64,000 nucleotides of DNA, taken from Klenkia brasiliensis. Lineage in GTDB: Bacteria > Actinomycetota > Actinomycetes > Mycobacteriales > Geodermatophilaceae. Location of the stretch: the NCBI RefSeq assembly GCF_900100695.1, contig NZ_FNCF01000003.1, positions 62,001 through 126,000 of the forward strand, given 5' to 3'. The notes below the pieces were generated by a model. The model searched no databases. It was given only the letters and a program-made list of their open reading frames with translations, and was not told where the DNA came from. This document shows, piece after piece, positions 1 through 64,000 of this stretch; the stretch's first letter is position 1; every line of letters starts with the position of its first letter. The position numbers and the translations under genes were made by a program.

Positions 1-481
1 GGGTGCCTGCCTCGGACAGGCCGATGCCCGGGTGCGCGATGCGGGCCACCACGGCCCAGGTTCGCTCGCGGTCGTCGGACACCACCACCGGCCGAGCGAG
101 GAGCGGACCGAACGGTGGTCCGTCGTGCGTGCGGATGCCCGACAGCACGCCAGGCAGGTCCGCCTCCTCGAGGTCCTCGACGCTCCCGGTCGCGGCTCGC
201 GCCTGCCAGGAGGTCCATCCGAGAACGGAGCCGATGAGACGGTGGCCGGCGTCCCAGGTCCAGCGGAGCGGGGTTCGACCGCGTACGGGGACTGCGAGGA
301 GGACGACGGCGGCCGCCCACAGCGGCGTCCAGGCTGCGGCAAGAGCCCAGCGCTGCGCACCCAGCGCCGCGAAGACGGGAATGCCGCTCGCGGCAGCGCC
401 CACCCAGGTGCCCACGCCCAGGCCACCGAACGTTGCTCCCCGGTCGACCGACCAGGAGCCGTAGCGGACCGGAGTGCTCAT
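1..481 (-). CDS. SCO6880-family conjugation protein, N-terminal part (runs off window)
   Basis: The frame opens with ATG at 481 and stays open to the window edge, so only about 160 N-terminal residues are visible. They start MSTPVRYGSWSVDRG, followed by two hydrophobic stretches (about residues 18-65) and a basic, Trp-rich linker. A short YGSW-type start, two membrane helices and then a cytosolic domain is the layout of the SCO6880 family, which sits next to VirB6-like genes in actinobacterial conjugative elements. The ATG overlaps the upstream TGA (ATGA), so translation is probably coupled. The role, a membrane part of the mating channel, is inferred from family and neighbours. The C-terminal two thirds cannot be judged here. 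Confidence 0.75.
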   Translation of the reverse strand, partial: MSTPVRYGSWSVDRGATFGGLGVGTWVGAAASGIPVFAALGAQRWALAAAWTPLWAAAVVLLAVPVRGRTPLRWTWDAGHRLIGSVLGWTSWQARAATGSVEDLEEADLPGVLSGIRTHDGPPFGPLLARPVVVSDDRERTWAVVARIAHPGIGLSEAGT

Positions 482-1842
482 GGCTTCTCCCCTGCCTCGT
501 CTGCGGAACTTGCTGCTGGCTGTCCCGGCGAGGCCGGGGCGGTCGCCGACCACACGTCGGGCCCCTGGGTGGAGGTCGACCGCACCTGGCCTCGATCCAG
601 CGAGGTTCCGGGTGCTTGGCCGCCCCCCGCGCCGGACGCCGCGGAGGAGCGCTGAGAACGCCGCTGACCGGAACCCGCCGGGTAACTCGGATGGCCGACC
701 CCGCTCGCACTCAGCACGTCGGCGGCCAGGTCGACCGTCCGGTGCGCCACCGCGGCAGCGACCCCGACGCCAGCGGCGGCGGCACCACCGACGGCGGTGG
801 CTGCGGCCCCCAGCCGTCCGACCGACTGCGCCTCGGCCGCGGCCTCACCGTGGGACCGACCATCGCCGGACGTGGCTGCCGCGGCACCGCTACCGCTGCT
901 CTGGCCGCCGCCGCGAGCAAGTCCGGGAAGCCCGCCGGCGTCGCTCCAGGATTGGCGAAGTGCCGATCCCGACGCCGTCCCGGGGTCGACGAAGGCCAAC
1001 AGCCTGAAGAGCACCAGAGGGCAGACGGCACCGATGGCCACCATGACCGCGCCGACGACGGCGGTGCCCGCGGCCTGGGCGGTGTCGTCCCCGCTGCCGG
1101 CCACCACGCCGGCCGACAGCTGGACACCTATGCCCAGCATCAGCGCCGCCGTCGGAGTGATGAGCAGGCTCGCGAAGAACCATCGCAGGCTCTTCCAGAA
1201 CCATGCCCGGGTGCTGTCGCTGAGCAGCCCACCCGCCGAGATGGGCGCGGTCGCGATCAGGATGATCAGCGCCGCCTCCCGGACGAGGGCGATGATCACG
1301 TAGAAGAACGCCGCCGGGATGACGAGCAGCAATGACGACAGCCCCAGGACCGTGGCCGCAGTCGCGTCGACGACGTCGCGCGGCCAGGAGTTGGCGGGGT
1401 CGACAGCGGCGAGGCTGTCGACGTCGAGCATCGCGGTGAGGATGCCGCGGGCCAGCTCTGCTGCGGCGAGGATGAATCCGCCAGCTGCGCCCAGGTAGCC
1501 GACCCAGACGAGGCCGAACTGCAGGACGCCGAGGACGATCCGGCCCAGCGAGCGACCGTCCCGTCGGACAAGGGCCAGGGTCAGCTGGACGAACATCATG
1601 ACGACGGCGACGCTCGCGCCCAGCCACAGCGTCGTCGGCAGCACAGCACCCATCGGGCCGGTCTCCGAGACGTCCGGCGTCGTCAGTGCGTCGATGACCC
1701 GGAAGGCGAGTCCCAGGAGCCAGAGACCTGCCGACCAGATGCTGACCATGGCCGCCGTCCAGACGTCGGCGATGGCCTCTGCCGCCAGGTCTCCCAGCCA
1801 CGTCATGGGGTTGAGGTCGATCGCGACGACGTCCTCACCCAC
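478..1842 (-). CDS. VirB6/TrbL-like multi-pass conjugation membrane protein
   Basis: About 454 residues. After a short N-terminus there are six or seven hydrophobic segments spread over residues 20-310, then a long Ala/Gly/Ser-rich, low-complexity tail that is probably cytosolic. This is the architecture of VirB6/TrbL-like channel proteins of actinobacterial conjugative systems, and the gene lies directly upstream of the SCO6880-family gene. I chose GTG at 1842 because it overlaps the end of the preceding gene by a few bases; an ATG at 1806 also lies just before the first helix. The frame stays open to an ATG at 1998, but that extension would overlap the upstream gene heavily and is Pro/Ser-rich. 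Confidence 0.65.
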   Translation of the reverse strand: MGEDVVAIDLNPMTWLGDLAAEAIADVWTAAMVSIWSAGLWLLGLAFRVIDALTTPDVSETGPMGAVLPTTLWLGASVAVVMMFVQLTLALVRRDGRSLGRIVLGVLQFGLVWVGYLGAAGGFILAAAELARGILTAMLDVDSLAAVDPANSWPRDVVDATAATVLGLSSLLLVIPAAFFYVIIALVREAALIILIATAPISAGGLLSDSTRAWFWKSLRWFFASLLITPTAALMLGIGVQLSAGVVAGSGDDTAQAAGTAVVGAVMVAIGAVCPLVLFRLLAFVDPGTASGSALRQSWSDAGGLPGLARGGGQSSGSGAAAATSGDGRSHGEAAAEAQSVGRLGAAATAVGGAAAAGVGVAAAVAHRTVDLAADVLSASGVGHPSYPAGSGQRRSQRSSAASGAGGGQAPGTSLDRGQVRSTSTQGPDVWSATAPASPGQPAASSADEAGEKP

Positions 1843-2659
1843 GGTCGAGGTCCCGGTAGCCGACGGAGATGGCGAGATCGGTGTCCGGCCAGACGGACGG
1901 TGGTTGCGCGGGTTCCGCGCCGGGCCCGATGAGCCACCGGTCGGTGGACCAGACCATCCGCTGGCAGTCCGCAACGGCTCCCCGAGCGGTCTGGTCAAGG
2001 GTGACGTCGAGCTCGAAGTCGACGCACGGGACGACGAAGTCGGTGCCGACCGTCCCCTTGATCAATCCCATCAGCGGGGTCAGGACGATCGCGAGACGGG
2101 CGGACCCGCCGCCGGACACCCCGGCGCTGTCGAACAGGGTGGCCATGGCGTGGACCACCGACCAGCTCGTCGTCGACGGCCCGCCCGGTAGGGCCCAGGC
2201 CCGGATGACCTCCCTGGCCCCGCTCAGCGAACCGGACTCGAACGCGACCTGGTTGATCGCGGCGAGCTGTGCCAGGGCTCCTTCAGGGGTGGCGGGGAAC
2301 CCGCTCGGCACGCTTGCCGGGCCCAAGGTGGTCGGGGCGGGCAGCACGATGGCCGGTCCGGGGTCGAGTGTGGACACCGGGCCCGGACGAGCCGCCGAGG
2401 CATCCACCGAAAGCATCGGCCGATTGCTCAGCTCGTCCCGGGCGGTCTCCGGGTCCAGAGCGGTTGCTGGCTCGGGGGTGGCCCGCACCTCGGTGCTGGT
2501 CCCGGTCGGCGACGAGGAGTCAGTGACGACGGCTCGGAACAGGCCCACGGCAGCGATCCCTGCGACGAGGACGATTGACACGCCGGCGGCAGCGAGGAGC
2601 GCCAGCAATCGTCGGCGACTCCAGCCGGTGCGGGTCGAACGAGCCGCTTGGCGGGCCAT
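1835..2659 (-). CDS. single-pass membrane protein of the conjugation module
   Basis: A 274-residue protein with a basic N-terminus (MARQAARSTRTGWSRRR), one transmembrane helix at about residues 19-40 and an extracytoplasmic domain. Its start overlaps the preceding stop as TGATG. The topology, a short cytosolic tail, one helix and a soluble outer domain, resembles VirB8/TcpC-like assembly factors of conjugation systems, but I see no motif that proves that family, so the assignment is positional. The longer frame upstream of this ATG is Arg/Pro-rich, lies antisense-like over neighbouring genes and was not used. Confidence 0.6.
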   Translation of the reverse strand: MARQAARSTRTGWSRRRLLALLAAAGVSIVLVAGIAAVGLFRAVVTDSSSPTGTSTEVRATPEPATALDPETARDELSNRPMLSVDASAARPGPVSTLDPGPAIVLPAPTTLGPASVPSGFPATPEGALAQLAAINQVAFESGSLSGAREVIRAWALPGGPSTTSWSVVHAMATLFDSAGVSGGGSARLAIVLTPLMGLIKGTVGTDFVVPCVDFELDVTLDQTARGAVADCQRMVWSTDRWLIGPGAEPAQPPSVWPDTDLAISVGYRDLDRG

Positions 2660-2949
2660 CAGCAGCCCGTCCCGACGATCGACTGCACGATGACGTAGCC
2701 GACGACGTAGAGGATCGCGCCGACGACGCAGATGAGGATCCCGTCCATGCCGAGGCGCGCCCCGCGCGGATGGTGGGTGGCCCGGCCCCAGATGAGCATG
2801 CCGACGCTGGCGAAGAAGCAGATGGCCAGCACCGCCAGGACTGCCCACTTGACCCAGCTCGTGATCTGGTCGGCGTAGACCTGGACGCCGGGAGGAGCCG
2901 CCGGGCAGACGGCCGCCTCCAGCACAAGGTCGGCGAGTCGGGGCCTCAC
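2659..2949 (-). CDS. small two-helix membrane protein in conjugation module
   Basis: A 96-residue protein with two hydrophobic helices (about residues 30-54 and 66-90) separated by a short basic loop (GRATHHPRGAR). Start is GTG at 2949, overlapping the upstream TGA as GTGA; its own TGA overlaps the next ATG. Size and hairpin topology resemble VirB2/TrbC-type pilin-like subunits or small accessory proteins in actinobacterial conjugation operons. I cannot choose between these from sequence alone. Confidence 0.6.
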   Translation of the reverse strand: MRPRLADLVLEAAVCPAAPPGVQVYADQITSWVKWAVLAVLAICFFASVGMLIWGRATHHPRGARLGMDGILICVVGAILYVVGYVIVQSIVGTGC

Positions 2950-3821
2950 CGGTCACCCCGCCCCGCGGCGCGGCCGTCCACGGCGAGAAGGCGTCGGGCG
3001 GTGTCGATCGACGACAGGAGCTGGGCTCCGGCTGCGACGACCGGACGCGGTAGTGGTCGGTCCGTCAGCCCGATGACGTCGAGCCGTGAATCCCACGGCA
3101 CGTTCACGACGAGCGCAGTGTCCTGGAGAGCGGTGAGTCGCGGTCCGACCGAGGCCCGCACCTCGCGTGCCCACCCGTGCGGTCCGACAGCGGCGACCAG
3201 CAGGGGGCGGCCGGCGAGCTCCTCGAGCCGTTGCTCGACCAACCGGACGCCGGGCACATTGGCCCGGCACACGACGATGGTCGGGATCGCCCTCGCGGTG
3301 GTCCTCTCCGTACAGCCGAGGTCCAGCACCGTCAGCTCGTCGTCGACGACCCCGCTCGGCACGACGGTCGACTCCCCGTGGAAGAACGCGCGGCGCTCGA
3401 TGACGATCGACGTGCGTCGTCCCCTGCGCCAGGTACCGGTCGGGTCCGTACCGAGCTCGACAGCTGCAGCCGCGACCAGACCGGACCGGCCAGGAGAAGC
3501 CGGATCAAGGAGATGGACGGACTGGCCGGACGCCGCCGCCGCATCGGCCAGTGCGAGAGCAACCGTCGACGAGCCGGCACCGGGGTGACCGGCGATGACC
3601 GACACCTGACGAGCCGCATCGGACCTGTCCGGCGCCGGGGTGACGTCCTCACCGGGCTGTGCCTCGCCCGTGTCACCCCCGGCGGTGCGCGCCTGCCGCC
3701 CAAGCAGGTGGCGCATGACGTGCTGCACGTCGGCCACCGACAGTGGCCCGACAGGCTGCTCCTCGACACCGAGGACGCGACCGACCGTCACCGGTCCCCC
3801 GGCTGCTGCACCCGCGTTCAC
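2946..3821 (-). CDS. MinD/ParA-like P-loop protein of conjugation module
   Basis: A 291-residue protein. After a disordered acidic N-terminus there is a deviant Walker A motif, GHPGAGSSTVA, at about residues 78-88, followed by a domain with hydrophobic beta-strand repeats (TVLDLG at the Walker B position, LLVAAVGPHG). The Lys normally found in Walker A is replaced, so ATPase activity is uncertain. Family members are common between the regulator and membrane genes of actinobacterial conjugative elements and could act in DNA or complex positioning; this is inference from context. Coupled by 4-nt overlaps on both sides. Confidence 0.6.
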   Translation of the reverse strand: MNAGAAAGGPVTVGRVLGVEEQPVGPLSVADVQHVMRHLLGRQARTAGGDTGEAQPGEDVTPAPDRSDAARQVSVIAGHPGAGSSTVALALADAAAASGQSVHLLDPASPGRSGLVAAAAVELGTDPTGTWRRGRRTSIVIERRAFFHGESTVVPSGVVDDELTVLDLGCTERTTARAIPTIVVCRANVPGVRLVEQRLEELAGRPLLVAAVGPHGWAREVRASVGPRLTALQDTALVVNVPWDSRLDVIGLTDRPLPRPVVAAGAQLLSSIDTARRLLAVDGRAAGRGDR

Positions 3822-4576
3822 GCGACCGATGCCAGGTAGTCACGGGCGACGAGCCGCAGGGTCTCCAACGTGCGGCGCCGACGCCGGTATAGCGTTCGGG
3901 TGGAGATGCCGTGCTGCGCCGCCACGATGGCGTCGCCACCGGACGGGTGCAGGTGCCGGGCACGCTCGGTCGCGATCAGCAGCTCGAGCTCACGGGGGTC
4001 GATGCCGGACCGCACCGCGCACTGCAGCAGCTCGACGACGTCGACGTCGTCCGACTCAGGCTCCGGCACCGCAGGCTGCAGCCTGGTGATGTCCCCGTCC
4101 ACGGTGAGCACCTCCGCGCGCTCTGGGTGACGGCGGTTCCTCGGGCGCAGCTCGGCAAGGACGGCGTGCCTGGTGTCGTGCCGCAGGTTCGCGGCGATCG
4201 ACCGGGGCCGGCGCTGCCACGGGTACCGCCGGATCTGGCAGGCCAGCTCTCCCGTGACGACGGCGAGGATGTCCGGGCTCAGGTCCCGCAGCTGGCGGAC
4301 CGTGACCCAGACCAAACCGCTCAGCAGGTGGAGCAACAAGGCGAGCGCGTCGTCGTCGGCGCCGTTGTCCGCCGCGGCCAGCCTCACCAGCGCCGCGAGG
4401 ACCGCGTCGCCCCGCTCGTGGTCGCTGGTGACCGCACAGGCCTGGACGACGTCGGCCACGGTGGGGGTGCCCAGCAGCGCGGGCTCGGACTCCGCCCAGC
4501 GCACGAGGGTGCGGCTGTCGTCAATGCGGACGACGAGCGCCGGCCAACTGCCGACGATCGTGGGGTCGTGGAACAT
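3818..4576 (-). CDS. HTH regulator, sigma-region-4-like C-terminus
   Basis: A 252-residue soluble protein. The C-terminal end carries a helix-turn-helix (about residues 212-238: IVAAQHGISTRTLYRRRRR) resembling sigma-factor region 4 or LuxR-type HTH. The first 200 residues are mostly helical and unrecognised. It is the promoter-proximal gene of the left-hand operon and is preceded by the GTCACCCC box cluster at 4637-4722, so autoregulation or control of transfer is a reasonable inference. No classical sigma region 2 is present, so I do not call it a sigma factor. Confidence 0.6.
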   Translation of the reverse strand: MFHDPTIVGSWPALVVRIDDSRTLVRWAESEPALLGTPTVADVVQACAVTSDHERGDAVLAALVRLAAADNGADDDALALLLHLLSGLVWVTVRQLRDLSPDILAVVTGELACQIRRYPWQRRPRSIAANLRHDTRHAVLAELRPRNRRHPERAEVLTVDGDITRLQPAVPEPESDDVDVVELLQCAVRSGIDPRELELLIATERARHLHPSGGDAIVAAQHGISTRTLYRRRRRTLETLRLVARDYLASVA

Positions 4577-4636
4577 GCAGGTGCCTCCGGCATCAGTGGG
4601 ATGCCGAGGACGCTCCGGGGAGACGTTCGAGCAAAC

Positions 4637-4722
4637 GTCACCCCGAAGGCGCCGACGTCAGCGTCCGGCCGCCGTCACCCCCGGGCGGTCCAGGGGTGAC
4701 ACATGCTCCGCCCGGGGGTGAC
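4637..4722. promoter_or_regulatory. cluster of four GTCACCCC/GGGGTGAC boxes
   Basis: Within the 176-bp gap between two minus-strand genes the octamer GTCACCCC occurs at 4637-4644 and 4674-4681, and its reverse complement GGGGTGAC at 4693-4700 and 4715-4722. The two middle copies form an inverted repeat with an 11-base spacer. Four copies in under 100 bp looks like an operator array for a dimeric regulator, possibly the HTH protein encoded immediately downstream. Confidence 0.5.
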
Positions 4723-4752
4723 GTGCACCGGTGATGTCTCCGACTTGGAGGA

Positions 4753-5085
4753 TCAGCCGCCGGAAGCGCGATCGCCGGTCCGTTGCACTGCGCCCTGCCA
4801 CACCCAGCAGCGCAGCGTGTCGCCGCCGACCTCGACCTCCACCCCGACGGCGTCCTCGGTCCACCGCCTGACGCGGACCCGGCACCTGATGTCGGCGTCA
4901 CCGAACCGCAGCCACGCCAGGCCCCACATCGATCCCCGCTCCGGTGCGATCGAGACGGCCCGAGACCCCAGCTCCAGCTGCTCGTCAGTCAAGCTGTGCA
5001 GCGGACCCCGGCTACGTGCCTCCAGCAGCTGACGCTCCTGCCCGCGCCGAGCACCGGCGTCGGGGTAGCGACGGTTGGTCCCCAT
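4753..5085 (-). CDS. small conserved-type hypothetical protein of actinobacterial mobile elements
   Basis: A 110-residue protein starting MGTNRRYPDAG with a basic N-terminus, followed by a mixed alpha/beta region rich in Val, Arg and Trp (RCRVRVRRWTEDAVGVEVEV). Proteins beginning MGTNRRY are, as I recall, common small open reading frames at the edge of actinobacterial conjugative elements. I know no function. It is separated from the downstream operon by the octamer-box region, so it may be transcribed independently. Confidence 0.5.
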   Translation of the reverse strand: MGTNRRYPDAGARRGQERQLLEARSRGPLHSLTDEQLELGSRAVSIAPERGSMWGLAWLRFGDADIRCRVRVRRWTEDAVGVEVEVGGDTLRCWVWQGAVQRTGDRASGG

Positions 5086-5281
5086 CGCTCAACTGTCGCA
5101 CATACGTTCGAATCTGCGGCCCAAGAAGTGCACGGGCATGCCGGCGTGGCAGGGCAAGTCGTAGGTTCACAAGCTGACGACGGGTGGTTTCTGGGCCGTT
5201 GATTTCGGCACGGGTTTTGGTCCGCAGACGTCCATCACAACCTGCGCATTCCTCGAACCGGTCGAACGTTCGGACGAAGGC

Positions 5282-5338
5282 TCACAAACGGGGGTTTGTG
5301 AACCGCTCGTACGACGACGTGCCCATCTACCAGATGGG
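5282..5338. promoter_or_regulatory. two short palindromes upstream of the mobile-element genes
   Basis: TCACAAAC and GTTTGTGA (5282-5289 and 5294-5301) form an 8-bp inverted repeat around GGGG, and CCCATCT/AGATGGG (5322-5328 and 5332-5338) forms a second around three bases. A related TTCACAA sits near 5167. Neither has a T-run, so they look more like protein-binding sites than terminators. Confidence 0.35.
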
Positions 5339-5361
5339 TGGCCAGCAGGGGGTGCGGTCAG

Positions 5362-5760
5362 TCAGGCGGGCCGGTTGCGATCGACGGCAAGTGCGCCTCG
5401 TTTAGCAGCGATGATGACCGCAGTCGCGGCGAACAGCTGCCATGCGACCAGCGCGTAGACGGCGCCGCGTTCCCACACGCCGTCATCGAAGATGACCGCG
5501 GTGCCGGTGGCGATGTTGGCTGCCAGTAGAGCGGTCGAGAGCAGACCGGCGATGCCGAGGCCCGCGCTGATGACGGTGAACAGCCGTGGCAGGCCCAGCG
5601 CTGAGGCGCGCCTCGCGACAACGGTGGACAGGCCGTTGCCAGCGAAGATTGCGGCGACAGCGCCCAGGATGTGGAGGATTGCCGTTCCGTTCTCTACGGC
5701 TTCCTGGCTTCCGTGGAAGGTGCCCACGAACACCATGCCGGCACCGCAGACCGTTCCGAG
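5362..5760 (-). pseudogene. DUF998-type membrane protein, C-terminal remnant
   Basis: About 124-133 residues with four hydrophobic helices and the segment LGTVCGAGMVFVGTFHGS, which resembles the centre and C-terminus of DUF998 integral membrane proteins. The N-terminal half is missing: upstream of about 5760 the homology stops and an unrelated esterase fragment begins on the other strand. An ATG at 5736 could still give a short product, but the family is normally considerably longer, so I treat it as a truncated gene. Confidence 0.5.
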
Positions 5761-5762
5761 AG

Positions 5763-6002
5763 GAAGCGAACATCCTCGACCACGTCACCGCTGACTTCCC
5801 GCCGACCTTCATCGCCGACGGCAACACCGGGACGTTCCCCGATCAGGCCAGGGACCTGGCTGATGAACTGAACCGACTGGGCGTGGAGAACGAGGCCTTC
5901 CTGCCCACCCGGGAGCAGGCGGTTCTTGGGCACGGGTTCATGGCTGCAGCAACGCGACCGCCCAGAAAGCGCCCGGGACACCCGGGACAGCATCGTCGCT
6001 GA
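5763..6002 (+). pseudogene. alpha/beta hydrolase (esterase) C-terminal remnant
   Basis: The frame reads NILDHVTADFPPTFIADGN and later LADELNRLGVENEAF, ending near GHGFM. This is the C-terminal part of a lipase/esterase of the HSL-like alpha/beta-hydrolase type: the PPTFI..G.. strand before the catalytic Asp position and the final H of GHGF at the catalytic His position. No nucleophile domain precedes it, because the DUF998 remnant abuts at about 5760. A remnant only. Confidence 0.5.
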
Positions 6003-6398
6003 TCGGTCCTGACCCGACGTCAGCGGCGACGAGCGCCCGGCCGGCTCTACCTGCCCGCCTCGACCAGACCGCCCAGGTCAACCATGCCCGGGGTTCAGTC
6101 GGTGCAGCAGACCCGTCACCTGGTCACCGGGTTCAATGTGTCCGCCTTCGACCCCTCGTCTACGCAGGTGCGCCCGTCAAGATCCTCAGCAGCCGTCGCA
6201 TGGCGGGGTGGTCCACCCGAGCCCTGTAGCCGCTGTTTGGTAGCAGTGTGCAGTGCACCGTCGACACGGGCTCCCGCTGACTGCCTCATTGGGGCGAACT
6301 CTGCGATGGGCCTCACCAGCAGGAAGCGGACCCCGCAACTGCCCTCACCCGGCGCAGGAGACAGCCTGCCGGTGGGCCAACAAACCGGCTGGGTCGGG
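6003..6398. other. no convincing gene
   Basis: I see no reading frame here with recognisable protein character. The only structured item is a 23-base sequence at 6279-6301 that recurs, diverged, at 6841-6863 on the other side of the SMR gene. Confidence 0.4.
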
Positions 6399-6734
6399 TC
6401 AGGTCTCGGTACTGGCGCCCATCTCCAGCGCGAGCACTCCGATGACGATGAGCGCCATACCCAGAATCTGGATGGCCGTCAGGCGTTCGTTCAGGAAGAC
6501 GGCTCCGATGACGGAGATGACAACAATCGCCACTGCCGACCACAGGGCGTAGACGACGGCAACATTCAGCCCCCGTTTCAGCACGTGAGACAGTAGAAAG
6601 AAGGACAACGCATAGCCCACGATCACCAATAGGCTGGGCAGCAGGCGCGTGAAGCCCTCGGTGACTCTTAGGAACAAGGTGGCCACGATCTCGACCGTGA
6701 TGGCCAGCGCGAGAAGACCGTAGGTCACCATCAA
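6399..6734 (-). CDS. SMR-family multidrug/cation efflux protein (EmrE/QacE type)
   Basis: A 111-residue protein with four transmembrane helices, the family's normal size. The conserved membrane-embedded Glu of helix 1 is present (LAITVEIVATLFLRVTEGFTR), as are the YALWSAVAIVVIS motif of helix 3 and the NERLT loop. SMR proteins work as dual-topology dimers that exchange protons for cationic compounds; the substrate here is unknown. It is the only intact gene in a stretch of broken fragments and is flanked by imperfect 23-bp direct repeats. Start is ATG 6734; ATG 6731 is equally possible. Confidence 0.85.
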   Translation of the reverse strand: MMVTYGLLALAITVEIVATLFLRVTEGFTRLLPSLLVIVGYALSFFLLSHVLKRGLNVAVVYALWSAVAIVVISVIGAVFLNERLTAIQILGMALIVIGVLALEMGASTET

Positions 6735-7189
6735 CGCCCTCAGTCCCTCTCCGTTGCCTCACAGCCAACACTTTGGCCAGGTCGAACGTAGGACGTGATG
6801 CAAAGCCAGACTTTGACGTTGTCCGCCTAAAACGGCAACGGATTGTCTCATCGGCGCAAGCTCAGGCGTCACGATCAGCCCAGGTGTTGGTCCTGCCGTC
6901 GATGCACTGCTCCGCACCCCGCCTGTCTGCCCCCCCGTGCACGACGGCGTGCCCGATTCCGGGCAATGCATGCCTGATTTGGTCGGATGTGGCATAGGCC
7001 TGGCCGGCGTTCTGTCGCTAGCGTTCCACTGCAGAGGCCACCGACCGCCTCGTCCTTACTGTGGTTGCGCTGCCCACGCAGGGCCTAACGAGCCAGGTAG
7101 GCGGCCCTGCGCGGCACACCGTCACCAGCTCCGCAGCCGACGCAGGCTGTCGGTTCCCGAACCCGCCGGGTGGACGCGAGGAGCGTGCG
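6735..7189. other. no convincing gene
   Basis: No reading frame resembles a known protein. The stretch holds the second copy (6841-6863) of the 23-base repeat flanking the SMR gene. Confidence 0.4.
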
Positions 7190-7273
7190 ATGGACGACGA
7201 CCGTCATCAACTGTCCATGACCATTCTCATGACCCCGCACATGTCGAATTCCGCCGGCGACGTCCATGGCGGG
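7190..7273 (+). pseudogene. acyl-CoA thioesterase (hotdog), N-terminal stub
   Basis: An ATG with a GAGGAG ribosome site eight bases upstream begins 28 residues ending MTPHMSNSAGDVHGG. This is the N-terminal strand and the GDVHGG motif at the start of the central helix of acyl-CoA thioesterases of the hotdog fold. After HGG the frame becomes Arg-rich and unrelated, so the remaining catalytic core is deleted. Confidence 0.5.
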
Positions 7274-8017
7274 GGACGGCGGAGGAGGTGCGTGGAAACC
7301 GGGCCGCTGAGCGGCGCCTCGAGCTGCGCCACACCATTGCGCGGGCTACCGAGGAAATCCGGTCTTCTCCTGCAGGGGGCTTGACGTGAGCCCGCATTGA
7401 TTCAAGCAGGGCAGCAATTCTGCGACGCTAGCTGCGTTGCTGGCCCCTCGCCGGAGCGATCGGCCGTCGCTCGCCTCCCTCGGACAGAATCAGTGACGGT
7501 TACCCGGACAGGTCGGCATGGAGTGCTAGGAGCGCCGAACTGAGATAGCAGTAACCGGGGCGCGAATCAGCGCTCGGGACGCGCACGACAGCAGACACGG
7601 AGATGAACGACATGACGCACAGCCTGGTTCCGATCGACGACGCCGATGATGGTCGCTCTCATGGCAGCGGCGGACCCGCTGATGATGGGGCGAATACCGC
7701 GGAGGTCCTGAGCGATGGTGCCGGCGAGGCCGGCGAGGCCGGCGAGGACGACTCGCCCCGTGACCGTCCTGACAGCTCGAGCTGACGGGCAGGTTTTCCG
7801 GCTCGACACCAGGTGCATCGGCCGCCGGTGACGTGCGCATCGTGCTCCTCACGCCGCTGGGGACACCGCCGCATCTTCCCGACAGCCAGTTACCAGCGCC
7901 GCAGGACCCCCGTCTGCACCGATTGCTCAGCTGCGCACACCGAGGCGCGGTGTGTAGTGGTGGACTGGCAGATCGTCGGCGGCTTGATCAAAGGCCTCGG
8001 GTCGTCAAGCCGTCCAG
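7274..8017. other. no convincing gene; short GCCGGCGAG repeat
   Basis: I find no supported gene. A plus-strand frame at 7603-7785 encodes an acidic 60-residue peptide without features. Three tandem copies of GCCGGCGAG lie near 7720-7748. Confidence 0.4.
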
Positions 8018-8057
8018 CTGACCAGGCAGGACGCATCTTGGCCTCCTGCCTGGTCAG
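8018..8057 (-). terminator. 14-bp inverted repeat at the end of the chemotaxis-receptor remnant
   Basis: CTGACCAGGCAGGA (8018-8031) pairs perfectly with TCCTGCCTGGTCAG (8044-8057) around a 12-base loop. The stem includes the stop codon of the minus-strand receptor remnant, fitting a terminator inherited with the gene end. Confidence 0.5.
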
Positions 8058-8445
8058 TAGGTGAAGGTGCTGACAGTTGTGCGCAGGTCGGCGGCCATGC
8101 GGGCAAGTTCATCGACGGCGACTCGGCTTTGACTGAGGGTCTGCGTGGTGGTGCCGGCAGCAGTGGAAACCCCGGTGATGTTGGCGGCGATCTCCGTCGT
8201 GCCGCCCGCGGCCTCGGCGACGCTGCGCGACATCTCGTTGGTGGTGGCGGTCTGCTCCTCCACCGCCGAGGCGATCGTGAGCTGGTAGTCATTGATCTGA
8301 CCGATCACCTCGCTGATGCGCCCGATCGCGGCCACTGCACCACCGGTGTCGGCCTGGATCGTCTCCACCCGGCGGGCGATGTCCTCGGTGGCGCGGGCGG
8401 TCTCCTGGGCCAGTTCCTTGACCTCGTTGGCCACGACGGCGGGTC
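8054..8445 (-). pseudogene. methyl-accepting chemotaxis protein, C-terminal signalling remnant
   Basis: About 128 residues of a coiled-coil receptor tail: VVANEVKELAQETARATEDI followed by EEQTATTNEMSRSVAEAA are the post-hairpin C-terminal helix repeats of MCP signalling domains. Sensor domain, membrane helices, HAMP and hairpin tip are missing, and homology stops abruptly at about 8445. The in-frame GTG at 8434 is internal to the family sequence and not a native start. Confidence 0.75.
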
Positions 8446-8560
8446 CGCTATCGGGAACGGCGGGGACCAGCAGCGCTTGGGCAACCCGACCATGGCCGGC
8501 ACCAGGTCACAGTTGCCTTCTCGGGGGGATGCCTAGGTGCGGCTTGGGGCAGGTGCCCCG

Positions 8561-10231
8561 TCACCGTCGCTCATCGGGGAGCACAGCAGCTGAGGTCTCG
8601 TTGTTCTGGGCTGCTACCCGAAGGAGGTCAGCTGTGGTGAGCAGCTTTACCCGGGGGCGCCCGGCAGCTCGCCCAGCACTTCGTTCTGCCTCATTGATGC
8701 GCCACCATCCTTCGGCGGTGACCCGGTCGGGCTGACGTTGCTCGAGCAGCTGCGCCAGTTGTGCTGGGTCTTGGACAGGGGTCGGAAGGCCGGGCCCGTC
8801 GATATCGCTGAGCAGGGAGGCGATGGTCTCGGCAGCGTCGGAGCGGTTGGTGCCGATGACACCGGTTGGGCCTCGTTTGATCCAGCCTGTGCAATAGAGC
8901 CCCGGCAAGGGGAGACCCGTTTTGGCATCGACGACTCGTCCACGGTCGTTGGGGATGATACTGGCGGCGTGGTCGAAGGGCATGCCGGTCACTGCTCGCC
9001 CGCGGAAACCTATGGCGCTGATGACAAGGGACGTCTTGATGGACTCTGAGGTGCCGTCGGGGTGGGACAGCACGATCTCTGAGACTGCCCGCTCGCCGAT
9101 CAGCCGGGCGGGGGTGAGCCGGTACCGCATCACGATCCGCCGGGGGGCGGCGCCGGTGCGCTGAGCTGCCTGCAGCAGGATCGCGCGCCGGCGCGCGAAG
9201 TCGGCCGCCTGCACGATTCGCGACGTGGTGGGCTTGTGTTCTGGGTCAAGAAAATCTGCAGGGTTGGTGACTAGATCGACCTGAGGCAGATGGGACAAGG
9301 CGAGCAGCTCTGCGGTGCTGTAGGCAGCGTCGGCGGGCCCTCTTCGTCCGATGACTATGACTTCTTCGATGCCACTGGTCCGCATCGACGCGAGCGCCCG
9401 GTCCGATATTGATGTTTTTGACAACAGAGAGGTCGGCTGGGTGAGAAGGCGTGCTGCGTCGAGCGCGACGTTGCCGTTTCCGATGACCACGGCTGTGGGC
9501 CCCGACAGGTTGAACTCGTGTTCGGCGTAGTCGGGGTGGCCGTTGTACCAGGAGGTGAATTCCCGTGCGGTCACCGACCCAGCAAGACCCTCTCCCGGTA
9601 TGCCAAGTCGGCGATCCTCTGATGCTCCTGCGGCCCAGATGACGGCGTGGTGGTGTTGCTGCAGTTCTTCGAGGGAGATGTCTCGACCGACTTCAACGTT
9701 GAGAAAGCTGGTGACATTCGGCCGGCGGAGGACTCGATCGAAGGTGTCGCCGATGAGCTTGGTCTGGTCGTGGTCGGGCGCGACGCCTGTGCGAACCAGC
9801 CCGTGCGCCATGGGTGTCTTTTCAACAATGGTGACGGAGACGCCGGGGATCTCACTGAGCTGGCCTGCGGCGTAGAGCGCTGATGGTCCCGCTCCCACGA
9901 TCGCAACTTTGATGTTCTGGTGTGGCTGCGGCAGCCGGCGCCGCTCAATCGGAAGCGGTTGCACGTCCTTGAGCGGGTGGGCGGTGAAGTAGTCGGCGTT
10001 GATGGCCCGGAACTCCGCCTCCGACGGTGAAAGGTCAGCTTCGTGGACGATGGCCTCCACGGGGCAGGCAAAGGCGCAATTCCCGCAGTCGATACATGTG
10101 CTCGGGTCGATGTAGAGCTGCTCGGTGGTGGTGAATTCTGGGTCCCCCGGGCGTGGGTGGATGCATTGCACGGGGCACACCGGGACACAGGAGGCGTCGT
10201 CACAGCAAGCCTGGGTGATGACGAAGGTCAT
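8561..10231 (-). CDS. ferredoxin-fused ferredoxin-NADP+ reductase (FprB/adrenodoxin-reductase type)
   Basis: A 556-residue flavoprotein. Residues 1-70 form a bacterial ferredoxin domain with two Cys clusters (CCDDASCVPVCPVQC and CIDCGNCAFACP). The rest is an adrenodoxin-reductase-like FAD/NADP oxidoreductase, with the FAD motif VAIVGAGPSALYAA at about 107, an NADP-site VVIGNGNVALDAARLL, GRRGP, and GWIKRGPTGVIGTN near the C-terminus. This matches the mycobacterial FprB layout. ATG 10231 has a strong GGGGG-containing ribosome site, so the seven residues upstream are not used. It ends the leftward catabolic gene run and could connect NAD(P)H with ferredoxin-dependent partners; no such partner is seen in the window. 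Confidence 0.9.
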   Translation of the reverse strand: MTFVITQACCDDASCVPVCPVQCIHPRPGDPEFTTTEQLYIDPSTCIDCGNCAFACPVEAIVHEADLSPSEAEFRAINADYFTAHPLKDVQPLPIERRRLPQPHQNIKVAIVGAGPSALYAAGQLSEIPGVSVTIVEKTPMAHGLVRTGVAPDHDQTKLIGDTFDRVLRRPNVTSFLNVEVGRDISLEELQQHHHAVIWAAGASEDRRLGIPGEGLAGSVTAREFTSWYNGHPDYAEHEFNLSGPTAVVIGNGNVALDAARLLTQPTSLLSKTSISDRALASMRTSGIEEVIVIGRRGPADAAYSTAELLALSHLPQVDLVTNPADFLDPEHKPTTSRIVQAADFARRRAILLQAAQRTGAAPRRIVMRYRLTPARLIGERAVSEIVLSHPDGTSESIKTSLVISAIGFRGRAVTGMPFDHAASIIPNDRGRVVDAKTGLPLPGLYCTGWIKRGPTGVIGTNRSDAAETIASLLSDIDGPGLPTPVQDPAQLAQLLEQRQPDRVTAEGWWRINEAERSAGRAAGRPRVKLLTTADLLRVAAQNNETSAAVLPDERR

Positions 10232-10372
10232 GCGTGTCCCCCTTGGTGGCACCGTTACCTGTTGTGGGTCTTGGTGATGCGGTGCGGTGGGCTACGTGCG
10301 GTGGCGAATGGCGAGCGTGGCCGCTGACTACCGTTCCCGCCTAGGTGATGATGCTGGCGGCGCCGCCTGCTC

Positions 10373-11173
10373 CTAGGTCTGCACGGCGACCGGGTCGCCG
10401 ACGGCTATGGGGCCGGGATCCAGGACATCGGCGTAGGTCCCGTATAGCACCCCCGGGCCCCAGTCGCTGATCATCGGCCCGCGCAGTCTGCTGATGCGTT
10501 GCTGCACGAGCAGGCCGCGATGACCGTCCTCTGGCCGATGTTCCACAGCTATGCAGCGGGGCACCCCGCCACGCAGTCGAAGCCGACAGGACCCCACAGC
10601 CAAGATGCCGTCCGACCAGGTGTCCTCGATGAATGGGACAGAGCCCAGGTCGAGAGTGAGGTTGAGCCGGAACCGGCGAAGGTCCAGTGGATGTCCATTC
10701 AGTTCGGTGCCAAGTGCAGCCAGGGAAGCTGTGGACTGCAGCGTCACCGGGTGGACGTCATGTCCACCACCTGCAACGGCGCAGTGCACCAGGCGCACAT
10801 GTCGTCCGGCTACGTCTGAGAGCACCTCATCCCACGGTCCCGGCGCCCACCGGCCCTCGACCATGCGTTCGTCGAACTCGAACGGTCGGACGTCCCCCAC
10901 GTGGTGGACCGTGGCCGAGCACTCCGTTGTCTCACCGCTGCCCAGTGAGAAGACGCCACTGGGGTGGTCATAGGAAGTCCAGTAGCCAAGAAAGACAGGA
11001 TCTTTGGGGACCGAGTAGAGCCGCTCGTCGATGTCGACGAGGAAGAACTCCCGGTTGCCAACGATGCCGGTGGATGCCACGTGGACTGCAGGTACCTGAG
11101 TGAGCGCGAACCCTTTGGTTGTGGCGATGTCCAGCCGGGCGACCGAGCCGAGCACCGCGGTGTGCGATGTCAT
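10373..11173 (-). CDS. MOSC-domain protein
   Basis: A 266-residue protein with an N-terminal beta-barrel (VARLDIATTKGFALTQVPAV, then GIVGNREFFLVD) and a C-terminal MOSC-like domain (RFRLNLTLD, EDTW, LRLRGGVPRCIAVEHRP). The single Cys in GGVPRC matches the position of the molybdenum-ligand Cys in MOSC/mARC proteins. Such proteins bind molybdenum cofactor or act in sulfur transfer. It lies 100 bp downstream of a molybdenum-hydroxylase operon on the same strand, so a role in maturation or electron transfer for those enzymes is a reasonable inference, not proven. Confidence 0.75.
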   Translation of the reverse strand: MTSHTAVLGSVARLDIATTKGFALTQVPAVHVASTGIVGNREFFLVDIDERLYSVPKDPVFLGYWTSYDHPSGVFSLGSGETTECSATVHHVGDVRPFEFDERMVEGRWAPGPWDEVLSDVAGRHVRLVHCAVAGGGHDVHPVTLQSTASLAALGTELNGHPLDLRRFRLNLTLDLGSVPFIEDTWSDGILAVGSCRLRLRGGVPRCIAVEHRPEDGHRGLLVQQRISRLRGPMISDWGPGVLYGTYADVLDPGPIAVGDPVAVQT

Positions 11174-11273
11174 CGGCGGCCGCCTTCACCGATCATCAGG
11201 TGCGCACGGCGTGCAGGGCTGTGAGCTGCTCGTGCGACCACCGGTGGGTGGGCTCCCCTGCGCGGGTCGACGG

Positions 11274-13634
11274 TCATCCGCGCAAGGCGCGAAGCACCTG
11301 CTCTGGGGTGATGGGGATGTTGTGCAGCACGGTGCCGGTGTGGGACAGGGCGTCATTGACGGCGTTGAGTACGGCAGCGGGTGCCGCGATCAGGCCGGAC
11401 TCCCCCATGCCCTTGATACCGCCAGGCGTGTGGGAGGAGGGCGTCTCCAGGTGGTGGATCTCGAAGGGGGGCGAGAAATCCATGCTCGGCATGTGGTAGT
11501 CCAGCAGGGTGGTGGTGACCAGCTGACCGGAATCGTCGTAGACAAGGCGCTCGAGCAAAGCCGCCCCGATGCCCTGGACGACGCCGCCGCGAATCTGGCC
11601 CTCGACGATGTCCGGGTTGATGACCGTGCCGCAGTCCTCGACCGAGAAGACCTTCTCCACGGTCACGAAACCGGTGTCTGGCGCCACCTCGACGATCATG
11701 GCGTGGCCGCCGTTGGAGAAGATCGGCCGCGCAGGGTCGTAGGCGAGGGTGGCTTCCAGGGTGGGGTCGAAGTCCGCGGGCCAGGCGCTTTGGTCGAAGT
11801 AGACCGCGGTGGCCAGGTCGATGATGGACACCGAGGACCCGGGCACGCCCAGCACCACGGCCGCACCGTCGACCAAGTCGATGTCGGCGGGGTCCGCCTC
11901 GAGCATGCTCGCCGCTAGCGCAACGAGCTTGGTGCGGATGACATTGGATGCTCGTAGGACTGCTCCACCGGCGATGACCGCACCGCGACTTCCTACCGTG
12001 CCGCTCCCCCAGCCATAGGTAGTGGATTCAGCGGCTCGAACGGTGATGGCTTCCAGTGGCACCCCCAGCGAGTCGGCAACGACCTGGGCCATCGTCGTGC
12101 GGTGACCCTGACCTTGGGTGGTGAGCCCGATGGTGACGGTTACGCTGCCGTTGGGCTCCATCTTCACTGTGGCCGTGTCGTGGTAGATGCCGCCAAGATC
12201 GTGGGCCTTGCCCATCGCCGTGCTCTCGCCGCTGCTTTCGACGAAGACGCTCAATCCGAGCCCGATGAAGCGGCCCTCGGCGCGGAGCGCAGCCTGACGC
12301 TCGCGGAAGGCTGTGTAGTCGACCATGCGCTCGAGTTCGTCGATGGTCTGCAGCCAGCTGCCTTCGTCGTACACGATTCCCTGTGGGTTCGTCCACGGGA
12401 ACTCACGCACCACACTGCGCCGGCGGATGTCGAAGGGGGAAAGCTCGAACGCCCTGGCCGCGTCGTCCATGAGGCACTCACGGACGAGAGTGCCGGCCAT
12501 GTATCCCACACCGCGGTAGGCCCCAATCGGGGTCTTGTTCGTGGCGGCTGCCTCGTAGATGAGATCGGCTGCGGGGATGTCGTACACCCCTGTGGGGGTG
12601 ACCATCGCCGTGCACCATGGCTCCACGCCCATCGACCACGGTGGCTGGTGGTAGGCCCCCCCGTCGCCGGTTGCGCGAATTCGGACACCTGTGGCCCGTG
12701 CGTCGGAGTCGAAGGCGTACGCGATGTCGATGAACTGCTCGTGGGCGTGGGTGGCAGTCATCAGGTTTTCGCGACGGTCCTCGACCCACTTCACAGGCCG
12801 GTCGAGCTCACGGGCCAGCAGCGGCAGCAGCATCTCCTCCGGGAAGATGTGGGCCTTCTGTCCGAACCCGCCGCCGGTGTCAGGTGTCAGCACCTCGCAC
12901 TCGTTCTCCGGGAAACCGAGGTACGCGGTGAGGCAGTACTTGATGTAGTGGGGCATCTGCGAGCCGGTCCACAGGCGCAGCCGGCGACTGGTCCAGTCGT
13001 AGCTGGCGATAACCCCACGGGTTTCCATGGGTCCAGCGGACAGGCGACCGCTGTGGAAGGTCGCTTCGATGACGCGTGCGGCGTTGTTGAATGCGCCTTC
13101 GACATCACCAAGGACCTTGCCTCCCCGGAGGGCGACGTTGTCGGGCAGCTCCTCGTTGGCGGACGGGCCGCCTTCCAATGCCGAGCGCGGGTGCAGAACC
13201 GGCTCAAGCGGCTCGTAGTCCACATCGACGAGGTCGCACCCGTCCTCGGCCACGTACCTGCTTTCCGCAACGACCACGGCGACGGGTTCCCCCACGTAGC
13301 GGACGATGTCGCGAGCGAGCAACGGCATCGTGGTGGCGAAGCATCCTTCGACTTCCAGCTCCCCGACGATGCCTTCGCAGAACTTCGCGGCGTCTTCTCC
13401 GGTCCATACCGCGACGACCCCGTCCAGCGCCCGGGCCTCGTCGATGGAGACCCGCGTGATGCGGGCATGAGCCGCAGAGCTACGAACGAAGCAGGCGTGC
13501 AGTTCACCGGGCAGAACGATGTCGGCCAAGTACTGCCCGCGACCAGTCAGCAGTCGAGGATCGTCCCCTCGAGGGACGCGGGCGCCGATGCTCCGGGCGG
13601 CGATAGAAGGCGACTGGGAGTGCGGGAAGCTCAT
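11274..13634 (-). CDS. molybdenum hydroxylase large (MoCo) subunit; candidate nicotine dehydrogenase L
   Basis: A 786-residue xanthine-oxidase-family catalytic subunit. It begins with the usual GARVPRGDDPRLLTGRGQY region. It has GGGFGQKAH in the MoCo domain, AYRGVGY at the active-site loop (the form II, not the CO-dehydrogenase AYRCSFR type), TQGQGH, and GIKGMGESGL with the catalytic Glu. ATG 13634 overlaps the small-subunit stop (ATGA). With its FAD and 2Fe-2S partners it forms a contiguous M-S-L operon, the arrangement I associate with nicotine dehydrogenase (pyridine-ring 6-hydroxylation). Assignment to nicotine rather than another N-heterocycle rests on the neighbouring pathway genes. Confidence 0.85.
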   Translation of the reverse strand: MSFPHSQSPSIAARSIGARVPRGDDPRLLTGRGQYLADIVLPGELHACFVRSSAAHARITRVSIDEARALDGVVAVWTGEDAAKFCEGIVGELEVEGCFATTMPLLARDIVRYVGEPVAVVVAESRYVAEDGCDLVDVDYEPLEPVLHPRSALEGGPSANEELPDNVALRGGKVLGDVEGAFNNAARVIEATFHSGRLSAGPMETRGVIASYDWTSRRLRLWTGSQMPHYIKYCLTAYLGFPENECEVLTPDTGGGFGQKAHIFPEEMLLPLLARELDRPVKWVEDRRENLMTATHAHEQFIDIAYAFDSDARATGVRIRATGDGGAYHQPPWSMGVEPWCTAMVTPTGVYDIPAADLIYEAAATNKTPIGAYRGVGYMAGTLVRECLMDDAARAFELSPFDIRRRSVVREFPWTNPQGIVYDEGSWLQTIDELERMVDYTAFRERQAALRAEGRFIGLGLSVFVESSGESTAMGKAHDLGGIYHDTATVKMEPNGSVTVTIGLTTQGQGHRTTMAQVVADSLGVPLEAITVRAAESTTYGWGSGTVGSRGAVIAGGAVLRASNVIRTKLVALAASMLEADPADIDLVDGAAVVLGVPGSSVSIIDLATAVYFDQSAWPADFDPTLEATLAYDPARPIFSNGGHAMIVEVAPDTGFVTVEKVFSVEDCGTVINPDIVEGQIRGGVVQGIGAALLERLVYDDSGQLVTTTLLDYHMPSMDFSPPFEIHHLETPSSHTPGGIKGMGESGLIAAPAAVLNAVNDALSHTGTVLHNIPITPEQVLRALRG

Positions 13635-14113
13635 GACGACTCCTTGGCCGCGGCCTCTTCGACCGCATCGATGATCGGGGAGTAGCCGGTGCACCGGCAG
13701 TAGTGACCGGACAGCGTCTCGACGATGTCCTCCCTCGTCGGCTGGCCTTCCTCCAGCAGCGCGGTCGCGCTCATCAGGAAGCCCGCCGTGCAGAAACCGC
13801 ACTGCAAGGCATGGTGCTTCTGGAAGCACGCTTGCAGGGGACTCATTTCCCGCCCGCTCGCTAGGCTTTCCACCGTGCGGATCTGCTTACCGTTGGCCTG
13901 GACGGTGAGCATGAGGCAGGAGCGAGCCGGTTCGTTGTCGATGAGCACCGTGCAGGCTCCGCACACGCCGTGCTCGCACCCGACCTTGGTGCCGGTGAGC
14001 CCGAGCTCGTCACGCAGGAAGTCCGACAGCGTCAGGCGTGCCATGACGCTGCGCTGATACCGACGCCCGTTGACCTCGACCTGGACTGAGACGTGTTCGG
14101 AAGGTTGCGTCAT
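13631..14113 (-). CDS. molybdenum hydroxylase 2Fe-2S small subunit (first set)
   Basis: A 160-residue protein with the two classical 2Fe-2S motifs: plant-type Cys46, Cys51, Cys54 and Cys66 (CEHGVCGACTVLID) and the second set Cys105, Cys108, Cys139 and Cys141 (CGFCTAGF and CRCTGY). These clusters pass electrons from the molybdenum centre to FAD. It overlaps the FAD-subunit and large-subunit genes by 4 nt on each side, so the three are made from one transcript. Confidence 0.9.
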   Translation of the reverse strand: MTQPSEHVSVQVEVNGRRYQRSVMARLTLSDFLRDELGLTGTKVGCEHGVCGACTVLIDNEPARSCLMLTVQANGKQIRTVESLASGREMSPLQACFQKHHALQCGFCTAGFLMSATALLEEGQPTREDIVETLSGHYCRCTGYSPIIDAVEEAAAKESS

Positions 14114-14964
14114 GCCTGACCGGACCTCTCCCCCGCGGCCCGCAGGGCGCGCTGGAACAGTGTGGTGGTGATGTCTCGCCGGTAGTCGGCTGATCCGTGG
14201 ATGTCCGAGGTGTAGGACAGCTCCGCTGCCAGAGCGGTGATGGCGTCGCTGCTGTCGGCGGGGGCACGTCCTTCCAATGCCGCCTCGGCTTCCGGGGCAC
14301 GGGTGACGCTGCCGGTAGCTCCTGCGACGGCGAGTCGGACGTCGGTAAGGAATCCATCTGACAGCTGGTAGGTCATCGCCAGGATGGACAGCCCGTAGTC
14401 ACCGTGGCGGCGCTGGTGCTCATCCACCCAGATCTCGCGCCCGTCGATGGGGAGTGACACCGATGTGATGACCTCGTCCGGTTCCAGTGAGGTCATGAAC
14501 GGGCCCATGAAGAGGTCGCTGGCGGAGATGGACCGGCTACCTGTTGTGCCGGTGACCTCAACATGGCCGCCCAAGGCGAGCAGCACTGCGGGCCACTCGG
14601 CCGCTGCGTCGGCATGGGCCACTGCGCCGCCGATCGTGCCGCGGGTGCGGACCTGGGGATGGGCGATCAACGCGGCCGCTTCGGCGATCGCGGGAGCTAC
14701 GTCTTGAACCAGCGGGGAGCGCTCGATGGCTCTGTGGGTTGTCATGGCCCCGAGCCGGAGAACACCCTGGTCGTAGGTGATACCTGTCAGGGCGGGCACT
14801 AGCCGCAGGTCGACCAGGGTGGTCGGTGCAGCAAGACGTAATGCGAGCAGGGGTACGAGGCTCTGCCCACCTGCGAGCAGCTTCGCGTCCTCGTCATTGG
14901 CGAGCAGGCTGCATGCCTCAGCCACGGTGTTCGGCGCGGCATAGGCGAATACGGGGGACTTCAC
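14110..14964 (-). CDS. molybdenum hydroxylase FAD-binding middle subunit (first set)
   Basis: A 284-residue subunit with the VAO/CO-dehydrogenase M fold: KLLAGGQSLVPLLALRL (FAD pyrophosphate loop) near residue 32 and RTRGTIGGAVAHADAAAE (second FAD loop) near residue 107. I place the start at GTG 14964, because GGAGG lies seven bases upstream; an ATG eight codons earlier would put that ribosome site inside the gene. It is promoter-proximal in the M-S-L operon, and 295 bp of non-coding DNA separates it from the next gene upstream. Confidence 0.88.
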   Translation of the reverse strand: MKSPVFAYAAPNTVAEACSLLANDEDAKLLAGGQSLVPLLALRLAAPTTLVDLRLVPALTGITYDQGVLRLGAMTTHRAIERSPLVQDVAPAIAEAAALIAHPQVRTRGTIGGAVAHADAAAEWPAVLLALGGHVEVTGTTGSRSISASDLFMGPFMTSLEPDEVITSVSLPIDGREIWVDEHQRRHGDYGLSILAMTYQLSDGFLTDVRLAVAGATGSVTRAPEAEAALEGRAPADSSDAITALAAELSYTSDIHGSADYRRDITTTLFQRALRAAGERSGQA

Positions 14965-15259
14965 TCTTACACCTCCAGTGGGCGGCAACGCGTGTCCGTC
15001 GGGCCCGGAAATCCGACAGTAAATCCCGCAACACTCGTATCAACGTTCAGATGACAGACGTTGGTGACCCCCATCACCCGGAATCCGTAAACGGCTGAGG
15101 GTTGCGGTAGCCGTCGGCCTGCAGTGGCCCCCCACCTGCCCGGAGCTGCAGGCGTGCTTGCTGGCGGCGCTCGACTTCTGCGGTGTCAGTGGGTGATGGG
15201 GATACCCGGCGCCGAGGTCGTCCGTGCACCGCCGGCGCCGGGGCGCGTAACTGCCGTGG

Positions 15260-16072
15260 TCAAAACCGGCGGTCGAGCAGCACCGGGAAGCTTGCCCGTG
15301 CCGTGTCGACTCCACCGAGGTCCACGGTCATGCTGAGGACCTCCTCGGCGTCGCCGGCTTCGGCCAGTACACGACCCTGGGCATCGACGATCATGCTGTG
15401 CCCGCCCATCGTGACCCCGGCGTGCGTGCCGGCGGTGTTGCACGCCAGGACGACCACTTGGTTCTCCACTGCCCGTGCCTGCGCGAGCACCCGCCAGTGG
15501 TCGACGCGCGCCTTGGGCCACGCTGCAACGAGAAACAACACCTGCATTCCGTTGAAGGTCAGCATGCGAAACAGCTCGGGGAACCGGAGGTCATAGCAGG
15601 TCGCCAAGCCGGCCGGCACCGATCGGCCCGCCAGGTCAAGCTCCACGGTGGCCACCTGATCCCCGGCGGTGAGCAGCTGAGGTTCCCCTTCGCTGAAGCC
15701 GAAACGGTGCATCTTGCGGTATGTCGCTGCGATCTCGCCGTGACGGTCGATCACAGCAGCAGTGTTGTAGAGGGCACTGGAGTCAGCTGAGCGTTCGATC
15801 ACGGATCCGCCGTGAAGAACCACGTGTGCGTCACGGGCAGCCTCGCGCAGCGCGGAGATTGTCGGCCCCGTCAGCAGCTCAGCCTCCTCCCGCCATGACT
15901 GGTAAGAGAACCCGCCGTGGGCCCACAGCTCGGGCAACACCACTAGGTCGGCGCCTTGCTGCTGCCGAACCAGATCCGCCACCCGCTCAACACGTCGAGC
16001 CAGAGGTTCCTCATCGCCATAGGCGACCTGCAGCAATCGAATATCGGTCGAGGCCGGCGGCGGGCTACTCAA
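15260..16072 (-). CDS. nitrilase-family amidase; candidate omega-amidase for alpha-ketoglutaramate
   Basis: A 270-residue carbon-nitrogen hydrolase with the full Glu-Lys-Cys triad: Glu48 (VVLPELW), Lys120 (YRKMHRFGFSEGE) and Cys159 (ATCYDLRFPELFR). Family members of this size include Nit2-type omega-amidases. In known nicotine gene clusters of Gram-positive bacteria an omega-amidase hydrolyses alpha-ketoglutaramate, derived from the pyridine ring, to alpha-ketoglutarate and ammonia. Position in the same operon as the dihydroxypyridine monooxygenase supports that role. The start overlaps the CoxG-like gene's stop by 4 nt. Confidence 0.8.
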   Translation of the reverse strand: MSSPPPASTDIRLLQVAYGDEEPLARRVERVADLVRQQQGADLVVLPELWAHGGFSYQSWREEAELLTGPTISALREAARDAHVVLHGGSVIERSADSSALYNTAAVIDRHGEIAATYRKMHRFGFSEGEPQLLTAGDQVATVELDLAGRSVPAGLATCYDLRFPELFRMLTFNGMQVLFLVAAWPKARVDHWRVLAQARAVENQVVVLACNTAGTHAGVTMGGHSMIVDAQGRVLAEAGDAEEVLSMTVDLGGVDTARASFPVLLDRRF

Positions 16073-16782
16073 GCCCTTCGCCTCCCCAAAAAGAATCCGA
16101 TCGCCGCGCCGAGCAGGACAGCGAACAGCGGGACCGGCTGCTGCAGCTTGCCCACCGCGATGCTGCGCGCAAGCGGGAGGATGGCCAGTGCATCGTCCTC
16201 GTCGTTCACAGGTGCTGAACGGGGCACCTCCGTGGGCACAGTCGACGTCCCCAGTTGCGGCTCACTCTCGCCCGAGGGCTGCCCGCCGGTCGCGGTCACT
16301 GGCGGCGTGGTCGCCGTCGCGTCCTGATCGCCGGTCTGGTCCTGCTGCACCATTGCTTCCAGGCGGGTCGCGAACGTCTTGAGCAGAGCGGCGCTGACGT
16401 CGGTGATGACGCCACGTCCGAACTGCGCGATCTTGCCCGACAGGTTGAGGTCGGTGATCACCGTGACGTGAGTGACGTCCCCCTTGTCCAGCAGGGTCGC
16501 AGTGACCAGGGCCTGCGCGTCACCACCTCCGCGGGCTTCACGGCCCTTCGCGCTCAGCACCGCGCGGTACTCGCCCTCGTCCAGCTCAAGGAACCGGGCC
16601 GTGCCCTTGTAGTTGGCGGTGATCGGACCGACCTTGATCTTGGCCTGGCCGAGGTAGTCCTCGCCATCGCGTCCGGTGATGGAGGCACCGGGCAGGCAGG
16701 GTCCGACCTTCTCGAGGTCTGAGAGCAGCCGCCAGGCCTCATCTATCGGCACGGACACGTCGAACTCATTGGTCAACTGCAT
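16069..16782 (-). CDS. coxG: CoxG-like SRPBCC protein with C-terminal membrane anchor
   Basis: A 237-residue protein. Residues 1-145 form a CoxG/START-like domain (FDVSVPIDEAWRLLSDLE, LPGASI, GPITANYKG, DLNLSGKIAQFGRGVI). A Thr/Pro-rich linker follows, then one hydrophobic helix ending GFFLGRRRA. CoxG proteins accompany xanthine-oxidase-family molybdenum hydroxylases and are thought to recruit them to the membrane. Here the gene sits between the dihydroxypyridine monooxygenase and amidase genes, with molybdenum-hydroxylase genes on both sides. ATG 16782 was preferred over a TTG two codons upstream. Confidence 0.85.
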   Translation of the reverse strand: MQLTNEFDVSVPIDEAWRLLSDLEKVGPCLPGASITGRDGEDYLGQAKIKVGPITANYKGTARFLELDEGEYRAVLSAKGREARGGGDAQALVTATLLDKGDVTHVTVITDLNLSGKIAQFGRGVITDVSAALLKTFATRLEAMVQQDQTGDQDATATTPPVTATGGQPSGESEPQLGTSTVPTEVPRSAPVNDEDDALAILPLARSIAVGKLQQPVPLFAVLLGAAIGFFLGRRRA

Positions 16783-16823
16783 TGTCAACGCTCATCTCTG
16801 GTCTGGGTCGGGACAGAGCAGGC

Positions 16824-18029
16824 TCAGCCCGCGACGACGGTGGGTAGGCCGAATCGGTTGGCTGGGTCACCAGGTGTGAATCTGCCTCCGTGCTGCAGGA
16901 CGTCGGCCATGCGCCGGACCTTCTGCAGGTAGGCGCGTCCAACGGGTAGCTGCTGGGCTTCCCACTTGGTGAGTGCCCCATCAAGGTCGTCCCCGCCATC
17001 AGTTAGCGCAGCAACCAGGGCCCAGGCGTCGGCGGCGGCCTTGGCACCTCCAGCTGCTGCGTGTGGCCGCGGGGTGACAGCCGCGTCGCCGATCAGCACG
17101 CACCGGCCTACGCGCATCTGTGGCACGTCGGCATCGGCGATGACCGTGACGAAGGGTTCTCTGGCGGCGTGCAGCAGCTCCACGAAGGTGTCAGTCAGCC
17201 GCTCGCTTGCTCGTGAGTGGAACTCGGCGAGCAGTTCTGGGCGCAGGTCGTGATGGTGGACCGAAGTTGGTCGGCGCACCCCATTGCGGTCGGTCATCAG
17301 CTCATCGAGCGCGGGCCCAGCGGGGACGTTCCAGTACCACTGGTAGTTCAGCGCCCTCCTCGTCTGCCCCTCTGCATCGACCACCGGGATGGGGTAGGCG
17401 ATGAGGTGCCCGTCGTCGAGGAGGCCGTAGGTGAACGTGTCGTCGAAGTAGTCACGGGTGGAAGCCGACAGCGCGTCCAGCTCTGCTAGACCACGCCAGG
17501 TCACGTAGCCCGCGTACTCGGGCGTGACACCCAGCAGTTGACGACGGCCGGCAGACGCACCGCCGTCGGCAAGCACAACGAGATCTGCCTGGGCTGTTTC
17601 TCCGCTGCTGAAGGTGAGGTCGACCTGGTCCCCGTGGTCGACCACTTGCTCCAGGTTGCAGGAGAAGTGGTAGCGCTCCAGGCCGAAGTTCTCCAGCAGC
17701 CGGTGGTAGAGGGCGTTGTAGGAGGTGAATCGCCAGCTGTCATCGGTCGCACCGATCAGCGCACCACTAGAGGCATCGACATACTTCATGGACGACGAAG
17801 GAACGCTGATGTCCTCCAGAGTTGTCGTGGTCCTCTCCAGGAGGAATCGAACGAGCTCTGGCTGTACGACGATGCCCGTGCCTAGACCCGACAGAGGACC
17901 GGGGGAACGCTCATAGACGTCGACCTGGTAGCCGGCGTCCCGGAGCAGCCCTGCGGCTGTCATTCCTCCGATCGACCCTCCGACGACGGCGACCCGGGTG
18001 CTGGTGGCGCGTCCGCTGGGGGTGGTCAT
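16824..18029 (-). CDS. dhph: 2,6-dihydroxypyridine 3-monooxygenase
   Basis: A 401-residue FAD aromatic hydroxylase. I recognise it as a close homologue of the Arthrobacter pAO1 enzyme from shared, family-specific stretches: LSGLGTGIVVQPELV, SVPSSSMKYVDA, YVTWRGL, FTYGLLDDGHLIAYPIP, DELMTDRNGVRRPTSVH, GDAAVTPRPHAAAGGAKA and LQHGGRFTPGDPA. The N-terminal FAD motif is VAVVGGSIGGMTAAGLL. The enzyme uses NADH and O2 to turn 2,6-dihydroxypyridine into 2,3,6-trihydroxypyridine in nicotine breakdown. Its start overlaps the stop of the Cyclase-family gene, so the two are translationally coupled. Confidence 0.93.
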   Translation of the reverse strand: MTTPSGRATSTRVAVVGGSIGGMTAAGLLRDAGYQVDVYERSPGPLSGLGTGIVVQPELVRFLLERTTTTLEDISVPSSSMKYVDASSGALIGATDDSWRFTSYNALYHRLLENFGLERYHFSCNLEQVVDHGDQVDLTFSSGETAQADLVVLADGGASAGRRQLLGVTPEYAGYVTWRGLAELDALSASTRDYFDDTFTYGLLDDGHLIAYPIPVVDAEGQTRRALNYQWYWNVPAGPALDELMTDRNGVRRPTSVHHHDLRPELLAEFHSRASERLTDTFVELLHAAREPFVTVIADADVPQMRVGRCVLIGDAAVTPRPHAAAGGAKAAADAWALVAALTDGGDDLDGALTKWEAQQLPVGRAYLQKVRRMADVLQHGGRFTPGDPANRFGLPTVVAG

Positions 18030-18967
18030 GTCGTCGGGTGGAAGGGGATCGCCAGCGGCCGCAGGGGGGCACCGCTAGCCCCGCGGAGTCGGATGGGGGC
18101 GGCGATGAAGGCACACTCAGTGACGCCGTCGCGGGCAAGCTCCTCCAGATCGATCAGTTCGATCATCGGGACGCCTGCTTCGGCGAGGAAGTGGCAGTGC
18201 CCGGGCAGCCAGTTGTCTTCCTGCTCCGAAGGTCCGACCTCGACGCACTCCTGGTCGGCGGCGACGGCGGCGATCTTCTGCTCGGTCAACCACCTGGCCG
18301 CTGCCAGCCCCACCCCAGGGGGGTTGCCCAGCACCTTGCTGCCGTCAGGCCAGAAGGCCATGCGTCCGGTGCGGATCAAGGCCACATCGCCGGCTTGCAG
18401 CTCGGTTCCGATTCGCTCAAGACATCCCTGCAAGTCCTCGATGGAGATTGCATAGGACGGGTCGAGGCATTCCACGCCCTTGAGCCCAGCCACGTCGAAC
18501 AGCACCCCGCGGGTAACGATCGGGGGGATCTGCTCGGCGCCACCGCGGGTCCAGTTTCGGCTGCCCAGGTGCTCGTCGACCTTGAAGTTGTTGTAGATCT
18601 CGCCGTCGACGCCGAAATGGTTGAGCGCGTCGATGTGAGTCCCGGTGTGGGTGTACATGAACACGACATCCCCCGAGTAGCAGACGTGCCGGTTCACCTC
18701 AGATCCCACACCGTTGAGGTTGTCCACGACCGTTCCCTGCGGGGTGTGGCTCATGAACAGCTGGTAGGCCGGGTCGCCGGCAGCCTGAAAGCTGGGCATG
18801 CCGACGAAGTAGTCGATGCTGAGGTCATAGACGCGTCGACCATCTGCTCGGGCGAGCACGTGGGCGGCGCGGACGGGGTCCAGGTAGTTCAGGGCACCGA
18901 GCTGGTCTTCCGGTCCCCACGGGCTTGTCGTGACCTTGATGTTCGCGCGAGCTGGCGCGTCAGTCAT
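18026..18967 (-). CDS. Cyclase-family metal-dependent hydrolase; candidate ring-opening imidase
   Basis: A 313-residue protein of the Cyclase/kynurenine-formamidase family. The metal-binding motif HTGTHIDALNHFG (H..TH.D...H) is intact at about residue 105, followed by GVLFDVAGLKG and, later, PGHCHFLAEAGVP. Relatives include isatin hydrolase, which opens an alpha-keto lactam. The gene overlaps the monooxygenase gene that makes 2,3,6-trihydroxypyridine, whose keto tautomer is a cyclic alpha-keto imide. Hydrolysis of that ring would directly give alpha-ketoglutaramate, the substrate of the amidase in the same operon. That role is my inference; the family call is firm. Confidence 0.82.
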   Translation of the reverse strand: MTDAPARANIKVTTSPWGPEDQLGALNYLDPVRAAHVLARADGRRVYDLSIDYFVGMPSFQAAGDPAYQLFMSHTPQGTVVDNLNGVGSEVNRHVCYSGDVVFMYTHTGTHIDALNHFGVDGEIYNNFKVDEHLGSRNWTRGGAEQIPPIVTRGVLFDVAGLKGVECLDPSYAISIEDLQGCLERIGTELQAGDVALIRTGRMAFWPDGSKVLGNPPGVGLAAARWLTEQKIAAVAADQECVEVGPSEQEDNWLPGHCHFLAEAGVPMIELIDLEELARDGVTECAFIAAPIRLRGASGAPLRPLAIPFHPTT

Positions 18968-19260
18968 CGGGTCTCTCGCTCGAAGTCGACGACCGCCCGG
19001 GAGGCGAGCTTGGGCAGAAGCTTCCCGACGACCTCGGCGTGGAAGGGGTCGACCGAGTACTCCTCGAGACCGGCCCAATCGTCGAAGTCGTTGATCAGTA
19101 CGCCGTCCCAGGGCGTGCCGTTCTCGCCCGGGTCGCCGGTGTGCTTGCCCAGCTCCCAGCTGCGGATGCTGGACATGCCCTTCAGCGTGTTGAGCAGGCT
19201 GATGACCTCATCGGGGTCGTTGCCTTCGGCGACCTGCCACATGAAAACGTGCCGGATCAT
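18964..19260 (-). CDS. Dabb-domain (stress-responsive alpha/beta-barrel) protein
   Basis: A 98-residue single-domain protein beginning MIRHVFMWQVAEGNDPDEV, with an HVFMW first strand, a SWELGKHTG middle and a DPFHAEV helix typical of the dimeric alpha/beta-barrel family. Such small proteins include polyketide cyclases, cofactor-free monooxygenase-like enzymes and proteins of unknown role. A GAGGAG ribosome site lies seven bases before ATG 19260. It is the first gene of the operon Dabb - Cyclase - dhph - coxG - amidase, so it probably acts on the same hydroxypyridine intermediates. Confidence 0.8.
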   Translation of the reverse strand: MIRHVFMWQVAEGNDPDEVISLLNTLKGMSSIRSWELGKHTGDPGENGTPWDGVLINDFDDWAGLEEYSVDPFHAEVVGKLLPKLASRAVVDFERETR

Positions 19261-19355
19261 GCTGCACTCCTCGAGGTTCGCGACTCCGCCAGTTGCTGGC
19301 GGCAAGATGAAGTCTGCGAGGAGCTGTTGCTACGTCCTATTGCATCCTTCGCACA

Positions 19356-19387
19356 ACTGCGCTCGGGCTTGTCGCAATCGCGCAACC
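19356..19387. promoter_or_regulatory. putative operator upstream of the Dabb-Cyclase-dhph operon
   Basis: The stretch has TGCGCTC near 19358 and TCGCAATCGCGC at 19372-19383, about 115 bp upstream of ATG 19260. The latter 12-mer recurs as its exact reverse complement at 26761-26772 upstream of the hydroquinone-reductase-like gene. The GCGCTC...GCAATC layout also resembles the long repeat found twice between the permease and cupin genes. Confidence 0.4.
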
Positions 19388-19409
19388 CAGCTGTCGCCTG
19401 GCAGCAAAC

Positions 19410-19451
19410 CGGCGGGGCCGGGCTCCGGGTAATCAGAGTCCGACCCCGCCG
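19410..19451 (-). terminator. terminator hairpin after the M-S gene pair
   Basis: CGGCGGGGCCGG (19410-19421) pairs with CCGACCCCGCCG (19440-19451), 12 bp with one G-T pair, just downstream of the small-subunit stop at 19473 and before the regulatory site of the next operon. It would separate the second hydroxylase pair from the Dabb operon. Confidence 0.5.
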
Positions 19452-19472
19452 ATGGGTCCTGCAGCCCTGAGG

Positions 19473-19964
19473 TCAGCTGGTGCTGGCGTGGCCGTCGGGC
19501 TGCGAAGGGGCGAGTGCCGAGTTGACGGCGTCCACGATCTGTTGGTAGCCGGTGCAGCGGCAAAGATTTCCGGAGATCGCATCTCTGATCTCGTCGTCGC
19601 TGAGCTGCTCACCGGCGTCGACGACCGGCTGCAAGGTCATCAGGAAGCCAGGGGTGCAGAACCCGCATTGCAGTCCGTGGCATTCGTTGAAGGCACGCTG
19701 CAGTCGGTTGAGCTGGCCTTCCTCCGCGAGACTCTCGACAGTTCGCAAGCTGTGTCCATCAGCCTGAACGGCGAGCATGACGCAGGCACGCACCGGCTCG
19801 CCGTCGAAGTGGATGGTGCAGGCGCCACAGACGCCGTGTTCGCAGCCGACATGGGTTCCGGTCAGCCGCAGTTCATGGCGGATGAAATCCGTCAGGAGCA
19901 TCCGCGGTTCGACCGTCCGCCGGTATCGATTGCCGTTGACCTCGACTTCGATGTCGCGCTTCAC
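19473..19964 (-). CDS. molybdenum hydroxylase 2Fe-2S small subunit (second set); candidate ketone dehydrogenase S
   Basis: A 163-residue protein with both 2Fe-2S clusters: Cys41, Cys46, Cys49 and Cys61 (CEHGVCGACTIHFD) and Cys100, Cys103, Cys135 and Cys137 (CGFCTPGF and CRCTGY). It overlaps its FAD-subunit gene by 4 nt but has no large subunit next to it. The only unpaired large subunit in the window is encoded at 24174-26603 on the other strand. A separated large-subunit gene is what I recall for 6-hydroxypseudooxynicotine (ketone) dehydrogenase of pAO1. Confidence 0.85.
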   Translation of the reverse strand: MKRDIEVEVNGNRYRRTVEPRMLLTDFIRHELRLTGTHVGCEHGVCGACTIHFDGEPVRACVMLAVQADGHSLRTVESLAEEGQLNRLQRAFNECHGLQCGFCTPGFLMTLQPVVDAGEQLSDDEIRDAISGNLCRCTGYQQIVDAVNSALAPSQPDGHASTS

Positions 19965-20851
19965 GCCGTACCCGCCTTTGCCTTGTTCGCTGCTGTCATC
20001 ACCGCACGGAAGGTCATCTCGCGGATGACCTCACGTCGGTACTGCACGTCGCCGTGCACATTTCCCAAAGGATTGATCTCGGCTGTCGCAACCCGGGCGG
20101 CTTCGCGAACTGTGTCCTCGGCCAGGGTGCTGTTCTCGAGCACAGCGGCCGCGGCCTTGGACTCCTCGGGGCGCATTCCCGCTCCCAGCAGCCCGACCCG
20201 GGCGTTCCGGCAGATACCTTCGGCGTCCAGCTCGACGATGGCTGCACCGCCACCGATGGCGTAGTCACCGTGCCGGCGGGCGAACTCCTGGAAGGAGGAC
20301 CCGGTGATCGTTCCTGGTTCGACGTGACGGTCCGGGATGATCACTTCGGTGATGATCTCGTCCGGCTCGAGGCTGGTCGTGAAGATCGATACGAACAGGT
20401 CGTCCACCGCGATCTCGCGTTGTCCGCGGGTCGAGTGGGCGATGACTCGGGCGTCGCTCATGAGCAGCACGACGGGCACTTCGGCGGCAGGGTCGGAGTG
20501 AGCCGTGGTACCGCCGATGGTCCCTCGGTTGCGAATTTGTGGATGCGCGACGTATCCCAAAGCCTCGGCCAGCAATGGGTGGCGCTCGGCGACCAGGGCA
20601 TGGCCGGCGACGGCGCTGTGCCGGACAAGGGCTCCGATTCGCAGCTCCCCCGCGGCCTCGTTGATGTGGGCCAGCTCCAAGACGCCGTTGAGGTCGATGA
20701 GCAATGACGGCGCTGCGAACCGAAGGTTGAGCAAGGGGATGAGGCTCTGCCCGCCTGCGAGCAGCTTTGCGTCGTCGCCACCGTCGGCGAGCAACCGGGC
20801 GGCGTCCTCCACCGTGGAGGGTGCCTCGTACTCGAACGCTGGAGGCTTCAT
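19961..20851 (-). CDS. molybdenum hydroxylase FAD-binding middle subunit (second set)
   Basis: A 296-residue FAD subunit: FEYEAPSTVEDAARLLADGG at the start, KLLAGGQSLIPLLNLRF (first FAD loop) at about 34, and RNRGTIGGTTAHSDPAAE (second FAD loop) at about 110. It carries electrons from the 2Fe-2S subunit to the acceptor. Start ATG 20851 begins MKPPAFEYEAP, like the first set's middle subunit. The 190 bp upstream, toward the PucR-type regulator gene, probably hold the promoter. Confidence 0.87.
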   Translation of the reverse strand: MKPPAFEYEAPSTVEDAARLLADGGDDAKLLAGGQSLIPLLNLRFAAPSLLIDLNGVLELAHINEAAGELRIGALVRHSAVAGHALVAERHPLLAEALGYVAHPQIRNRGTIGGTTAHSDPAAEVPVVLLMSDARVIAHSTRGQREIAVDDLFVSIFTTSLEPDEIITEVIIPDRHVEPGTITGSSFQEFARRHGDYAIGGGAAIVELDAEGICRNARVGLLGAGMRPEESKAAAAVLENSTLAEDTVREAARVATAEINPLGNVHGDVQYRREVIREMTFRAVMTAANKAKAGTA

Positions 20852-21042
20852 GACCGCCTCTCTGGATCTTCTACGTCATGCACCGTGTCCTGCACGTGGT
20901 AGCTCCTTCTCACTGGCCCGCAGCAGACGCAACGAGCGGGCGTCATGTGTGGGGCAGGTCCTACCTTCCCTGGCAGGCTCCGGTGTGATGTCTCCCCTCT
21001 CGGACAAGCAGCACGCACCGTCACCAGGATTCCGCAGGGAGC

Positions 21043-22269
21043 TCACAATGGAGCGGGCCCGACCACCTGGTCTTGCAACGCGACGAGATCTGCGCGCTCC
21101 TGCTCTTGCAACAGTGCGTACATGCGCAAGGCGATGGACAGCTCGTCTCGCGAGGTGGCGATCGACCTGTCCAGGATCTTCTCGGCGGACCTGAGTCGGT
21201 AGGCCACCGTTCGTTCGTGCACGCCGATGACCGATGCCGTGGATGCGGCGTTCTGCCCACTGGCGAAGTAGGCACTGAGCGTCTCTCGTAGGACTTTGGC
21301 TCGCTCGTCGGAGCGGTAGAGGGGCCCCAGTTGCTCCACGATGAAGTCGCGAACAGCCGGGAGGTCTCGCAGCACCAATGCCTCCAGCGCCACCGAGGTG
21401 TACCGGGTCATAGGCTGCGGGTGGATTTGGGCGACCCGGTATGCCTGCCACGCTTGCCGGTAGGAGCGTTGCATCCCGTCCAGGTTGTCGCCGTACTGAC
21501 CGACAGCCAGGAACGTCTCGGGAGCTGCGTCCAGGGCGGACAGGTCGTCATCGGAGGCGATCTTGGTGTTCGGCCTGCCGAGCCATCCCACGACGGTGCC
21601 GGCCGCACCGGAGACAGTAAGTGATTGCCAACCCAAGGATGCTGCCGCCTTCTTGATGGCAGCCTCGGGCGCAGCGCCCCACGCGATGACGCAGAGGTGC
21701 CGTCCGCGCAACGAGTATCCAAGTGCGGACTCATCCACGGGGATGCCGGCGAGCAGATCGCGGACCAGCGCCCGCCGTTTGCGGTCTCGTCCCTGCAGGT
21801 AGAAGGCGCGGTACTCCTGCTGGTATGCCTCGATGATCGAGGCATTGACCCGGTCGTTCCAGATGAACTGGTACTGGCTGATGTGACGCAGTACCGGCAG
21901 GCGCTGCGACGATTGGGGCATCAGCTCATCTGCCACCTCCAGGATGCAGTCCCACGTCAGGGCCTGGCCTACTCGCGAAGTGCGCAGGAGTGCGTGCAGG
22001 TCGACGTCAGCTTGGGCCGCTAGCCGCGCCTCGCGCAGGCGCGCATCCGAGGCACGCTCGGGCGGGGGCCGTTCCTCAGTTACTCCATCGAGGATGTCTC
22101 GGATTGAGCTACTGATGGATTCGGTCTCCCCGGCCCTCAGCGCTGGGTTGTCACGCAGGTAGAACTCTGGGATCTCATCGCGTAGGCGACGTGCGATTCT
22201 CGTGGTGAGTTCTGGCAACCGTTCCCGTACCCCGTCGGCCACGGCCTGCAGGTCGTCTTCGAGTGTCAC
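21043..22269 (-). CDS. PucR/CdaR-type transcriptional regulator
   Basis: A 408-residue regulator. The first 150 residues are helical and resemble the RsbRD-like N-terminal domain found in many actinobacterial PucR proteins. A middle GGDEF-like region follows (RGRHLCVIAWG, FLAVGQYGDNLDGM). The C-terminal PucR HTH is at about 344-365 (TASVIGVHERTVAYRLRSAE). GTG 22269 is used because the frame upstream of it lacks protein character. It sits between the second hydroxylase pair and the hydroxynicotine oxidase, so it is a good candidate for control of the pathway. Confidence 0.85.
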   Translation of the reverse strand: MTLEDDLQAVADGVRERLPELTTRIARRLRDEIPEFYLRDNPALRAGETESISSSIRDILDGVTEERPPPERASDARLREARLAAQADVDLHALLRTSRVGQALTWDCILEVADELMPQSSQRLPVLRHISQYQFIWNDRVNASIIEAYQQEYRAFYLQGRDRKRRALVRDLLAGIPVDESALGYSLRGRHLCVIAWGAAPEAAIKKAAASLGWQSLTVSGAAGTVVGWLGRPNTKIASDDDLSALDAAPETFLAVGQYGDNLDGMQRSYRQAWQAYRVAQIHPQPMTRYTSVALEALVLRDLPAVRDFIVEQLGPLYRSDERAKVLRETLSAYFASGQNAASTASVIGVHERTVAYRLRSAEKILDRSIATSRDELSIALRMYALLQEQERADLVALQDQVVGPAPL

Positions 22270-22441
22270 TCGCCGAGCGTACGAGCAACCAGGTCGATCA
22301 CCCGGTGCTCGGGTCGACCCGAGCGCTGCCCTCCTGCCGGCAGCGCCGAGCACCGGGGGCCGGCGGCACGGTGAACTTGAGTGGGTGCGACGCGCTGCGC
22401 TGTACCTGGCTTGCAGCGGTCTTCGCGGCCACTTCGGCCAG

Positions 22442-23767
22442 TCATACGTGGTGGGCCGGACTGGGCCGCTCAGGGGTGACGCCCAGGATGCTGGTCACCG
22501 CCTTGTCCGCTGTCTCCAGGGCCCCTTCGATGTAACCGGGGAACTGCAGCGACACGTCGGAACCGATGAAGTAGATCCTGCCGTGCGGCTCCCCCAGGCC
22601 CTTGTGGATCTCACTGAACTGCCCGATGTAGGGCGACACCCAGGGGCCACCGAAGAGCGGGTCAGCCGCCCAGTCGTGGTACTCCACGCCGTGCACCACA
22701 GCCTCGGGAACGTAGTGGTGGACTGCGGCGGCCACGGCGGCCTCGTCGGTGGGGTCGAAGGAGTCTGAGTCGGTGAACGCGACAAGAAACCGTCCGCCGT
22801 CTGGGGTTTCCATGTAGTCGTAGACGGTGGGGAAGACGCCATCACCGGTGCACGACAACCCCGCTGGCACACCCGTGACGTGGATGATGAGCTTGAGTCC
22901 GCGGCAGGCATGGCCTCGGACCACAGCGTCTGCCCTCTTGGATGGCAGCGGGGGCTCCATCGTGATGTTGCGCCAAGTGTTGAACGGGGTCGCGATCACC
23001 ACGTGGGTAGCGCGGTGGCGCTCCTCCTCCCCCGCGCGCTGAACAAGCACGTCGTAGGTGCCGTCCTCTTGCCGGGTGACCGCCGTGACCAGTGCCCCTT
23101 GAACGATCTGAGGCACATCAGCGGCCATGGCCGCAACCAGTTCGTTCATGCCGGCGGGGACTATTTCGTCGAGGGACAAGACGACACCGAGCACGCTGTA
23201 CCCGTGAGCGGCCACCTGCTGCAGGGCCCACAGTGCGGAGGACTTGGAGGGGTGCTGCCCCAGCATGTTCCAACTCCACGAGAGCACCAGCTGCTTGGCG
23301 ACCGGGCCCAGACCGAGCGTCTCGATGTAGTCGGTCAGCGGGATGTCTAGATCCTCGAGGTTCTGGTTCTCCAGGCCAGCCGTGATGTCGATGCGATGTG
23401 CATCGCGAAGCATCCGGTAGGAGCCGGTCTCGACCGACGTCGCTTCCTCACCCGGGACCGGGAAGGCCCGGTCGTAGTCACCGGGCCCCAGGCGGTTGCG
23501 GAAGTGGGTGGCCTCGGGGGCGGGTGCTGTGGGAACGCTGTAGCGGTCCAGTTCCCCGGCCAACCGCGGGTGGTGGTGCCGTTCCAGGTAGGTGCCACCG
23601 ATCTCGACCTGGACCTCAGGAAACAGTTCGGACGCCCTGGTGTAGGCCCGACCACCCAAGCGGTGCCCGCCCTCGAAGAGGACCACCGAGGAGCCCGCAG
23701 CTGCAAGATCCCGGGCGGCGCGTAGTCCGGCGAATCCTCCGCCGACAACGATTACGTCGTATGCCAC
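22442..23767 (-). CDS. hlno: 6-hydroxy-L-nicotine oxidase (flavin amine oxidase)
   Basis: A 441-residue FAD amine oxidase. Many long matches to the Arthrobacter enzyme as I remember it: YDVIVVGGGFAGLRAARDL (FAD site), HHPRLAGELDRYSVPTA, RLGPGDYDRAFPVPG, GLENQNLEDLDIPL, WSWNMLGQHPSKSSALW, SDVSLQFPGYIEGALETA. The enzyme oxidises the pyrrolidine ring of 6-hydroxynicotine with O2, giving 6-hydroxypseudooxynicotine after hydrolysis. GTG 23767 has a GAAGGAG ribosome site at ideal spacing; the longer frame upstream is unsupported. The gene is divergent from the second large hydroxylase subunit across a 406-bp gap. Confidence 0.93.
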   Translation of the reverse strand: MAYDVIVVGGGFAGLRAARDLAAAGSSVVLFEGGHRLGGRAYTRASELFPEVQVEIGGTYLERHHHPRLAGELDRYSVPTAPAPEATHFRNRLGPGDYDRAFPVPGEEATSVETGSYRMLRDAHRIDITAGLENQNLEDLDIPLTDYIETLGLGPVAKQLVLSWSWNMLGQHPSKSSALWALQQVAAHGYSVLGVVLSLDEIVPAGMNELVAAMAADVPQIVQGALVTAVTRQEDGTYDVLVQRAGEEERHRATHVVIATPFNTWRNITMEPPLPSKRADAVVRGHACRGLKLIIHVTGVPAGLSCTGDGVFPTVYDYMETPDGGRFLVAFTDSDSFDPTDEAAVAAAVHHYVPEAVVHGVEYHDWAADPLFGGPWVSPYIGQFSEIHKGLGEPHGRIYFIGSDVSLQFPGYIEGALETADKAVTSILGVTPERPSPAHHV

Positions 23768-24173
23768 TGGGTTCTCCTTCGAACGGCTGCAGCTGAGGTG
23801 GACGGGGTCCACTCCCCGGCTCCGGGGCTTGGGATGGGTGGAGTATCCGGACAGGCGCGGTGAGACGACTGTTCGCGTTCCGGCAAATGCAGCGGTCTCG
23901 CTTGTGTCTTCCCGCACGGCACGGTGAGCTGTCACCGGCCCCGTGGACCGTCCTCCTTCGGAGCCGCGGAGCCGCACCGTGAGCGCCGCCCCCGGATCAG
24001 CGGTGTCAGTGCCGCCGGCGGCCCCGGCTCGCGTGGTCGGCTGTCTTGCTAGAGAACACGGTTGTCGAGGCCGGGCAATCCTGGGCATGGGCTTTCGGTT
24101 TGCAGCAAGCAGCTGAACCTTCTCGACAGTCAATATTGAGGCTCAGCCCACTTAGCGGAAGGTCGGCGCCTGC
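23768..24173. promoter_or_regulatory. divergent intergenic region, hydroxynicotine oxidase / large hydroxylase subunit
   Basis: This 406-bp gap separates two outward-facing pathway genes and must hold both promoters. I see a Shine-Dalgarno at each end but no confident -35/-10 pairs. A GCAAATGCAGCG stretch near 23884 loosely resembles the repeated element at 31475 and 31819. Confidence 0.4.
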
Positions 24174-26603
24174 ATGACTGCCACCAGCTCCAGCTCTGCC
24201 CCGCAGGTCCCGCACGTCGGAGGCCGGACGCCACGGATCGAGGACCGTCGACTCCTGCGGGGCAAGGGCTACTACGTCGATGACGTGCACCTGGCTGGTG
24301 CGCTGGCGATGCGGGTCGTCCGGGCGACCAGCGCTCACGCGACCATCTCTGCCATCGATACGGAGGCGGCCCGCTCGCTGCCTGGCGTTCGGCTGGTGCT
24401 GACCGGCGAGGACACCCGGCACCTGGGGGTGATCCCCATCGAGGAGATCGGGTACCACGAAGGCTTCCCCGAGTTGGACACTTTTGGTCACCCCGTGCTC
24501 GCCGTGGACAAGGTTCTCTACGTGGGCCAGCCAGTCGCCGTGGTGGTCGCCGAGGATCCGTACCTGGCTGAGGACGCTGCTGAGCTCGTGAGCGTCGACT
24601 ACGACGACCTTCCTGTGCTGTTGAACCCCGTTGAGGCCGCCGGCTTTAGCACCCCACTGCATGCGGGCGGCAACGAGCCGGCACGGTTCGTCAAGGAGTA
24701 CGGCGATGTCGAGGCAGCTTTCGCCGCGGCTGCGCACGTGGTCTCGGGGGAGTTTGAGATCGGCCGTCATACGGGGATCCCGATGGAGACGCGGGGTTGT
24801 GTCGTAGAGCCGAACCCAGCTCGTGATGAGCTGTGGATGTGGGGTCCGGTCCATGTGCACGACTCCCGTCGTGTGATGGCCAAGGTGCTGGGTATGCCGC
24901 AAAGCAGCATGCGGATGCGTCACACCGACGTTGGCGGCAACTTCGGCGTCCGTGGCGGCGCATTTCCTGAGTACATCCTGGTGGCTCACGCCGCGCGGAT
25001 TCTTGGCGAGCCCGTGAAATGGATCGAGGACCGAGTCGAGCACATGGTGGGCATCTCCCATGCCCGCGAGCAGGTCCATCGCATCTCGGGTGCCTTTGAC
25101 GCTGAGGGCAGGATCCTCGCGCTCCGCGATGAGATCTGGCACAACCACGGTGCCTTCATGCGGCAAGCTGAGCCGCTGGTCAGCGACATCACCGCAGGCA
25201 TGATCGTGGGCCCGTACCGAATTCCTGCGTTGTCCGCGGAATTGCACGCGGTTCTGACGAACAAGACTCCGTTGGCGGCTTACCGGGGACCGGGTCGCTT
25301 TGAGGGGACGTTCGCTCGGGAGAGGCTGTTCGACCTCGCAGCGAAGGAAATGGGGATCGACCCGGTCACCATCAGGCTCCGTAACCTTCTGACTGCTGCT
25401 GACTTGCCCTGGGAGCCAGGACTGGAGATTGCGTTCGAGCCGTATTCTTTCAACTCCGGTGACGTACTGGACCACGTGCAGAAAGCTTTGGTAGCCGCGG
25501 ACTACGACGCGTGGCGGGCAGAGGCCGCAGCAGCGCGTGCTGAGGGGCGTCTGGTGGGCAACGGTGTCGGTCTGCTGATGGACAAGGCCGGCCTGGGTCT
25601 CTACGAGACCGGGTCCGTCGAAGTCGATGAGGCCGGTCGTATCCGGGTCCTGACCGGCGCATCTTCGGTGGGTCAGGGCATCGAGACGGTGTTGGCTCAG
25701 ATTGTTGCCGACCAACTCAGCATCAGTCCCGATGTGATCGATGTGTTGCACGGAGACACTGACCTGGTCCCCGATGGGGTTGGTTCGTGGTCGAGTAGGT
25801 CCACGGTGCTCGCCGGCGGTGCAGCACGCATCGCGGCGATCAAGACTCGCGAGAAGGCGCTGGAGTTGGCCAGTGAGATGCTCGAGGCTGACGTCGCTGA
25901 TCTGGAGCTCACCGAGGGTCGAGTTCAGGTGGTGGGGTCACCGGGCACATCGTTGAGCCTGGGGGAGATTGCGCGGCGTTTTGACAACTTCACTGCCCGG
26001 CTGGCTGGCAAAGAGCCCGGGCTGGGGGCCGACGCCGTCTATCTCGATGACCACATGAACTACCCCTACGGCATCACCCTGGTTCAGATCGAGGTCGACC
26101 CCACTACGGGGGGCCACACCATCCGCCGCTTCTTCGTCAGCACCGAAGCCGGGAAGGTCATCAACCACCTCACCACCGAGGGGCAGATCATCGGGGCCGC
26201 GGCCCAGGGCATCGGCGGGGCGCTGTTCGAGGAGTTCTTGTACGACGAGGCCGGGCAGCCACTGTCGACCTCGTTCATGGACTACCTGATTCCTACCGCT
26301 GAGGTCATCCCACGTGTGGACTACTTCATCACCGAGGACGCCCCCACGCCGAACAACCCGTTCGGCGCCAAGGGCTTGGGGGAAGTGGGGCTGATCGCGG
26401 TGGGCGCGGCGGTCGCTGGGGCTATCGATGACGCTCTGGGCGGTGAGTTCCGCGTTCATCGTGTCCCTGTCCATCCGCAGGCTCTGTTCACGATGGCTCG
26501 CCAGGCCGTGGCGGGTCAGGACGGGACCACCGTGGACGACGTCGCGGAATCGGATACGCCCGCGTTGCAGATCCACCTGGGGACTTCCGCAACTGACGGC
26601 TGA
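24174..26603 (+). CDS. molybdenum hydroxylase large (MoCo) subunit; candidate ketone dehydrogenase L
   Basis: An 809-residue xanthine-oxidase-family catalytic subunit: RTPRIEDRRLLRGKGYYVDD at the start, VGGNFGVRGG in the MoCo domain, AYRGPGRFEGTF (form II AYRGxGR active-site loop), SVGQGIETV and FGAKGLGEVGL with the catalytic Glu. It has no FAD or 2Fe-2S gene beside it, so it most likely joins the M-S pair at 19473-20851. In the nicotine pathway the second such enzyme, ketone dehydrogenase, hydroxylates 6-hydroxypseudooxynicotine to the 2,6-dihydroxy form. Which of the two trimers acts on which substrate is inferred from gene layout. Confidence 0.85.
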   Translation: MTATSSSSAPQVPHVGGRTPRIEDRRLLRGKGYYVDDVHLAGALAMRVVRATSAHATISAIDTEAARSLPGVRLVLTGEDTRHLGVIPIEEIGYHEGFPELDTFGHPVLAVDKVLYVGQPVAVVVAEDPYLAEDAAELVSVDYDDLPVLLNPVEAAGFSTPLHAGGNEPARFVKEYGDVEAAFAAAAHVVSGEFEIGRHTGIPMETRGCVVEPNPARDELWMWGPVHVHDSRRVMAKVLGMPQSSMRMRHTDVGGNFGVRGGAFPEYILVAHAARILGEPVKWIEDRVEHMVGISHAREQVHRISGAFDAEGRILALRDEIWHNHGAFMRQAEPLVSDITAGMIVGPYRIPALSAELHAVLTNKTPLAAYRGPGRFEGTFARERLFDLAAKEMGIDPVTIRLRNLLTAADLPWEPGLEIAFEPYSFNSGDVLDHVQKALVAADYDAWRAEAAAARAEGRLVGNGVGLLMDKAGLGLYETGSVEVDEAGRIRVLTGASSVGQGIETVLAQIVADQLSISPDVIDVLHGDTDLVPDGVGSWSSRSTVLAGGAARIAAIKTREKALELASEMLEADVADLELTEGRVQVVGSPGTSLSLGEIARRFDNFTARLAGKEPGLGADAVYLDDHMNYPYGITLVQIEVDPTTGGHTIRRFFVSTEAGKVINHLTTEGQIIGAAAQGIGGALFEEFLYDEAGQPLSTSFMDYLIPTAEVIPRVDYFITEDAPTPNNPFGAKGLGEVGLIAVGAAVAGAIDDALGGEFRVHRVPVHPQALFTMARQAVAGQDGTTVDDVAESDTPALQIHLGTSATDG

Positions 26604-26614
26604 TCGCTGAGGGG

Positions 26615-26641
26615 CCGCGGTCCGCGGTCCGCGGTCCGCGG
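26615..26641. repeat. short tandem repeat TCCGCGG x3
   Basis: CCGCGG followed by three tandem copies of TCCGCGG, starting 12 bases after the large-subunit stop. Each unit holds the palindrome CCGCGG, so the array can fold into alternative hairpins and may help terminate transcription. Confidence 0.6.
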
Positions 26642-26760
26642 GGTTGCACAGCGGTTGTAGGCCAACCTTGTGCTTGCTCGTGTGTCGTTGAGCTTGCCTG
26701 GCACCGTGCCGCTGCTTGCTGCGCGCAGCTGGGCGACTCGACCGTGCGCGCGGCGGTTTC

Positions 26761-26772
26761 GCGCGATTGCGA
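26761..26772. promoter_or_regulatory. 12-bp motif shared with the Dabb-operon promoter
   Basis: GCGCGATTGCGA lies 115 bp upstream of ATG 26887. It is the exact reverse complement of the 12-mer at 19372-19383, which lies at nearly the same distance from ATG 19260. Confidence 0.4.
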
Positions 26773-26886
26773 GCTAGCCGGCGGCTGTATTCACACCGCA
26801 TCGGCGCCGCTGTGGCCGGCTACGCACCCCCCCTGCTGCAGGTGCTGTTCGACGATGATCAAATGAGCGGATTGAGGTAGGGATAC

Positions 26887-27909
26887 ATGACCACTAAACC
26901 GCAGGGCGAACCCGTTCGCGACGAGCTCGAGTTCCGCCGTAAGTCCACCTACATCACCGACCGGATCACTGCAGATGGTTTTGGGGACTGGCCGGTAGAG
27001 GCGGGCCGATACCGGCTGGTCGTCGCCCGAGCATGCCCGTGGGCGAACCGGGCGATCATTGTCCGTCGACTGCTTGGCCTGGAGAGTGCTATTTCCCTGG
27101 CGGCATGCGCGCCCACCCATGATTCACGCAGCTGGACGTTCGGTTCGCACGCCGGGGATGTGGATCCTGTGCTGGGCTATGAGCGACTGCAGCAGGCCTA
27201 TTTGGCTAGGTTTCCCGACTACGATCAGGGCATCACTGTGCCGGCGCTGGTCGATGTCCCGTCTGCTGCCGTGGTGACAAACGACTTCGCGCAGCTGACG
27301 TTGGATTTCTCTACACAGTGGACCGGGCTGCACCGCGCTGGGGCTCCCGACCTCTATCCCGAGCCGCTTCGGGACGAGATGGATGCTGTCATGCAGCGCA
27401 TATTCAACGATGTGAACAACGGCGTCTACCGATGCGGTTTTGCGCAATCGCAGCAGGCCTACGAACGCGCCTATGCGCGTCTTTTCGGCGCTTTGGATTG
27501 GTTGTCCGAACGCTTGGCCACCAATCGTTACCTCATGGGCGGATCCATCACGGAAAGTGATGTTCGGCTATTTGTCACGTTGGTCCGCTTCGACGCTGTC
27601 TACCACGGTCACTTCAAGTGCAACCGTCACAAGCTGACCGAGCTGCCGGTCCTATGGGCGTACTGCCGCGACCTCTTCCAGACTCCGGGGTTCGGTGACA
27701 CGGTGGACTTCCTCGAAGCGAAGCAGCACTTCTACCTCGTGCATGCTCATATCAACCCGTCGGGGGTCGTGCCCAACGGGCCCGATCTGAGCAACTGGCT
27801 CACTCCGCACGGTCGGGAAGCCCTTGGAGGACGACCGTTCGGAGATGGCACTGCCCCTGGGCCGGCCCCGGCCGGTGAGGCGGTACCCCCTGGTCACGGC
27901 GTCGTCTGA
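26887..27909 (+). CDS. glutathionyl-hydroquinone reductase homologue (GST omega-like)
   Basis: A 340-residue thioredoxin-fold transferase of the ECM4/YqjG type. The redox Cys50 lies in RACPWANRAII, followed by NDFAQLTLDFSTQW, DVNNGVYRCGFAQSQ and the helical C-terminal domain with ESDVRLFVTLVRFDAVYHGHFKCN. Such enzymes reductively remove a thiol from quinone conjugates. Actinobacteria generally use mycothiol, so the partner thiol may differ. In this locus a natural substrate would be thiol adducts of oxidised trihydroxypyridine or nicotine blue precursors; this is inference. The C-terminus after about residue 310 is a Pro/Gly-rich extension. Confidence 0.85.
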   Translation: MTTKPQGEPVRDELEFRRKSTYITDRITADGFGDWPVEAGRYRLVVARACPWANRAIIVRRLLGLESAISLAACAPTHDSRSWTFGSHAGDVDPVLGYERLQQAYLARFPDYDQGITVPALVDVPSAAVVTNDFAQLTLDFSTQWTGLHRAGAPDLYPEPLRDEMDAVMQRIFNDVNNGVYRCGFAQSQQAYERAYARLFGALDWLSERLATNRYLMGGSITESDVRLFVTLVRFDAVYHGHFKCNRHKLTELPVLWAYCRDLFQTPGFGDTVDFLEAKQHFYLVHAHINPSGVVPNGPDLSNWLTPHGREALGGRPFGDGTAPGPAPAGEAVPPGHGVV

Positions 27910-28014
27910 ACCATCACCGCGGGCTGCTGTGGCCGACTGAGCACCCAGTCCGTGGCAATCGCGGGGTGCCACCTTGCCGCACGGGAGAGCTGACCAGGTG
28001 AGGCCGGACCATCA

Positions 28015-28038
28015 GGGGGCTCGGACACACGAGCCCCC
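28015..28038 (+). terminator. hairpin downstream of the hydroquinone-reductase-like gene
   Basis: GGGGGCTCG (28015-28023) and CGAGCCCCC (28030-28038) form a perfect 9-bp stem around GACACA, about 105 bp after the plus-strand stop. There is no T-run, as is usual for high-G+C terminators. Confidence 0.55.
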
Positions 28039-28169
28039 AGGGGTCGCCGACCACAGGAAATGCTCTGCAGCCGTTCATAGCGATCCGCGCGGCCGCTGAC
28101 CGCCTAGCGGCAGGACAGAGCGTGCGGCATGAAGCGATGGGCTGGCCAAGGGGGGCGTACATGAAAAGG

Positions 28170-28206
28170 GCGCTGCCCTCCACCGGGCGGCGGTGGAGGG
28201 CAGCGC
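28170..28206 (-). terminator. rho-independent terminator of the pseudooxynicotine hydrolase gene
   Basis: Perfect 15-bp arms GCGCTGCCCTCCACC (28170-28184) and its complement (28192-28206), 7-base loop, followed on the minus strand by CCCTTTT. It begins 17 bases after the minus-strand stop at 28223. Confidence 0.85.
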
Positions 28207-28222
28207 GGTCTTCAGCAGTCCT

Positions 28223-29299
28223 TCAGGACCGCGGCTTGAGCTGCTCTTCGAGCCAGTCGACCATCTCGATGCGCGGACGCGGCCCAAGGTTGTGGCAGCA
28301 GTGGTCCCCGTCCGGCTCGATCACGATGGTCAGGGGGGCGTCGACCGCCAGCTGCTTGACCACCTCGACCTCGCTCACCGGAACCTCGTCGTGCATACCG
28401 TGCTGGATGTAGGTCGGGACGCGTAGCTTGTGCAGCTCGGAGCGGACGTCCATGAGGGTCATGACCCGCTCGCGAGACTCCTCATCGGTTGATGACGCGG
28501 TGACGTACTTCCAGCTCTCCTTCGTCATCGGGGTCTCGTCGTCGTATGAATCCATGTCGGCGAACCCGCCCCAGGAGATGCAGGCGATGAACCTGTCATC
28601 CAGGGCGGCGCTGCGCAGGGCGTAGTGCCCGCCGAGGCTGCGACCGACCACGCCGATGCGCGAGGAATCGACCTCTGGGAGCTTCTCTGCGTAGTCGACC
28701 ACTGCGGAGGTGTAACGCTCGTAGTCACCGCGCAGCGGGACCTCCGGGAACATCTCGCCCTGTCCGGGGCCGTCGAAGGTGACCGTGGCAATGCCGCGGG
28801 CCAGGAGCTGCTGCTCAAACTGGTAGCTCTCCTCCTTCGTGGACTCGAGACCGCCCAGCAGCACTGCGGTGGGGAACGGGCCCTCGCCCGTCGTGGGGGT
28901 TCGGACGTAGCCAGGGACGGTGGCACCGTCCACGGTGACCTCGAACCGATCCGCCGGCGGGTTCAGCAGCGGGGCTGCGCGGCGGTAGAGCTCTACCTTG
29001 CGCTCCTGGCCGGCTCGACGTCGGTCGTCGAACCACAGGAACTGGGCGTACTGCGCAGCGAGCGAGCCCAGGACGAAGTACTCGCCGGCGCTGATGGTGT
29101 GCCCACGGGACTCGGCTGTCTCGCCGAGTCGCTCGTAGTTGGCAGCCGTCTGCATCCAGTGCTCGAACCACGTCACGGACGGGTCACGATCCCGGGCGCT
29201 CACCAGGTCGGCGTAGGGGACTCCATCCAGGATGAGACGCCCCCAATTGAGCATCTCCTGCTCCGGCTGCAGCACCGCACTACCGCTGTTGTTCGTCAC
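28223..29299 (-). CDS. dhponh: 2,6-dihydroxypseudooxynicotine hydrolase
   Basis: A 358-residue alpha/beta hydrolase that cleaves a carbon-carbon bond to release 2,6-dihydroxypyridine and 4-methylaminobutyrate. Matches to the Arthrobacter enzyme run the whole length: EMLNWGRLILDGV, AAQYAQFLWFDDRR, LLGGLESTKEESYQ, TFDGPGQGEMF, ETPMTKESWKYV, DGDHCCHNLGPRPR. The triad is Ser221 (GRSLGG), Asp304 (HGMHDEVP) and His333 (GDHCCH), with the same spacing (83 and 29 residues) as in the characterised enzyme. GTG 29299 is preceded by GGAGAGG and gives an N-terminus of matching length. A clear terminator follows at 28170-28206. Confidence 0.93.
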   Translation of the reverse strand: MTNNSGSAVLQPEQEMLNWGRLILDGVPYADLVSARDRDPSVTWFEHWMQTAANYERLGETAESRGHTISAGEYFVLGSLAAQYAQFLWFDDRRRAGQERKVELYRRAAPLLNPPADRFEVTVDGATVPGYVRTPTTGEGPFPTAVLLGGLESTKEESYQFEQQLLARGIATVTFDGPGQGEMFPEVPLRGDYERYTSAVVDYAEKLPEVDSSRIGVVGRSLGGHYALRSAALDDRFIACISWGGFADMDSYDDETPMTKESWKYVTASSTDEESRERVMTLMDVRSELHKLRVPTYIQHGMHDEVPVSEVEVVKQLAVDAPLTIVIEPDGDHCCHNLGPRPRIEMVDWLEEQLKPRS

Positions 29300-29728
29300 A
29301 AGGCCCTCTCCAGAACAATTCACCGCTGGTCGTGGCACGCTGCACTGTCCCGGCGACGCTGCCTGGTGGCGTGGCGTCACCGAATCCGAGGCGTGTGGAC
29401 GTAAGTATTGATTGACCACCTGCTCTGCAGGCTTGCCCTGGGCAGACAAAGACGTCGTCTTGGTTGCGGATTCCGAGGAGGCTGACCGGCTCGACGCTTC
29501 GGGCGCCGCCGATAGGTGGTCGGCGCAACGATGGGCCGCTGCCCCATATGTAGAGAGCCACAATGGCAGCGGCAGTCGACCGGGATGCCCCATTTACACC
29601 ACCTGCGCCGGGGGTCTTTGCATCGCTCGGGCTCGCGCAGGCATGTCGGTGGCGCCGGGCTGCTGCGGCGCGTAATCAATCGGGGTGGCCGAGGCAACGG
29701 ATGTTCTGCTGGGGCACCAGGCTGAACG
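29300..29728. other. intergenic region, promoter of the hydrolase gene expected
   Basis: No gene seen. The 429 bp lie between the hydrolase start and the 20-bp hairpin that ends the permease gene on the same strand, so they should contain the hydrolase promoter. No confident promoter boxes were recognised. Confidence 0.4.
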
Positions 29729-29771
29729 GACCTCGGCTCGGCCACCACAAGGTGGTGGCCGAGCCGAGGTC
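29729..29771 (-). terminator. very strong 20-bp hairpin after the permease gene
   Basis: Perfect 20-bp arms (29729-29748 and 29752-29771; core CTCGGCTCGGCCACCAC) around the three-base loop AAG, 167 bp downstream of the minus-strand permease stop. No clear T-run follows on either strand, so it may act in both directions. Confidence 0.65.
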
Positions 29772-29937
29772 AGTGACGGTCAACCCTTCCACTGCACCTC
29801 CGATTGAGGAAGGTGGCTACTGGTAGGGCCCCAGACTTGCTGTCGTCAGCAAGTTCGTGCAGTTGCCGCTTGCCAGCCGATGAGCTGGGGCGCTCCCGAG
29901 GGTCTCCCGGCCTGGCGCGTTCTGGGTGCGGTCGTGT

Positions 29938-31401
29938 TCAGTCGTCCTGGTGGAGTCCGGCGTACTTCTTGGGGGTGCGGCTGGTGTCGCGATGTGCCTT
30001 CATGCGCATGGGCACGACGATGAGCAATGCGAGGGCGATGGTGATCGGAGCCGCCCATGTCATGGCGTCGAACGACGTCCCGGTGGGGTTGAGAACCGCA
30101 CTGAGCCACACGTAGCCGAAGCCAGCTCCGCCGATGACGGCGACGATCGCCGTTCCGGCCTTGAGCTCGTGCCGGCGGCCGAGCATGACGATCGCCCCGA
30201 CGCAGATCAGCATGTACGGGATGACCCAGTAGTACGGGTACAGCGTGGCAACGTGGGCGTAGACGTCGAGTGGAGTGCCGCCGCTGACTGCTGCCAGGAC
30301 GATCGGGACGATCGTGGAGATCACGGACACGAGAACGATCGCGCGGACCGGGGTCCGACGCTTCTCATCGACGTGTCCTAGGGCGGTCGGGAGAAGTCCG
30401 TCGACGGCCATCGTGGCCCACACACGGGGCGCGTAGTTCATGAACCCGAGGACGACGGCGTAGCAGGTGATGGCCAAGAACAGGTCAGCTACCGGCGCCA
30501 GGACGCCGAGCCCTGCGTTGTCTGCCATCGCCGACAGGGGCGATTCACCAGCCGCAGTGGCGTCGGCGATGGCCGGCAGGACCGGCACGGTCAGGAGCGT
30601 GGCGACTAGCCCGACGCCACCGACGATCACCGGCACCAAGGTCATGAGTCGGGGGATGGTGCGCATCGGGTTCTTGGTCTCCAGAGCGGTCGCTGCGCTG
30701 GATTCGAAGCCGACGAAGAAGGTGGCCGACAGGACGATGCCGGCGAAGAACCCACCCCACGTGAAGTCGGTGAACGTGAACTGGTCAGCGAAGGTGAACC
30801 CGTCGGTGAAGACGTTCGCGATGAGGACCAAGGCCACAATGGGCGCGGAGACGAACAGGAGGCCAATGCTCAGTCGGGTGGAGGTATCCAGCCCACGGAT
30901 GGCGAACCAGGTGATGCTGAGCATGGTGAGGATGTAGATGACTGTCTGACCGCCCAGGCCGTTGGCCGCGGGCAGGTCGAAGACGGTGGCGATGAAGCTT
31001 CCGGTGTACACCCCGAACACCTGGAGGCAAACAATCACCCCGACTGCGTAACCGACGGCCAGCGAAGCCCCCGCCAGGGTGCTGGCCTTTACCCCGAGCA
31101 CGTTGTCGATGTAGGAGTACAGCGCGCCAGACACCACGTAGCGCCGGGCGAAGGGCACGATCGCCAGGCCGATGAACGCGACGAGAACTGTTCCGGCAAG
31201 GACTGACAACCAGGCGCTGGAACCCGCTACCGGACCAGCCAGAGCTGGTGCGGTGGCGGCCATGAGTACGGGACTGAAGGTGACGACCGCAAGACCCAGG
31301 GCCTTGGGCAGACTCAGCGTGCCCTGCTGCAGGCCGCTCAGCTCCCCATGACCGGTTTCTTCGTGGCCGTCCCGTGCACCATCGGTGACGTCTGACGTCA
31401 T
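29938..31401 (-). CDS. APC-family amino acid/amine permease
   Basis: A 487-residue membrane protein with about 12 hydrophobic helices. The N-terminal motif LPKALGLAVVTFSPVLMAATAP and FVGFESSAATALETKNPMRTIPR are typical of the APC superfamily (the F.G.E.....E..NP motif). ATG 31401 has a strong GGAGAAG ribosome site. Its location between the pseudooxynicotine hydrolase and the cupin, with a shared repeated element in its promoter, suggests transport of nicotine, methylaminobutyrate or a related amine; the substrate cannot be read from the sequence. Confidence 0.85.
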   Translation of the reverse strand: MTSDVTDGARDGHEETGHGELSGLQQGTLSLPKALGLAVVTFSPVLMAATAPALAGPVAGSSAWLSVLAGTVLVAFIGLAIVPFARRYVVSGALYSYIDNVLGVKASTLAGASLAVGYAVGVIVCLQVFGVYTGSFIATVFDLPAANGLGGQTVIYILTMLSITWFAIRGLDTSTRLSIGLLFVSAPIVALVLIANVFTDGFTFADQFTFTDFTWGGFFAGIVLSATFFVGFESSAATALETKNPMRTIPRLMTLVPVIVGGVGLVATLLTVPVLPAIADATAAGESPLSAMADNAGLGVLAPVADLFLAITCYAVVLGFMNYAPRVWATMAVDGLLPTALGHVDEKRRTPVRAIVLVSVISTIVPIVLAAVSGGTPLDVYAHVATLYPYYWVIPYMLICVGAIVMLGRRHELKAGTAIVAVIGGAGFGYVWLSAVLNPTGTSFDAMTWAAPITIALALLIVVPMRMKAHRDTSRTPKKYAGLHQDD

Positions 31402-31474
31402 TTCTTCTCCTCGTTAGCGGTGGCCAGCGCGGGAAGTATGAGAGTGATCACATGTCCCTACATGTCCTCTTCCC

Positions 31475-31512
31475 TGCAAAATGTGCGCTCTTGATTGCTC
31501 ATCTCAGCAATC
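31475..31512. promoter_or_regulatory. long repeated operator-like element, copy 1 (permease side)
   Basis: A 38-base element starting TGCAAAATGTGCGCTC and ending CAGCAATC, 74 bp upstream of the permease ATG. It recurs in the same orientation at 31819-31855, sharing TGCAAA, TG.GCGCTC, G.TTGCT and GCAATC at nearly the same spacing. Confidence 0.55.
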
Positions 31513-31818
31513 GCCGGCGGTGAGCTGATCGCACCCCGTGGCCCGGCTCGGTGTAGCTGGCTCGGTGTAGTCGCAGCTCACGTTGCCGCACGTAAGGCAC
31601 CCACTCACGTGGTCAAGCGTCGTGGGACGCAGCTGAGTCACGTGGGGTGGCACGCGCAAGCGATGGGGGGCGAGCTCGGTCATCGCGCGATGGGGCCCGA
31701 CCGCCAGCCCTCTCCCCCGCCCTAGGTTGAGGTCCGGTGCCGGCCTCAGACCATGCGCCTAGCGATGGGGTGACGGGCTTACATCTGCCGCCCGACAGTC
31801 CGGACCATGCACCGAGGG

Positions 31819-31855
31819 TGCAAATGCGCGCTCAAGGTTGCTGGATTTCGCAATC
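31819..31855. promoter_or_regulatory. long repeated operator-like element, copy 2 (cupin side)
   Basis: A 37-base element starting TGCAAATGCGCGCTC and ending TTCGCAATC, 60 bp upstream of the cupin ATG. Together with copy 1 it brackets the 513-bp divergent intergenic region, which otherwise holds no gene. Confidence 0.55.
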
Positions 31856-31914
31856 TCAGCACGTCCAGAGTTGGTCAGGATTGAGGCTTCCGCCCGATGC
31901 ACTGGAGGATCCAC

Positions 31915-32265
31915 ATGGCCGAGTTGAAGTCGGCGAGCGCAGGTTCAGCCTTGTTCGAGACCTGGCAACCTGAGGGGGTAATCGTGCACAGCGGAGAGCC
32001 CGCCGGGCGCGGCTTCACCCTGCACGAGGACTACACCAACGGCTCGCGAGGATGCGGATTCTTCGAGTGCGACCCGGCGAAGACGACTTATGAGCTGACC
32101 GCGAACGAGATGATCTACGTCCTTGAAGGCGAGGCACGGATTGAGCTCGAGGACGGCAGTGCCATCGAGGTGAAGGCCGGCGACGCCGCCTTCTTGCCCA
32201 AGGGGCACATGTCGACGTGGACGTTCCACACCCGGTTCCGCGAGTTCTGGGTGCTCGCTGACTGA
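31915..32265 (+). CDS. cupin-domain protein (Cupin_3/DUF861 type)
   Basis: A 116-residue single cupin. Residues 40-110 hold the strands FFECDP, MIYVLEGEARIELEDGS and GDAAFLPKGHMSTW, as in (S)-ureidoglycine aminohydrolase-like and EutQ-like small cupins. GGAGG lies five bases before ATG 31915, deciding the start over an ATG six codons earlier. Small cupins of this class occur beside many amine catabolic genes; the reaction, if any, is unknown. A clean terminator follows at 32278-32312. Confidence 0.8.
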   Translation: MAELKSASAGSALFETWQPEGVIVHSGEPAGRGFTLHEDYTNGSRGCGFFECDPAKTTYELTANEMIYVLEGEARIELEDGSAIEVKAGDAAFLPKGHMSTWTFHTRFREFWVLAD

Positions 32266-32277
32266 ACCTCTCTACGA

Positions 32278-32312
32278 GCCGGATCCGCGGTCACGGGGGC
32301 CGCGGATCCGGC
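32278..32312 (+). terminator. terminator hairpin after the cupin gene
   Basis: GCCGGATCCGCGG (32278-32290) and CCGCGGATCCGGC (32300-32312) form a perfect 13-bp stem around nine bases, starting 13 bases after the stop; TTC follows. Confidence 0.75.
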
Positions 32313-32454
32313 TTCAATGAGCTCAGGTCCTAGGTTCCCCGCGCTACTGGATCTTGCTCATCCGAACTCATCGGCCGTGATCAGCCTCGGTTGGATCGGT
32401 GGATGGACCAGTTCGTCCGGGATTCTCGGCAGCGCAGGCGTGTTGCCGGCCAAT

Positions 32455-32673
32455 CTAGGAACTGAACGGTTCGCCACCACCCCGGGACGACCTCGCTTCA
32501 GCAAGAACTCGGCGGAGCTCGGCAGCACCGGCATCTGAGGCGTGGTGCGCTTGTTCGATCTGGCCCAGGGTCCACTGCATTAGATCGACCGCAGCCTGTG
32601 AGTAGGCGGCTGGTTCCCTGAGCTGGGTGACAGACGTACCGGTGACTCGGTGCCACTCTGGACCCAGGCTCAT
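32455..32673 (-). CDS. small hypothetical protein
   Basis: A 72-residue frame with ATG 32673 and a GGAGAGGG ribosome site. It begins MSLGPEWHRVTGTSV and has a helical middle (AVDLMQWTLGQIEQAHHA) and a charged C-terminus. I recognise no family. It lies between the cupin and the aldehyde dehydrogenase on the latter's strand but 206 bp downstream of it. It could be a chance frame. Confidence 0.4.
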   Translation of the reverse strand: MSLGPEWHRVTGTSVTQLREPAAYSQAAVDLMQWTLGQIEQAHHASDAGAAELRRVLAEARSSRGGGEPFSS

Positions 32674-32879
32674 GGTCGACCCTCTCCGTCTCGTCGCTGA
32701 GCCCTCAACCCTACGGTTCCTGCAGCGATCTGTCTGACGCTGTCCGGGCATCACACCCCGTTACCGACTTGCATGCACGTGCCAGAGGAGGAATGACGAC
32801 AGTGGGTGTTCGTTCCAATGCCGCGACGGATGAGGAGCTGACAGCGGGCCGCCCACAGGTCCGCGGAGGCAGCAACAAT

Positions 32880-34313
32880 TCAGATAGCGACCCCGGTTAG
32901 GACGAGCACCCGTTCCTCGGTGAGGTCCTCCATGGCTGCACGTACACCTTCTCGGCCCGAACCGGAGTCCTTGAGACCGCCGTACGGCATCTGGTCGGCC
33001 CGAAAACTCGGTACGTCACCGATGACCACGCCTCCGACCTCGAGCTCGTGAGCGGCGCGGAACGCCAACTGGAGGTTGTGGGTGAAAACGCCGGCCTGCA
33101 GTCCAAAGCGGCTGTCGTTGACTCGGTCGAAAGCCTCGTCGATGGAGTCGACTGCCTCCACGACGACGACAGGACCGAAGACCTCCTCTCGGGACACCTT
33201 GGCGTCCCGGGGCACATCGGTAAGCACGGTCGGGGTGTAGGCGGCACCGGACCTGGTCCCACCGGTGAGGAGGGTGGCGCCAGCTGCAACTGCCTCCTCA
33301 ACCCATACCTCGACTCGGCGTGCGGCCACCTCGTCGATCAGGGGCCCTACGTCGGTGGTGTCATCTGCGGGGTCGCCGGTACCTAGCTGCTGCACCGCCT
33401 CGACGAGCTTGGTGGTGAGCTGCTCCGCGATCTCGCGGTGGGCGAATACGCGCTGCACCGAGATGCAGGATTGGCCGGCTTGGTACATGGCGAAGGTTGC
33501 AATACGCGCCGCTGCATGGGCGAGGTCGTCCTCATCCTGGTCGGGGGCTACGACGACGGCAGCGTTTCCCCCCAACTCCAGGGTGACGTGCTTGCGGGGA
33601 ACGGCGTCGCGTATCGCCCAGCCCACGGGGACCGACCCGGTGAAGGACACGACGGGTAGTCGCGGATCGGTCACCATCACGCTGGCCACGTCATTGGTGA
33701 CGGGAAGAATTGACCACGCCCCCTTCGGAAGGTCGGTCTCGGCCAGGATCTCGCCGAGCAGCAGTGCCGTAAGTGGGGTTGCCGGGGCGGGCTTGAGCAC
33801 GATCGGGGTGCCCACAGCGATTGCTGGCGCGACCTTGTGGGCGACTAGGTTCAGCGGGAAGTTGAATGGTGCGATGCCCAGCACAGGGCCGCGAGGCGCA
33901 CGGCGAACGAGGGCCATGCGACCGGTTGCCGACGGGTCGGTGTCCAGTCGTTGGACGCTGCCTGACCACCGGCGAGCTTCCTCGGCTCCCCAGCGGAAGG
34001 TTGAGGATGCCCGGGCGACCTCGATGCGGGCCCACTTCAGCGGTTTGCCTGATTCGGCGGTCAGGACTGCGGCGATCTCCTCGACGCGCGTCGACAGCTC
34101 CCGCGACACGTGGTCCAAAGCAGCGGCACGAACGTGCGCTGGAGCAGAGGCGCAAGCGGCCTGGGCTTGATGAGCGGTGGCGATGGCTGCCTCGACATCC
34201 TGCGGCACCGCCAGCGTGGTGCGACCGACGGCCCGGCCGTCATATGGGGAGAAGACCTCTAGGGGGTCATCACCTAGTTTTGCTTCGCCAGCGATCCAGT
34301 ACGGCGTAGCCAT
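32880..34313 (-). CDS. aldehyde dehydrogenase, succinate-semialdehyde type
   Basis: A 477-residue NAD(P)-dependent aldehyde dehydrogenase of normal length: PFNFPLN with Asn151, KPAPATP with Lys174, ELGGN with Glu246, the catalytic Cys283 in GQSCISVQR, and EEVFGPVV near the C-terminus. GGAGG precedes ATG 34313. In nicotine clusters such an enzyme oxidises the succinate semialdehyde made from methylaminobutyrate; the substrate here is inferred from context. It is clearly paralogous to the IS-interrupted copy at 39759-42290, which it could functionally replace. Confidence 0.85.
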   Translation of the reverse strand: MATPYWIAGEAKLGDDPLEVFSPYDGRAVGRTTLAVPQDVEAAIATAHQAQAACASAPAHVRAAALDHVSRELSTRVEEIAAVLTAESGKPLKWARIEVARASSTFRWGAEEARRWSGSVQRLDTDPSATGRMALVRRAPRGPVLGIAPFNFPLNLVAHKVAPAIAVGTPIVLKPAPATPLTALLLGEILAETDLPKGAWSILPVTNDVASVMVTDPRLPVVSFTGSVPVGWAIRDAVPRKHVTLELGGNAAVVVAPDQDEDDLAHAAARIATFAMYQAGQSCISVQRVFAHREIAEQLTTKLVEAVQQLGTGDPADDTTDVGPLIDEVAARRVEVWVEEAVAAGATLLTGGTRSGAAYTPTVLTDVPRDAKVSREEVFGPVVVVEAVDSIDEAFDRVNDSRFGLQAGVFTHNLQLAFRAAHELEVGGVVIGDVPSFRADQMPYGGLKDSGSGREGVRAAMEDLTEERVLVLTGVAI

Positions 34314-34553
34314 CACGTGTCCTCCTGGTATTGAAGATGAGGCGCTGCTGGCTGGTTCTCGAGTGCGATGGTGGGCGGGGCGACATGGCGAGGCCGGCCC
34401 ACCGATCCAGTCGGCGCAGCTCGCCTGAGGCCTCGTGCTGACCGCTCGGTACCCGATAGCCGAAGGGCCGCTCGCCATCGGCCGCGGGGCTGAGGATGAG
34501 GGTGCACTGGCTGGGCATTACGTCGGCCCGGTTGAGCCAGCGTGGCGCTGCCT

Positions 34554-34922
34554 TCAGCGTTTGCCAGTGTTGATCAGGGTGTAGACCTTGGTGAGCGGGG
34601 TGCGAATGTCCCATCGGCCAGCCCAACCATCAGCCAGCACTGCTGACACCCCAGGCCCAAGACGAGTTACGACACCGTCGGCGGAGACCAGGTCGCCGTC
34701 TCCGTCGATGACGTAGATGTACTCGTCCTGGCCGTCCCTCACCGTGGTGAACGACCCGGGGGTCACCGTCCATCGCCCGAACTCGGCGTGTTCGGTTTGG
34801 TGATGGCGGACCGTGCTCGTGTGGGGGTTTCCCGACAGCACCCGCTCTGCGGGGACCGGCTGAGCCGGGGGCCATGCGAGGTCGCCGTCGTCGAAGCTGG
34901 TCATGCTCGTCGCGCCTGGCAT
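34554..34922 (-). CDS. cupin-domain protein (second)
   Basis: A 122-residue small cupin: TSTVRHHQTEHAEFGRWTVTPG, DEYIYVIDGDGDLVSADG and GPGVSAVLADGWAGRWD are the two cupin motifs, related to the cupin at 31915. ATG 34922 has GGAGG 11 bases upstream; ATG 34904 is an alternative with a weaker site. It is divergent from the PucR-type regulator gene and 240 bp upstream of the aldehyde dehydrogenase on the same strand, so the two may share a transcript. Confidence 0.75.
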   Translation of the reverse strand: MPGATSMTSFDDGDLAWPPAQPVPAERVLSGNPHTSTVRHHQTEHAEFGRWTVTPGSFTTVRDGQDEYIYVIDGDGDLVSADGVVTRLGPGVSAVLADGWAGRWDIRTPLTKVYTLINTGKR

Positions 34923-35177
34923 GCGGAGTGGGTCCTCCGGGATCCGATCACGGAGCCTTGGGCTGAATGCGTCATCTGTGCACCTCGTTGTCGTGGTCAG
35001 ACATGGGTGGCTGGCGCATCAGCCAGGGTCGGGCATCGCCTCACTGAGCGGCAGTCCGCGGCGACCCTGGGGCTCGGCGGTTCGCCGGGCCAGACGCTAG
35101 GGGGCGGAGTGAACCCGAGGAACTAGCAGACGCTATGAATCTGACCGTCGAGCTATACGTGAGGCTAACTTTGTCGC

Positions 35178-36593
35178 ATGCGCGGACGTGTCCTGACAGT
35201 GGCCGACATCGTGGGGGCGCACAGCCTCGACATCAGTGTCCTCGCTGGTGGGCTTGGGCAGATGCGTGAGATCTTGTGGGCCCACAGCTGCGAGATGGCC
35301 GATCCGGTGGAGTGGCTTGGTCCGCACGAGCTGCTGATGACCGTCGGGTTGTGCGTCCCCAAGCTGGCCGGTGAACAAGTCGAATTTGTGGCGCGACTAG
35401 ATGAGGCCGGGCTAGCCGGGATGGTCATCGGCGATCATGACGTCGCGCCCAAACTGACTGGCCGGATGTTGGCAGAGGCCGACCGCAGGCAATTCCCGAT
35501 CCTCCTGGCGGGCCGACGAACGTCGTATGCGGTGGTCGCGCGGCACGTGGCAGCAGCCAATACCACCGATCAGACCCTTCAGGTCCTCGCGCTCAGCAAG
35601 CTGTACCACCTGGCCGCCTCCGCGGACGGCAATGCCACCTCGCTTGTGGCTGACCTGGCGGCTCAGCTCAACATCGGGATTGACGTCCTTGACCAGATCA
35701 CCGGACTGTCCTTGCTTTCATCGGCCAAGCCGGAGGGGTCACTGGATGGCATCCGTGACGTGGTCCGTTCCTACCCCTTGGAGGGTCGTCACCGCGCGCA
35801 GGTAGTTCTGAGCGAGTTCCCTGGGGAGCCTCTCGACAGCTTCCTGCTGGTCCACTTGCTCCAGGTCTTGCGCAGTGCGGTGGACCGACTCCTCGACGCT
35901 GCGGACAGGCGATCTGAGGTGATGGCCCGTCTCATGCACGCAGTCCTCAACGGGACTGCAGATGCGCGCGCTCTACGAACCTTCTTGTCGCCCCACGAGC
36001 TCTCTGAGGGGTTTCATCTCGTTGCCGTCAGCAAGGCTGTCGGGCCGCACATGGCTAGGGCTAGCGCCTGCCTGCAGCTATCGGTACTGGTCGGACCCGG
36101 GAGGGTTCATGACCTAGCTCTAGTGCCAGCGGATGAGCTGGGTTCGTTTCGAGGGGCTATGGACGACCTGGTGACGACCGCTGGGATCAGCTCGGTCTTC
36201 ACCGATATCGCGGACGCACGAGCCGCGGCGGTCGAAGCAGGCAAGGTGCTGACCTCCACAGAAGAGGCCAAGGGCTGGGCGGCCTACGAAGGATCCTCGG
36301 TATCGGTGTTGACGCGGTCGAAAAAGGAGGCTGATGACATCGTCAGCAGAGTGCTTGGACCGTTGGCCGGTGATGATGAGCGGTCCAGCTCGTTGCGGGC
36401 CACCCTGTTCGCTTACCTGCGCAACGATAGAAGATGGCAAGACACGGCTGATGAACTGCAGATTCATCGGCAGACGCTCTCGTATCGCCTCAAGCGCGTA
36501 CAGGAGCTGACCGGTTTGGATCTGCGCCGTTCCTCTGACTTGTCCGCAGCTTGGGTTGCGTTTCAAGCATGGCGTCTCACGGGCGGCTCCTAA
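35178..36593 (+). CDS. PucR-family transcriptional regulator (N-terminal PucR domain plus HTH)
   Basis: A 471-residue regulator with the N-terminal purine-catabolism regulator domain (VADIVGAHSLDISVLAGG through LTGRMLAEADRRQFPILLAG, about 7-115), a middle sensory region and a C-terminal PucR HTH from about 422 (DTADELQIHRQTLSYRLKR). It differs in N-terminal domain from the regulator at 21043, so the locus has two distinct PucR-type controllers. It is divergent from a cupin gene and lies before the FAD amine-oxidase-like gene, suggesting control of the side-chain half of the pathway. Confidence 0.87.
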   Translation: MRGRVLTVADIVGAHSLDISVLAGGLGQMREILWAHSCEMADPVEWLGPHELLMTVGLCVPKLAGEQVEFVARLDEAGLAGMVIGDHDVAPKLTGRMLAEADRRQFPILLAGRRTSYAVVARHVAAANTTDQTLQVLALSKLYHLAASADGNATSLVADLAAQLNIGIDVLDQITGLSLLSSAKPEGSLDGIRDVVRSYPLEGRHRAQVVLSEFPGEPLDSFLLVHLLQVLRSAVDRLLDAADRRSEVMARLMHAVLNGTADARALRTFLSPHELSEGFHLVAVSKAVGPHMARASACLQLSVLVGPGRVHDLALVPADELGSFRGAMDDLVTTAGISSVFTDIADARAAAVEAGKVLTSTEEAKGWAAYEGSSVSVLTRSKKEADDIVSRVLGPLAGDDERSSSLRATLFAYLRNDRRWQDTADELQIHRQTLSYRLKRVQELTGLDLRRSSDLSAAWVAFQAWRLTGGS

Positions 36594-37083
36594 GCGGTGT
36601 CCCGAAGGCCAGCTCCTGGCCCGGACATGCACGGCGGAGTCGGATTCTCGTCTGACCCGTGCTCGTGGGCTGCGAGCTGGCCGGCGATCTACCCGTGATC
36701 CCAGCCCACGGGTAAGCCGCAGAACGAGCGCTGGCTCGTACGGTGATGGTCGTCCGTTGCTCGTACTGGTGGACAACAAGTAGCGACTATTCGTGGTGGA
36801 GGCTCATAGGGCTCCCAGGCTCTGCGGCCTACCTTGGGCGCTGTAGCAAGGGGTTCGAGCCCCGAACTCGACGACCGTGTGGCTCGGGTCGGCGGACCAG
36901 ACCTCCATCCTCCCAACCCTTGGGTCCAGTCCGCTCCAGTAGGGCACGGGCCTCACCTTGGCCGACGGACTTGGCCGCCGGTCTGCCGTGCTTGCAGTCG
37001 CCCCGGCCCGCGGCGCAACCCCCTCGACGCCTGATGACTGCCGAGCAGAACCAGCGACGTCCCTCCGAACTGAGTAGGAAGCT
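36594..37083. other. intergenic region without gene
   Basis: I see no gene in these 490 bp. A GGGGTTCGAGCCCC stretch near 36850 resembles a tRNA T-arm, but the rest of a tRNA is absent. The promoter of the FAD oxidoreductase is expected here. Confidence 0.4.
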
Positions 37084-38484
37084 ATGACAACCGCGCCCCG
37101 CACTCCCGACTTCGTCAACGGGAACGTCTCTTTCTGGCACCGACAGATCGGGATGCCCACGCCGCGGCCCTCCCTGCCGGGAGACCGCCGGTACGACGTA
37201 GTCATCGTGGGGGCTGGCTACACCGGCTTGTGGACGGCCTACTACCTGAAGAAGGCTCAACCGGACCTGCGGGTTGTCATCCTCGAGAGCGAGTTCGCAG
37301 GCTTCGGCGCGTCGGGGCGTAACGGCGGGTGGCTGAGCGCTGAGCCGCCGGGACAGCTGCGTCGGTATGCCGCGCAGCATGGCTGGGCCGCCGCGATCGA
37401 CTTCCAGCAGCGGATGTTCACTGCCGTCGACGAGGTGATCGACGTCTGTGCAGCCGAGGGTATCGACGCAGACATCCAGAAGGACGGACTGCTGCACGTC
37501 GCTACAAATCGAGCTCAGGAGAAGCGCCTGCGCGAGCACCTGCCGGCGCTGCGCAAGGCCGGCTGGGGGCCCGATGACCTCATCGAGCTGACGGCGGCCG
37601 AGACAGCTCAGCGGATCCGTTTGGGTGGCGGTCTGTCATCGCACTTCAGCCCGCACTGCGCGCGCATTCAGCCGGCCAAGCTGGCTAGCGGATTGGCCGA
37701 CGTCGTGGAGAGGCTCGGCGTGGACATCTTCGAGCAGACCCGGGTGACGGAAATCCGTCCACGGGAAGCGGTCACCGCGCAGGGGACGGTCACGGCTGAC
37801 TACGTCATCCGCGCCACTGAAGGGTTCACCGCCCAGCTCAAGGGCGCCAAGCGCGTCTGGTTGCCGATGAACAGCAGCATGGTCGTCACTGAGCCCCTCC
37901 CAGCTGACGTCTGGGGGCAGATTGGCTGGGACTCAGCCGAGCTCGTCGGGGATGGGGCGCACTCGTTCTGCTACATGCAGCGCACGGCGGACGGTCGGAT
38001 TGTCCTGGGCGGCCGCGGAATCCCCTACCGTTTCGGCTCTCGTACCGATGATGGGGGCAACACCCATCGTGTTACCCAGGAGCAGCTGCGCGCTGTCTTG
38101 CAGCAGTACTTCCCAGCCGCCGCCGACGCTGCTCTTGACCATGCGTGGTCTGGCGTCCTGGGCGTCCCGCGCGATTGGTGCGCAAGTGTGTCGGTCGATC
38201 ACACGACCGGTCTTGGTTGGGCCGGCGGTTATGTCGGTCATGGAGTCACGGGCACGAACCTTGCCGGCCGCACGTTGCGGGACCTCGTTCTGCGCCATGA
38301 CACCGACCTGGCGCACTTGCCGTGGGTGGATCGTCGGGTGCGAGGCTGGGAGCCTGAGCCGGCACGGTGGATCGGCGTTCGCAGCCTCTATGTGGCCTAC
38401 CGGGCGGCCGATCGTCAGGAGTTCGGCGGCACTCCCGGAACGTCCCCGATCGCGCGCATCGCCGACAAGATCTCTGGTCGCTGA
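37084..38484 (+). CDS. FAD-dependent amine oxidoreductase (DAO / gamma-glutamylputrescine oxidase-like)
   Basis: A 466-residue DAO-superfamily flavoprotein. Its N-terminal SFWHRQIG is typical of PuuB-like oxidases, followed by the FAD motif YDVVIVGAGYTGLWTAYYL at about 37, GFGASGRNGGWLS (loop binding the flavin) and GYVGHGVTGTNLAGRTL near residue 380. These enzymes oxidise secondary or primary amines. In nicotine breakdown the released 4-methylaminobutyrate must be oxidised or demethylated, and this gene is the best candidate in the window. The characterised pAO1 methylaminobutyrate oxidase is, as I recall, larger with a folate domain, so the chemistry may differ. AGGA lies before ATG 37084. 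Confidence 0.82.
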   Translation: MTTAPRTPDFVNGNVSFWHRQIGMPTPRPSLPGDRRYDVVIVGAGYTGLWTAYYLKKAQPDLRVVILESEFAGFGASGRNGGWLSAEPPGQLRRYAAQHGWAAAIDFQQRMFTAVDEVIDVCAAEGIDADIQKDGLLHVATNRAQEKRLREHLPALRKAGWGPDDLIELTAAETAQRIRLGGGLSSHFSPHCARIQPAKLASGLADVVERLGVDIFEQTRVTEIRPREAVTAQGTVTADYVIRATEGFTAQLKGAKRVWLPMNSSMVVTEPLPADVWGQIGWDSAELVGDGAHSFCYMQRTADGRIVLGGRGIPYRFGSRTDDGGNTHRVTQEQLRAVLQQYFPAAADAALDHAWSGVLGVPRDWCASVSVDHTTGLGWAGGYVGHGVTGTNLAGRTLRDLVLRHDTDLAHLPWVDRRVRGWEPEPARWIGVRSLYVAYRAADRQEFGGTPGTSPIARIADKISGR

Positions 38485-38585
38485 GTCAGACCTGGGTCGA
38501 GGAATGGGCTGCGCGGCTGCCACCACCGGGGCAGCCGCTGGGCTGTAGTACGGCGGCGAGTTGGCTCTCGCCTCCACTACGGGGA

Positions 38586-38622
38586 GAAAGGCAGGGTGGG
38601 CCTCTGGCCCACCCTGCCTTTC
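38586..38622 (+). terminator. terminator hairpin after the FAD oxidoreductase
   Basis: Perfect 17-bp arms GAAAGGCAGGGTGGGCC (38586-38602) and its complement (38606-38622) around TCT, ending in CTTTC. It lies 100 bp after the stop at 38484. Confidence 0.8.
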
Positions 38623-38800
38623 GTTGGTCGGTCTACGCGGAGCGCTGGCCCTCCGATGTGCAGTCTCCGGCCGCCACGGTCGGGTGCCGTAGTTGATCTA
38701 GTTGAATAGCTAGTCGCCTAGATAGGCGCCGAGCGCGGTGGCCACGAGGTCGAGCTCCTGCGCGCCGTCGGCTCCCCGGTCTGAGGAAGGAACAACCACC

Positions 38801-39676
38801 ATGAGCAACAGCAAGATCCCGCCGGTCACCGGCCATTACATGACCGTGGACGTCAACGGCCTGGAGTACAAGGTCTTCTAACTGGAGAACGGGACCGGCC
38901 AGCCGATCCTGTGCCAGCACACCGCCGGCTGCCACAACCACCAGTGGCGCGGCCTGCTGGAGGACGAGGAGATCACCGCCAACTACCGCGTGATCGCCTA
39001 TGACCTGCCCCGCCACGGCAAGTCCGACCCGCCGGAGAACACCGAGTGGTGGAAGGAGGAGTACCAGCTCTCCGCTGACCACTACTCCAACTTCATCGTC
39101 GCCCTGGCCGACGCCCTCGAGCTGGAGAACCCCATCTTCATGGGCTCCTCCTTCGGCGGGAACGTGGCCCTGCAGCTGGCGTTGCGCCGGCCCGACCGGT
39201 TCGCCGGCGTCCTGAGCGTCGAGGGCGCCGACTACTCCCCCGGCTTCTACCTGGACTGGTGGCAGCACCCGCACGCCAACGCCGCCCAGGTCTGCGCCAG
39301 CGGCACCTGGGACCTGATGGCCCCCCAGTCCCCCGAGGCCGACCGGTGGAAGACCTGGTTCTACTACACCCAGGGCTCGGAGGCGTTCAAGGGCGACCTG
39401 CACTTCTACTCCGTCGATCACGACCTGCGCGGCAAGCTCGGGGACATCGACGGCGAGCAGTGCCCGGTGGTGATGATGACCGGCGAGTACGACTACCTCA
39501 CCACCCCCGAGGACAGCGAGCGCACCGCCAACGCCATCACCAACGGGTCCTTCATCTACATGCCCGCGATCGGGCACTTCCCGATGAGTGAGAACCACGA
39601 GGTGTTCCGCACCTACCTCATCCAGGCACTGCAGCTGCTGCAGGACAAGCGCGAGAAGAAGGCCGTCTCGGCCTGA
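38801..39676 (+). pseudogene. alpha/beta hydrolase with in-frame TAA at codon 27
   Basis: The frame from ATG 38801 (AGGAAGG upstream) to 39676 would encode a complete alpha/beta hydrolase of 291 residues: MSNSKIPPVTGHYMTV, AYDLPRHGKSDPP, MGSSFGGNVALQLAL (nucleophile Ser), TGEYDYLT (acid) and GHFPMSE (His). Codon 27, at 38879-38881, is TAA where VFYLENG would be expected (TAC), so one base change truncates it. The next in-frame ATG is at codon 64 and would lose the first core strands. The rest of the frame is undamaged, so the mutation is recent or a sequence error. Confidence 0.8.
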
Positions 39677-40798
39677 CCTACCACCGCCGGTGGCCGACCC
39701 GCCGAGGGTCGGCCACCTGCGGTGTCGTCATGCCCGGCAGTTGACCGAAGGGACCCCAGTGCAGCCCACCACGACCCCCATCCGCGTCGCCGGCGCCCAG
39801 GCCTGGGGATCGCAGACCCAACCGGTCAACCGCCCAGACGGCGGTGACCCCGCTGGGCACGTGACTGTCGCCGACCCCGAGCACGTCGAAACCGCCATCG
39901 CCGCCGCACACCACGTCTCCGCTGAGTTCGCCGGCCTGCCCGCACACCGCCGCGCCGACGCCCTCGCCCACGTCTCCCGCCGGCTCACCGAGTCCCGCGA
40001 GGAGATCTCCGCGGTCATCGTCGCCGCAGGCGGCAAACCCATCCGCTGGGCCCGAGTCGAAGTTGACCGCGCCGCCGCAACGTTCCGCCTGGCCAGCGAG
40101 GAGGCGCGCCGCTGGGTCGGTGACCTGCAGCGCCTGGACACCGATCCCTCCGGGGAAGGCCGCATCGCCCTCAACCGGCGGGTCAGCCGAGGACCGGTCC
40201 TGGGCATCACCCCGTTCAACTTCCCGCTCAACCTGGTTGCCCACAAGGTCGCCCCAGCTCTAGCCGTGGGCGCACCCATCGTGCTCAAGCCCGCCCCGGC
40301 CACCCCGCTGTCAGCGCTGTTCCTCGGTGACCTGCTCGCCGAGACCGACCTGCCGGCCGGCTCCTGGTCGATCCTCACCGTGCCCAACAACCGCATGGAC
40401 CCCCTCGTCGCCGACCCGCGGCTGCCGGTCGTGTCCTTCACCGGGTCCGGTCCCGTCGGCTGGGGCATCCGCGACCGTGTGCCCCGCAAGCACGTCACCC
40501 TTGAGCTTGGCGGCAACGCCGCGGTCGTCGTCGCTGCCGACTGGAACACCCCCGCCGACCTGCAGCACGCCGCGGCACGCATCGCGACGTTCGGCGTCGG
40601 CCAAGCCGGCCAATCCTGCATCTCCGTGCAACGGGCGATCGCTGACCGCAGCGTCTTCGACCAGCTGCGCGACTTCGTCGTCACCGAAGTCCAAGCCCAG
40701 GTGCTCGGTGACCCCGAGGCCGAAGACACCACCCTGGGCCCGATGATCGACGAACGGGCCGCCCAGCGTGCCCACGCCTGGATCACCGAGGCCCTAGA

Positions 40799-41878
40799 TG
40801 TACCCGGCCAGGACGTTGGTAACGGCCGGGCCGCTTGATCGTGGGAGGACCTCCGGGTGGGGTGTGGCTTGTCTAAGGCCCACATCCGCCCGGAGGTCCT
40901 CGTGTCGCACGCTAATGCCCGCACCACCCCGATGGGCCGGTTGCTGATCGTCGAGCGCGCTGCGGCGGGATGGCCGTTGGCGCACATCGCGGCGGCAAAG
41001 GGCATCTCGCGCAAGTGCGTGCGCACCTGGGTGACCCGCTTCACCGAGGAGGGCGCGACTGGCCTGATCGACCGGTCCTCCCGCCCGCACACCCACCCCA
41101 CGGCCACGCCGGCTGAGGCGGTCGCTGCGGTGCTCGCCGCCCGCCGGGACCTGCGCTGCCGGCCCGATGGGATCGCTGAGGCCACCGGGGTGCCCGCCCG
41201 CACGGTGTCGCGGGTGCTGGCGCGGGAGGGCATGCCCCCGGTTGGCCCAGCTGGACCGGATCAGCGGGGAACTGATCCGCTCTTCCAAGCAGACCGCGGT
41301 CCGTTACGAACGTGACCGGCCCGGCGAGCTGGTGCACATGGACGTCAAGAAGCTCGGGCGCATCCCCGACGGTGGCGGCTGGCGCCTGCACGGCCGCGCC
41401 GCAGGCTCCACCAGCCGCGACCGAGCAACGAAGGTGGGCTTCGACTACGTGCACTCCCTGGTCGATGAGTACTCCCGGCTGGCCTACTCCGAAGCCCCGC
41501 CGACGAACGCGGCGCCACCTGCGCAGCATTCCTGCTCCGCGCGGCCGGCTACTTCGCCGACCACGGCATCCCCCGCATCGAACGCCTGATCACCGACAAC
41601 GCCTGGGCCTACCGGCGCTCACTCAAGGGCGCGTGCGCTCAGCTGGGCATCCGGCAGAAGTTCATCCGCCCGCACTGCCCCTGGCAGAACGGCAAGGTCG
41701 AACGCCTCAACCGCACCCTGGCCACCGAGTGGGCCTACCGACAGCCCTTCACCAGCAACGACGCCCGCACCGCCACCCTTGCCGGCTGGCTCGAGCACTA
41801 CAACACTCAACGCCGCCACTCAGCACTCGGCGGCAAGCCCCGATCAGCCGGCTGGCACCAACGTGATGGCTGGGTACA
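40799..41878 (+). mobile_element. IS481-family insertion sequence with 6-bp target duplication
   Basis: A 1080-bp element bounded by imperfect inverted ends: TGTACCCGGCCAGGACGTTG on the left and the complement of TGTACCCAGCCATCACGTTG on the right. CCTAGA is duplicated directly on both sides (40793-40798 and 41879-41884). It holds a single DDE transposase frame on the plus strand. The clean target duplication marks the ends exactly and suggests a recent insertion. Confidence 0.92.
40902..41866 (+). pseudogene. IS481-family transposase broken by three frameshifts
   Basis: From GTG 40902 (VSHANARTTPMGRLL) the protein shows the N-terminal HTH (HIAAAKGISRKCVRTW), GLIDRSSRPH, HMDVKKLGRIPDGGG with the first DDE Asp, DEYSRLAY, ITDNAWAY with the second Asp, PHCPWQNGKVERLNRTL with the Glu, and HSALGGKP. 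These pieces lie in different frames. The breaks fall in C-runs near 41232 (one extra base), near 41495 (one missing) and near 41838 (one missing). Correcting all three restores a frame ending PISRLAPT at the TGA at 41864-41866. Confidence 0.85.
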
Positions 41879-42404
41879 CCTAGACGGCTGGGCCCGCGCA
41901 CTCACCGGCGGCGGGCGCACCCAGGCCCGCCTCGAACCCACCGTGCTGGTCGACGTGCCCCCCGGCGCCCGCGTCGACCGTGAGGAGGTGTTCGCCCCGG
42001 TGCTGTCCCTGCGCGCCGTCGACGGACTCGATGAGGCCTTGGCCGCGGTTAACGACTCTGACTTCGGACTCCAAGTCGGCGTCTTCACCCACGACATCGC
42101 CGCCGCGTTTCGCGCCCACAGTGACCTCGAGGTCGGTGGCGTCATCGTGGGTGACGTCCCCAGCTACCGGGCCGATCAGATGCCCTACGGCGGTACCAGG
42201 GGGTCAGGCATCGGACGTGAAGGGGTCCGATTCGCGATGGAGGACTTGCCCTACGACCGGGCTCTCGTGCTCACCGGGGTGCACCTGTAACGGGCGACCG
42301 GTTTCGGACCAGGTTGTGGGCCGGCCTTTGCAGGACCGAATACCGGGGTCTGTGGTACGCCGACGCCACCACCGGCCCGACGAACAGCATCAATCAATCA
42401 GCGG

Positions 42405-45400
42405 TCACGCTCTGGCCCGCCGATGCAGGATCGCGGCAGTCCGCGGGGGCAGGTCCTCCTCCACCTCGGCGTCGTGGTTGGCGAGGATTCGCTGGACGTA
42501 GGCGTCCGCTTCGGCGCGGTTGCCGAGGGCGTCGCAGGCCGCGACCAGGTCAAGCAGCGGCACATCCTCGAAGGTCTCTGACTGCAGGGCGACCTTCGCT
42601 GCGCTCACGGCCCTGTCGGGTTCGCCGTTCCCGAGGTGGTAGGTGGCGACGAGGTGGGCGACGTCCACGACCATCGCGGCGAACTCGAGGTCCATCCGGT
42701 CCCCGCCGTCGTCGAGGAGCCAGCCGTATCCGCCGACGCCGCGTACGCGCAGGTCCGGCAGCTCAAGCGGCCGACCTCGCACCAAGCCCAGCGCCGCGTG
42801 CAAGTCGGCAATTCCGTCCGCCCCGCGTGCCAGTGCTCGGGTCCGCAAGCGCCTGAAGAGGTCGGAGTCCACGAGCGCACCTGTGATGCGGTAGCGGCCG
42901 CCGGCGGCCGTGGTCAGTCCGGAGGGCAGGTAGTCCTCGCCGTTCTCGCCCGCCCCGAGCCAGCTGCGGACGACGGAGATGGACTGGCGCACCTTCGTCT
43001 TGCCGATGACGTCGGGCTCGTCTGGCCAGAGTGCCGTGGCGTACTGCTCGCTGGTGGCGCCGTCCGGCCGGGTGGCGAGGTAGGCGACCACCTCGGTGTA
43101 GAACTGCCGCCGCGGATTGCGCTCCGGCAGCTTCCCCTGCGCGTCGACCCGGACCGGGCCGAGGAGGGTCAGCTTTGGCCGGCGGCAGTCCGGGTCGTCC
43201 CAATCGGCAAGGTCCTCATCGAGGTGAGGGTCCGCCGCAGCAGCGTCCTCCCGCCGAGCTGGGGTCGTGGCCGGGGCGAGCACCAGCACGTCCCGCGCGG
43301 TCGTCGCGGCCGCAACCGAGTAGGTGTCGTCGGGCAGTGGCAGTACTGATTCGACGAGGCCGTCGACGACCTGGGGTCGGTCGTTCCCCGTCGCCTCGGC
43401 CTCCTCGTGCGCCTGCAAGTGACCTCCACCGGAGGCATCCTGCGTCGACGCTGAGGGAGTCCCGACGTCGCCCGGCAGAGCGGCTGCATGCGCCAGCAGC
43501 TGAGCCAGCGCGGCCGCCTCCCCAACGGGGAGCTGGTGTGCCTCTAGCTGCAGGTCGAGCTCGGGCACCGAGATCACGCCGTCGCGGTCGATCGTCATCT
43601 GCATGCCCGGGCCATCCGCGTCCGTCGCCATCACGACCGCCAAGCCCATCCGCTGCCCGACCCCGAGCAGGGCCTCTTCCAGGTGGCCTGTCGCGTCTGA
43701 CCCGTGACCGAGCAGCAGGACCCGGGGCGCCCAGGCGTCGGGTAGGAGGTCGTCGACGCGGGCCTGGAGCGCGCCGGCCGACCCCGCGGCGATGGCCGCC
43801 GAGCGCTCCTGCGCGCTCCTCTCGAAGCGGTCGATCGCGTCCCTGCTTGTGCCGTGCATGCGAAGGCGGTCCGGGTTGAGGGTGGCCAGCTCGGCGCCGA
43901 GGTCCACGGCGTCGGCTTCGAGCATCTCCGACCAGCTGTTGTGGGCGAGCTCGGCTGCGATGTACCGAAGCAGATCGGCAGCGCGGCCAGGATGCCCCGC
44001 GACGCGGAGAACGCCCACCCGCTCAAGATCGAGAAGCCAGTGCTCGCCGAGGCGTGAGCGGCCGATGGACACGAGACCCGGGAACGGGGCGGGGCCGTGC
44101 GACCCAACGACTGCGGTGTCCCGGCCGAGGGACCACCGCACACCCTCCGCGTCCACTGCCCACGGTGCCGGTGCGTCATGGGCGGGGTGCGCAAGGCGCA
44201 CCCTCACGGTGTCTGCCGACATGCAGACGGCGAGGACGTCGGGTGTCGCTGCCGGCGTGGATCCGGGTCGGGCCAGACTCCGCAGGGCTCTGTCGAGGAA
44301 CGCGACGTCGACCCCCTCGGCGCCCACGAGCATGCGTTCCGCGGACGCGAGTTCCGGGGGCGGTATGGGTACGGCGCGCCCTGGCTGGCGATGCCGGAAC
44401 TGCCGGCGCCTGTAACGGCGGAAGGCCAGGAGGGATACCGCTCCGAGCACGGACGAAGCCGCAGCCGCCGCAGCAAGCGCCACGCTGCCCTCCGACGGGG
44501 TCTCTGTCCCGTCGTCGGGCCGAGGCGCAGTCGCATGGGCATCCGGGCCGGCCGATGCGGTCGGCTGGGCTCCGATCGTCGAAGTCGTCGTCGGGGCCGC
44601 GGTGGGGGTCACGGACGGGCTGAACGTCGGCGACGGGGTCGCGCTAGGGGGTGTGGTCGGGCTGGCCGTCGGCGTCGCGGTGGGGCTCGCCGGCGGAGGA
44701 GCTGGCGTCGGCGTACTCCCGGTCCCGCCGGGCCCAGCTGGGCCAACGCCCGCGATGGCGGGGACGGTGAGCGTCCAGCCAGGACGAATCAGGTCGGGGT
44801 CGTCGAAGACCTCTCCCCCGGCCTCGGTGCGCCCGGCGTTGGCGGCCCAGACGCTCGGCCAGGTCTCGCCGTCCCCGTGCGCGTCCTCGGCGATGGACCA
44901 CAGGGTGTCGCCGGGTTCGACGACGACGTCGACAGCGGAGGAACCCTCCCCGGGCCGCTGCACCGACGGCGACGCCGTCAGACCTGCCGCGTCGGCCGGG
45001 AGGGTCAGCGCAGTGCCCGACGCGATCTGGTTGTCCGGTCCGATGCGCCCCTGGTTCAGCGCAACGATCTCCGTGTACCGGAGCGGGTCACCCAGGTGCC
45101 GCTCGGCGAGCGCCCACAGCGTGTCGCGGCGTTGGACCACGTACTCCGGTCCAGCACTCGGTTCTGCGCTGGCGACCACGGGAGCGGCCTGCCGGTGACC
45201 TAGATCAGCGAGCGCGACGCTCATCGCTGCGACAGGCAACGGCGGTCGGGCCGCCGATCCGCTGGCGGCGAGGGGGGCCGCCACGCTGGACAGGCTGAGC
45301 CCGACGACGACCATCGCGAGCAGAGCAGCAACGGGGCCCTGCACGCCGCCCAGTCCAGGCACCCGGGGGGCCGGGCGGGAGCGGATCAGTGCCCAGACCT

Positions 45401-45635
45401 CCGCACCCGTCGCGAGGGTGAAGATCAGCCAGCAGACCCACACGCCCGCCGCGAGGACCACCCGCAGCAACTGGCCGTCGTCCCGCGCGCTGAGCACTGC
45501 GCCGATCTCGTGGATTGACGGAACCGTGCTCGGCACGAGGTGGAGAGCCACCAGCAGGGCGGGGACGCCGACGACCACCCCGATGAGCACCGCGAGGGCG
45601 CCGAGACCACGGATGAGTCGGATGACGGCGGTCAT
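42405..45635 (-). CDS. large membrane protein with LysM domains and C-terminal BTAD-like domain, end of Tad operon
   Basis: A 1076-residue protein. There are two or three N-terminal membrane helices (residues 5-125) and two LysM motifs (YVVQRRDTLWALAERHLGD near 167 and VVVEPGDTLWSIAEDAHGD near 238). A Pro/Thr/Ser-rich linker (about 300-375), another helix (about 390-410) and a long cytosolic part follow, ending in a BTAD-like helical region (LLGPVRVDAQG, then RQSISVVRSWLG and TPR-like helices). LysM binds peptidoglycan; BTAD is usually found in SARP-type regulators. It is the last gene of the pilus operon, overlapping the TadE/G-like gene by 4 nt. It could tie the pilus machine to the wall or relay a signal; the role is not known. 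Confidence 0.8.
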   Translation of the reverse strand: MTAVIRLIRGLGALAVLIGVVVGVPALLVALHLVPSTVPSIHEIGAVLSARDDGQLLRVVLAAGVWVCWLIFTLATGAEVWALIRSRPAPRVPGLGGVQGPVAALLAMVVVGLSLSSVAAPLAASGSAARPPLPVAAMSVALADLGHRQAAPVVASAEPSAGPEYVVQRRDTLWALAERHLGDPLRYTEIVALNQGRIGPDNQIASGTALTLPADAAGLTASPSVQRPGEGSSAVDVVVEPGDTLWSIAEDAHGDGETWPSVWAANAGRTEAGGEVFDDPDLIRPGWTLTVPAIAGVGPAGPGGTGSTPTPAPPPASPTATPTASPTTPPSATPSPTFSPSVTPTAAPTTTSTIGAQPTASAGPDAHATAPRPDDGTETPSEGSVALAAAAAASSVLGAVSLLAFRRYRRRQFRHRQPGRAVPIPPPELASAERMLVGAEGVDVAFLDRALRSLARPGSTPAATPDVLAVCMSADTVRVRLAHPAHDAPAPWAVDAEGVRWSLGRDTAVVGSHGPAPFPGLVSIGRSRLGEHWLLDLERVGVLRVAGHPGRAADLLRYIAAELAHNSWSEMLEADAVDLGAELATLNPDRLRMHGTSRDAIDRFERSAQERSAAIAAGSAGALQARVDDLLPDAWAPRVLLLGHGSDATGHLEEALLGVGQRMGLAVVMATDADGPGMQMTIDRDGVISVPELDLQLEAHQLPVGEAAALAQLLAHAAALPGDVGTPSASTQDASGGGHLQAHEEAEATGNDRPQVVDGLVESVLPLPDDTYSVAAATTARDVLVLAPATTPARREDAAAADPHLDEDLADWDDPDCRRPKLTLLGPVRVDAQGKLPERNPRRQFYTEVVAYLATRPDGATSEQYATALWPDEPDVIGKTKVRQSISVVRSWLGAGENGEDYLPSGLTTAAGGRYRITGALVDSDLFRRLRTRALARGADGIADLHAALGLVRGRPLELPDLRVRGVGGYGWLLDDGGDRMDLEFAAMVVDVAHLVATYHLGNGEPDRAVSAAKVALQSETFEDVPLLDLVAACDALGNRAEADAYVQRILANHDAEVEEDLPPRTAAILHRRARA

Positions 45636-46036
45636 CGCACTGGCTCGCCGTCGACGAGCCCGACTTTCAGCTGGGCGCTGTGCGTGCGGGTCTGGCGGAC
45701 CGGGAGCCCGAGCAACGGCGTCGAGTCCGTGACGGTGACGGTCACCTGGACCAGGCCCGGTCCCTGGACGTCGACAGACCCGCTGGCCCCCGCCTGCCTG
45801 AGGTAAGCGTCGGCCGCTGCCACAGCGAGCTGGACGTCGCGGCTGCCGCCGGTCGGTACGGGTCCTACCGCGATGGCGGCTGCTCTGGCCGCCTCTGCGG
45901 AGGCGTTGTCGGCCCTGTTGGCCGCCTGGATGTTGGCGCCGGCATCAACGAGTGCGGTCACCACGATGCCGGCGACGAGGACCACGGAGCAGAACAGCAC
46001 CGACACCGACCCCTGCTCCCTGCTCGGCCGGGTCAC
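45632..46036 (-). CDS. TadE/TadG-like pilus-associated protein (Rv3654c-like)
   Basis: A 134-residue protein with a short basic N-terminus and one helix (EQGSVSVLFCSVVLVAGIVVTALVDAGA) of the pseudopilin-like TadE/G type, then a small extracellular beta-rich domain. The helix is rich in small residues and is followed by AANRADNASAEAARAAAIA, common in helicase/secretion neighbourhood proteins of this family. It overlaps neighbours by 4 nt. Confidence 0.75.
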   Translation of the reverse strand: MTRPSREQGSVSVLFCSVVLVAGIVVTALVDAGANIQAANRADNASAEAARAAAIAVGPVPTGGSRDVQLAVAAADAYLRQAGASGSVDVQGPGLVQVTVTVTDSTPLLGLPVRQTRTHSAQLKVGLVDGEPVR

Positions 46037-46464
46037 GAGGTGCTCCGCGTCGGGTCCACCGGGCTGGTCGCCGCGTCGTCGAGGGTCCGTGAGCCGGGGA
46101 GGCCGGCGAAGCCGATGTCGGAGAGGTCGACGGTGCAGGCGACCTGCACCGACACCGCAGCACCTGCGCCCGGTGCGGCCGAGAATCTGGAGGTGTCGAC
46201 GTCGACCGCGATGGATGTGCAGTGCAGGTCGCGGTCGTCCAGAGCCTGGGTGGCCGCCGCCGTCGCCGCCGACTGGGCAGCAGCGGGAGATCGAGCAAGA
46301 GAGGCTTCCCGGGCAGCGATGCCGGCGACCCCGGAGACGCGGTTCCCTGCCAGGGCGACGCGGCCTCCCACCACGACCAGGGCGAGCACGAGGATCGCGA
46401 CGGGAAGGAGAATCGCGAGCTCGACCGACTCCGATCCGCGTTCACCGTCCCGAAGCCCCGTCAC
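46033..46464 (-). CDS. TadE-like pseudopilin
   Basis: A 143-residue protein with ERGSESVELAILLPVAILVLALVVVGG, the TadE signature of a Glu at position five of the hydrophobic helix, and an extracellular domain with two Cys residues. TadE-like proteins are minor pseudopilins processed by the prepilin peptidase in Tad systems. Coupled by 4-nt overlaps on both sides. Confidence 0.8.
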   Translation of the reverse strand: MTGLRDGERGSESVELAILLPVAILVLALVVVGGRVALAGNRVSGVAGIAAREASLARSPAAAQSAATAAATQALDDRDLHCTSIAVDVDTSRFSAAPGAGAAVSVQVACTVDLSDIGFAGLPGSRTLDDAATSPVDPTRSTS

Positions 46465-46895
46465 GGAGTCTCCGATGTCGTGAATCGCTCGAGCCCTCGG
46501 GCGACCGACACGTCGACGACGGGGACGAAGCCGGGCAACGGGATCACGTTCGGGACCTCGGCCACCACGTGGACGGTCACCGACGTCGCAGTGCGCACCT
46601 CGTCGATCTGGTAGCTCGTGATCGTGCCGGTGCCGAGGCTCGCCAGGTACTCCTCGGCTGCGCTTTGGCCGGCCCCGCCCGGTGCGTTGTCCAGGCTGCC
46701 GGCACGTGCGCCAGCAGCCGCGGCGGCCTCGGCCGCGTCGTGGGCGAAGTACCAGAGCCCGAGCTGGGGGCCTGCGAGCAGCACCATGACGAGGACGGGG
46801 AAGAGCAGGGCGAACTCGACGCTCGACGAGCCGCGGTCACGCCCGTCAAGGGTGCCCGTCCCTGCCCTCGACCCGTTCGTCGTCATGCCGTGCAT
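46461..46895 (-). CDS. TadE-like pseudopilin
   Basis: A 144-residue protein with DRGSSSVEFALLFPVLVMVLLAGPQLGLWYFA, a classic TadE-type signal helix with the conserved Glu, followed by Ala-rich helix AAEAAAAAGARAGS and an outer domain. Start ATG 46895 comes directly after the pilin gene's stop; ATG 46886 is an alternative. Confidence 0.8.
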   Translation of the reverse strand: MHGMTTNGSRAGTGTLDGRDRGSSSVEFALLFPVLVMVLLAGPQLGLWYFAHDAAEAAAAAGARAGSLDNAPGGAGQSAAEEYLASLGTGTITSYQIDEVRTATSVTVHVVAEVPNVIPLPGFVPVVDVSVARGLERFTTSETP

Positions 46896-47114
46896 TTACT
46901 GGAAGAGCGCGATCTTGCCGGTGACGAAGGCGACGGCCCCGGCGGTCACCGCGCCACCGAGGGCGATCGCGAGGATCACCATGAACGCCTTCTCCGACGA
47001 GTCGGAGCCGCGGTCGTCGGTGACGTCGTCGGCACGCAGCCAGGCGACGACGGCGAAGATGCCGACGTGGACGGCGTGGGTCGCCCGGTCGACGAGGGTG
47101 CTGGTGCGGGACAT
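46896..47114 (-). CDS. Flp-like small pilin
   Basis: A 72-residue protein with a cytosolic N-terminus and a C-terminal helix, SEKAFMVILAIALGGAVTAGAVAFVTGK, ending in LFQ. Size, the charged residue before the helix and position between tadC-like and tadE-like genes fit the major pilin of actinobacterial Tad/Flp systems. The N-terminal leader is longer than in classical Flp prepilins. Confidence 0.7.
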   Translation of the reverse strand: MSRTSTLVDRATHAVHVGIFAVVAWLRADDVTDDRGSDSSEKAFMVILAIALGGAVTAGAVAFVTGKIALFQ

Positions 47115-47140
47115 CGATCTCTCCTGGGTGGCGTCGGTGC

Positions 47141-48034
47141 TCAGGTCGCGGTGGTGAACATGCGGATGAGGAAAGGGACGAGGACGAAGAGGGTCAGGCC
47201 GGTCACCAGGAGTGCCAGCGGACGTGCCATCCGCTCGCTGATTTCGTTGGCGCGGGTTCGCGCGTCGGACAGCTCGGCGTGCCGCAGCGTCCGAGCCGTC
47301 GCGAGCAGGGTGTTGTAGACCGAGGCACCGTCCGAGGCGACGGCGGCGATGTCCGCCAGGCTGCGGAGCTCCTCCACCCCTAGCTCATCTCCGAGATCGC
47401 GTAGGTCGGTCCATGGCTTGCGGCCGGCGAGGGCGGCGCGTCGGACGGCCTGATGCATGCGCCGGAACGGCTCGCTGCCCGACACCCGGGCGGCCTCCTC
47501 CAGCGCCTGCTCTACCGAACCGCGCGCACGCCGTTCACCCGCGACGAGCGTCAGGTAGCACTCGAGGTTGGTTCGGAACTCGGCACGAGCGAGCTGAGCT
47601 CTCTCGCGCACCTCGGCGGTGGGCAGGAACCAGCCGACCGATGCCAGCCCGAGACCTGCGGCGACGGGGATGACCGCCCCCGCTGGCCCACCGACGAGAG
47701 CGATGAGCACGCCGAGGGCAGCGGGAGCCAGCAGCCCGACCAGGGCCAGGCTGAGCTTGCGGACAGCGAGCTCGGTCCGGCTGCTCCCCAGGATGGCGAG
47801 ATCGGCGTCGCTGACACCCAGCCGCTCCTCCACAGCGCGGATCCATCGGCCTGGCATCAGGCCCGCCCGGGAGGGGGCATCATCAACGGCAGGAACACGG
47901 CTGCCCGGTCGCACTGCGAGCTGCTCCAGCGCCGCACTGAGAGCCGGCGGTGCCGGGCGGAGGGCACGGACCACGAGCACGACGCCCCCGGCCAGCAGCA
48001 TCCCGGCCAGCGTCGCCAGCTGGAGGGCGCTCAC
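47141..48034 (-). CDS. tadC: TadC-like type II secretion F-domain protein
   Basis: A 297-residue inner-membrane platform protein: N-terminal helix, two helices around residues 85-135, the cytosolic T2SSF four-helix domain (RTNLECYLTLVAGERRARGSVEQ, EPFRRMHQAV, LGVEELRSLADIAAVASDGASV) and a C-terminal helix. It overlaps the TadB gene by 4 nt; both form the membrane platform on which the TadA ATPase drives pilus assembly. Confidence 0.85.
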   Translation of the reverse strand: MSALQLATLAGMLLAGGVVLVVRALRPAPPALSAALEQLAVRPGSRVPAVDDAPSRAGLMPGRWIRAVEERLGVSDADLAILGSSRTELAVRKLSLALVGLLAPAALGVLIALVGGPAGAVIPVAAGLGLASVGWFLPTAEVRERAQLARAEFRTNLECYLTLVAGERRARGSVEQALEEAARVSGSEPFRRMHQAVRRAALAGRKPWTDLRDLGDELGVEELRSLADIAAVASDGASVYNTLLATARTLRHAELSDARTRANEISERMARPLALLVTGLTLFVLVPFLIRMFTTAT

Positions 48035-48891
48035 GGGGTCGTCCCCGCGGATCGGTCGGCCAGCACCCGTGGCCAGGTCGGAGGCGCGGACAGTGACCGC
48101 ATCCAGCGCAAGGCTGCGCCGAACAGAGCGGCGACCACCAGGAGCGCGAGCTGACCGCCCGGGCTTGAGTAGCCGGACAGGAAGGTCCGCGCGAACAGCA
48201 GCATGCCGACGACGACGAGCCCGGTGGTGATGACGATCGTGCGCATGTTGGACCGCGGTTTAGCCCGCTCGGCCTCGACCTCCCGGACCATTCGAGACCG
48301 TTCGTCGAGGTCTGCTGCCAGTGCGGTGAGTACCTCCGCCAACCCGGGCCCGCCGTTGCGCTCGCGGAGGATGAGCACCATCGCGATCTTGTCCGCGGCC
48401 GGGTCCCCGACGTCGTCGGCGAACCTCCTCAGCGCCGGTTCGACCCCCTGCGGACCCATGCGGCTGACCAGGTCGGCGACGGCGGGGCGGACGGCGAGCG
48501 GCGCCGAGTCGAGGGATCGGCGTAGCGCCTCCCGCGTGGAGCCGGCTGCACCCGAGCTGATCAGGTCTGCGAGCCGCCGGGTCCAGTCCGCCAGGGCATC
48601 GGACACGGCGATCAACTGCCGGGACTCCTTGCCCCCACCGATGACCGAGGGGACGAACACCACCGCGGCTGCGGTCGCGAGTGCGGCGACCGGCCAGCCG
48701 GTGATCGCCAGCACCAGCACCCCGGCTACCACAGCTGCGCCGTGCAACCGCTTGAACCTGAGTGGTGCTTCGCTCCTGCGTCTGGTTCTGGAGGGCCCCA
48801 GCGTCACACCGCGGACGGCCGCGATGGTCAGCACGACGCCGCCCGTGACGAGGAGCCCCGCGACGACCATTAGCCAGGTCCCGCCGCTCAT
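48031..48891 (-). CDS. tadB: TadB-like type II secretion F-domain protein
   Basis: A 286-residue platform protein with helices at about 5-27, 49-82 and two at the C-terminus (RTIVITTGLVVVGMLLFARTFL and LALLVVAALFGAAL). The T2SSF core lies between them (LADWTRRLADLISSGAAGSTREAL, PAADKIAMVLILRERNGGPGLAEVL). ATG 48891 overlaps the TadA stop (ATGA). Confidence 0.85.
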   Translation of the reverse strand: MSGGTWLMVVAGLLVTGGVVLTIAAVRGVTLGPSRTRRRSEAPLRFKRLHGAAVVAGVLVLAITGWPVAALATAAAVVFVPSVIGGGKESRQLIAVSDALADWTRRLADLISSGAAGSTREALRRSLDSAPLAVRPAVADLVSRMGPQGVEPALRRFADDVGDPAADKIAMVLILRERNGGPGLAEVLTALAADLDERSRMVREVEAERAKPRSNMRTIVITTGLVVVGMLLFARTFLSGYSSPGGQLALLVVAALFGAALRWMRSLSAPPTWPRVLADRSAGTTP

Positions 48892-50294
48892 CGGACCACC
48901 TCGACGCGCTCGGACGTGCGCCAGTCGGAGGCAGCCGGGTGGAGCCAGCCGAGGTCGAAGCCGACCGAGCCGAGCCGTTCGCGGAGCGCTTCGCTGAGCA
49001 TGCCCGCCCCGGTGCCCTCGGCACGTCGATCCCCGGCGCGGGGAGCGAAGACCGGGTTCAGGTCCGGCCTTCCGGAGTCCCCGATTGCGCCGAGCTCGTA
49101 GATGCCCGACACGAACCTGTTGTACGAGCGGTCGCGTTCGACGTGGACGACCAGTCCAAGCGCGGCCAACGAGCGCAGGACCAACTCGGTGGACGGTGCC
49201 GGGTGCGCCTTGAGCGCGTTGATGAGCACCTTGTCGAAGATCCCGTCGGCGGACGGTGAGTGGATGGTGCACATGACCGACGCGATGCCGCTGGTGGCCG
49301 CCTCCAGCAGTGAGGTCACGTAGGCGCCGCGGACCTCCCCCACCAGGACCCAGGTGGGCGAAGCGCGCAGCGCCAGGTGCAGCGCGTCGCCCATGTCGAA
49401 GGCACCCCGGCCCTCGGCGTTGGCCAGTCGCGACTCGAAGGGTCGGCAGACGGCGTGCCGGGAGACGTACTGGTGCTGGGCGTCGTCCCAACGCGGCAGG
49501 TGCAGTCCGAGCTCGCGCTCGTCCTCGACCGTGACGACGACGTTGTTCCAGGGAATGGCGTTGCCGAGGGCTCGCATCAGGGTCGTCTTGCCGACCCCGG
49601 GCGCTCCCGACACGAGTGGGGACACCCCGGCCTGGATCGCCGCCGCGAGGAAGGCACGGACAGGACCGTCCAGCATCCCCATCCGGTGCAGGTCAGCAAG
49701 GCTCGGGTCAGCGAACCGGTGGATCCGGATGACGCCGGCCGGCCGAGGCAGCACGTCCATGGCGGCCTGCAACCGCGCGCCGAGCTGGGTGACGCCTTGT
49801 AGACGCACGTTCAGGATCGGGCTGGCGGAGGAGAACTCGCGGCTGGTCTGTCCCCCGTCCGACCGCGAGCCGATGGCCCGCAGCAGTTGCTCGAGTTCCT
49901 CGTCGGACGACGCAATCGCTGGGCCCGACACCAGGGAGCCGTCGACGGTCCGCAGCATGGTCGGCTCGGAGCCCTCGAAGTGGATGTCCTCAACATCGGG
50001 TCGGGAGAGCAACGGGGCCAACCGCCCGAGTCCGTCGAGTTCGGCGAGGACGGCGGCCACGATCTTGTCCTCGAGCTGCACGGCCGGCGCCGGACGCCCG
50101 TTGGTCGCCTCGTGCAGAAGCCACTGCGCGTACTCGTCGCCGATCAGCTTCCGGGTGAGCTCGCGGCGGGGGCCCGGCGCGTAGTTGCGGTCTTCCGCAC
50201 TCAGCCGGGTGGACACCCGCTGGCGGAGTTCGGTGACCACCCGGTAGTCGCCCTCGGTGAGGTCAGGCGCTGGGACGTCGATCTGTGCAGTCAT
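48888..50294 (-). CDS. tadA: TadA/CpaF-type pilus assembly ATPase
   Basis: A 468-residue secretion ATPase with Walker A GAPGVGKTT at about 230-238, the CpaF-type PRPAGVIRIHRF region before it, VVTVEDERELGLHLPRWD (Asp box) and the His box STIHSPSADG-like segment CTIHSPSADGIFDK. It powers assembly of the Flp/Tad pilus. It overlaps the CpaE-like and TadB genes by 4 nt. Confidence 0.93.
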   Translation of the reverse strand: MTAQIDVPAPDLTEGDYRVVTELRQRVSTRLSAEDRNYAPGPRRELTRKLIGDEYAQWLLHEATNGRPAPAVQLEDKIVAAVLAELDGLGRLAPLLSRPDVEDIHFEGSEPTMLRTVDGSLVSGPAIASSDEELEQLLRAIGSRSDGGQTSREFSSASPILNVRLQGVTQLGARLQAAMDVLPRPAGVIRIHRFADPSLADLHRMGMLDGPVRAFLAAAIQAGVSPLVSGAPGVGKTTLMRALGNAIPWNNVVVTVEDERELGLHLPRWDDAQHQYVSRHAVCRPFESRLANAEGRGAFDMGDALHLALRASPTWVLVGEVRGAYVTSLLEAATSGIASVMCTIHSPSADGIFDKVLINALKAHPAPSTELVLRSLAALGLVVHVERDRSYNRFVSGIYELGAIGDSGRPDLNPVFAPRAGDRRAEGTGAGMLSEALRERLGSVGFDLGWLHPAASDWRTSERVEVVR

Positions 50295-51058
50295 GCGGGG
50301 ACCGACGCTCGGTGGCGCGCGGCCAACTGCTGGGCCAGGCCCGACGCAGCCCGCATGAGGGGAGAACGCCGAAGGGCACGCCGCGACCCGATCAACCCAT
50401 CGCTCAGCGTCGCCGCTGTGCCCGGGTCATTGGGCAGTTCTCCACCGAGGGGCAGGTCGAGTGCGCCGGCCACTTCGGCCGAGGAATAGGGCCCGGAACC
50501 GATGACGAGCACCGAGACGGTCGCGAGGTCGCCCAGCTCGGCCCGGATGCGGCGCACCGCGTCCTGGGCCGCATGGACCGACCTCACGCTCGGGCGGGCG
50601 GCGAGCAGCACATGGTTCGCTTGCCGGAAGACCGGCCAGCACCCCCGGTCACTGACGAGGCGGCCAGAGTCGACCAGGACATCTCGACCGAGCGATGCCT
50701 CCGCGGCTCCCAGGGCAGCGGCCAGGCGCTCCCAGGTATCGGCGGTGAAGGACCCTCCCTGCGCCGCCGTCCCGAAGCCCGGGAGAAGACCGAGCATCGG
50801 GTGCTCGGGAACCTGCACCGCGTGGCTCAACAGAGCAGAGGCGGCCATCGAGGCTCCGACTCCGTTCCGCACGACGGTCGACCACGACAGCAGACCGGTG
50901 TCCGCGCCCACCCGCCCGGCCATGAGGCCAGGGGCGATGTCGCCCCCGGCGACATCGCAGTCGGCGAGCAGGAGCGCGCGCGGCCAGTGAGCCGCGAGGG
51001 CGCAGACCGACGTCGTCACCCCCGGCGATGCCTTGCCGGACGTCACCGCGATCAGCAT
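50291..51058 (-). CDS. CpaE/TadZ-like MinD-family ATPase
   Basis: A 255-residue P-loop protein: MLIAVTSGKASPGVTTSVCALA has the deviant Walker A position (K.SPGVTT), LLLADCDVAGGDIAPGL the Walker A' region and DVLVDSGRL the Walker B. CpaE/TadZ proteins place the pilus machine at its site on the membrane. Located directly upstream of tadA with a 4-nt overlap. Confidence 0.8.
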   Translation of the reverse strand: MLIAVTSGKASPGVTTSVCALAAHWPRALLLADCDVAGGDIAPGLMAGRVGADTGLLSWSTVVRNGVGASMAASALLSHAVQVPEHPMLGLLPGFGTAAQGGSFTADTWERLAAALGAAEASLGRDVLVDSGRLVSDRGCWPVFRQANHVLLAARPSVRSVHAAQDAVRRIRAELGDLATVSVLVIGSGPYSSAEVAGALDLPLGGELPNDPGTAATLSDGLIGSRRALRRSPLMRAASGLAQQLAARHRASVPA

Positions 51059-51762
51059 CAGGCGCCGTCCGGGAGCACGACGATCGCCAGGTTGCCCGTC
51101 GAGGCGAGCTCGGCGACGGCGACACCGTCGTCCTGGGTAACGCGGACGTCGACGACGGTCACCTGCGTGGTGGCGTTGGCCGGACCGACCTCAGCCACCG
51201 TTGCCTCAATGGGGGCCGGGAGCTGGTCGGTGGTGGCACCGGCCGTGACCCCGTTGGTCCCCGGGGTGGGGACCACTAGGACCTGCTGGCCCGGGCTGAG
51301 CCCGCGGGCAGGGAACTGGCCCTCTTGGAGCGGCAAGGCGACAAGTACTTGGCCGGCCGTCAGGTCGCTGCCGGTGCCGATCTGTCCGGTCGTGAGCAGG
51401 GTGCCCTGGGTGAGCGGGACCTCTGCGACCATGCCGACCACGTCGGACAGGTCGGTTGCCGGCACGGGGGTGAGTGCAGGATCGGCCGGGATGCTGGCGA
51501 CGACCAGGTCCGCCGCCGTGAGGGTGGCACCCACCGGGACGTCGCGGGCTACCGCGAGGACATCGGTGCGGGTGGTGAGCATCTGCGCGGCCGAGTAGGC
51601 CAGGACACCGCCGAGCAGGACGACGAGGACGGCGAGCGACAACGTCTTGCGGCTGACCCGTCGCCTGGCGGCTGCGGTCAGCTGGACCGGAGCGATGGAC
51701 GGGAACTCGTCATCCTTGGTGGTCGGCCCGGTGGCCGGTCGTGCGTCCATCTGAGCGGTCAC
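51058..51762 (-). CDS. CpaB/RcpC-like protein with SAF domain
   Basis: A 234-residue protein with one helix (KTLSLAVLVVLLGGVLAYSAAQML, about 40-63) and a following SAF domain (VLAVARDVPVGATLTAADLVVASI, VAEVPLTQGTLLTTGQI), as in the flagellar/pilus chaperone family CpaB. GTG 51762 overlaps the upstream stop (GTGA); ATG 51750 is the alternative. Confidence 0.8.
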   Translation of the reverse strand: MTAQMDARPATGPTTKDDEFPSIAPVQLTAAARRRVSRKTLSLAVLVVLLGGVLAYSAAQMLTTRTDVLAVARDVPVGATLTAADLVVASIPADPALTPVPATDLSDVVGMVAEVPLTQGTLLTTGQIGTGSDLTAGQVLVALPLQEGQFPARGLSPGQQVLVVPTPGTNGVTAGATTDQLPAPIEATVAEVGPANATTQVTVVDVRVTQDDGVAVAELASTGNLAIVVLPDGA

Positions 51763-52709
51763 CGGGTCACCACCGTCTGCGCCTCGACGACGGCGAACTC
51801 CGCAGTCGACGACGTCGTGATCTGCGGGAGGGTGCCGGTGGCTCCTGTCGAGGAGGTCCAGGTGATCGACCACTGGATGCCGTACACGGCGGTGACCTTC
51901 CCGTCGGGCTCGCCCAGCGACGAGCCGGGATAGCGGTAGTCGCAGCCGGTCGGAGAGGGGCTCCAGACCCCGGCGCTTGGCTGCCATGGCGTTCCCGGGC
52001 CGGCGCACGACACTGCTGCGGCGCCGTCTCCCGGGCTGAAGGTGAGCGCGGTCGGGGTCGCGGTGACCTCGGCCCAGACACCCCCGGCATCAGCCCGGGC
52101 GGACGTCGCTCGGTACCCCCCCGGGTTCGTCCAGTACCAAGTGTGGGCGTTCACGACGGTGTACGGGCGCCCGTCGGCCAGCGTCCCGGCTGGGTAGCGC
52201 CCAGCCGTCGGCGACGGGAGGACGACGGAACGCAGCGCATCTTGGGCCAGGACTGCCGGGTCGACAGCAGCGGGGCCTGCGGGAGGCGCCGCCGACCAGA
52301 AGGTGTACCCGTTGGTGCCGGGGAAGGAGACCCCGTTGGTGAACGGGGTGCAGTAGTAGAGAGCCCCGTCGGTGTGCCCGCCCCACATCGGGGAGCTGAA
52401 GTCCGGAGGGTCCTGCAGGGAGCTGACGTAGCACTGCTTGGCCTGCGACCACCAGCCAGCCGCGGACGAGCAGTCGACGGTCACGCCCAGGCTGGTGTCC
52501 GTGCAGGCCACGGCTGCCGTCGTGCCGGTGCCGTCCGCGGGTGGTGGGCTCGAGGGCTGTCCGCTTTGCCCGTCGGTGCCGGCCGTGACAACGCAGAACC
52601 CGTGGGACGTGTACTGCTGGCACTCGGCAGGAGCAGCCCAAGCTGCTGAAGCCGGCATGACGGCGGCGAGGAGCAGCAGGCCGACGAGGGCAGCCCTCAG
52701 CCAGGACAT
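51759..52709 (-). CDS. secreted protein of the Tad operon
   Basis: A 316-residue protein with a Sec signal peptide (MSWLRAALVGLLLLAAVMPASAAWAA) and an outer domain rich in Trp, Tyr, Thr and Gly with several Cys pairs, suggesting a disulfide-bonded beta-rich fold. I recognise no family. Its start overlaps the end of the lipoprotein gene by 13 nt and its stop overlaps the CpaB-like gene, so it belongs to the pilus operon and may be an exported adhesin-like or assembly factor. Confidence 0.7.
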   Translation of the reverse strand: MSWLRAALVGLLLLAAVMPASAAWAAPAECQQYTSHGFCVVTAGTDGQSGQPSSPPPADGTGTTAAVACTDTSLGVTVDCSSAAGWWSQAKQCYVSSLQDPPDFSSPMWGGHTDGALYYCTPFTNGVSFPGTNGYTFWSAAPPAGPAAVDPAVLAQDALRSVVLPSPTAGRYPAGTLADGRPYTVVNAHTWYWTNPGGYRATSARADAGGVWAEVTATPTALTFSPGDGAAAVSCAGPGTPWQPSAGVWSPSPTGCDYRYPGSSLGEPDGKVTAVYGIQWSITWTSSTGATGTLPQITTSSTAEFAVVEAQTVVTR

Positions 52710-53293
52710 GCTTGCGCCTGGGTGTTCGGGGCTGAGCTGACCCTCCACGCCGCAGGGTCGGGGTAGGCGATGTTGACGATCGTCATGTCGGCGACGAGGT
52801 AGGGCGCCTGGTCCGGCGCAACGACCGACGCACCGTTCGTGTCGGTCGCCCCGACCTGCGTGACGTCTATGCATGCGGTGACCCGGACGGTCGGGAGGTC
52901 GCCGGCCTCACCTGTGCTGTCGAGATCGACGGCACCGGTCGTCGTGCTGACGACGCGCGACTGCCCTGTCTGGGTGTAGCCGCTCGTGCGGAAGGCCTGG
53001 AGGGTTGCTGCCTCGGACGTCGCCTCCGGATCCACCGCGACGTCGTACAAGCCGTCGATGGACAGGCTCGGGTCGGTGTAGAGCTGGTCGACCGTCTGCC
53101 AGTAGACCTGGACGAGCGCGACCGCCTCGGCGGCCGCTTGCTGCTCGGGAGCGGCGGAGGACGTCGAGGCTGACGACACCGGAGTCGACGACGCGGTCGG
53201 TCGGGCGGAGTCTGCGTTCCCGGAACACCCAACGAGGACAAGAGGCAAGGTCATCAGCGCGCAGCGGGCAGCCACGACGTGCGAAGGCGTCAT
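52697..53293 (-). CDS. lipoprotein, first gene of the Tad operon
   Basis: A 198-residue protein with a signal sequence ending in the lipobox LVLVGC, a Ser/Thr-rich spacer, and a domain (LVQVYWQTVDQLYTDPSLSI, VRVTACIDVTQV) similar in shape to small NTF2-like lipoprotein domains. ATG 53293 is preceded by GGAGGAAGG; the nine residues upstream of it are not used. It is the promoter-proximal gene, facing the prepilin peptidase across about 200 bp. Confidence 0.75.
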   Translation of the reverse strand: MTPSHVVAARCALMTLPLVLVGCSGNADSARPTASSTPVSSASTSSAAPEQQAAAEAVALVQVYWQTVDQLYTDPSLSIDGLYDVAVDPEATSEAATLQAFRTSGYTQTGQSRVVSTTTGAVDLDSTGEAGDLPTVRVTACIDVTQVGATDTNGASVVAPDQAPYLVADMTIVNIAYPDPAAWRVSSAPNTQAQACPG

Positions 53294-53500
53294 GCTGCGG
53301 CACCTTCCTCCAATCCCCATTGGCTCGGGAGCATGCGCCGCGTGTTGCGCGGAGCAATGGGTTCAGGTGCCACGTCACCCGGTCCAGTGACATCCAGGGG
53401 TGGTTTCAAGCACCTCTAGGTCACGAACGGTGATTCCGCTGTACAACTCGCGTGACGACGGCGTGACCAGCGCACTCATCGCTTCCGACAGGACATGTAG

Positions 53501-54145
53501 GTGACAGACGCCCCCATGACGGCTGTTCTGATCAGCGGACTGCTCGGCGCGCTGGTCACGCCCTTCCTTGTTCGCCGAGGCCTCGGTCAGCTGACCTGGA
53601 GCCGGCCCCTTCCGCGGTGGCACTCATTGCTCTGCGCTGCCACTGGCTTCGGCTTGGGTTCCGCCGCGGTCGGTCTCACGGCCTCCCGGGAGAACCTCGC
53701 GCTTCTCCCGGCGCTGATCGTGTGGTCCCTGGCCCTCACCGCGATTGCCTGGTGCGACTCGATCGCGCGCCGCATCCCCACCCCGCTGGTGCGCCACGCC
53801 ACGGTGGCTGTTTTCGTCTTGCTGACGGCGGGCGCCGTCGTCGCCAACTCATGGGGAACCTGGGGTGCGGGGCTCGGCGGAGCCCTGCTCATGGCAGGGG
53901 CCCTCATGGCCGCCTGGCGCTATGCCGGGGCCGGCCGCGGCGATGTCCGCCTGGCGGCACTGGGGGGCCTCGGGCTGGGGTTCGCGAGCGCGGTAGGCCT
54001 CATCGCTGGTCTCCTTGCCTGGGCCGTCGTCACCCTCCTGCAGTCGATCCGCGCGGTGGCTCGTGGCGGGTCGCTGAAGACCGAGATCGCTTTGGCCCCG
54101 GGGCTAGCGATCGGACTATTCGTTGCTGCACTGCCGTCGTGGTGA
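53501..54145 (+). CDS. prepilin peptidase (A24, TadV/CpaA-like)
   Basis: A 214-residue membrane protein with about six helices. The two catalytic Asp residues are visible: AIAWCDSIARRIPTPL (first Asp) and AGRGDVRLAALGG (second Asp in G.GD..L). It cleaves leaders of Flp-type pilins and TadE-like pseudopilins. GTG 53501 has AGGA ten bases upstream. It is transcribed away from the Tad operon, so both probably share a regulatory gap at 53294-53500. Confidence 0.88.
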   Translation: MTDAPMTAVLISGLLGALVTPFLVRRGLGQLTWSRPLPRWHSLLCAATGFGLGSAAVGLTASRENLALLPALIVWSLALTAIAWCDSIARRIPTPLVRHATVAVFVLLTAGAVVANSWGTWGAGLGGALLMAGALMAAWRYAGAGRGDVRLAALGGLGLGFASAVGLIAGLLAWAVVTLLQSIRAVARGGSLKTEIALAPGLAIGLFVAALPSW

Positions 54146-54331
54146 TCGCCGGGCTAGCGGCCGAGTTGCTGCGAGCGGAAAGCTGGTGACCCTTGCATTG
54201 TGTCGTGGCTCTCGGCCTAAGCCCGCCCCCTGACCGGCTGCGCGACGCCCCCCGGGCAGGTCCGCCGCCCCCGACCCGAGATTGTCGGTGCTCTCCCATA
54301 CCGTCGGTTGACCTGACACCAGAGGAGAACG

Positions 54332-55246
54332 ATGAGCTCGCTGTCCGCAGCCGACCGAGCAACCTTGTTGTCGTCCTGGATCAAGCCGTCCAGCGACAAC
54401 GAGAAGACCCAGCAAGATTGCGCAGAACGGATGATCGCCGATGCCATCAAGGCGCACCCCGCGTTCTCTGACATCGACATCCGAGTCTTCGCCAAGGGCT
54501 CCTACGCCAACAACACCAACGTCCGGCGCGACAGCGACGTCGACATCGTGGTAGAGAACCGGGATTGCTTTTACTACGAGTTCTTTGGGTGCGATGCACC
54601 GCCCGCCGGGACGATCCCTGGCTACAGCGGCCAGTGGACGCCCGACCTGTGGCGCCGGGAAGTCACCGCCGCGATCGTCAACTACTTCGGCCGCAACGAC
54701 GTCGACACGTCTGGCTCGGTCGCTCTCGCAGTGTCCGAGAGGCCCGGCAGCCGCCCCAGCGCCGACGTGGTGCCCAGTTTTCAATTCCATCGGTACGACA
54801 CGACCGACCGGAGCGTCTGCCACGAAGGCACCAGGGTGTTCAAGAAGGGCTCAAGCAGCCGGTACATCGACAACTGGCCCCAACAGCAACTGAACAACGG
54901 CCGCGCCAAAAATACCGCCACCAGTCGCCGCTACAAGAATTACGCGCGGGCGCTCAAGAACGCCGAGAACTACCTCGTCAAGGCCGGAGCGATGGACGCC
55001 AAGCCCTCCTACCTCATGGAATGCCTCGCCTGGAATGTCCCCAACTCCACACTAAGCACCGGCGACCTCGACGGAGGGTTCCGGTCAACCCTCGTCTGGC
55101 TGTGGGAGCACCTCAACGACCAGTACAAGTACGAAGAGTGGGACGAGCCCAACGGCCTCAAGTACCTGTTCTGCCACGAGCAGAAGTGGACCCGAAAGGA
55201 TGCCCAGGAGATCGTGCTCAAGACCTGGGACTTGTTGGACTACTGA
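54332..55246 (+). CDS. CBASS CD-NTase (cyclic oligonucleotide synthase)
   Basis: A 304-residue nucleotidyltransferase of the SMODS/CD-NTase superfamily. The active-site motif reads AKGSYANNT (Gly56-Ser57), followed by DSDVDIVVE with metal-binding Asp69 and Asp71, and a third acidic residue Asp145 in RPSADVVPSF. The C-terminal helical half is typical of bacterial cGAS-like enzymes. It would make a cyclic nucleotide on phage infection. GGAG lies just before ATG 54332, and the stop abuts the ATG of the Cap15-like effector gene. No ancillary Cap2/Cap3 or HORMA genes are present, so this is a minimal type I system. Confidence 0.9.
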   Translation: MSSLSAADRATLLSSWIKPSSDNEKTQQDCAERMIADAIKAHPAFSDIDIRVFAKGSYANNTNVRRDSDVDIVVENRDCFYYEFFGCDAPPAGTIPGYSGQWTPDLWRREVTAAIVNYFGRNDVDTSGSVALAVSERPGSRPSADVVPSFQFHRYDTTDRSVCHEGTRVFKKGSSSRYIDNWPQQQLNNGRAKNTATSRRYKNYARALKNAENYLVKAGAMDAKPSYLMECLAWNVPNSTLSTGDLDGGFRSTLVWLWEHLNDQYKYEEWDEPNGLKYLFCHEQKWTRKDAQEIVLKTWDLLDY

Positions 55247-55945
55247 ATGAGTACACCTGGTCGGCCAGTTCGGTACGCGGCTACAGCAGTCGGCGCCGCA
55301 TACGCCGTCGCGCTCTACGTCGCCGGCTTTCGGTTCGACGACGGCATCAGGCAGATCCTCGCCTACCTCCCTGCTGCCGCAGCCATCGCAGTGGTCGCCT
55401 TCGACCGCTGGACCTGGAAGTGGCCCGGCGTCCACCGCCTCGTGGGACGACCACGGATCGACGGCACCTGGCTCACCACCCTCACGCCGCACCCCGACAG
55501 CCACATCCCCGAGGGCGGTAACCGGGGACCGATCGACACGGCGGTCATCATCGAGCAGACCTACTGGTCAGTGACCGTCCGCCTGCTCACCGCCGAAAGC
55601 CGATCCATCAGCACCTCGGCATCGATCTACAACCGCTCCGCTCAGCAAGCAGTGCTCGCCTACACATACGCGAACGAACCAGAACAACGACACCGGCCAC
55701 GCAGTCAGCCCCACGCAGGCGCCACCGAGCTCGTTATCACGGGCCGTCAGCCCCAACAGATGAGCGGCACCTACTGGACCGAACGGCTCACCGTCGGAGA
55801 CATGACCATGCACCTGCTCGATCGACGAGCTGATTACCCAACGCTGGCCGCCGTGACCGGTGAAGCGGGTGCGGAGACCAGCGGAAGCCGCCGGAACAAT
55901 CCTGGCGACGCGAGGCACGACCAACGAGCGGGCGATGGGTCCTAA
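55247..55945 (+). CDS. cap15: CBASS effector Cap15 (two-helix membrane anchor plus beta-barrel)
   Basis: A 232-residue protein with two N-terminal membrane helices (about 8-28 and 34-54), then a domain rich in beta strands: GRPRIDGTWLTTLTP, TAVIIEQTYWSVTVRLLT, SRSISTSASIYN, QQMSGTYWTERLTVGDMTMHLL. This is the S-2TM-beta / Cap15 effector design, which senses the cyclic nucleotide through its barrel and disrupts the inner membrane. ATG 55247 follows the CD-NTase stop without a gap. The last 30 residues are polar and probably disordered. Confidence 0.88.
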   Translation: MSTPGRPVRYAATAVGAAYAVALYVAGFRFDDGIRQILAYLPAAAAIAVVAFDRWTWKWPGVHRLVGRPRIDGTWLTTLTPHPDSHIPEGGNRGPIDTAVIIEQTYWSVTVRLLTAESRSISTSASIYNRSAQQAVLAYTYANEPEQRHRPRSQPHAGATELVITGRQPQQMSGTYWTERLTVGDMTMHLLDRRADYPTLAAVTGEAGAETSGSRRNNPGDARHDQRAGDGS

Positions 55946-56072
55946 CGACGCTGCGAGATGGCTCGAATACCACGGTCTCCGCGACCAGAGGATGTGGGAG
56001 CAGAGGCGCACCGGTGTCAACAAGCCGCCGGCGCGCTTGGGTTAGCGAAGACATGGCGAGGTTGAACGCACA

Positions 56073-56345
56073 TCAGAACAGGCGGGGGTCACCGTCCTCG
56101 TCGGTGTGGATGACCCGGTCACCCCGCTCCAGTGCATCCAACTCGAGCTCGATGTCTTAGGCGGCCATGTCGGACAGTCGGCTCGGCCCCATCACGAAGA
56201 TGTGGTTCGGGCCGGCGGTGACGCCCACGAATTCCGGGTTCGGTGCCACGACGAAGGCGAGGTTCCAGCCAATCTGCTGCCCCACCTTGCGTGCGCGGTC
56301 GTTCAGCTGGGCGATGTCTTGCGAGTCCGATGCCATGCGTGACAA
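56073..56345 (-). pseudogene. short gene with an in-frame TAA
   Basis: From ATG 56345 the frame reads MSRMASDSQDIAQL through NPEFVGVTAGPNHIFVMG to a TAA at 56157-56159. It continues in the same frame as DIELELDALERGDRVIH with coherent acidic protein character to a TGA at 56073-56075. Together this looks like one 90-residue protein with a single nonsense codon (MAA-stop-DIELEL). I do not recognise the family. Confidence 0.45.
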
Positions 56346-56529
56346 CGAGCATCAGGGTCAAGGGAAACAAGACGCCGGCGGCTTATCGATCACACCGGTG
56401 CGTCACCTCTGCGTCACCTTGATCGGCCGCTTTCGAACAGCGAGACCAGCCCGTCCGCCTGGGTACCGTCCCAGTCGTGAGCGGGGGCCACCGGCCGCGC
56501 GACTGATGACCAAGGGAGATTCACACCAG

Positions 56530-59244
56530 ATGAGCTCGCCCATCGCGCCAGGTGAGGTCGACCGGCTCTCCGACCAAGGGTTGCTTGAAGCTGGCGACTT
56601 CACCGCTCTCGCTGCCCTCGTGCTCCGGGTCGGCGATGCTCCACTTCGGGCGCTAGCGGGCTCATGCGGGGACGCGAACGCCTTCACTTGGTGGTGGGCA
56701 CTGGTCAGCCAGAGCCCTGAGCGCTTCAGCACTGCGGCGCAACTGCCGCCCAGGGTGGACGTGCCGGTCGAGCTCAGAGAGGCAGTCGCTGAGCACGTAC
56801 TTGTGGGGAGAGACCCGCGAGAGCGCCAGTACCCCACCGCACCCGGGACGAGCCGCGGGCCCATCCTCGCCCGCCTGGACAGCACGGCGCCCTGGGTGGT
56901 GCAGCTGGCCCACCACGTCATGGCTGACCCCGCCGTGCGTTCCGCTGAGGTCCTCGACGCCGCACTCACCATCCTCGGTGCTGCTGTCGACCCCGCGGAC
57001 CGCACCACCGTCCTCGACTTCGCCAGAACACGACAGCCACATATGCGGGGTCACTACCTGGTTCGGCTGAGCGGTGACATTGGCGCAGATGAAGCGCGCA
57101 AGATCGTGGATGTCCTGGCTGAAACGCGGTCGAGTGGGGCCGAGCCCGAGCACTGGAAGCCGGTGACCCTGCTGCTTCGGCGGCTTCCATTGGATGTATT
57201 AGCCGCCTTCATCGATAGTCCGTTCACCCAGGGACGTGGGAGGGCGCCATTGCTCGAGGCCGGCCTCATCGGCACGCTCGGAGCAGCCCGACTGCAAGAG
57301 GTGCTCGAACAGCTGACCTCGGTGGAGGTCGTCACTGAGCTCGTCGAACGCGCCGCCCGCGACCTGCCACAGGATCAGCTGGTCGACTTCTCGGTGTGGG
57401 CGCACCACCGTTACCCGGCGTCCTTGTGCTTTGCGCTCCGGCAACGGCTGATCGGTGACCTGTCGGACTCCCATTACTTCACCCGAGGAGAAGAACGCAG
57501 GGCGCAGGCGGTGGAGGGGCTTTGGGCCAGCGGGCTGGCTGGCACCGAAGCTGACGCCATCGCTGACGAGCTCATCGCTGTGACCGATCCTGATGACCTA
57601 GCCACCCGGGCAGCCGACGTCACCACCAGCCGGGCTGCCAGCCAGCTGGGTGCCGCAGCTGCAAAGCTGCTCGCAGCCCAGCACCCTAACGACACCCCAG
57701 GTGGCCGCCAGCTCATCGAGGCTGCCGCCCGGTCGCTGCGAGCGATGACAGTCGACCTCCTAAAGGATTTCGCCGCAGGTCTCGTACGCACCGCCACCGG
57801 CACGCCCGCCGAGGGCCGCCTGAGCGGGCCGCTTGTGGACGCCGTCATCGGGCACCCGGATGCCATCGCCGCCTTCGCCGCCGAAGGTGGGTCGGATGTT
57901 TTGACCCTCCACGCGGCCCGCACCCCGGATCAGGCCGCAGCCGTTCTCCTCTCGGCATCCGCACACCTCAATGCCGCGCAGGCGTGCACTCTGCTGGGGG
58001 TCGCCCCCGCCCTGGATCGGCCGGGGAACTCCCCTAACACGGCGCCCGGCGTCAACTGGACTACGACCAATCCCAGCATCTACCTGCGGCTCCTGGACGC
58101 AGCCGATACCTGGGATGAAGCTACGTTCGGCGTGCTGGGGCAGGCGCTTCGCGCCCTCGACGAGCCCGAGGCCCGTCAGCCATCCACCGAGGTGCTCCTC
58201 AGGGCGCTCTCCCATGGTGAGTCCCGTGGCCTGGCCGACCACCTGGGTGAGGCCACGACCGACCACATCCGGCGGCTGCTCGAACAGCGCAACCCCGAAG
58301 TGCTACGCGCGGCATGCGATTGGGTGCGTCGGCTGGACATCGACGCCGATGGCGCAGACATCGGCCGTGCGCAGCTGGTGCTCGCCGCGGACACGCGCCG
58401 GAACGGCCGCAATGCAGACATCAGCCAGCTGCGCGCAGACTTGGCCCACCGGCATGCTGAGCTCGCGCAAGACCTCACCCTCGAAGCCGGCCAGCGCGTC
58501 GCGCACCTCGAGACTGCCGCGACCCTGGCCGATAATGAAGCCCGCGACGCTGCTGTGGTCTTGGTGGAGTCCCGGACGACGGCCATCCGGCGCGCGGCAG
58601 CGCACGTGCTGGCAGAGACACCCGGCTCACCCGAGGAGCACGCCACCCTCAACATCCTGATCGCAAACGAGGACGACGCCGAGGTGGCCCATCTGCTTCA
58701 GACAGCGCTGCACCGACTGGTCTCCGGCGATGCCGGGGAGGCCCTGCGAAACCTCATGGATCTGCTTGGGCTTCCGACACGGGGCCTGAACGTCGACGTA
58801 CTTATCCCCAATCAAGCGCACCGAGAGCGATTCACCCTATGGGTGGACCGAGCCCGCGCGAGGTCCAGCAACACGGGCGACCCGAGCGCCTTCATCGATG
58901 CGACAATCAACATCGCCGACCAGATGGCCGACCTGGCAGTCGTCGCAGCCTCCGATGCAGGGCAGAACGTCGCACTGCGGCCGGACCAGGTCGAAGGCAT
59001 CCGGGTCAATAACAAGCCTCGTCCAGACGCCGGCGTGCTCGTGACCCAGCAGCAGCGCACCCAGCTGTTCCCATGGTTCTCCTCGGTGGCAGCGCTGCGC
59101 AGCAAGCGCGCCGCGCACCCGTCTCCACTAGGGACCACTACTCCCCTGCACTTCGGTGACGAGGACCAGCTGGTGGCGCGCGGGTTGCTGAAGCAGATCG
59201 CCGAAGGGTGGATCGAAAGCATGTACGCCCACGCTTCGAAGTGA
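56530..59244 (+). CDS. large unrecognised helical-repeat-like protein next to CBASS
   Basis: A 904-residue soluble protein, almost entirely made of short amphipathic helices with Leu/Ala/Asp-rich repeats (for example LRRLPLDVLAAFIDSP, ARLQEVLEQLTSVEVVTELV, EVLRAACDWVRRLDIDADG, AIRRAAAHVLAETPGSPEEH). This suggests an alpha-solenoid of HEAT or ARM type; the AIRRAAAHVL stretch is HEAT-like. The last 80 residues are basic and aromatic (TQLFPWFSSVAALRSKRAAH). I see no enzyme motif. ATG 56530 has AAGGGAGA upstream; the frame before it lacks protein character. Its position between CBASS and other defence-like genes suggests, but does not show, an antiphage role. Confidence 0.75.
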   Translation: MSSPIAPGEVDRLSDQGLLEAGDFTALAALVLRVGDAPLRALAGSCGDANAFTWWWALVSQSPERFSTAAQLPPRVDVPVELREAVAEHVLVGRDPRERQYPTAPGTSRGPILARLDSTAPWVVQLAHHVMADPAVRSAEVLDAALTILGAAVDPADRTTVLDFARTRQPHMRGHYLVRLSGDIGADEARKIVDVLAETRSSGAEPEHWKPVTLLLRRLPLDVLAAFIDSPFTQGRGRAPLLEAGLIGTLGAARLQEVLEQLTSVEVVTELVERAARDLPQDQLVDFSVWAHHRYPASLCFALRQRLIGDLSDSHYFTRGEERRAQAVEGLWASGLAGTEADAIADELIAVTDPDDLATRAADVTTSRAASQLGAAAAKLLAAQHPNDTPGGRQLIEAAARSLRAMTVDLLKDFAAGLVRTATGTPAEGRLSGPLVDAVIGHPDAIAAFAAEGGSDVLTLHAARTPDQAAAVLLSASAHLNAAQACTLLGVAPALDRPGNSPNTAPGVNWTTTNPSIYLRLLDAADTWDEATFGVLGQALRALDEPEARQPSTEVLLRALSHGESRGLADHLGEATTDHIRRLLEQRNPEVLRAACDWVRRLDIDADGADIGRAQLVLAADTRRNGRNADISQLRADLAHRHAELAQDLTLEAGQRVAHLETAATLADNEARDAAVVLVESRTTAIRRAAAHVLAETPGSPEEHATLNILIANEDDAEVAHLLQTALHRLVSGDAGEALRNLMDLLGLPTRGLNVDVLIPNQAHRERFTLWVDRARARSSNTGDPSAFIDATINIADQMADLAVVAASDAGQNVALRPDQVEGIRVNNKPRPDAGVLVTQQQRTQLFPWFSSVAALRSKRAAHPSPLGTTTPLHFGDEDQLVARGLLKQIAEGWIESMYAHASK

Positions 59245-59634
59245 AGACCTGGACCTCGTGAATGCACGCATGGCGCAGTAGAGGCAGTCGACAGCGGAGC
59301 GGACGGCTCGGCTGACGAGGATGGGACTGCCGCTGGAGTAGGCAACAGTTCGTCGATGATGCCGTCCCCTGCCCAGAAGGCCAGCATCAGCTACCCCATG
59401 CCGAGGCACCAAGGGGAGGGCTCGTGATACTGATCTTGATACTGCAAGCAAGGTATGTGGGTGCCGTTCAGCGCATGTAGATGCTGACCCGACAACCCCC
59501 AGCACGCCGAACGTGCAGTTCAAAGCCCAGGTAGGCCCACAGATGCCCTTGCAGCATCGCGAGCTCAAGTCCCCCCTCGGACACCACATCGGCCCGGCGT
59601 TCCTGCAGGTCAGGAGCCCGGGGCGCTTTACTGA
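59245..59634. other. no gene recognised; possible attachment-site region
   Basis: The 390 bp between the large protein and the integrase remnant hold no convincing frame. Being immediately downstream of an integrase C-terminus it is where an attachment site would be expected, and it contains a near-repeat TGATACTGATCTTGATACTG near 59426, but I cannot define an att core. Confidence 0.35.
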
Positions 59635-59958
59635 TCAAGCTGCCGGTGCTCCGTGATCCCAATTGTCGTCAGCTCCAGCCCGTCGGCAAGCGGCGATCAA
59701 CGCCGCGAACCGGTCGGCGGCCTCCTTGCCCATGCCGGGATGCACGTGTTGGTAGACCGTCAAAGTGATCGTCGGGTTGTGTTGGCCGAGACGCTCCGAC
59801 ACGACCTTGACCGGCTCGCCGGCGGCCAAGAGCAGAGTCGCGTGGGTGTGCCGTAGGTCGTGCAGTCGGATGGTCGGCGGGCTGTCCTCCCCCATCGCCT
59901 TCTGCGCCCGCTTGACGTCGGCGACGAATCGGCGTGAGAACCGCTCCGGGCTAATGCG
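59635..59958 (-). pseudogene. tyrosine integrase, C-terminal remnant
   Basis: About 107 residues of a phage-type tyrosine recombinase catalytic domain: PERFSRRFVADVKRAQ, RLHDLRHTHATLLL with the H..R box, ERLGQHNPTITLTVYQHV with the final His region and the nucleophile Tyr. The first Arg box, core-binding and N-terminal domains are missing. Upstream homology ends exactly where the kinase gene's stop codon begins, so a recombination event joined unrelated DNA here. Confidence 0.8.
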
Positions 59959-61225
59959 GAAGGTAATCGGCCAGGTACAACGCGATTAAACGATCCCGCA
60001 CCGACGGGAAGAAGATTGAATTAGGTCCAGGGGATCCGCGCCACAGAACCTCCTCACCAACTTGAACTTCGACATCGTCCGCATCAAAGCCGAGGAGATT
60101 GAACTCAACGAAATTGCTCGGGATCACACCAACAGGGCACAATGCAAGCCGGAGGACCTTGACGGGCGGGTCTTCCATTAGCCTGTCGGGCCCACCACCC
60201 TGTGAAACGTCAAGATCGCGACTCTTCGAGAAAACCCGCGCCGCCTGAATGGTCTGATGAAACATCGCATCAAGACCCCGGACACGACGATTTCTGAGTT
60301 CACTGTTGTCGCGGCTGAGAGCAGCGTCAAAAGCAGCCAGAAGCGCGTCGTCCGCCTCCTCGTCCCCAGTGGACATCTGCACTTCCTTCATCAGGCCAAT
60401 CATCTCGGACGCGGTCTGCGGCCTATTTTCGATCGGCAATACAAACAAGCGGTGAAACAGCATGGACAGCTGTCGCCATCGCGCACCAGCAGCCTTCTGG
60501 TTAAGAATCTGGCGAGTCTGGTGCCGTTCATGCGGACGCAGGCCGCGTTCGTCTATCAGGGTGCGCGGTTCTATTCCGGTCATGGAATACAACATCAGCC
60601 CCGCCACTTGCGTGAGATCACTGACTGGACTGCGCCCGCCTGTCGCGTGCTCGGGGAGTCTAAGAAATCGGTTCCCGACCTCCTCGCCCACCCTCGTCAA
60701 GTCGTCATCATCGGTTCGCTCGCTATTGAACGCCAGCCCGAAGTCCACAATTACGGGGGTACCCACGTCATCATTCCGAAGAAGCACGTTGCTCGGTTTT
60801 AGATCTCGATGGACGATGCCGTTCGAGTGACAGTGATGGAGAGCCCATCCCAACTCGATCGCGAAGGAGAGTGCTTCGTCGAGAGCCAACGTGCCGAGCT
60901 CTGAGACGCGATCACGGAGAGTGGAACCCTGGATGAGTTCTAGCACCAGGAACAGCTCAGTCCTCTTGACCTGCCACGCCTTGGAGTTGTGGTCAAGAAT
61001 CTTCGGAAGACGAGGGTCGTTGAGAGTCTCATAGCTAGAAACCTCGCGATGGAACCGAGCGCGGGCTTTTCGATCATTCTGTCGATTCAGGATCTTCAGG
61101 AATCCAGGCTCGCCGTCTGCACCGGCAACCGCAAACCCGTTGCCCTGACCACCACGGTAGGTGCGCCCCGAAGCTTGGCGCCTCCACCGGACCGACCACG
61201 GGGGCGCAGGTTTCTCATCTGACAC
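59951..61225 (-). CDS. eukaryotic-type Ser/Thr protein kinase with unrecognised C-terminal region
   Basis: A 424-residue protein. The kinase domain shows a Gly-rich loop GGQGNGFAV (about 25-33), the ATP-binding Lys44 in GFLKIL, catalytic HRDLKPSNVLL (129-139), VDFGLAF (150-156) and an activation region ending RLPEHATGGRSPVSDLTQ. Residues 280-424 form a second, unrecognised region (FNLLGFDADDVEVQVGEEVLW). No membrane helix or PASTA repeats are seen, unlike housekeeping actinobacterial PknB. Two hand-counted lines are about 52% G+C against 65-70% nearby, pointing to transfer. GTG 61225 was chosen; the frame stays open to an ATG at 61372. Confidence 0.82.
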   Translation of the reverse strand: MSDEKPAPPWSVRWRRQASGRTYRGGQGNGFAVAGADGEPGFLKILNRQNDRKARARFHREVSSYETLNDPRLPKILDHNSKAWQVKRTELFLVLELIQGSTLRDRVSELGTLALDEALSFAIELGWALHHCHSNGIVHRDLKPSNVLLRNDDVGTPVIVDFGLAFNSERTDDDDLTRVGEEVGNRFLRLPEHATGGRSPVSDLTQVAGLMLYSMTGIEPRTLIDERGLRPHERHQTRQILNQKAAGARWRQLSMLFHRLFVLPIENRPQTASEMIGLMKEVQMSTGDEEADDALLAAFDAALSRDNSELRNRRVRGLDAMFHQTIQAARVFSKSRDLDVSQGGGPDRLMEDPPVKVLRLALCPVGVIPSNFVEFNLLGFDADDVEVQVGEEVLWRGSPGPNSIFFPSVRDRLIALYLADYLPH

Positions 61226-62028
61226 GAGCACCACAGTCCCGTCCGTCTTTCGCTGATCAATGATCGATGAGGTGTCCCGCGCAGGGAGCAAGGATGAGCG
61301 GGCGGCCTCACAGCATGGGATTGGGTTGAGCCCCGATCCTTCTCGCCTTCTGGGTCCGCCAGCACCTTGCACCTAGATTCCGGTAACGCTCAGAATCCCG
61401 GACGGCGGCAGGTCGGCTCCAACGAGCGCAGCACATCGGCGCAAGAAGTTCGCTCAGCACCCGACGCATTGGCGAAGCAGGTGGGAGCCGCAACCAGGAC
61501 GCGGCTGCCCTCGGGACAGGGCCGCAGCCCGCGCTACGTCTTATCCAGCTAACCCGACCTCCTCACGCTGGTCGTTTAAGACCAGGAGGGTGACGACGGC
61601 GATACCGCCCTGGCGGTGGGCCTCAGGAGAAAGGGGATCGCGGGCTCCGACTGGTCCTCCCCCACGGCTGGCATGAACCCACGCTGCGCCGGTGGCCGTG
61701 GTTGCGAGACGACTTGCCGCCGGAGGTCTGGACGCACGCCAATGGCACGACGACGCCGCACACCCGCCCCACCCGGGAGGCCAGGCTGCCGTTCGTCACC
61801 AGCGTTGAGGACCCCGCCCTGCACCTCGCCGACCGCACCGGTTGGGTCGAGGACCTCATGCGCTCGGCTGGCACGCAGGAGAACCTCGACCCGGCCCACC
61901 AGCGGGCACCCGGGCGTGGCAGTGCTGCGGCCAGCGCGTGCTGCGGATCGAGCGATCGCGTCGAGGACTGACCATCGTGGCCGGCATCGACTGGGGGCGC
62001 GACGTCACCTCACGAGACGCCCGAGCCG
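61226..62028. other. degenerate region with remnant coding frames
   Basis: A plus-strand frame open from about 61590 to 61971 has protein-like text (LVLPHGWHEPTLRRWPW, LPPEVWTHANGTTTPHTRP, RLPFVTSVEDPALHLADRTG) but no ATG or GTG start. Similar character then continues in another frame (LRIERSRRGLTIVAGIDWG near 61940-62000), so this is probably a frameshifted remnant. I do not recognise the family. Confidence 0.35.
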
Positions 62029-62202
62029 TTGACAACCACCGGACCGCTCACACCCGCCGAGCTCTCCGTCATCACCGAGCGCGTGCGGGCAGGCTGCGAG
62101 CAGCGACTAGCCGGCGTGGCGCGCAACCCTGACTACCACTGGCTACAGGCAGTGCTCCGCCAGCAGCCCGAGGCGACCAGCCATCGAGTCGGCGCGGATT
62201 GA
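62029..62202 (+). CDS. possible small protein with TTG start
   Basis: A 57-residue frame from TTG 62029 reads TTTGPLTPAELSVITER, then RNPDYHWLQAVLRQQ, to TGA at 62200. It is helical, charged and has plausible codon use, like small phage- or plasmid-derived proteins. No family recognised and the start is weak. Confidence 0.3.
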   Translation: MTTTGPLTPAELSVITERVRAGCEQRLAGVARNPDYHWLQAVLRQQPEATSHRVGAD

Positions 62203-62313
62203 TCCACAACTCTCCGCTACCCGAGGTCTGACTGCGCGGGGCGTGCGGCTGGTCTGCTGGGCGGCGCGGTACGCAACGCCGTCGGCTTGGCGCCAGGGCT
62301 CCGGGGAACGCGG

Positions 62314-63381
62314 TCATGTGTCGAGGAAGTCCCACTCGCTCCCGAGGACCCAGCGCAGGGCCGAAAGCTTGCCGTTGAGCATCCCGAGCTCGAAATCCGT
62401 GTACGGGCCGAGCTGACCAGGCTCTTTGTAGAGACCCTCAACACGTCGGCGCCCTGGCCCTGCGATCGTGATTAGGCGCTCTAGTTCGGCGTCGTCCCCA
62501 GCGTCCTCAAGCCGGTACTCGTGCTGGAGGGAGCGGTGGTACCAGATGCGGTTGAACAACTCCCCTTCGGCCTCCACGATCTCGTCCAGCCGTCGGGGCT
62601 CCTCCTCGAAGTAGGTCTCCGCGAACAGCTCCTCGATCTCGTCGCCGAAATAATCCAGGAGGACCTGATTGAGGCCATCGACTCCCAGCCCGTAGGTCGA
62701 CCCCTCCGCCGCGAACAAACTGGCGAGGTCGGGATGCGGCCGCCGCGCGTCTCCAACGGGCAGGGAGAAGTCGTCGCTGTTGCTCGTGATGAACGCGTGC
62801 GGCTCCTGGTGCAGGTCGACCCCGCGGACAGTCGTCTTGTAGAGCTCGATGAGCAAGGCGTCGGCGACACTGTTGCGAGAGCGGTGGAACGGCGCCTGCT
62901 TCGAAAGCCCGCGCTCGACCACCCCGCGCTTCTCTTCGTCCCCTGGCTCCAGGGCATGGCCGGCTCGGAGCTGGTCCAGCACCTCGTCGAAGTTGCGGGT
63001 CGTCATCGCTCCAATGAGCGGGACATGACGCGCAAGGTCCGTGATGACCTTGAGGGCCTCTTCTTGGTTCGAGCCGCCATAGTCATCGAGATCTTGCTTG
63101 ATGAGCTTGAACCGCTGGGCGATGCTCGCCGTCATCGACGTCTCAACCCGATCTCGGTTCCGCTCGAACTCGTCGATGACGAGTCGAGGAACGAGTACCT
63201 CGACCTGCCCCTGGTTAGCGAGTACCCGGAGCGCGACGATCCAGCGCTGCCCGTCGCGGCGCTTGCACAGGTCCAGCCAGGTGGAGGTATCAACGAGCAG
63301 ATGGAGCACGACCAGACCGTATGGCGTACCCGGAGGCGTTCCGGTTGGCGCCTCCGTAGGCAGCACCACCGGACGGGGCAT
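62314..63381 (-). CDS. PIN-like domain protein (DUF4935 type)
   Basis: A 355-residue protein with a PIN-like nuclease fold in its first 200 residues: LLVDTSTWLDLCKRRDG (first metal-binding Asp31), VLVPRLVIDEFERNRDRV (acidic helix), RNSVADALLIELY and HAFITSNSDDFS (last acidic residues). This pattern is that of DUF4935 PIN-like proteins, often found beside restriction or other defence genes. The C-terminal 130 residues are acidic and unrecognised. GTG codons around residue 24 (VVLHLLVD) could be the true start. Confidence 0.75.
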   Translation of the reverse strand: MPRPVVLPTEAPTGTPPGTPYGLVVLHLLVDTSTWLDLCKRRDGQRWIVALRVLANQGQVEVLVPRLVIDEFERNRDRVETSMTASIAQRFKLIKQDLDDYGGSNQEEALKVITDLARHVPLIGAMTTRNFDEVLDQLRAGHALEPGDEEKRGVVERGLSKQAPFHRSRNSVADALLIELYKTTVRGVDLHQEPHAFITSNSDDFSLPVGDARRPHPDLASLFAAEGSTYGLGVDGLNQVLLDYFGDEIEELFAETYFEEEPRRLDEIVEAEGELFNRIWYHRSLQHEYRLEDAGDDAELERLITIAGPGRRRVEGLYKEPGQLGPYTDFELGMLNGKLSALRWVLGSEWDFLDT

Positions 63382-63470
63382 ACAGGACGGTCGACGCAGG
63401 ACGCCCCTACCTGACCTCCATCAATCCCGTCGAGGGTTCCCGTTGCCCGCGTCCACTGGGACGCCACGCG

Positions 63471-64000
63471 CTAGGGCCACTCCTCTTTGAACGCCTCGTC
63501 GTCGCGATAGATGAGGCCGACGTCGTACACCCAAAGAAGCCGCACGACCTCATCACCAGGTCTGCCGGGAAGCAGGACGGCGATGCGGTCGTCTGGGCCA
63601 AGCTGATCGAGCGAGCGGTAGTACATGGCCTGGCCCATGCCATGCGCCACCATGACGTCGTCGCGGTGGTTCGCCTTGGCCTCGATGATGACTTGCCGCT
63701 CGCGGTCGTACAGGTCCGCCTCACGCCCGTTCGTGAACAAATGCTTGCGAACGTCTCGGCGGTCTAGCCAGGCGACGTAGTCATTGACCAGGTCGTGTTC
63801 CAGCTCGCGCTCGAGCTCTGCACGCTCCTCGATGGTGAGAGTTGGGTCGGCGAGCACGGCTTCAACATTTTTGAGCAACATCCAGTTGCGGCGGACCACG
63901 CGTAGCCGGTTGCCCTTGAGGTACTTGTGCATTGCCCAGTAGACGTCGCAGTGGCGGTACTGGCCGTTGAGCGCCAGGAAGCACTCATGGATCGAGCGGC
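63471..64000 (-). CDS. nuclease-like protein, C-terminal part (runs off window)
   Basis: The frame is open to the right edge; about 175 C-terminal residues are visible, including HECFLALNGQYRHCDVYWAMH upstream of the internal ATG at 63932. The stretch GREADLYDRERQVIIEAKAN has the E.D...(8 residues)...EAK arrangement of PD-(D/E)XK nuclease cores, followed by MAYYR-like MYYRSL helices. It lies 90 bp upstream of the PIN-like gene on the same strand, so the two may form a pair. The family call is tentative. Confidence 0.6.
   Translation of the reverse strand, partial: RSIHECFLALNGQYRHCDVYWAMHKYLKGNRLRVVRRNWMLLKNVEAVLADPTLTIEERAELERELEHDLVNDYVAWLDRRDVRKHLFTNGREADLYDRERQVIIEAKANHRDDVMVAHGMGQAMYYRSLDQLGPDDRIAVLLPGRPGDEVVRLLWVYDVGLIYRDDEAFKEEWP

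Follow-up and report, generated by a model that had tools for sequence, protein, structure and literature searches.

Gene organization at the locus

The window, a stretch of 64,000 nucleotides from the genome of Klenkia brasiliensis (contig NZ_FNCF01000003.1), carries near its right end a gene for a protein of 904 residues, placed between a CBASS gene pair and an integrase remnant. To the left of CBASS lie what we take to be Tad pilus genes, the last of which is a prepilin-peptidase-like gene at 54145. The features from there onward are as follows.

54332–55246, + strand: CBASS CD-NTase (PADLOC Cyclase, 403.4 bits), a neighbour outside the system proposed below
55247–55945, + strand: CBASS effector Cap15 (Pfam Cap15_CD_rec, 67.4 bits, cut-off 31.2)
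56512–56519, + strand: ribosome-binding-site-like AAGGGAGA, preceding the ATG at 56530
56530–59244, + strand: gene of the 904-residue protein, predicted to consist of a helical solenoid and a HEPN-like C-terminal domain (ORF, composition, relative, dN/dS)
59422–59624, + strand: left copy of a degenerate direct repeat (71%), whose partner at 64529–64732 (L024:1529–1732) is just outside the window
59565–59629, + strand: tRNA-Leu(GAG) 3′ end with downstream flank, an attachment-site remnant (97% over 65 bp to the intact locus on contig C13)
59635–59895, − strand: C-terminal remnant of a tyrosine recombinase (Pfam Phage_integrase, 30.4 bits, cut-off 27.1)
59951–61372, − strand: Ser/Thr kinase of the PD-T4-6 type (PADLOC, 407.5 bits)
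62314–63381, − strand: PIN_12-domain gene (67.2 bits, cut-off 32)
63471–64000, − strand: gene of a 298-residue protein running past the window end (L024:471–1367), with no Pfam match

The Cap15 gene and the gene of the 904-residue protein are separated by 584 bp. On the minus strand of this gap, at about 56160–56337, a stretch reads MASDSQDIAQLNDRARKVGQQIGWNLAFVV..., followed by a stop and then by more protein-like sequence in the same frame; judged from these letters, it is probably a pseudogene fragment. Two further families are matched by the CD-NTase gene (54332–55246), namely NCBIfam DS2_2_antiphage at 131.8 bits (cut-off 350) and phrog_18746 at 105.4 bits; its score for Pfam SMODS is under the cut-off.

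On the right side, the direct repeat brackets the integrase remnant, the PD-T4-6-type kinase gene and the PIN-domain gene, and the tRNA-Leu copy at 59565–59629 sits within the repeat; a search for the tRNA pattern gives a single hit in the window and none in shuffles. Copies of the tRNA-Leu(GAG) 3′ end are scattered (59422–59629, L024:1529–1732, L047 and L030:9689–9708), with the intact tRNA gene on another contig, and by their sequence these copies mark repeated insertion of integrative elements. PD-T4-6 and PD-Lambda-1, a family met again below, reportedly come from an experimental screen. The presumed source of the screen describes DUF4041 and Ser/Thr-kinase systems, and the names PD-T4-6 and PD-Lambda-1 are absent from its text (PMC9519451).

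Reading frame, selection and distribution

The 904 residues are encoded by the ORF 56530–59244 on the plus strand. Upstream of 56530 the same frame stays open, back to an ATG at 56167; the start at ATG 56530 is supported by the ribosome-binding-site-like AAGGGAGA in front of it and by the alignment of the relative described below, which begins at the same Met (MSxPIxPGEV). GC contents at the three codon positions are 0.751/0.506/0.773, and the eight other genes of the region used for comparison have third-position values of 0.635–0.856. When the 11 kb around the gene were shuffled 200 times by mononucleotide, open runs in the three forward frames reached at most 398 codons. Furthermore, comparison with the relative over 901 codons gives dN 0.339 and dS 1.017 (Jukes-Cantor), indicating that the gene is under purifying selection. 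The gene is real, and it is patchy in its distribution.

The initial annotation had described an unrecognised ORF between CBASS and an integrase remnant, and the protein is indeed named by none of the family libraries searched (Pfam, PADLOC, NCBIfam and PHROGs). With the whole protein, Pfam gives SseB alone (E 0.076, 13.6 bits, cut-off 21) and PHROGs one family (E 0.14); at E up to 1, PADLOC-DB 2.0.0 gives no family and NCBIfam nothing, and among PDB sequences there is no match below E 0.2. Matches to SseB, TctC, S100 and adenosine kinase were set aside, being below cut-off or marginal and not common to both known sequences.

In the source family, the gene is present in two of 112 genomes, namely the source genome and G735, which belongs to another genus, and it is found in none of the eight other genomes of the source genus. 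The G735 relative is full-length and 59% identical to the window protein; the best-kept part covers residues 641–904, with 65–66% identity vs 50–62% elsewhere. In wider genome sets, which overlap one another, the window's own copy is the sole accepted match (1/60, 1/348, and 2/394 with one spurious), and queries with the C-terminal part give 5/296 genomes (four spurious) and 10/325 (nine spurious); the larger searches scored only some candidates per genome, down to two, and may miss distant relatives. G735 does not appear among the matches in these wider sets and is taken to lie outside those samples. Three other families gave 0/140, 0/3 and 0/5 genomes, where an empty answer carries no weight. 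Pattern searches of genome contigs returned 22 and 77 matches, none of them confirmed as a relative, and viral contigs, plasmids and phages yielded no convincing relative.

The weak matches of the C-terminal queries (four and nine, E 0.001–0.01) were compared again by tblastn. L034, L039 and L042 give no row with the window protein, and the remaining ones are short, or cross stops, or leave the motif discussed below outside the aligned part. The match in L007 (27% over 92 residues, E 2.1e-4) stops short of the motif. Overlap with the motif region is seen in two cases, L038 (35% over 52 residues, E 1.7e-4) and L034 against the G735 protein (38% over 58 residues, E 0.001); both are judged to be chance, because the frames in question are short and overlap longer open ones with the look of other genes. 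A match in L002 (46% over 59 residues) belongs to the ORF of another protein, presumably the glutamine-synthetase adenylyltransferase GlnE, as which that ORF reads.

Loci of the relative and of congeners

Upstream of the G735 gene, at a distance of about 410 bp, is a probable tyrosine recombinase gene (Phage_integrase, 23.9 bits, cut-off 27.1), and an exact 20-base tRNA-Leu 3′ end (L030:9689–9708) is found 2.8 kb from the gene. Downstream of the gene are a gene matching PD-Lambda-1 (355.6 bits), a match to a type IV restriction enzyme (140.8 bits in the part scanned) and, at 5.7 kb, a SIR2 protein matching the PDC-S65 candidate system (674.7 bits). Both known copies are situated amid genes that match known or candidate defence systems, each close to a tyrosine-recombinase gene or remnant. 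The suggestion of the initial annotation, a large solenoid protein among defence genes that could act as a system by itself, agrees with these neighbours, and a check for housekeeping contexts, which it had proposed as the refuting case, returned one relative and that one in no such context. Downstream of the G735 gene there is also an OGG-like gene (PF21790, L030:15305–15927, − strand) whose halves are in different frames.

When six neighbours in the window (CD-NTase, Cap15, kinase, PIN, integrase remnant and 298-residue protein) were compared by tblastn with the 32 kb that surround the relative, none gave a match. As far as their sequences tell, the two loci indicate elements linked to tRNA-Leu; one mobile element shared by both is not indicated, since their recombinases are not recognisably alike (best E 2.2 at the remnant).

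Congener G001 has a IIG-type restriction-methylase gene (L025:8927–11767, 196.1 bits) next after the Tad-side prepilin-peptidase-like gene, and, going by this one comparison, defence cargo seems to have a hotspot where the Tad locus ends. Two other congeners are of little use here: the contig of G007 ends at this place, and G004 is aligned only over the Tad genes. The right-flank gene (L024:1714–2274) is found in one of seven congeners, and the empty site is thus not seen.

Predicted architecture of the protein

Three parts of the protein are referred to below, all of them predicted from the sequence and from models.

56857–58734, + strand (residues about 110–735): helical region, probably a HEAT/ARM-like solenoid (low-confidence model; HEAT_2)
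58813–59241, + strand (residues 762–904): predicted four-helix HEPN-like domain (AlphaFold2 pLDDT 73.2, pTM 0.69; VIA match to AbiA at Z 7.8)
59098–59118, + strand: candidate active site R857-x5-H863 (RSKRAAH; RQKRAAH in the relative)

A full-length AlphaFold2 model made without relatives has a pLDDT of 47.1 and is all-helical, with about 70% of the residues in helices. The best 19-residue Kyte-Doolittle mean of the protein is 1.36, hence there is no obvious membrane segment, and the earlier description as a large soluble protein of alpha-solenoid character is in line with this low-confidence model. Its best structural matches are importins, catenins and adaptins, which for such a model may say little beyond “solenoid.” In a fragment search, HEAT_2 appears at residues about 660–727 (E 0.0022, 18.7 bits vs a cut-off of 27.7). 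A search for internal repeats gives no clear repeat unit, the best off-diagonal score of 45 being equalled by one of 20 shuffles. Most of the protein is predicted to be helical and probably forms a HEAT/ARM-like solenoid.

For the C-terminal part, the last 169 residues aligned with the G735 relative were modelled with AlphaFold2, giving a four-helix bundle with helices predicted at 762–781, 785–809, 840–862 (kinked at 847) and 877–902, and an insert between helices 2 and 3 that carries a short helix at 818–826. This predicted layout is that of HEPN domains: all-helical, two alpha-hairpins and, frequently, an insert between helices 2 and 3. The initial annotation had described a basic aromatic C-terminus, which the composition does not confirm: residues 736–904 hold 18 K+R and 18 D+E, and the last 69 residues hold 7 K+R, 5 D+E and 6 F/W/Y. 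That the domain lacks a basic character counts against the function favoured below.

Foldseek by itself finds nothing convincing for the C-terminal model (best E 0.42, vinculin tail), and against structures of viral proteins the best E is 0.92. When 973 chains were realigned with VIA and the 50 best rows considered, the top row is AbiA (Z 7.8, 3.5 Å, 119 residues), and 13 of these 50 rows are HEPN entries from several families (8oz7, 3o10, 2hsb, 6tug, 2q00, 8xdj, 4nqf, 8xeh, 7bxo, 8pe3, 6m6u, 6m6w and 8yuf). Most of the other rows, at Z 5.3–7.3, are designed bundles, gp41 constructs, IKK, lyases and vinculin-type bundles; the first three of these groups reach Z 6.5–7.3, and by VIA's own guidance helical bundles under about Z 13 may have merely a common arrangement, so that Z alone does not decide for the HEPN fold. 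No HEPN Pfam model matches the C-terminal pieces at E up to 10, in a search where HMMER drops weak matches and two sequences were available, and the PDB sequence search gives no HEPN match. By its modelled fold, the C-terminal domain may be described as HEPN-like.

The candidate active site and its register

Although the initial annotation had noticed no enzyme motif, that statement is superseded by the candidate HEPN motif R857-x5-H863. According to the available part of the HEPN survey, the motif Rx4-6H is placed at the end of helix 3 (PMC3710099), and in the C-terminal model R857 belongs to the final turns of helix 3, with H863 directly behind the end of that helix, so that the predicted motif falls at this place. 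R857, H863 and the surrounding ALRxKRAAHPS are invariant in both sequences (2/2). The residue following R857 is S or Q, where the HEPN norm is a polar residue, mostly N, D or H; in helix 2, D797 and D801 are invariant without the Ex3[KR] typical of HEPN. Column shuffles produce a conserved Rx4-6H anywhere in the domain in 53% of cases, and in 4.3% they produce one whose arginine falls within the final ten residues of helix 3. Neither these figures nor the register comparison below are fully independent tests, since the motif had been spotted by eye ahead of the structure search. A second conserved Rx4-6H of the full alignment is located at R635, within the solenoid.

The register of the motif was compared with HEPN structures whose catalytic residues are published, by interpolation, since VIA prints end ranges only. 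For AbiA, both ends give an offset of 458, which places R at 580 and H at 586, and the available text on AbiA gives its motif as R581 to H588 (PMC11077055). For HepT (6m6u) the brackets are 90–97 for R and 96–103 for H, and the real residues are R97 and H102, as deduced from Y104 in RX4HXY (PMC7641770). For StCsm6′ (8pe3) they are 323–334 and 329–340, enclosing R331 and H336 (PMC10702470). For EiCsm6 (6tug), in contrast, the brackets 345–365 and 351–371 miss the real R372 and H377 by 6–7 residues (PMC7101355). Thus, the register agrees in three of the four structures compared, out of 13 HEPN rows.

Comparison with known systems

As described in the available parts of the papers cited here, several systems resemble the 904-residue protein in part. 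Tha, a tail-activated HEPN anti-phage protein of Staphylococcus aureus prophages, is activated by phage tail proteins and acts as a non-specific RNase (PMC11087260). Its plan resembles that proposed for the 904-residue protein, with one polypeptide, no recognisable domain in the N-terminal part, and a C-terminal HEPN (Rx4H in Tha, a predicted HEPN-like domain here). It differs in its length of 301 vs 904 residues, in having no long solenoid, and in coming from a different bacterial group; besides, HHpred identified its HEPN, which was modelled with a pLDDT of more than 90. In Lactococcus, AbiA has a helical domain followed by a C-terminal HEPN (Rx6H), an arrangement comparable to the one predicted here, and is the best VIA match; it carries an RT-like polymerase domain, none of which is seen in the 904-residue protein, and no sequence similarity was detected between the two; the HEPN of AbiA is RNA-inactive and serves dimerisation despite its intact motif (PMC11077055). 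Helical domains of the AbiA-related AbiK are treated elsewhere (PMC9508834).

CoCoNuT systems combine HEAT-like helical repeats and HEPN RNases in one defence system; unlike the present gene, they comprise several genes and include McrB-like GTPases and coiled coils, for which the 904-residue protein gives no match (PMC11090510). STAND-TPR-HEPN proteins, PrrC and RloC join a sensor or regulator module to HEPN, yet they contain ATPases or TPRs, and no such family matched the 904-residue protein (PMC3710099). In the accessible portions of the open-licence literature consulted, no single-gene solenoid-HEPN system of this kind was found described.

Proposed function and alternative explanations

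Putting these observations together, we tentatively favour, at a little short of an even chance, a single-gene anti-phage system in which a sensor solenoid of roughly 700 residues is joined to a C-terminal HEPN RNase effector, similar in plan to Tha. From the fold onward we infer the steps, with sensing by the solenoid and release of HEPN drawn by analogy with Tha: the helical solenoid would restrain the C-terminal HEPN domain and bind some phage product; upon binding, two HEPN domains would pair into an RNase site (R857, H863); and the resulting cleavage of RNA would halt the infection, probably along with the cell. The proposed role in defence draws on gene association, which, since two sequences are known, amounts to two loci out of two, and the RNase activity is predicted. 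A more specific form of this proposal appears somewhat doubtful: that an NTPase-free HEAT/ARM-like solenoid receptor of about 700 residues, recognising a phage protein directly, switches on a variant R-[SQ]-K-R-A-A-H HEPN ribonuclease and is carried by tRNA-Leu(GAG)-attaching elements as a new single-gene family. If the proposal is right, a long NTPase-free solenoid would be an added sensor architecture for HEPN effectors, and defence families confined to very few sequenced species would escape the present catalogues (PADLOC, Pfam, NCBIfam and PHROG). A single gene with a predicted catalytic histidine is quick to test.

The C-terminal part allows two other explanations. That the bundle is not HEPN at all, the protein serving the island as a solenoid scaffold or by binding phage and having no nuclease activity, is fairly unlikely in our estimate. 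The generic bundles reaching Z 7.3 vs 7.8 for AbiA, the lack of any sequence match to HEPN, and a motif first noticed by eye all speak for it; they are countered by the layout, by the position of the motif and its register in three of four HEPN structures with published catalytic residues, and by the 13 HEPN entries of several families among the 50 best rows. If the domain does have the HEPN fold, it may still not be an RNase: it could dimerise or bind nucleic acid while the solenoid blocks a phage component, which we consider unlikely. AbiA, the best structural match, is an example of this, since according to the available text it keeps R-x6-H, cut no RNA tested, and dimerises through its HEPN (PMC11077055), and the S or Q after the arginine and the missing Ex3[KR] are atypical too. 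Against it, R857, H863 and ALRxKRAAHPS are invariant at 59% overall identity, as would be expected of an active site, two sequences being few for such a comparison.

The other explanations concern the setting rather than the fold. The gene could be cargo of mobile elements with a non-defence role, e.g., in regulation, stress response or upkeep of the element: a recombinase gene or remnant and tRNA-Leu fragments are found close to each copy, and the defence role is itself derived from the neighbours. Against it, the recognisable genes around both copies mostly match defence families; we consider it quite unlikely. Finally, the protein had been suspected to be a partner of the adjoining CBASS, and its gene does follow Cap15 on the same strand. 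CBASS here is already a two-gene unit of CD-NTase and Cap15, and the minus-strand pseudogene fragment occupies the gap to the present gene; no CBASS gene match is found in the 32 kb around the sole relative, making a partnership unlikely. By the gap and by these 32 kb, there is no sign of an operonic unit with the CD-NTase that relatives would retain, and an accessory role in CBASS is very improbable. Elsewhere in the window, the PIN_12 gene and the adjoining gene of the 298-residue protein possibly form another two-gene system.
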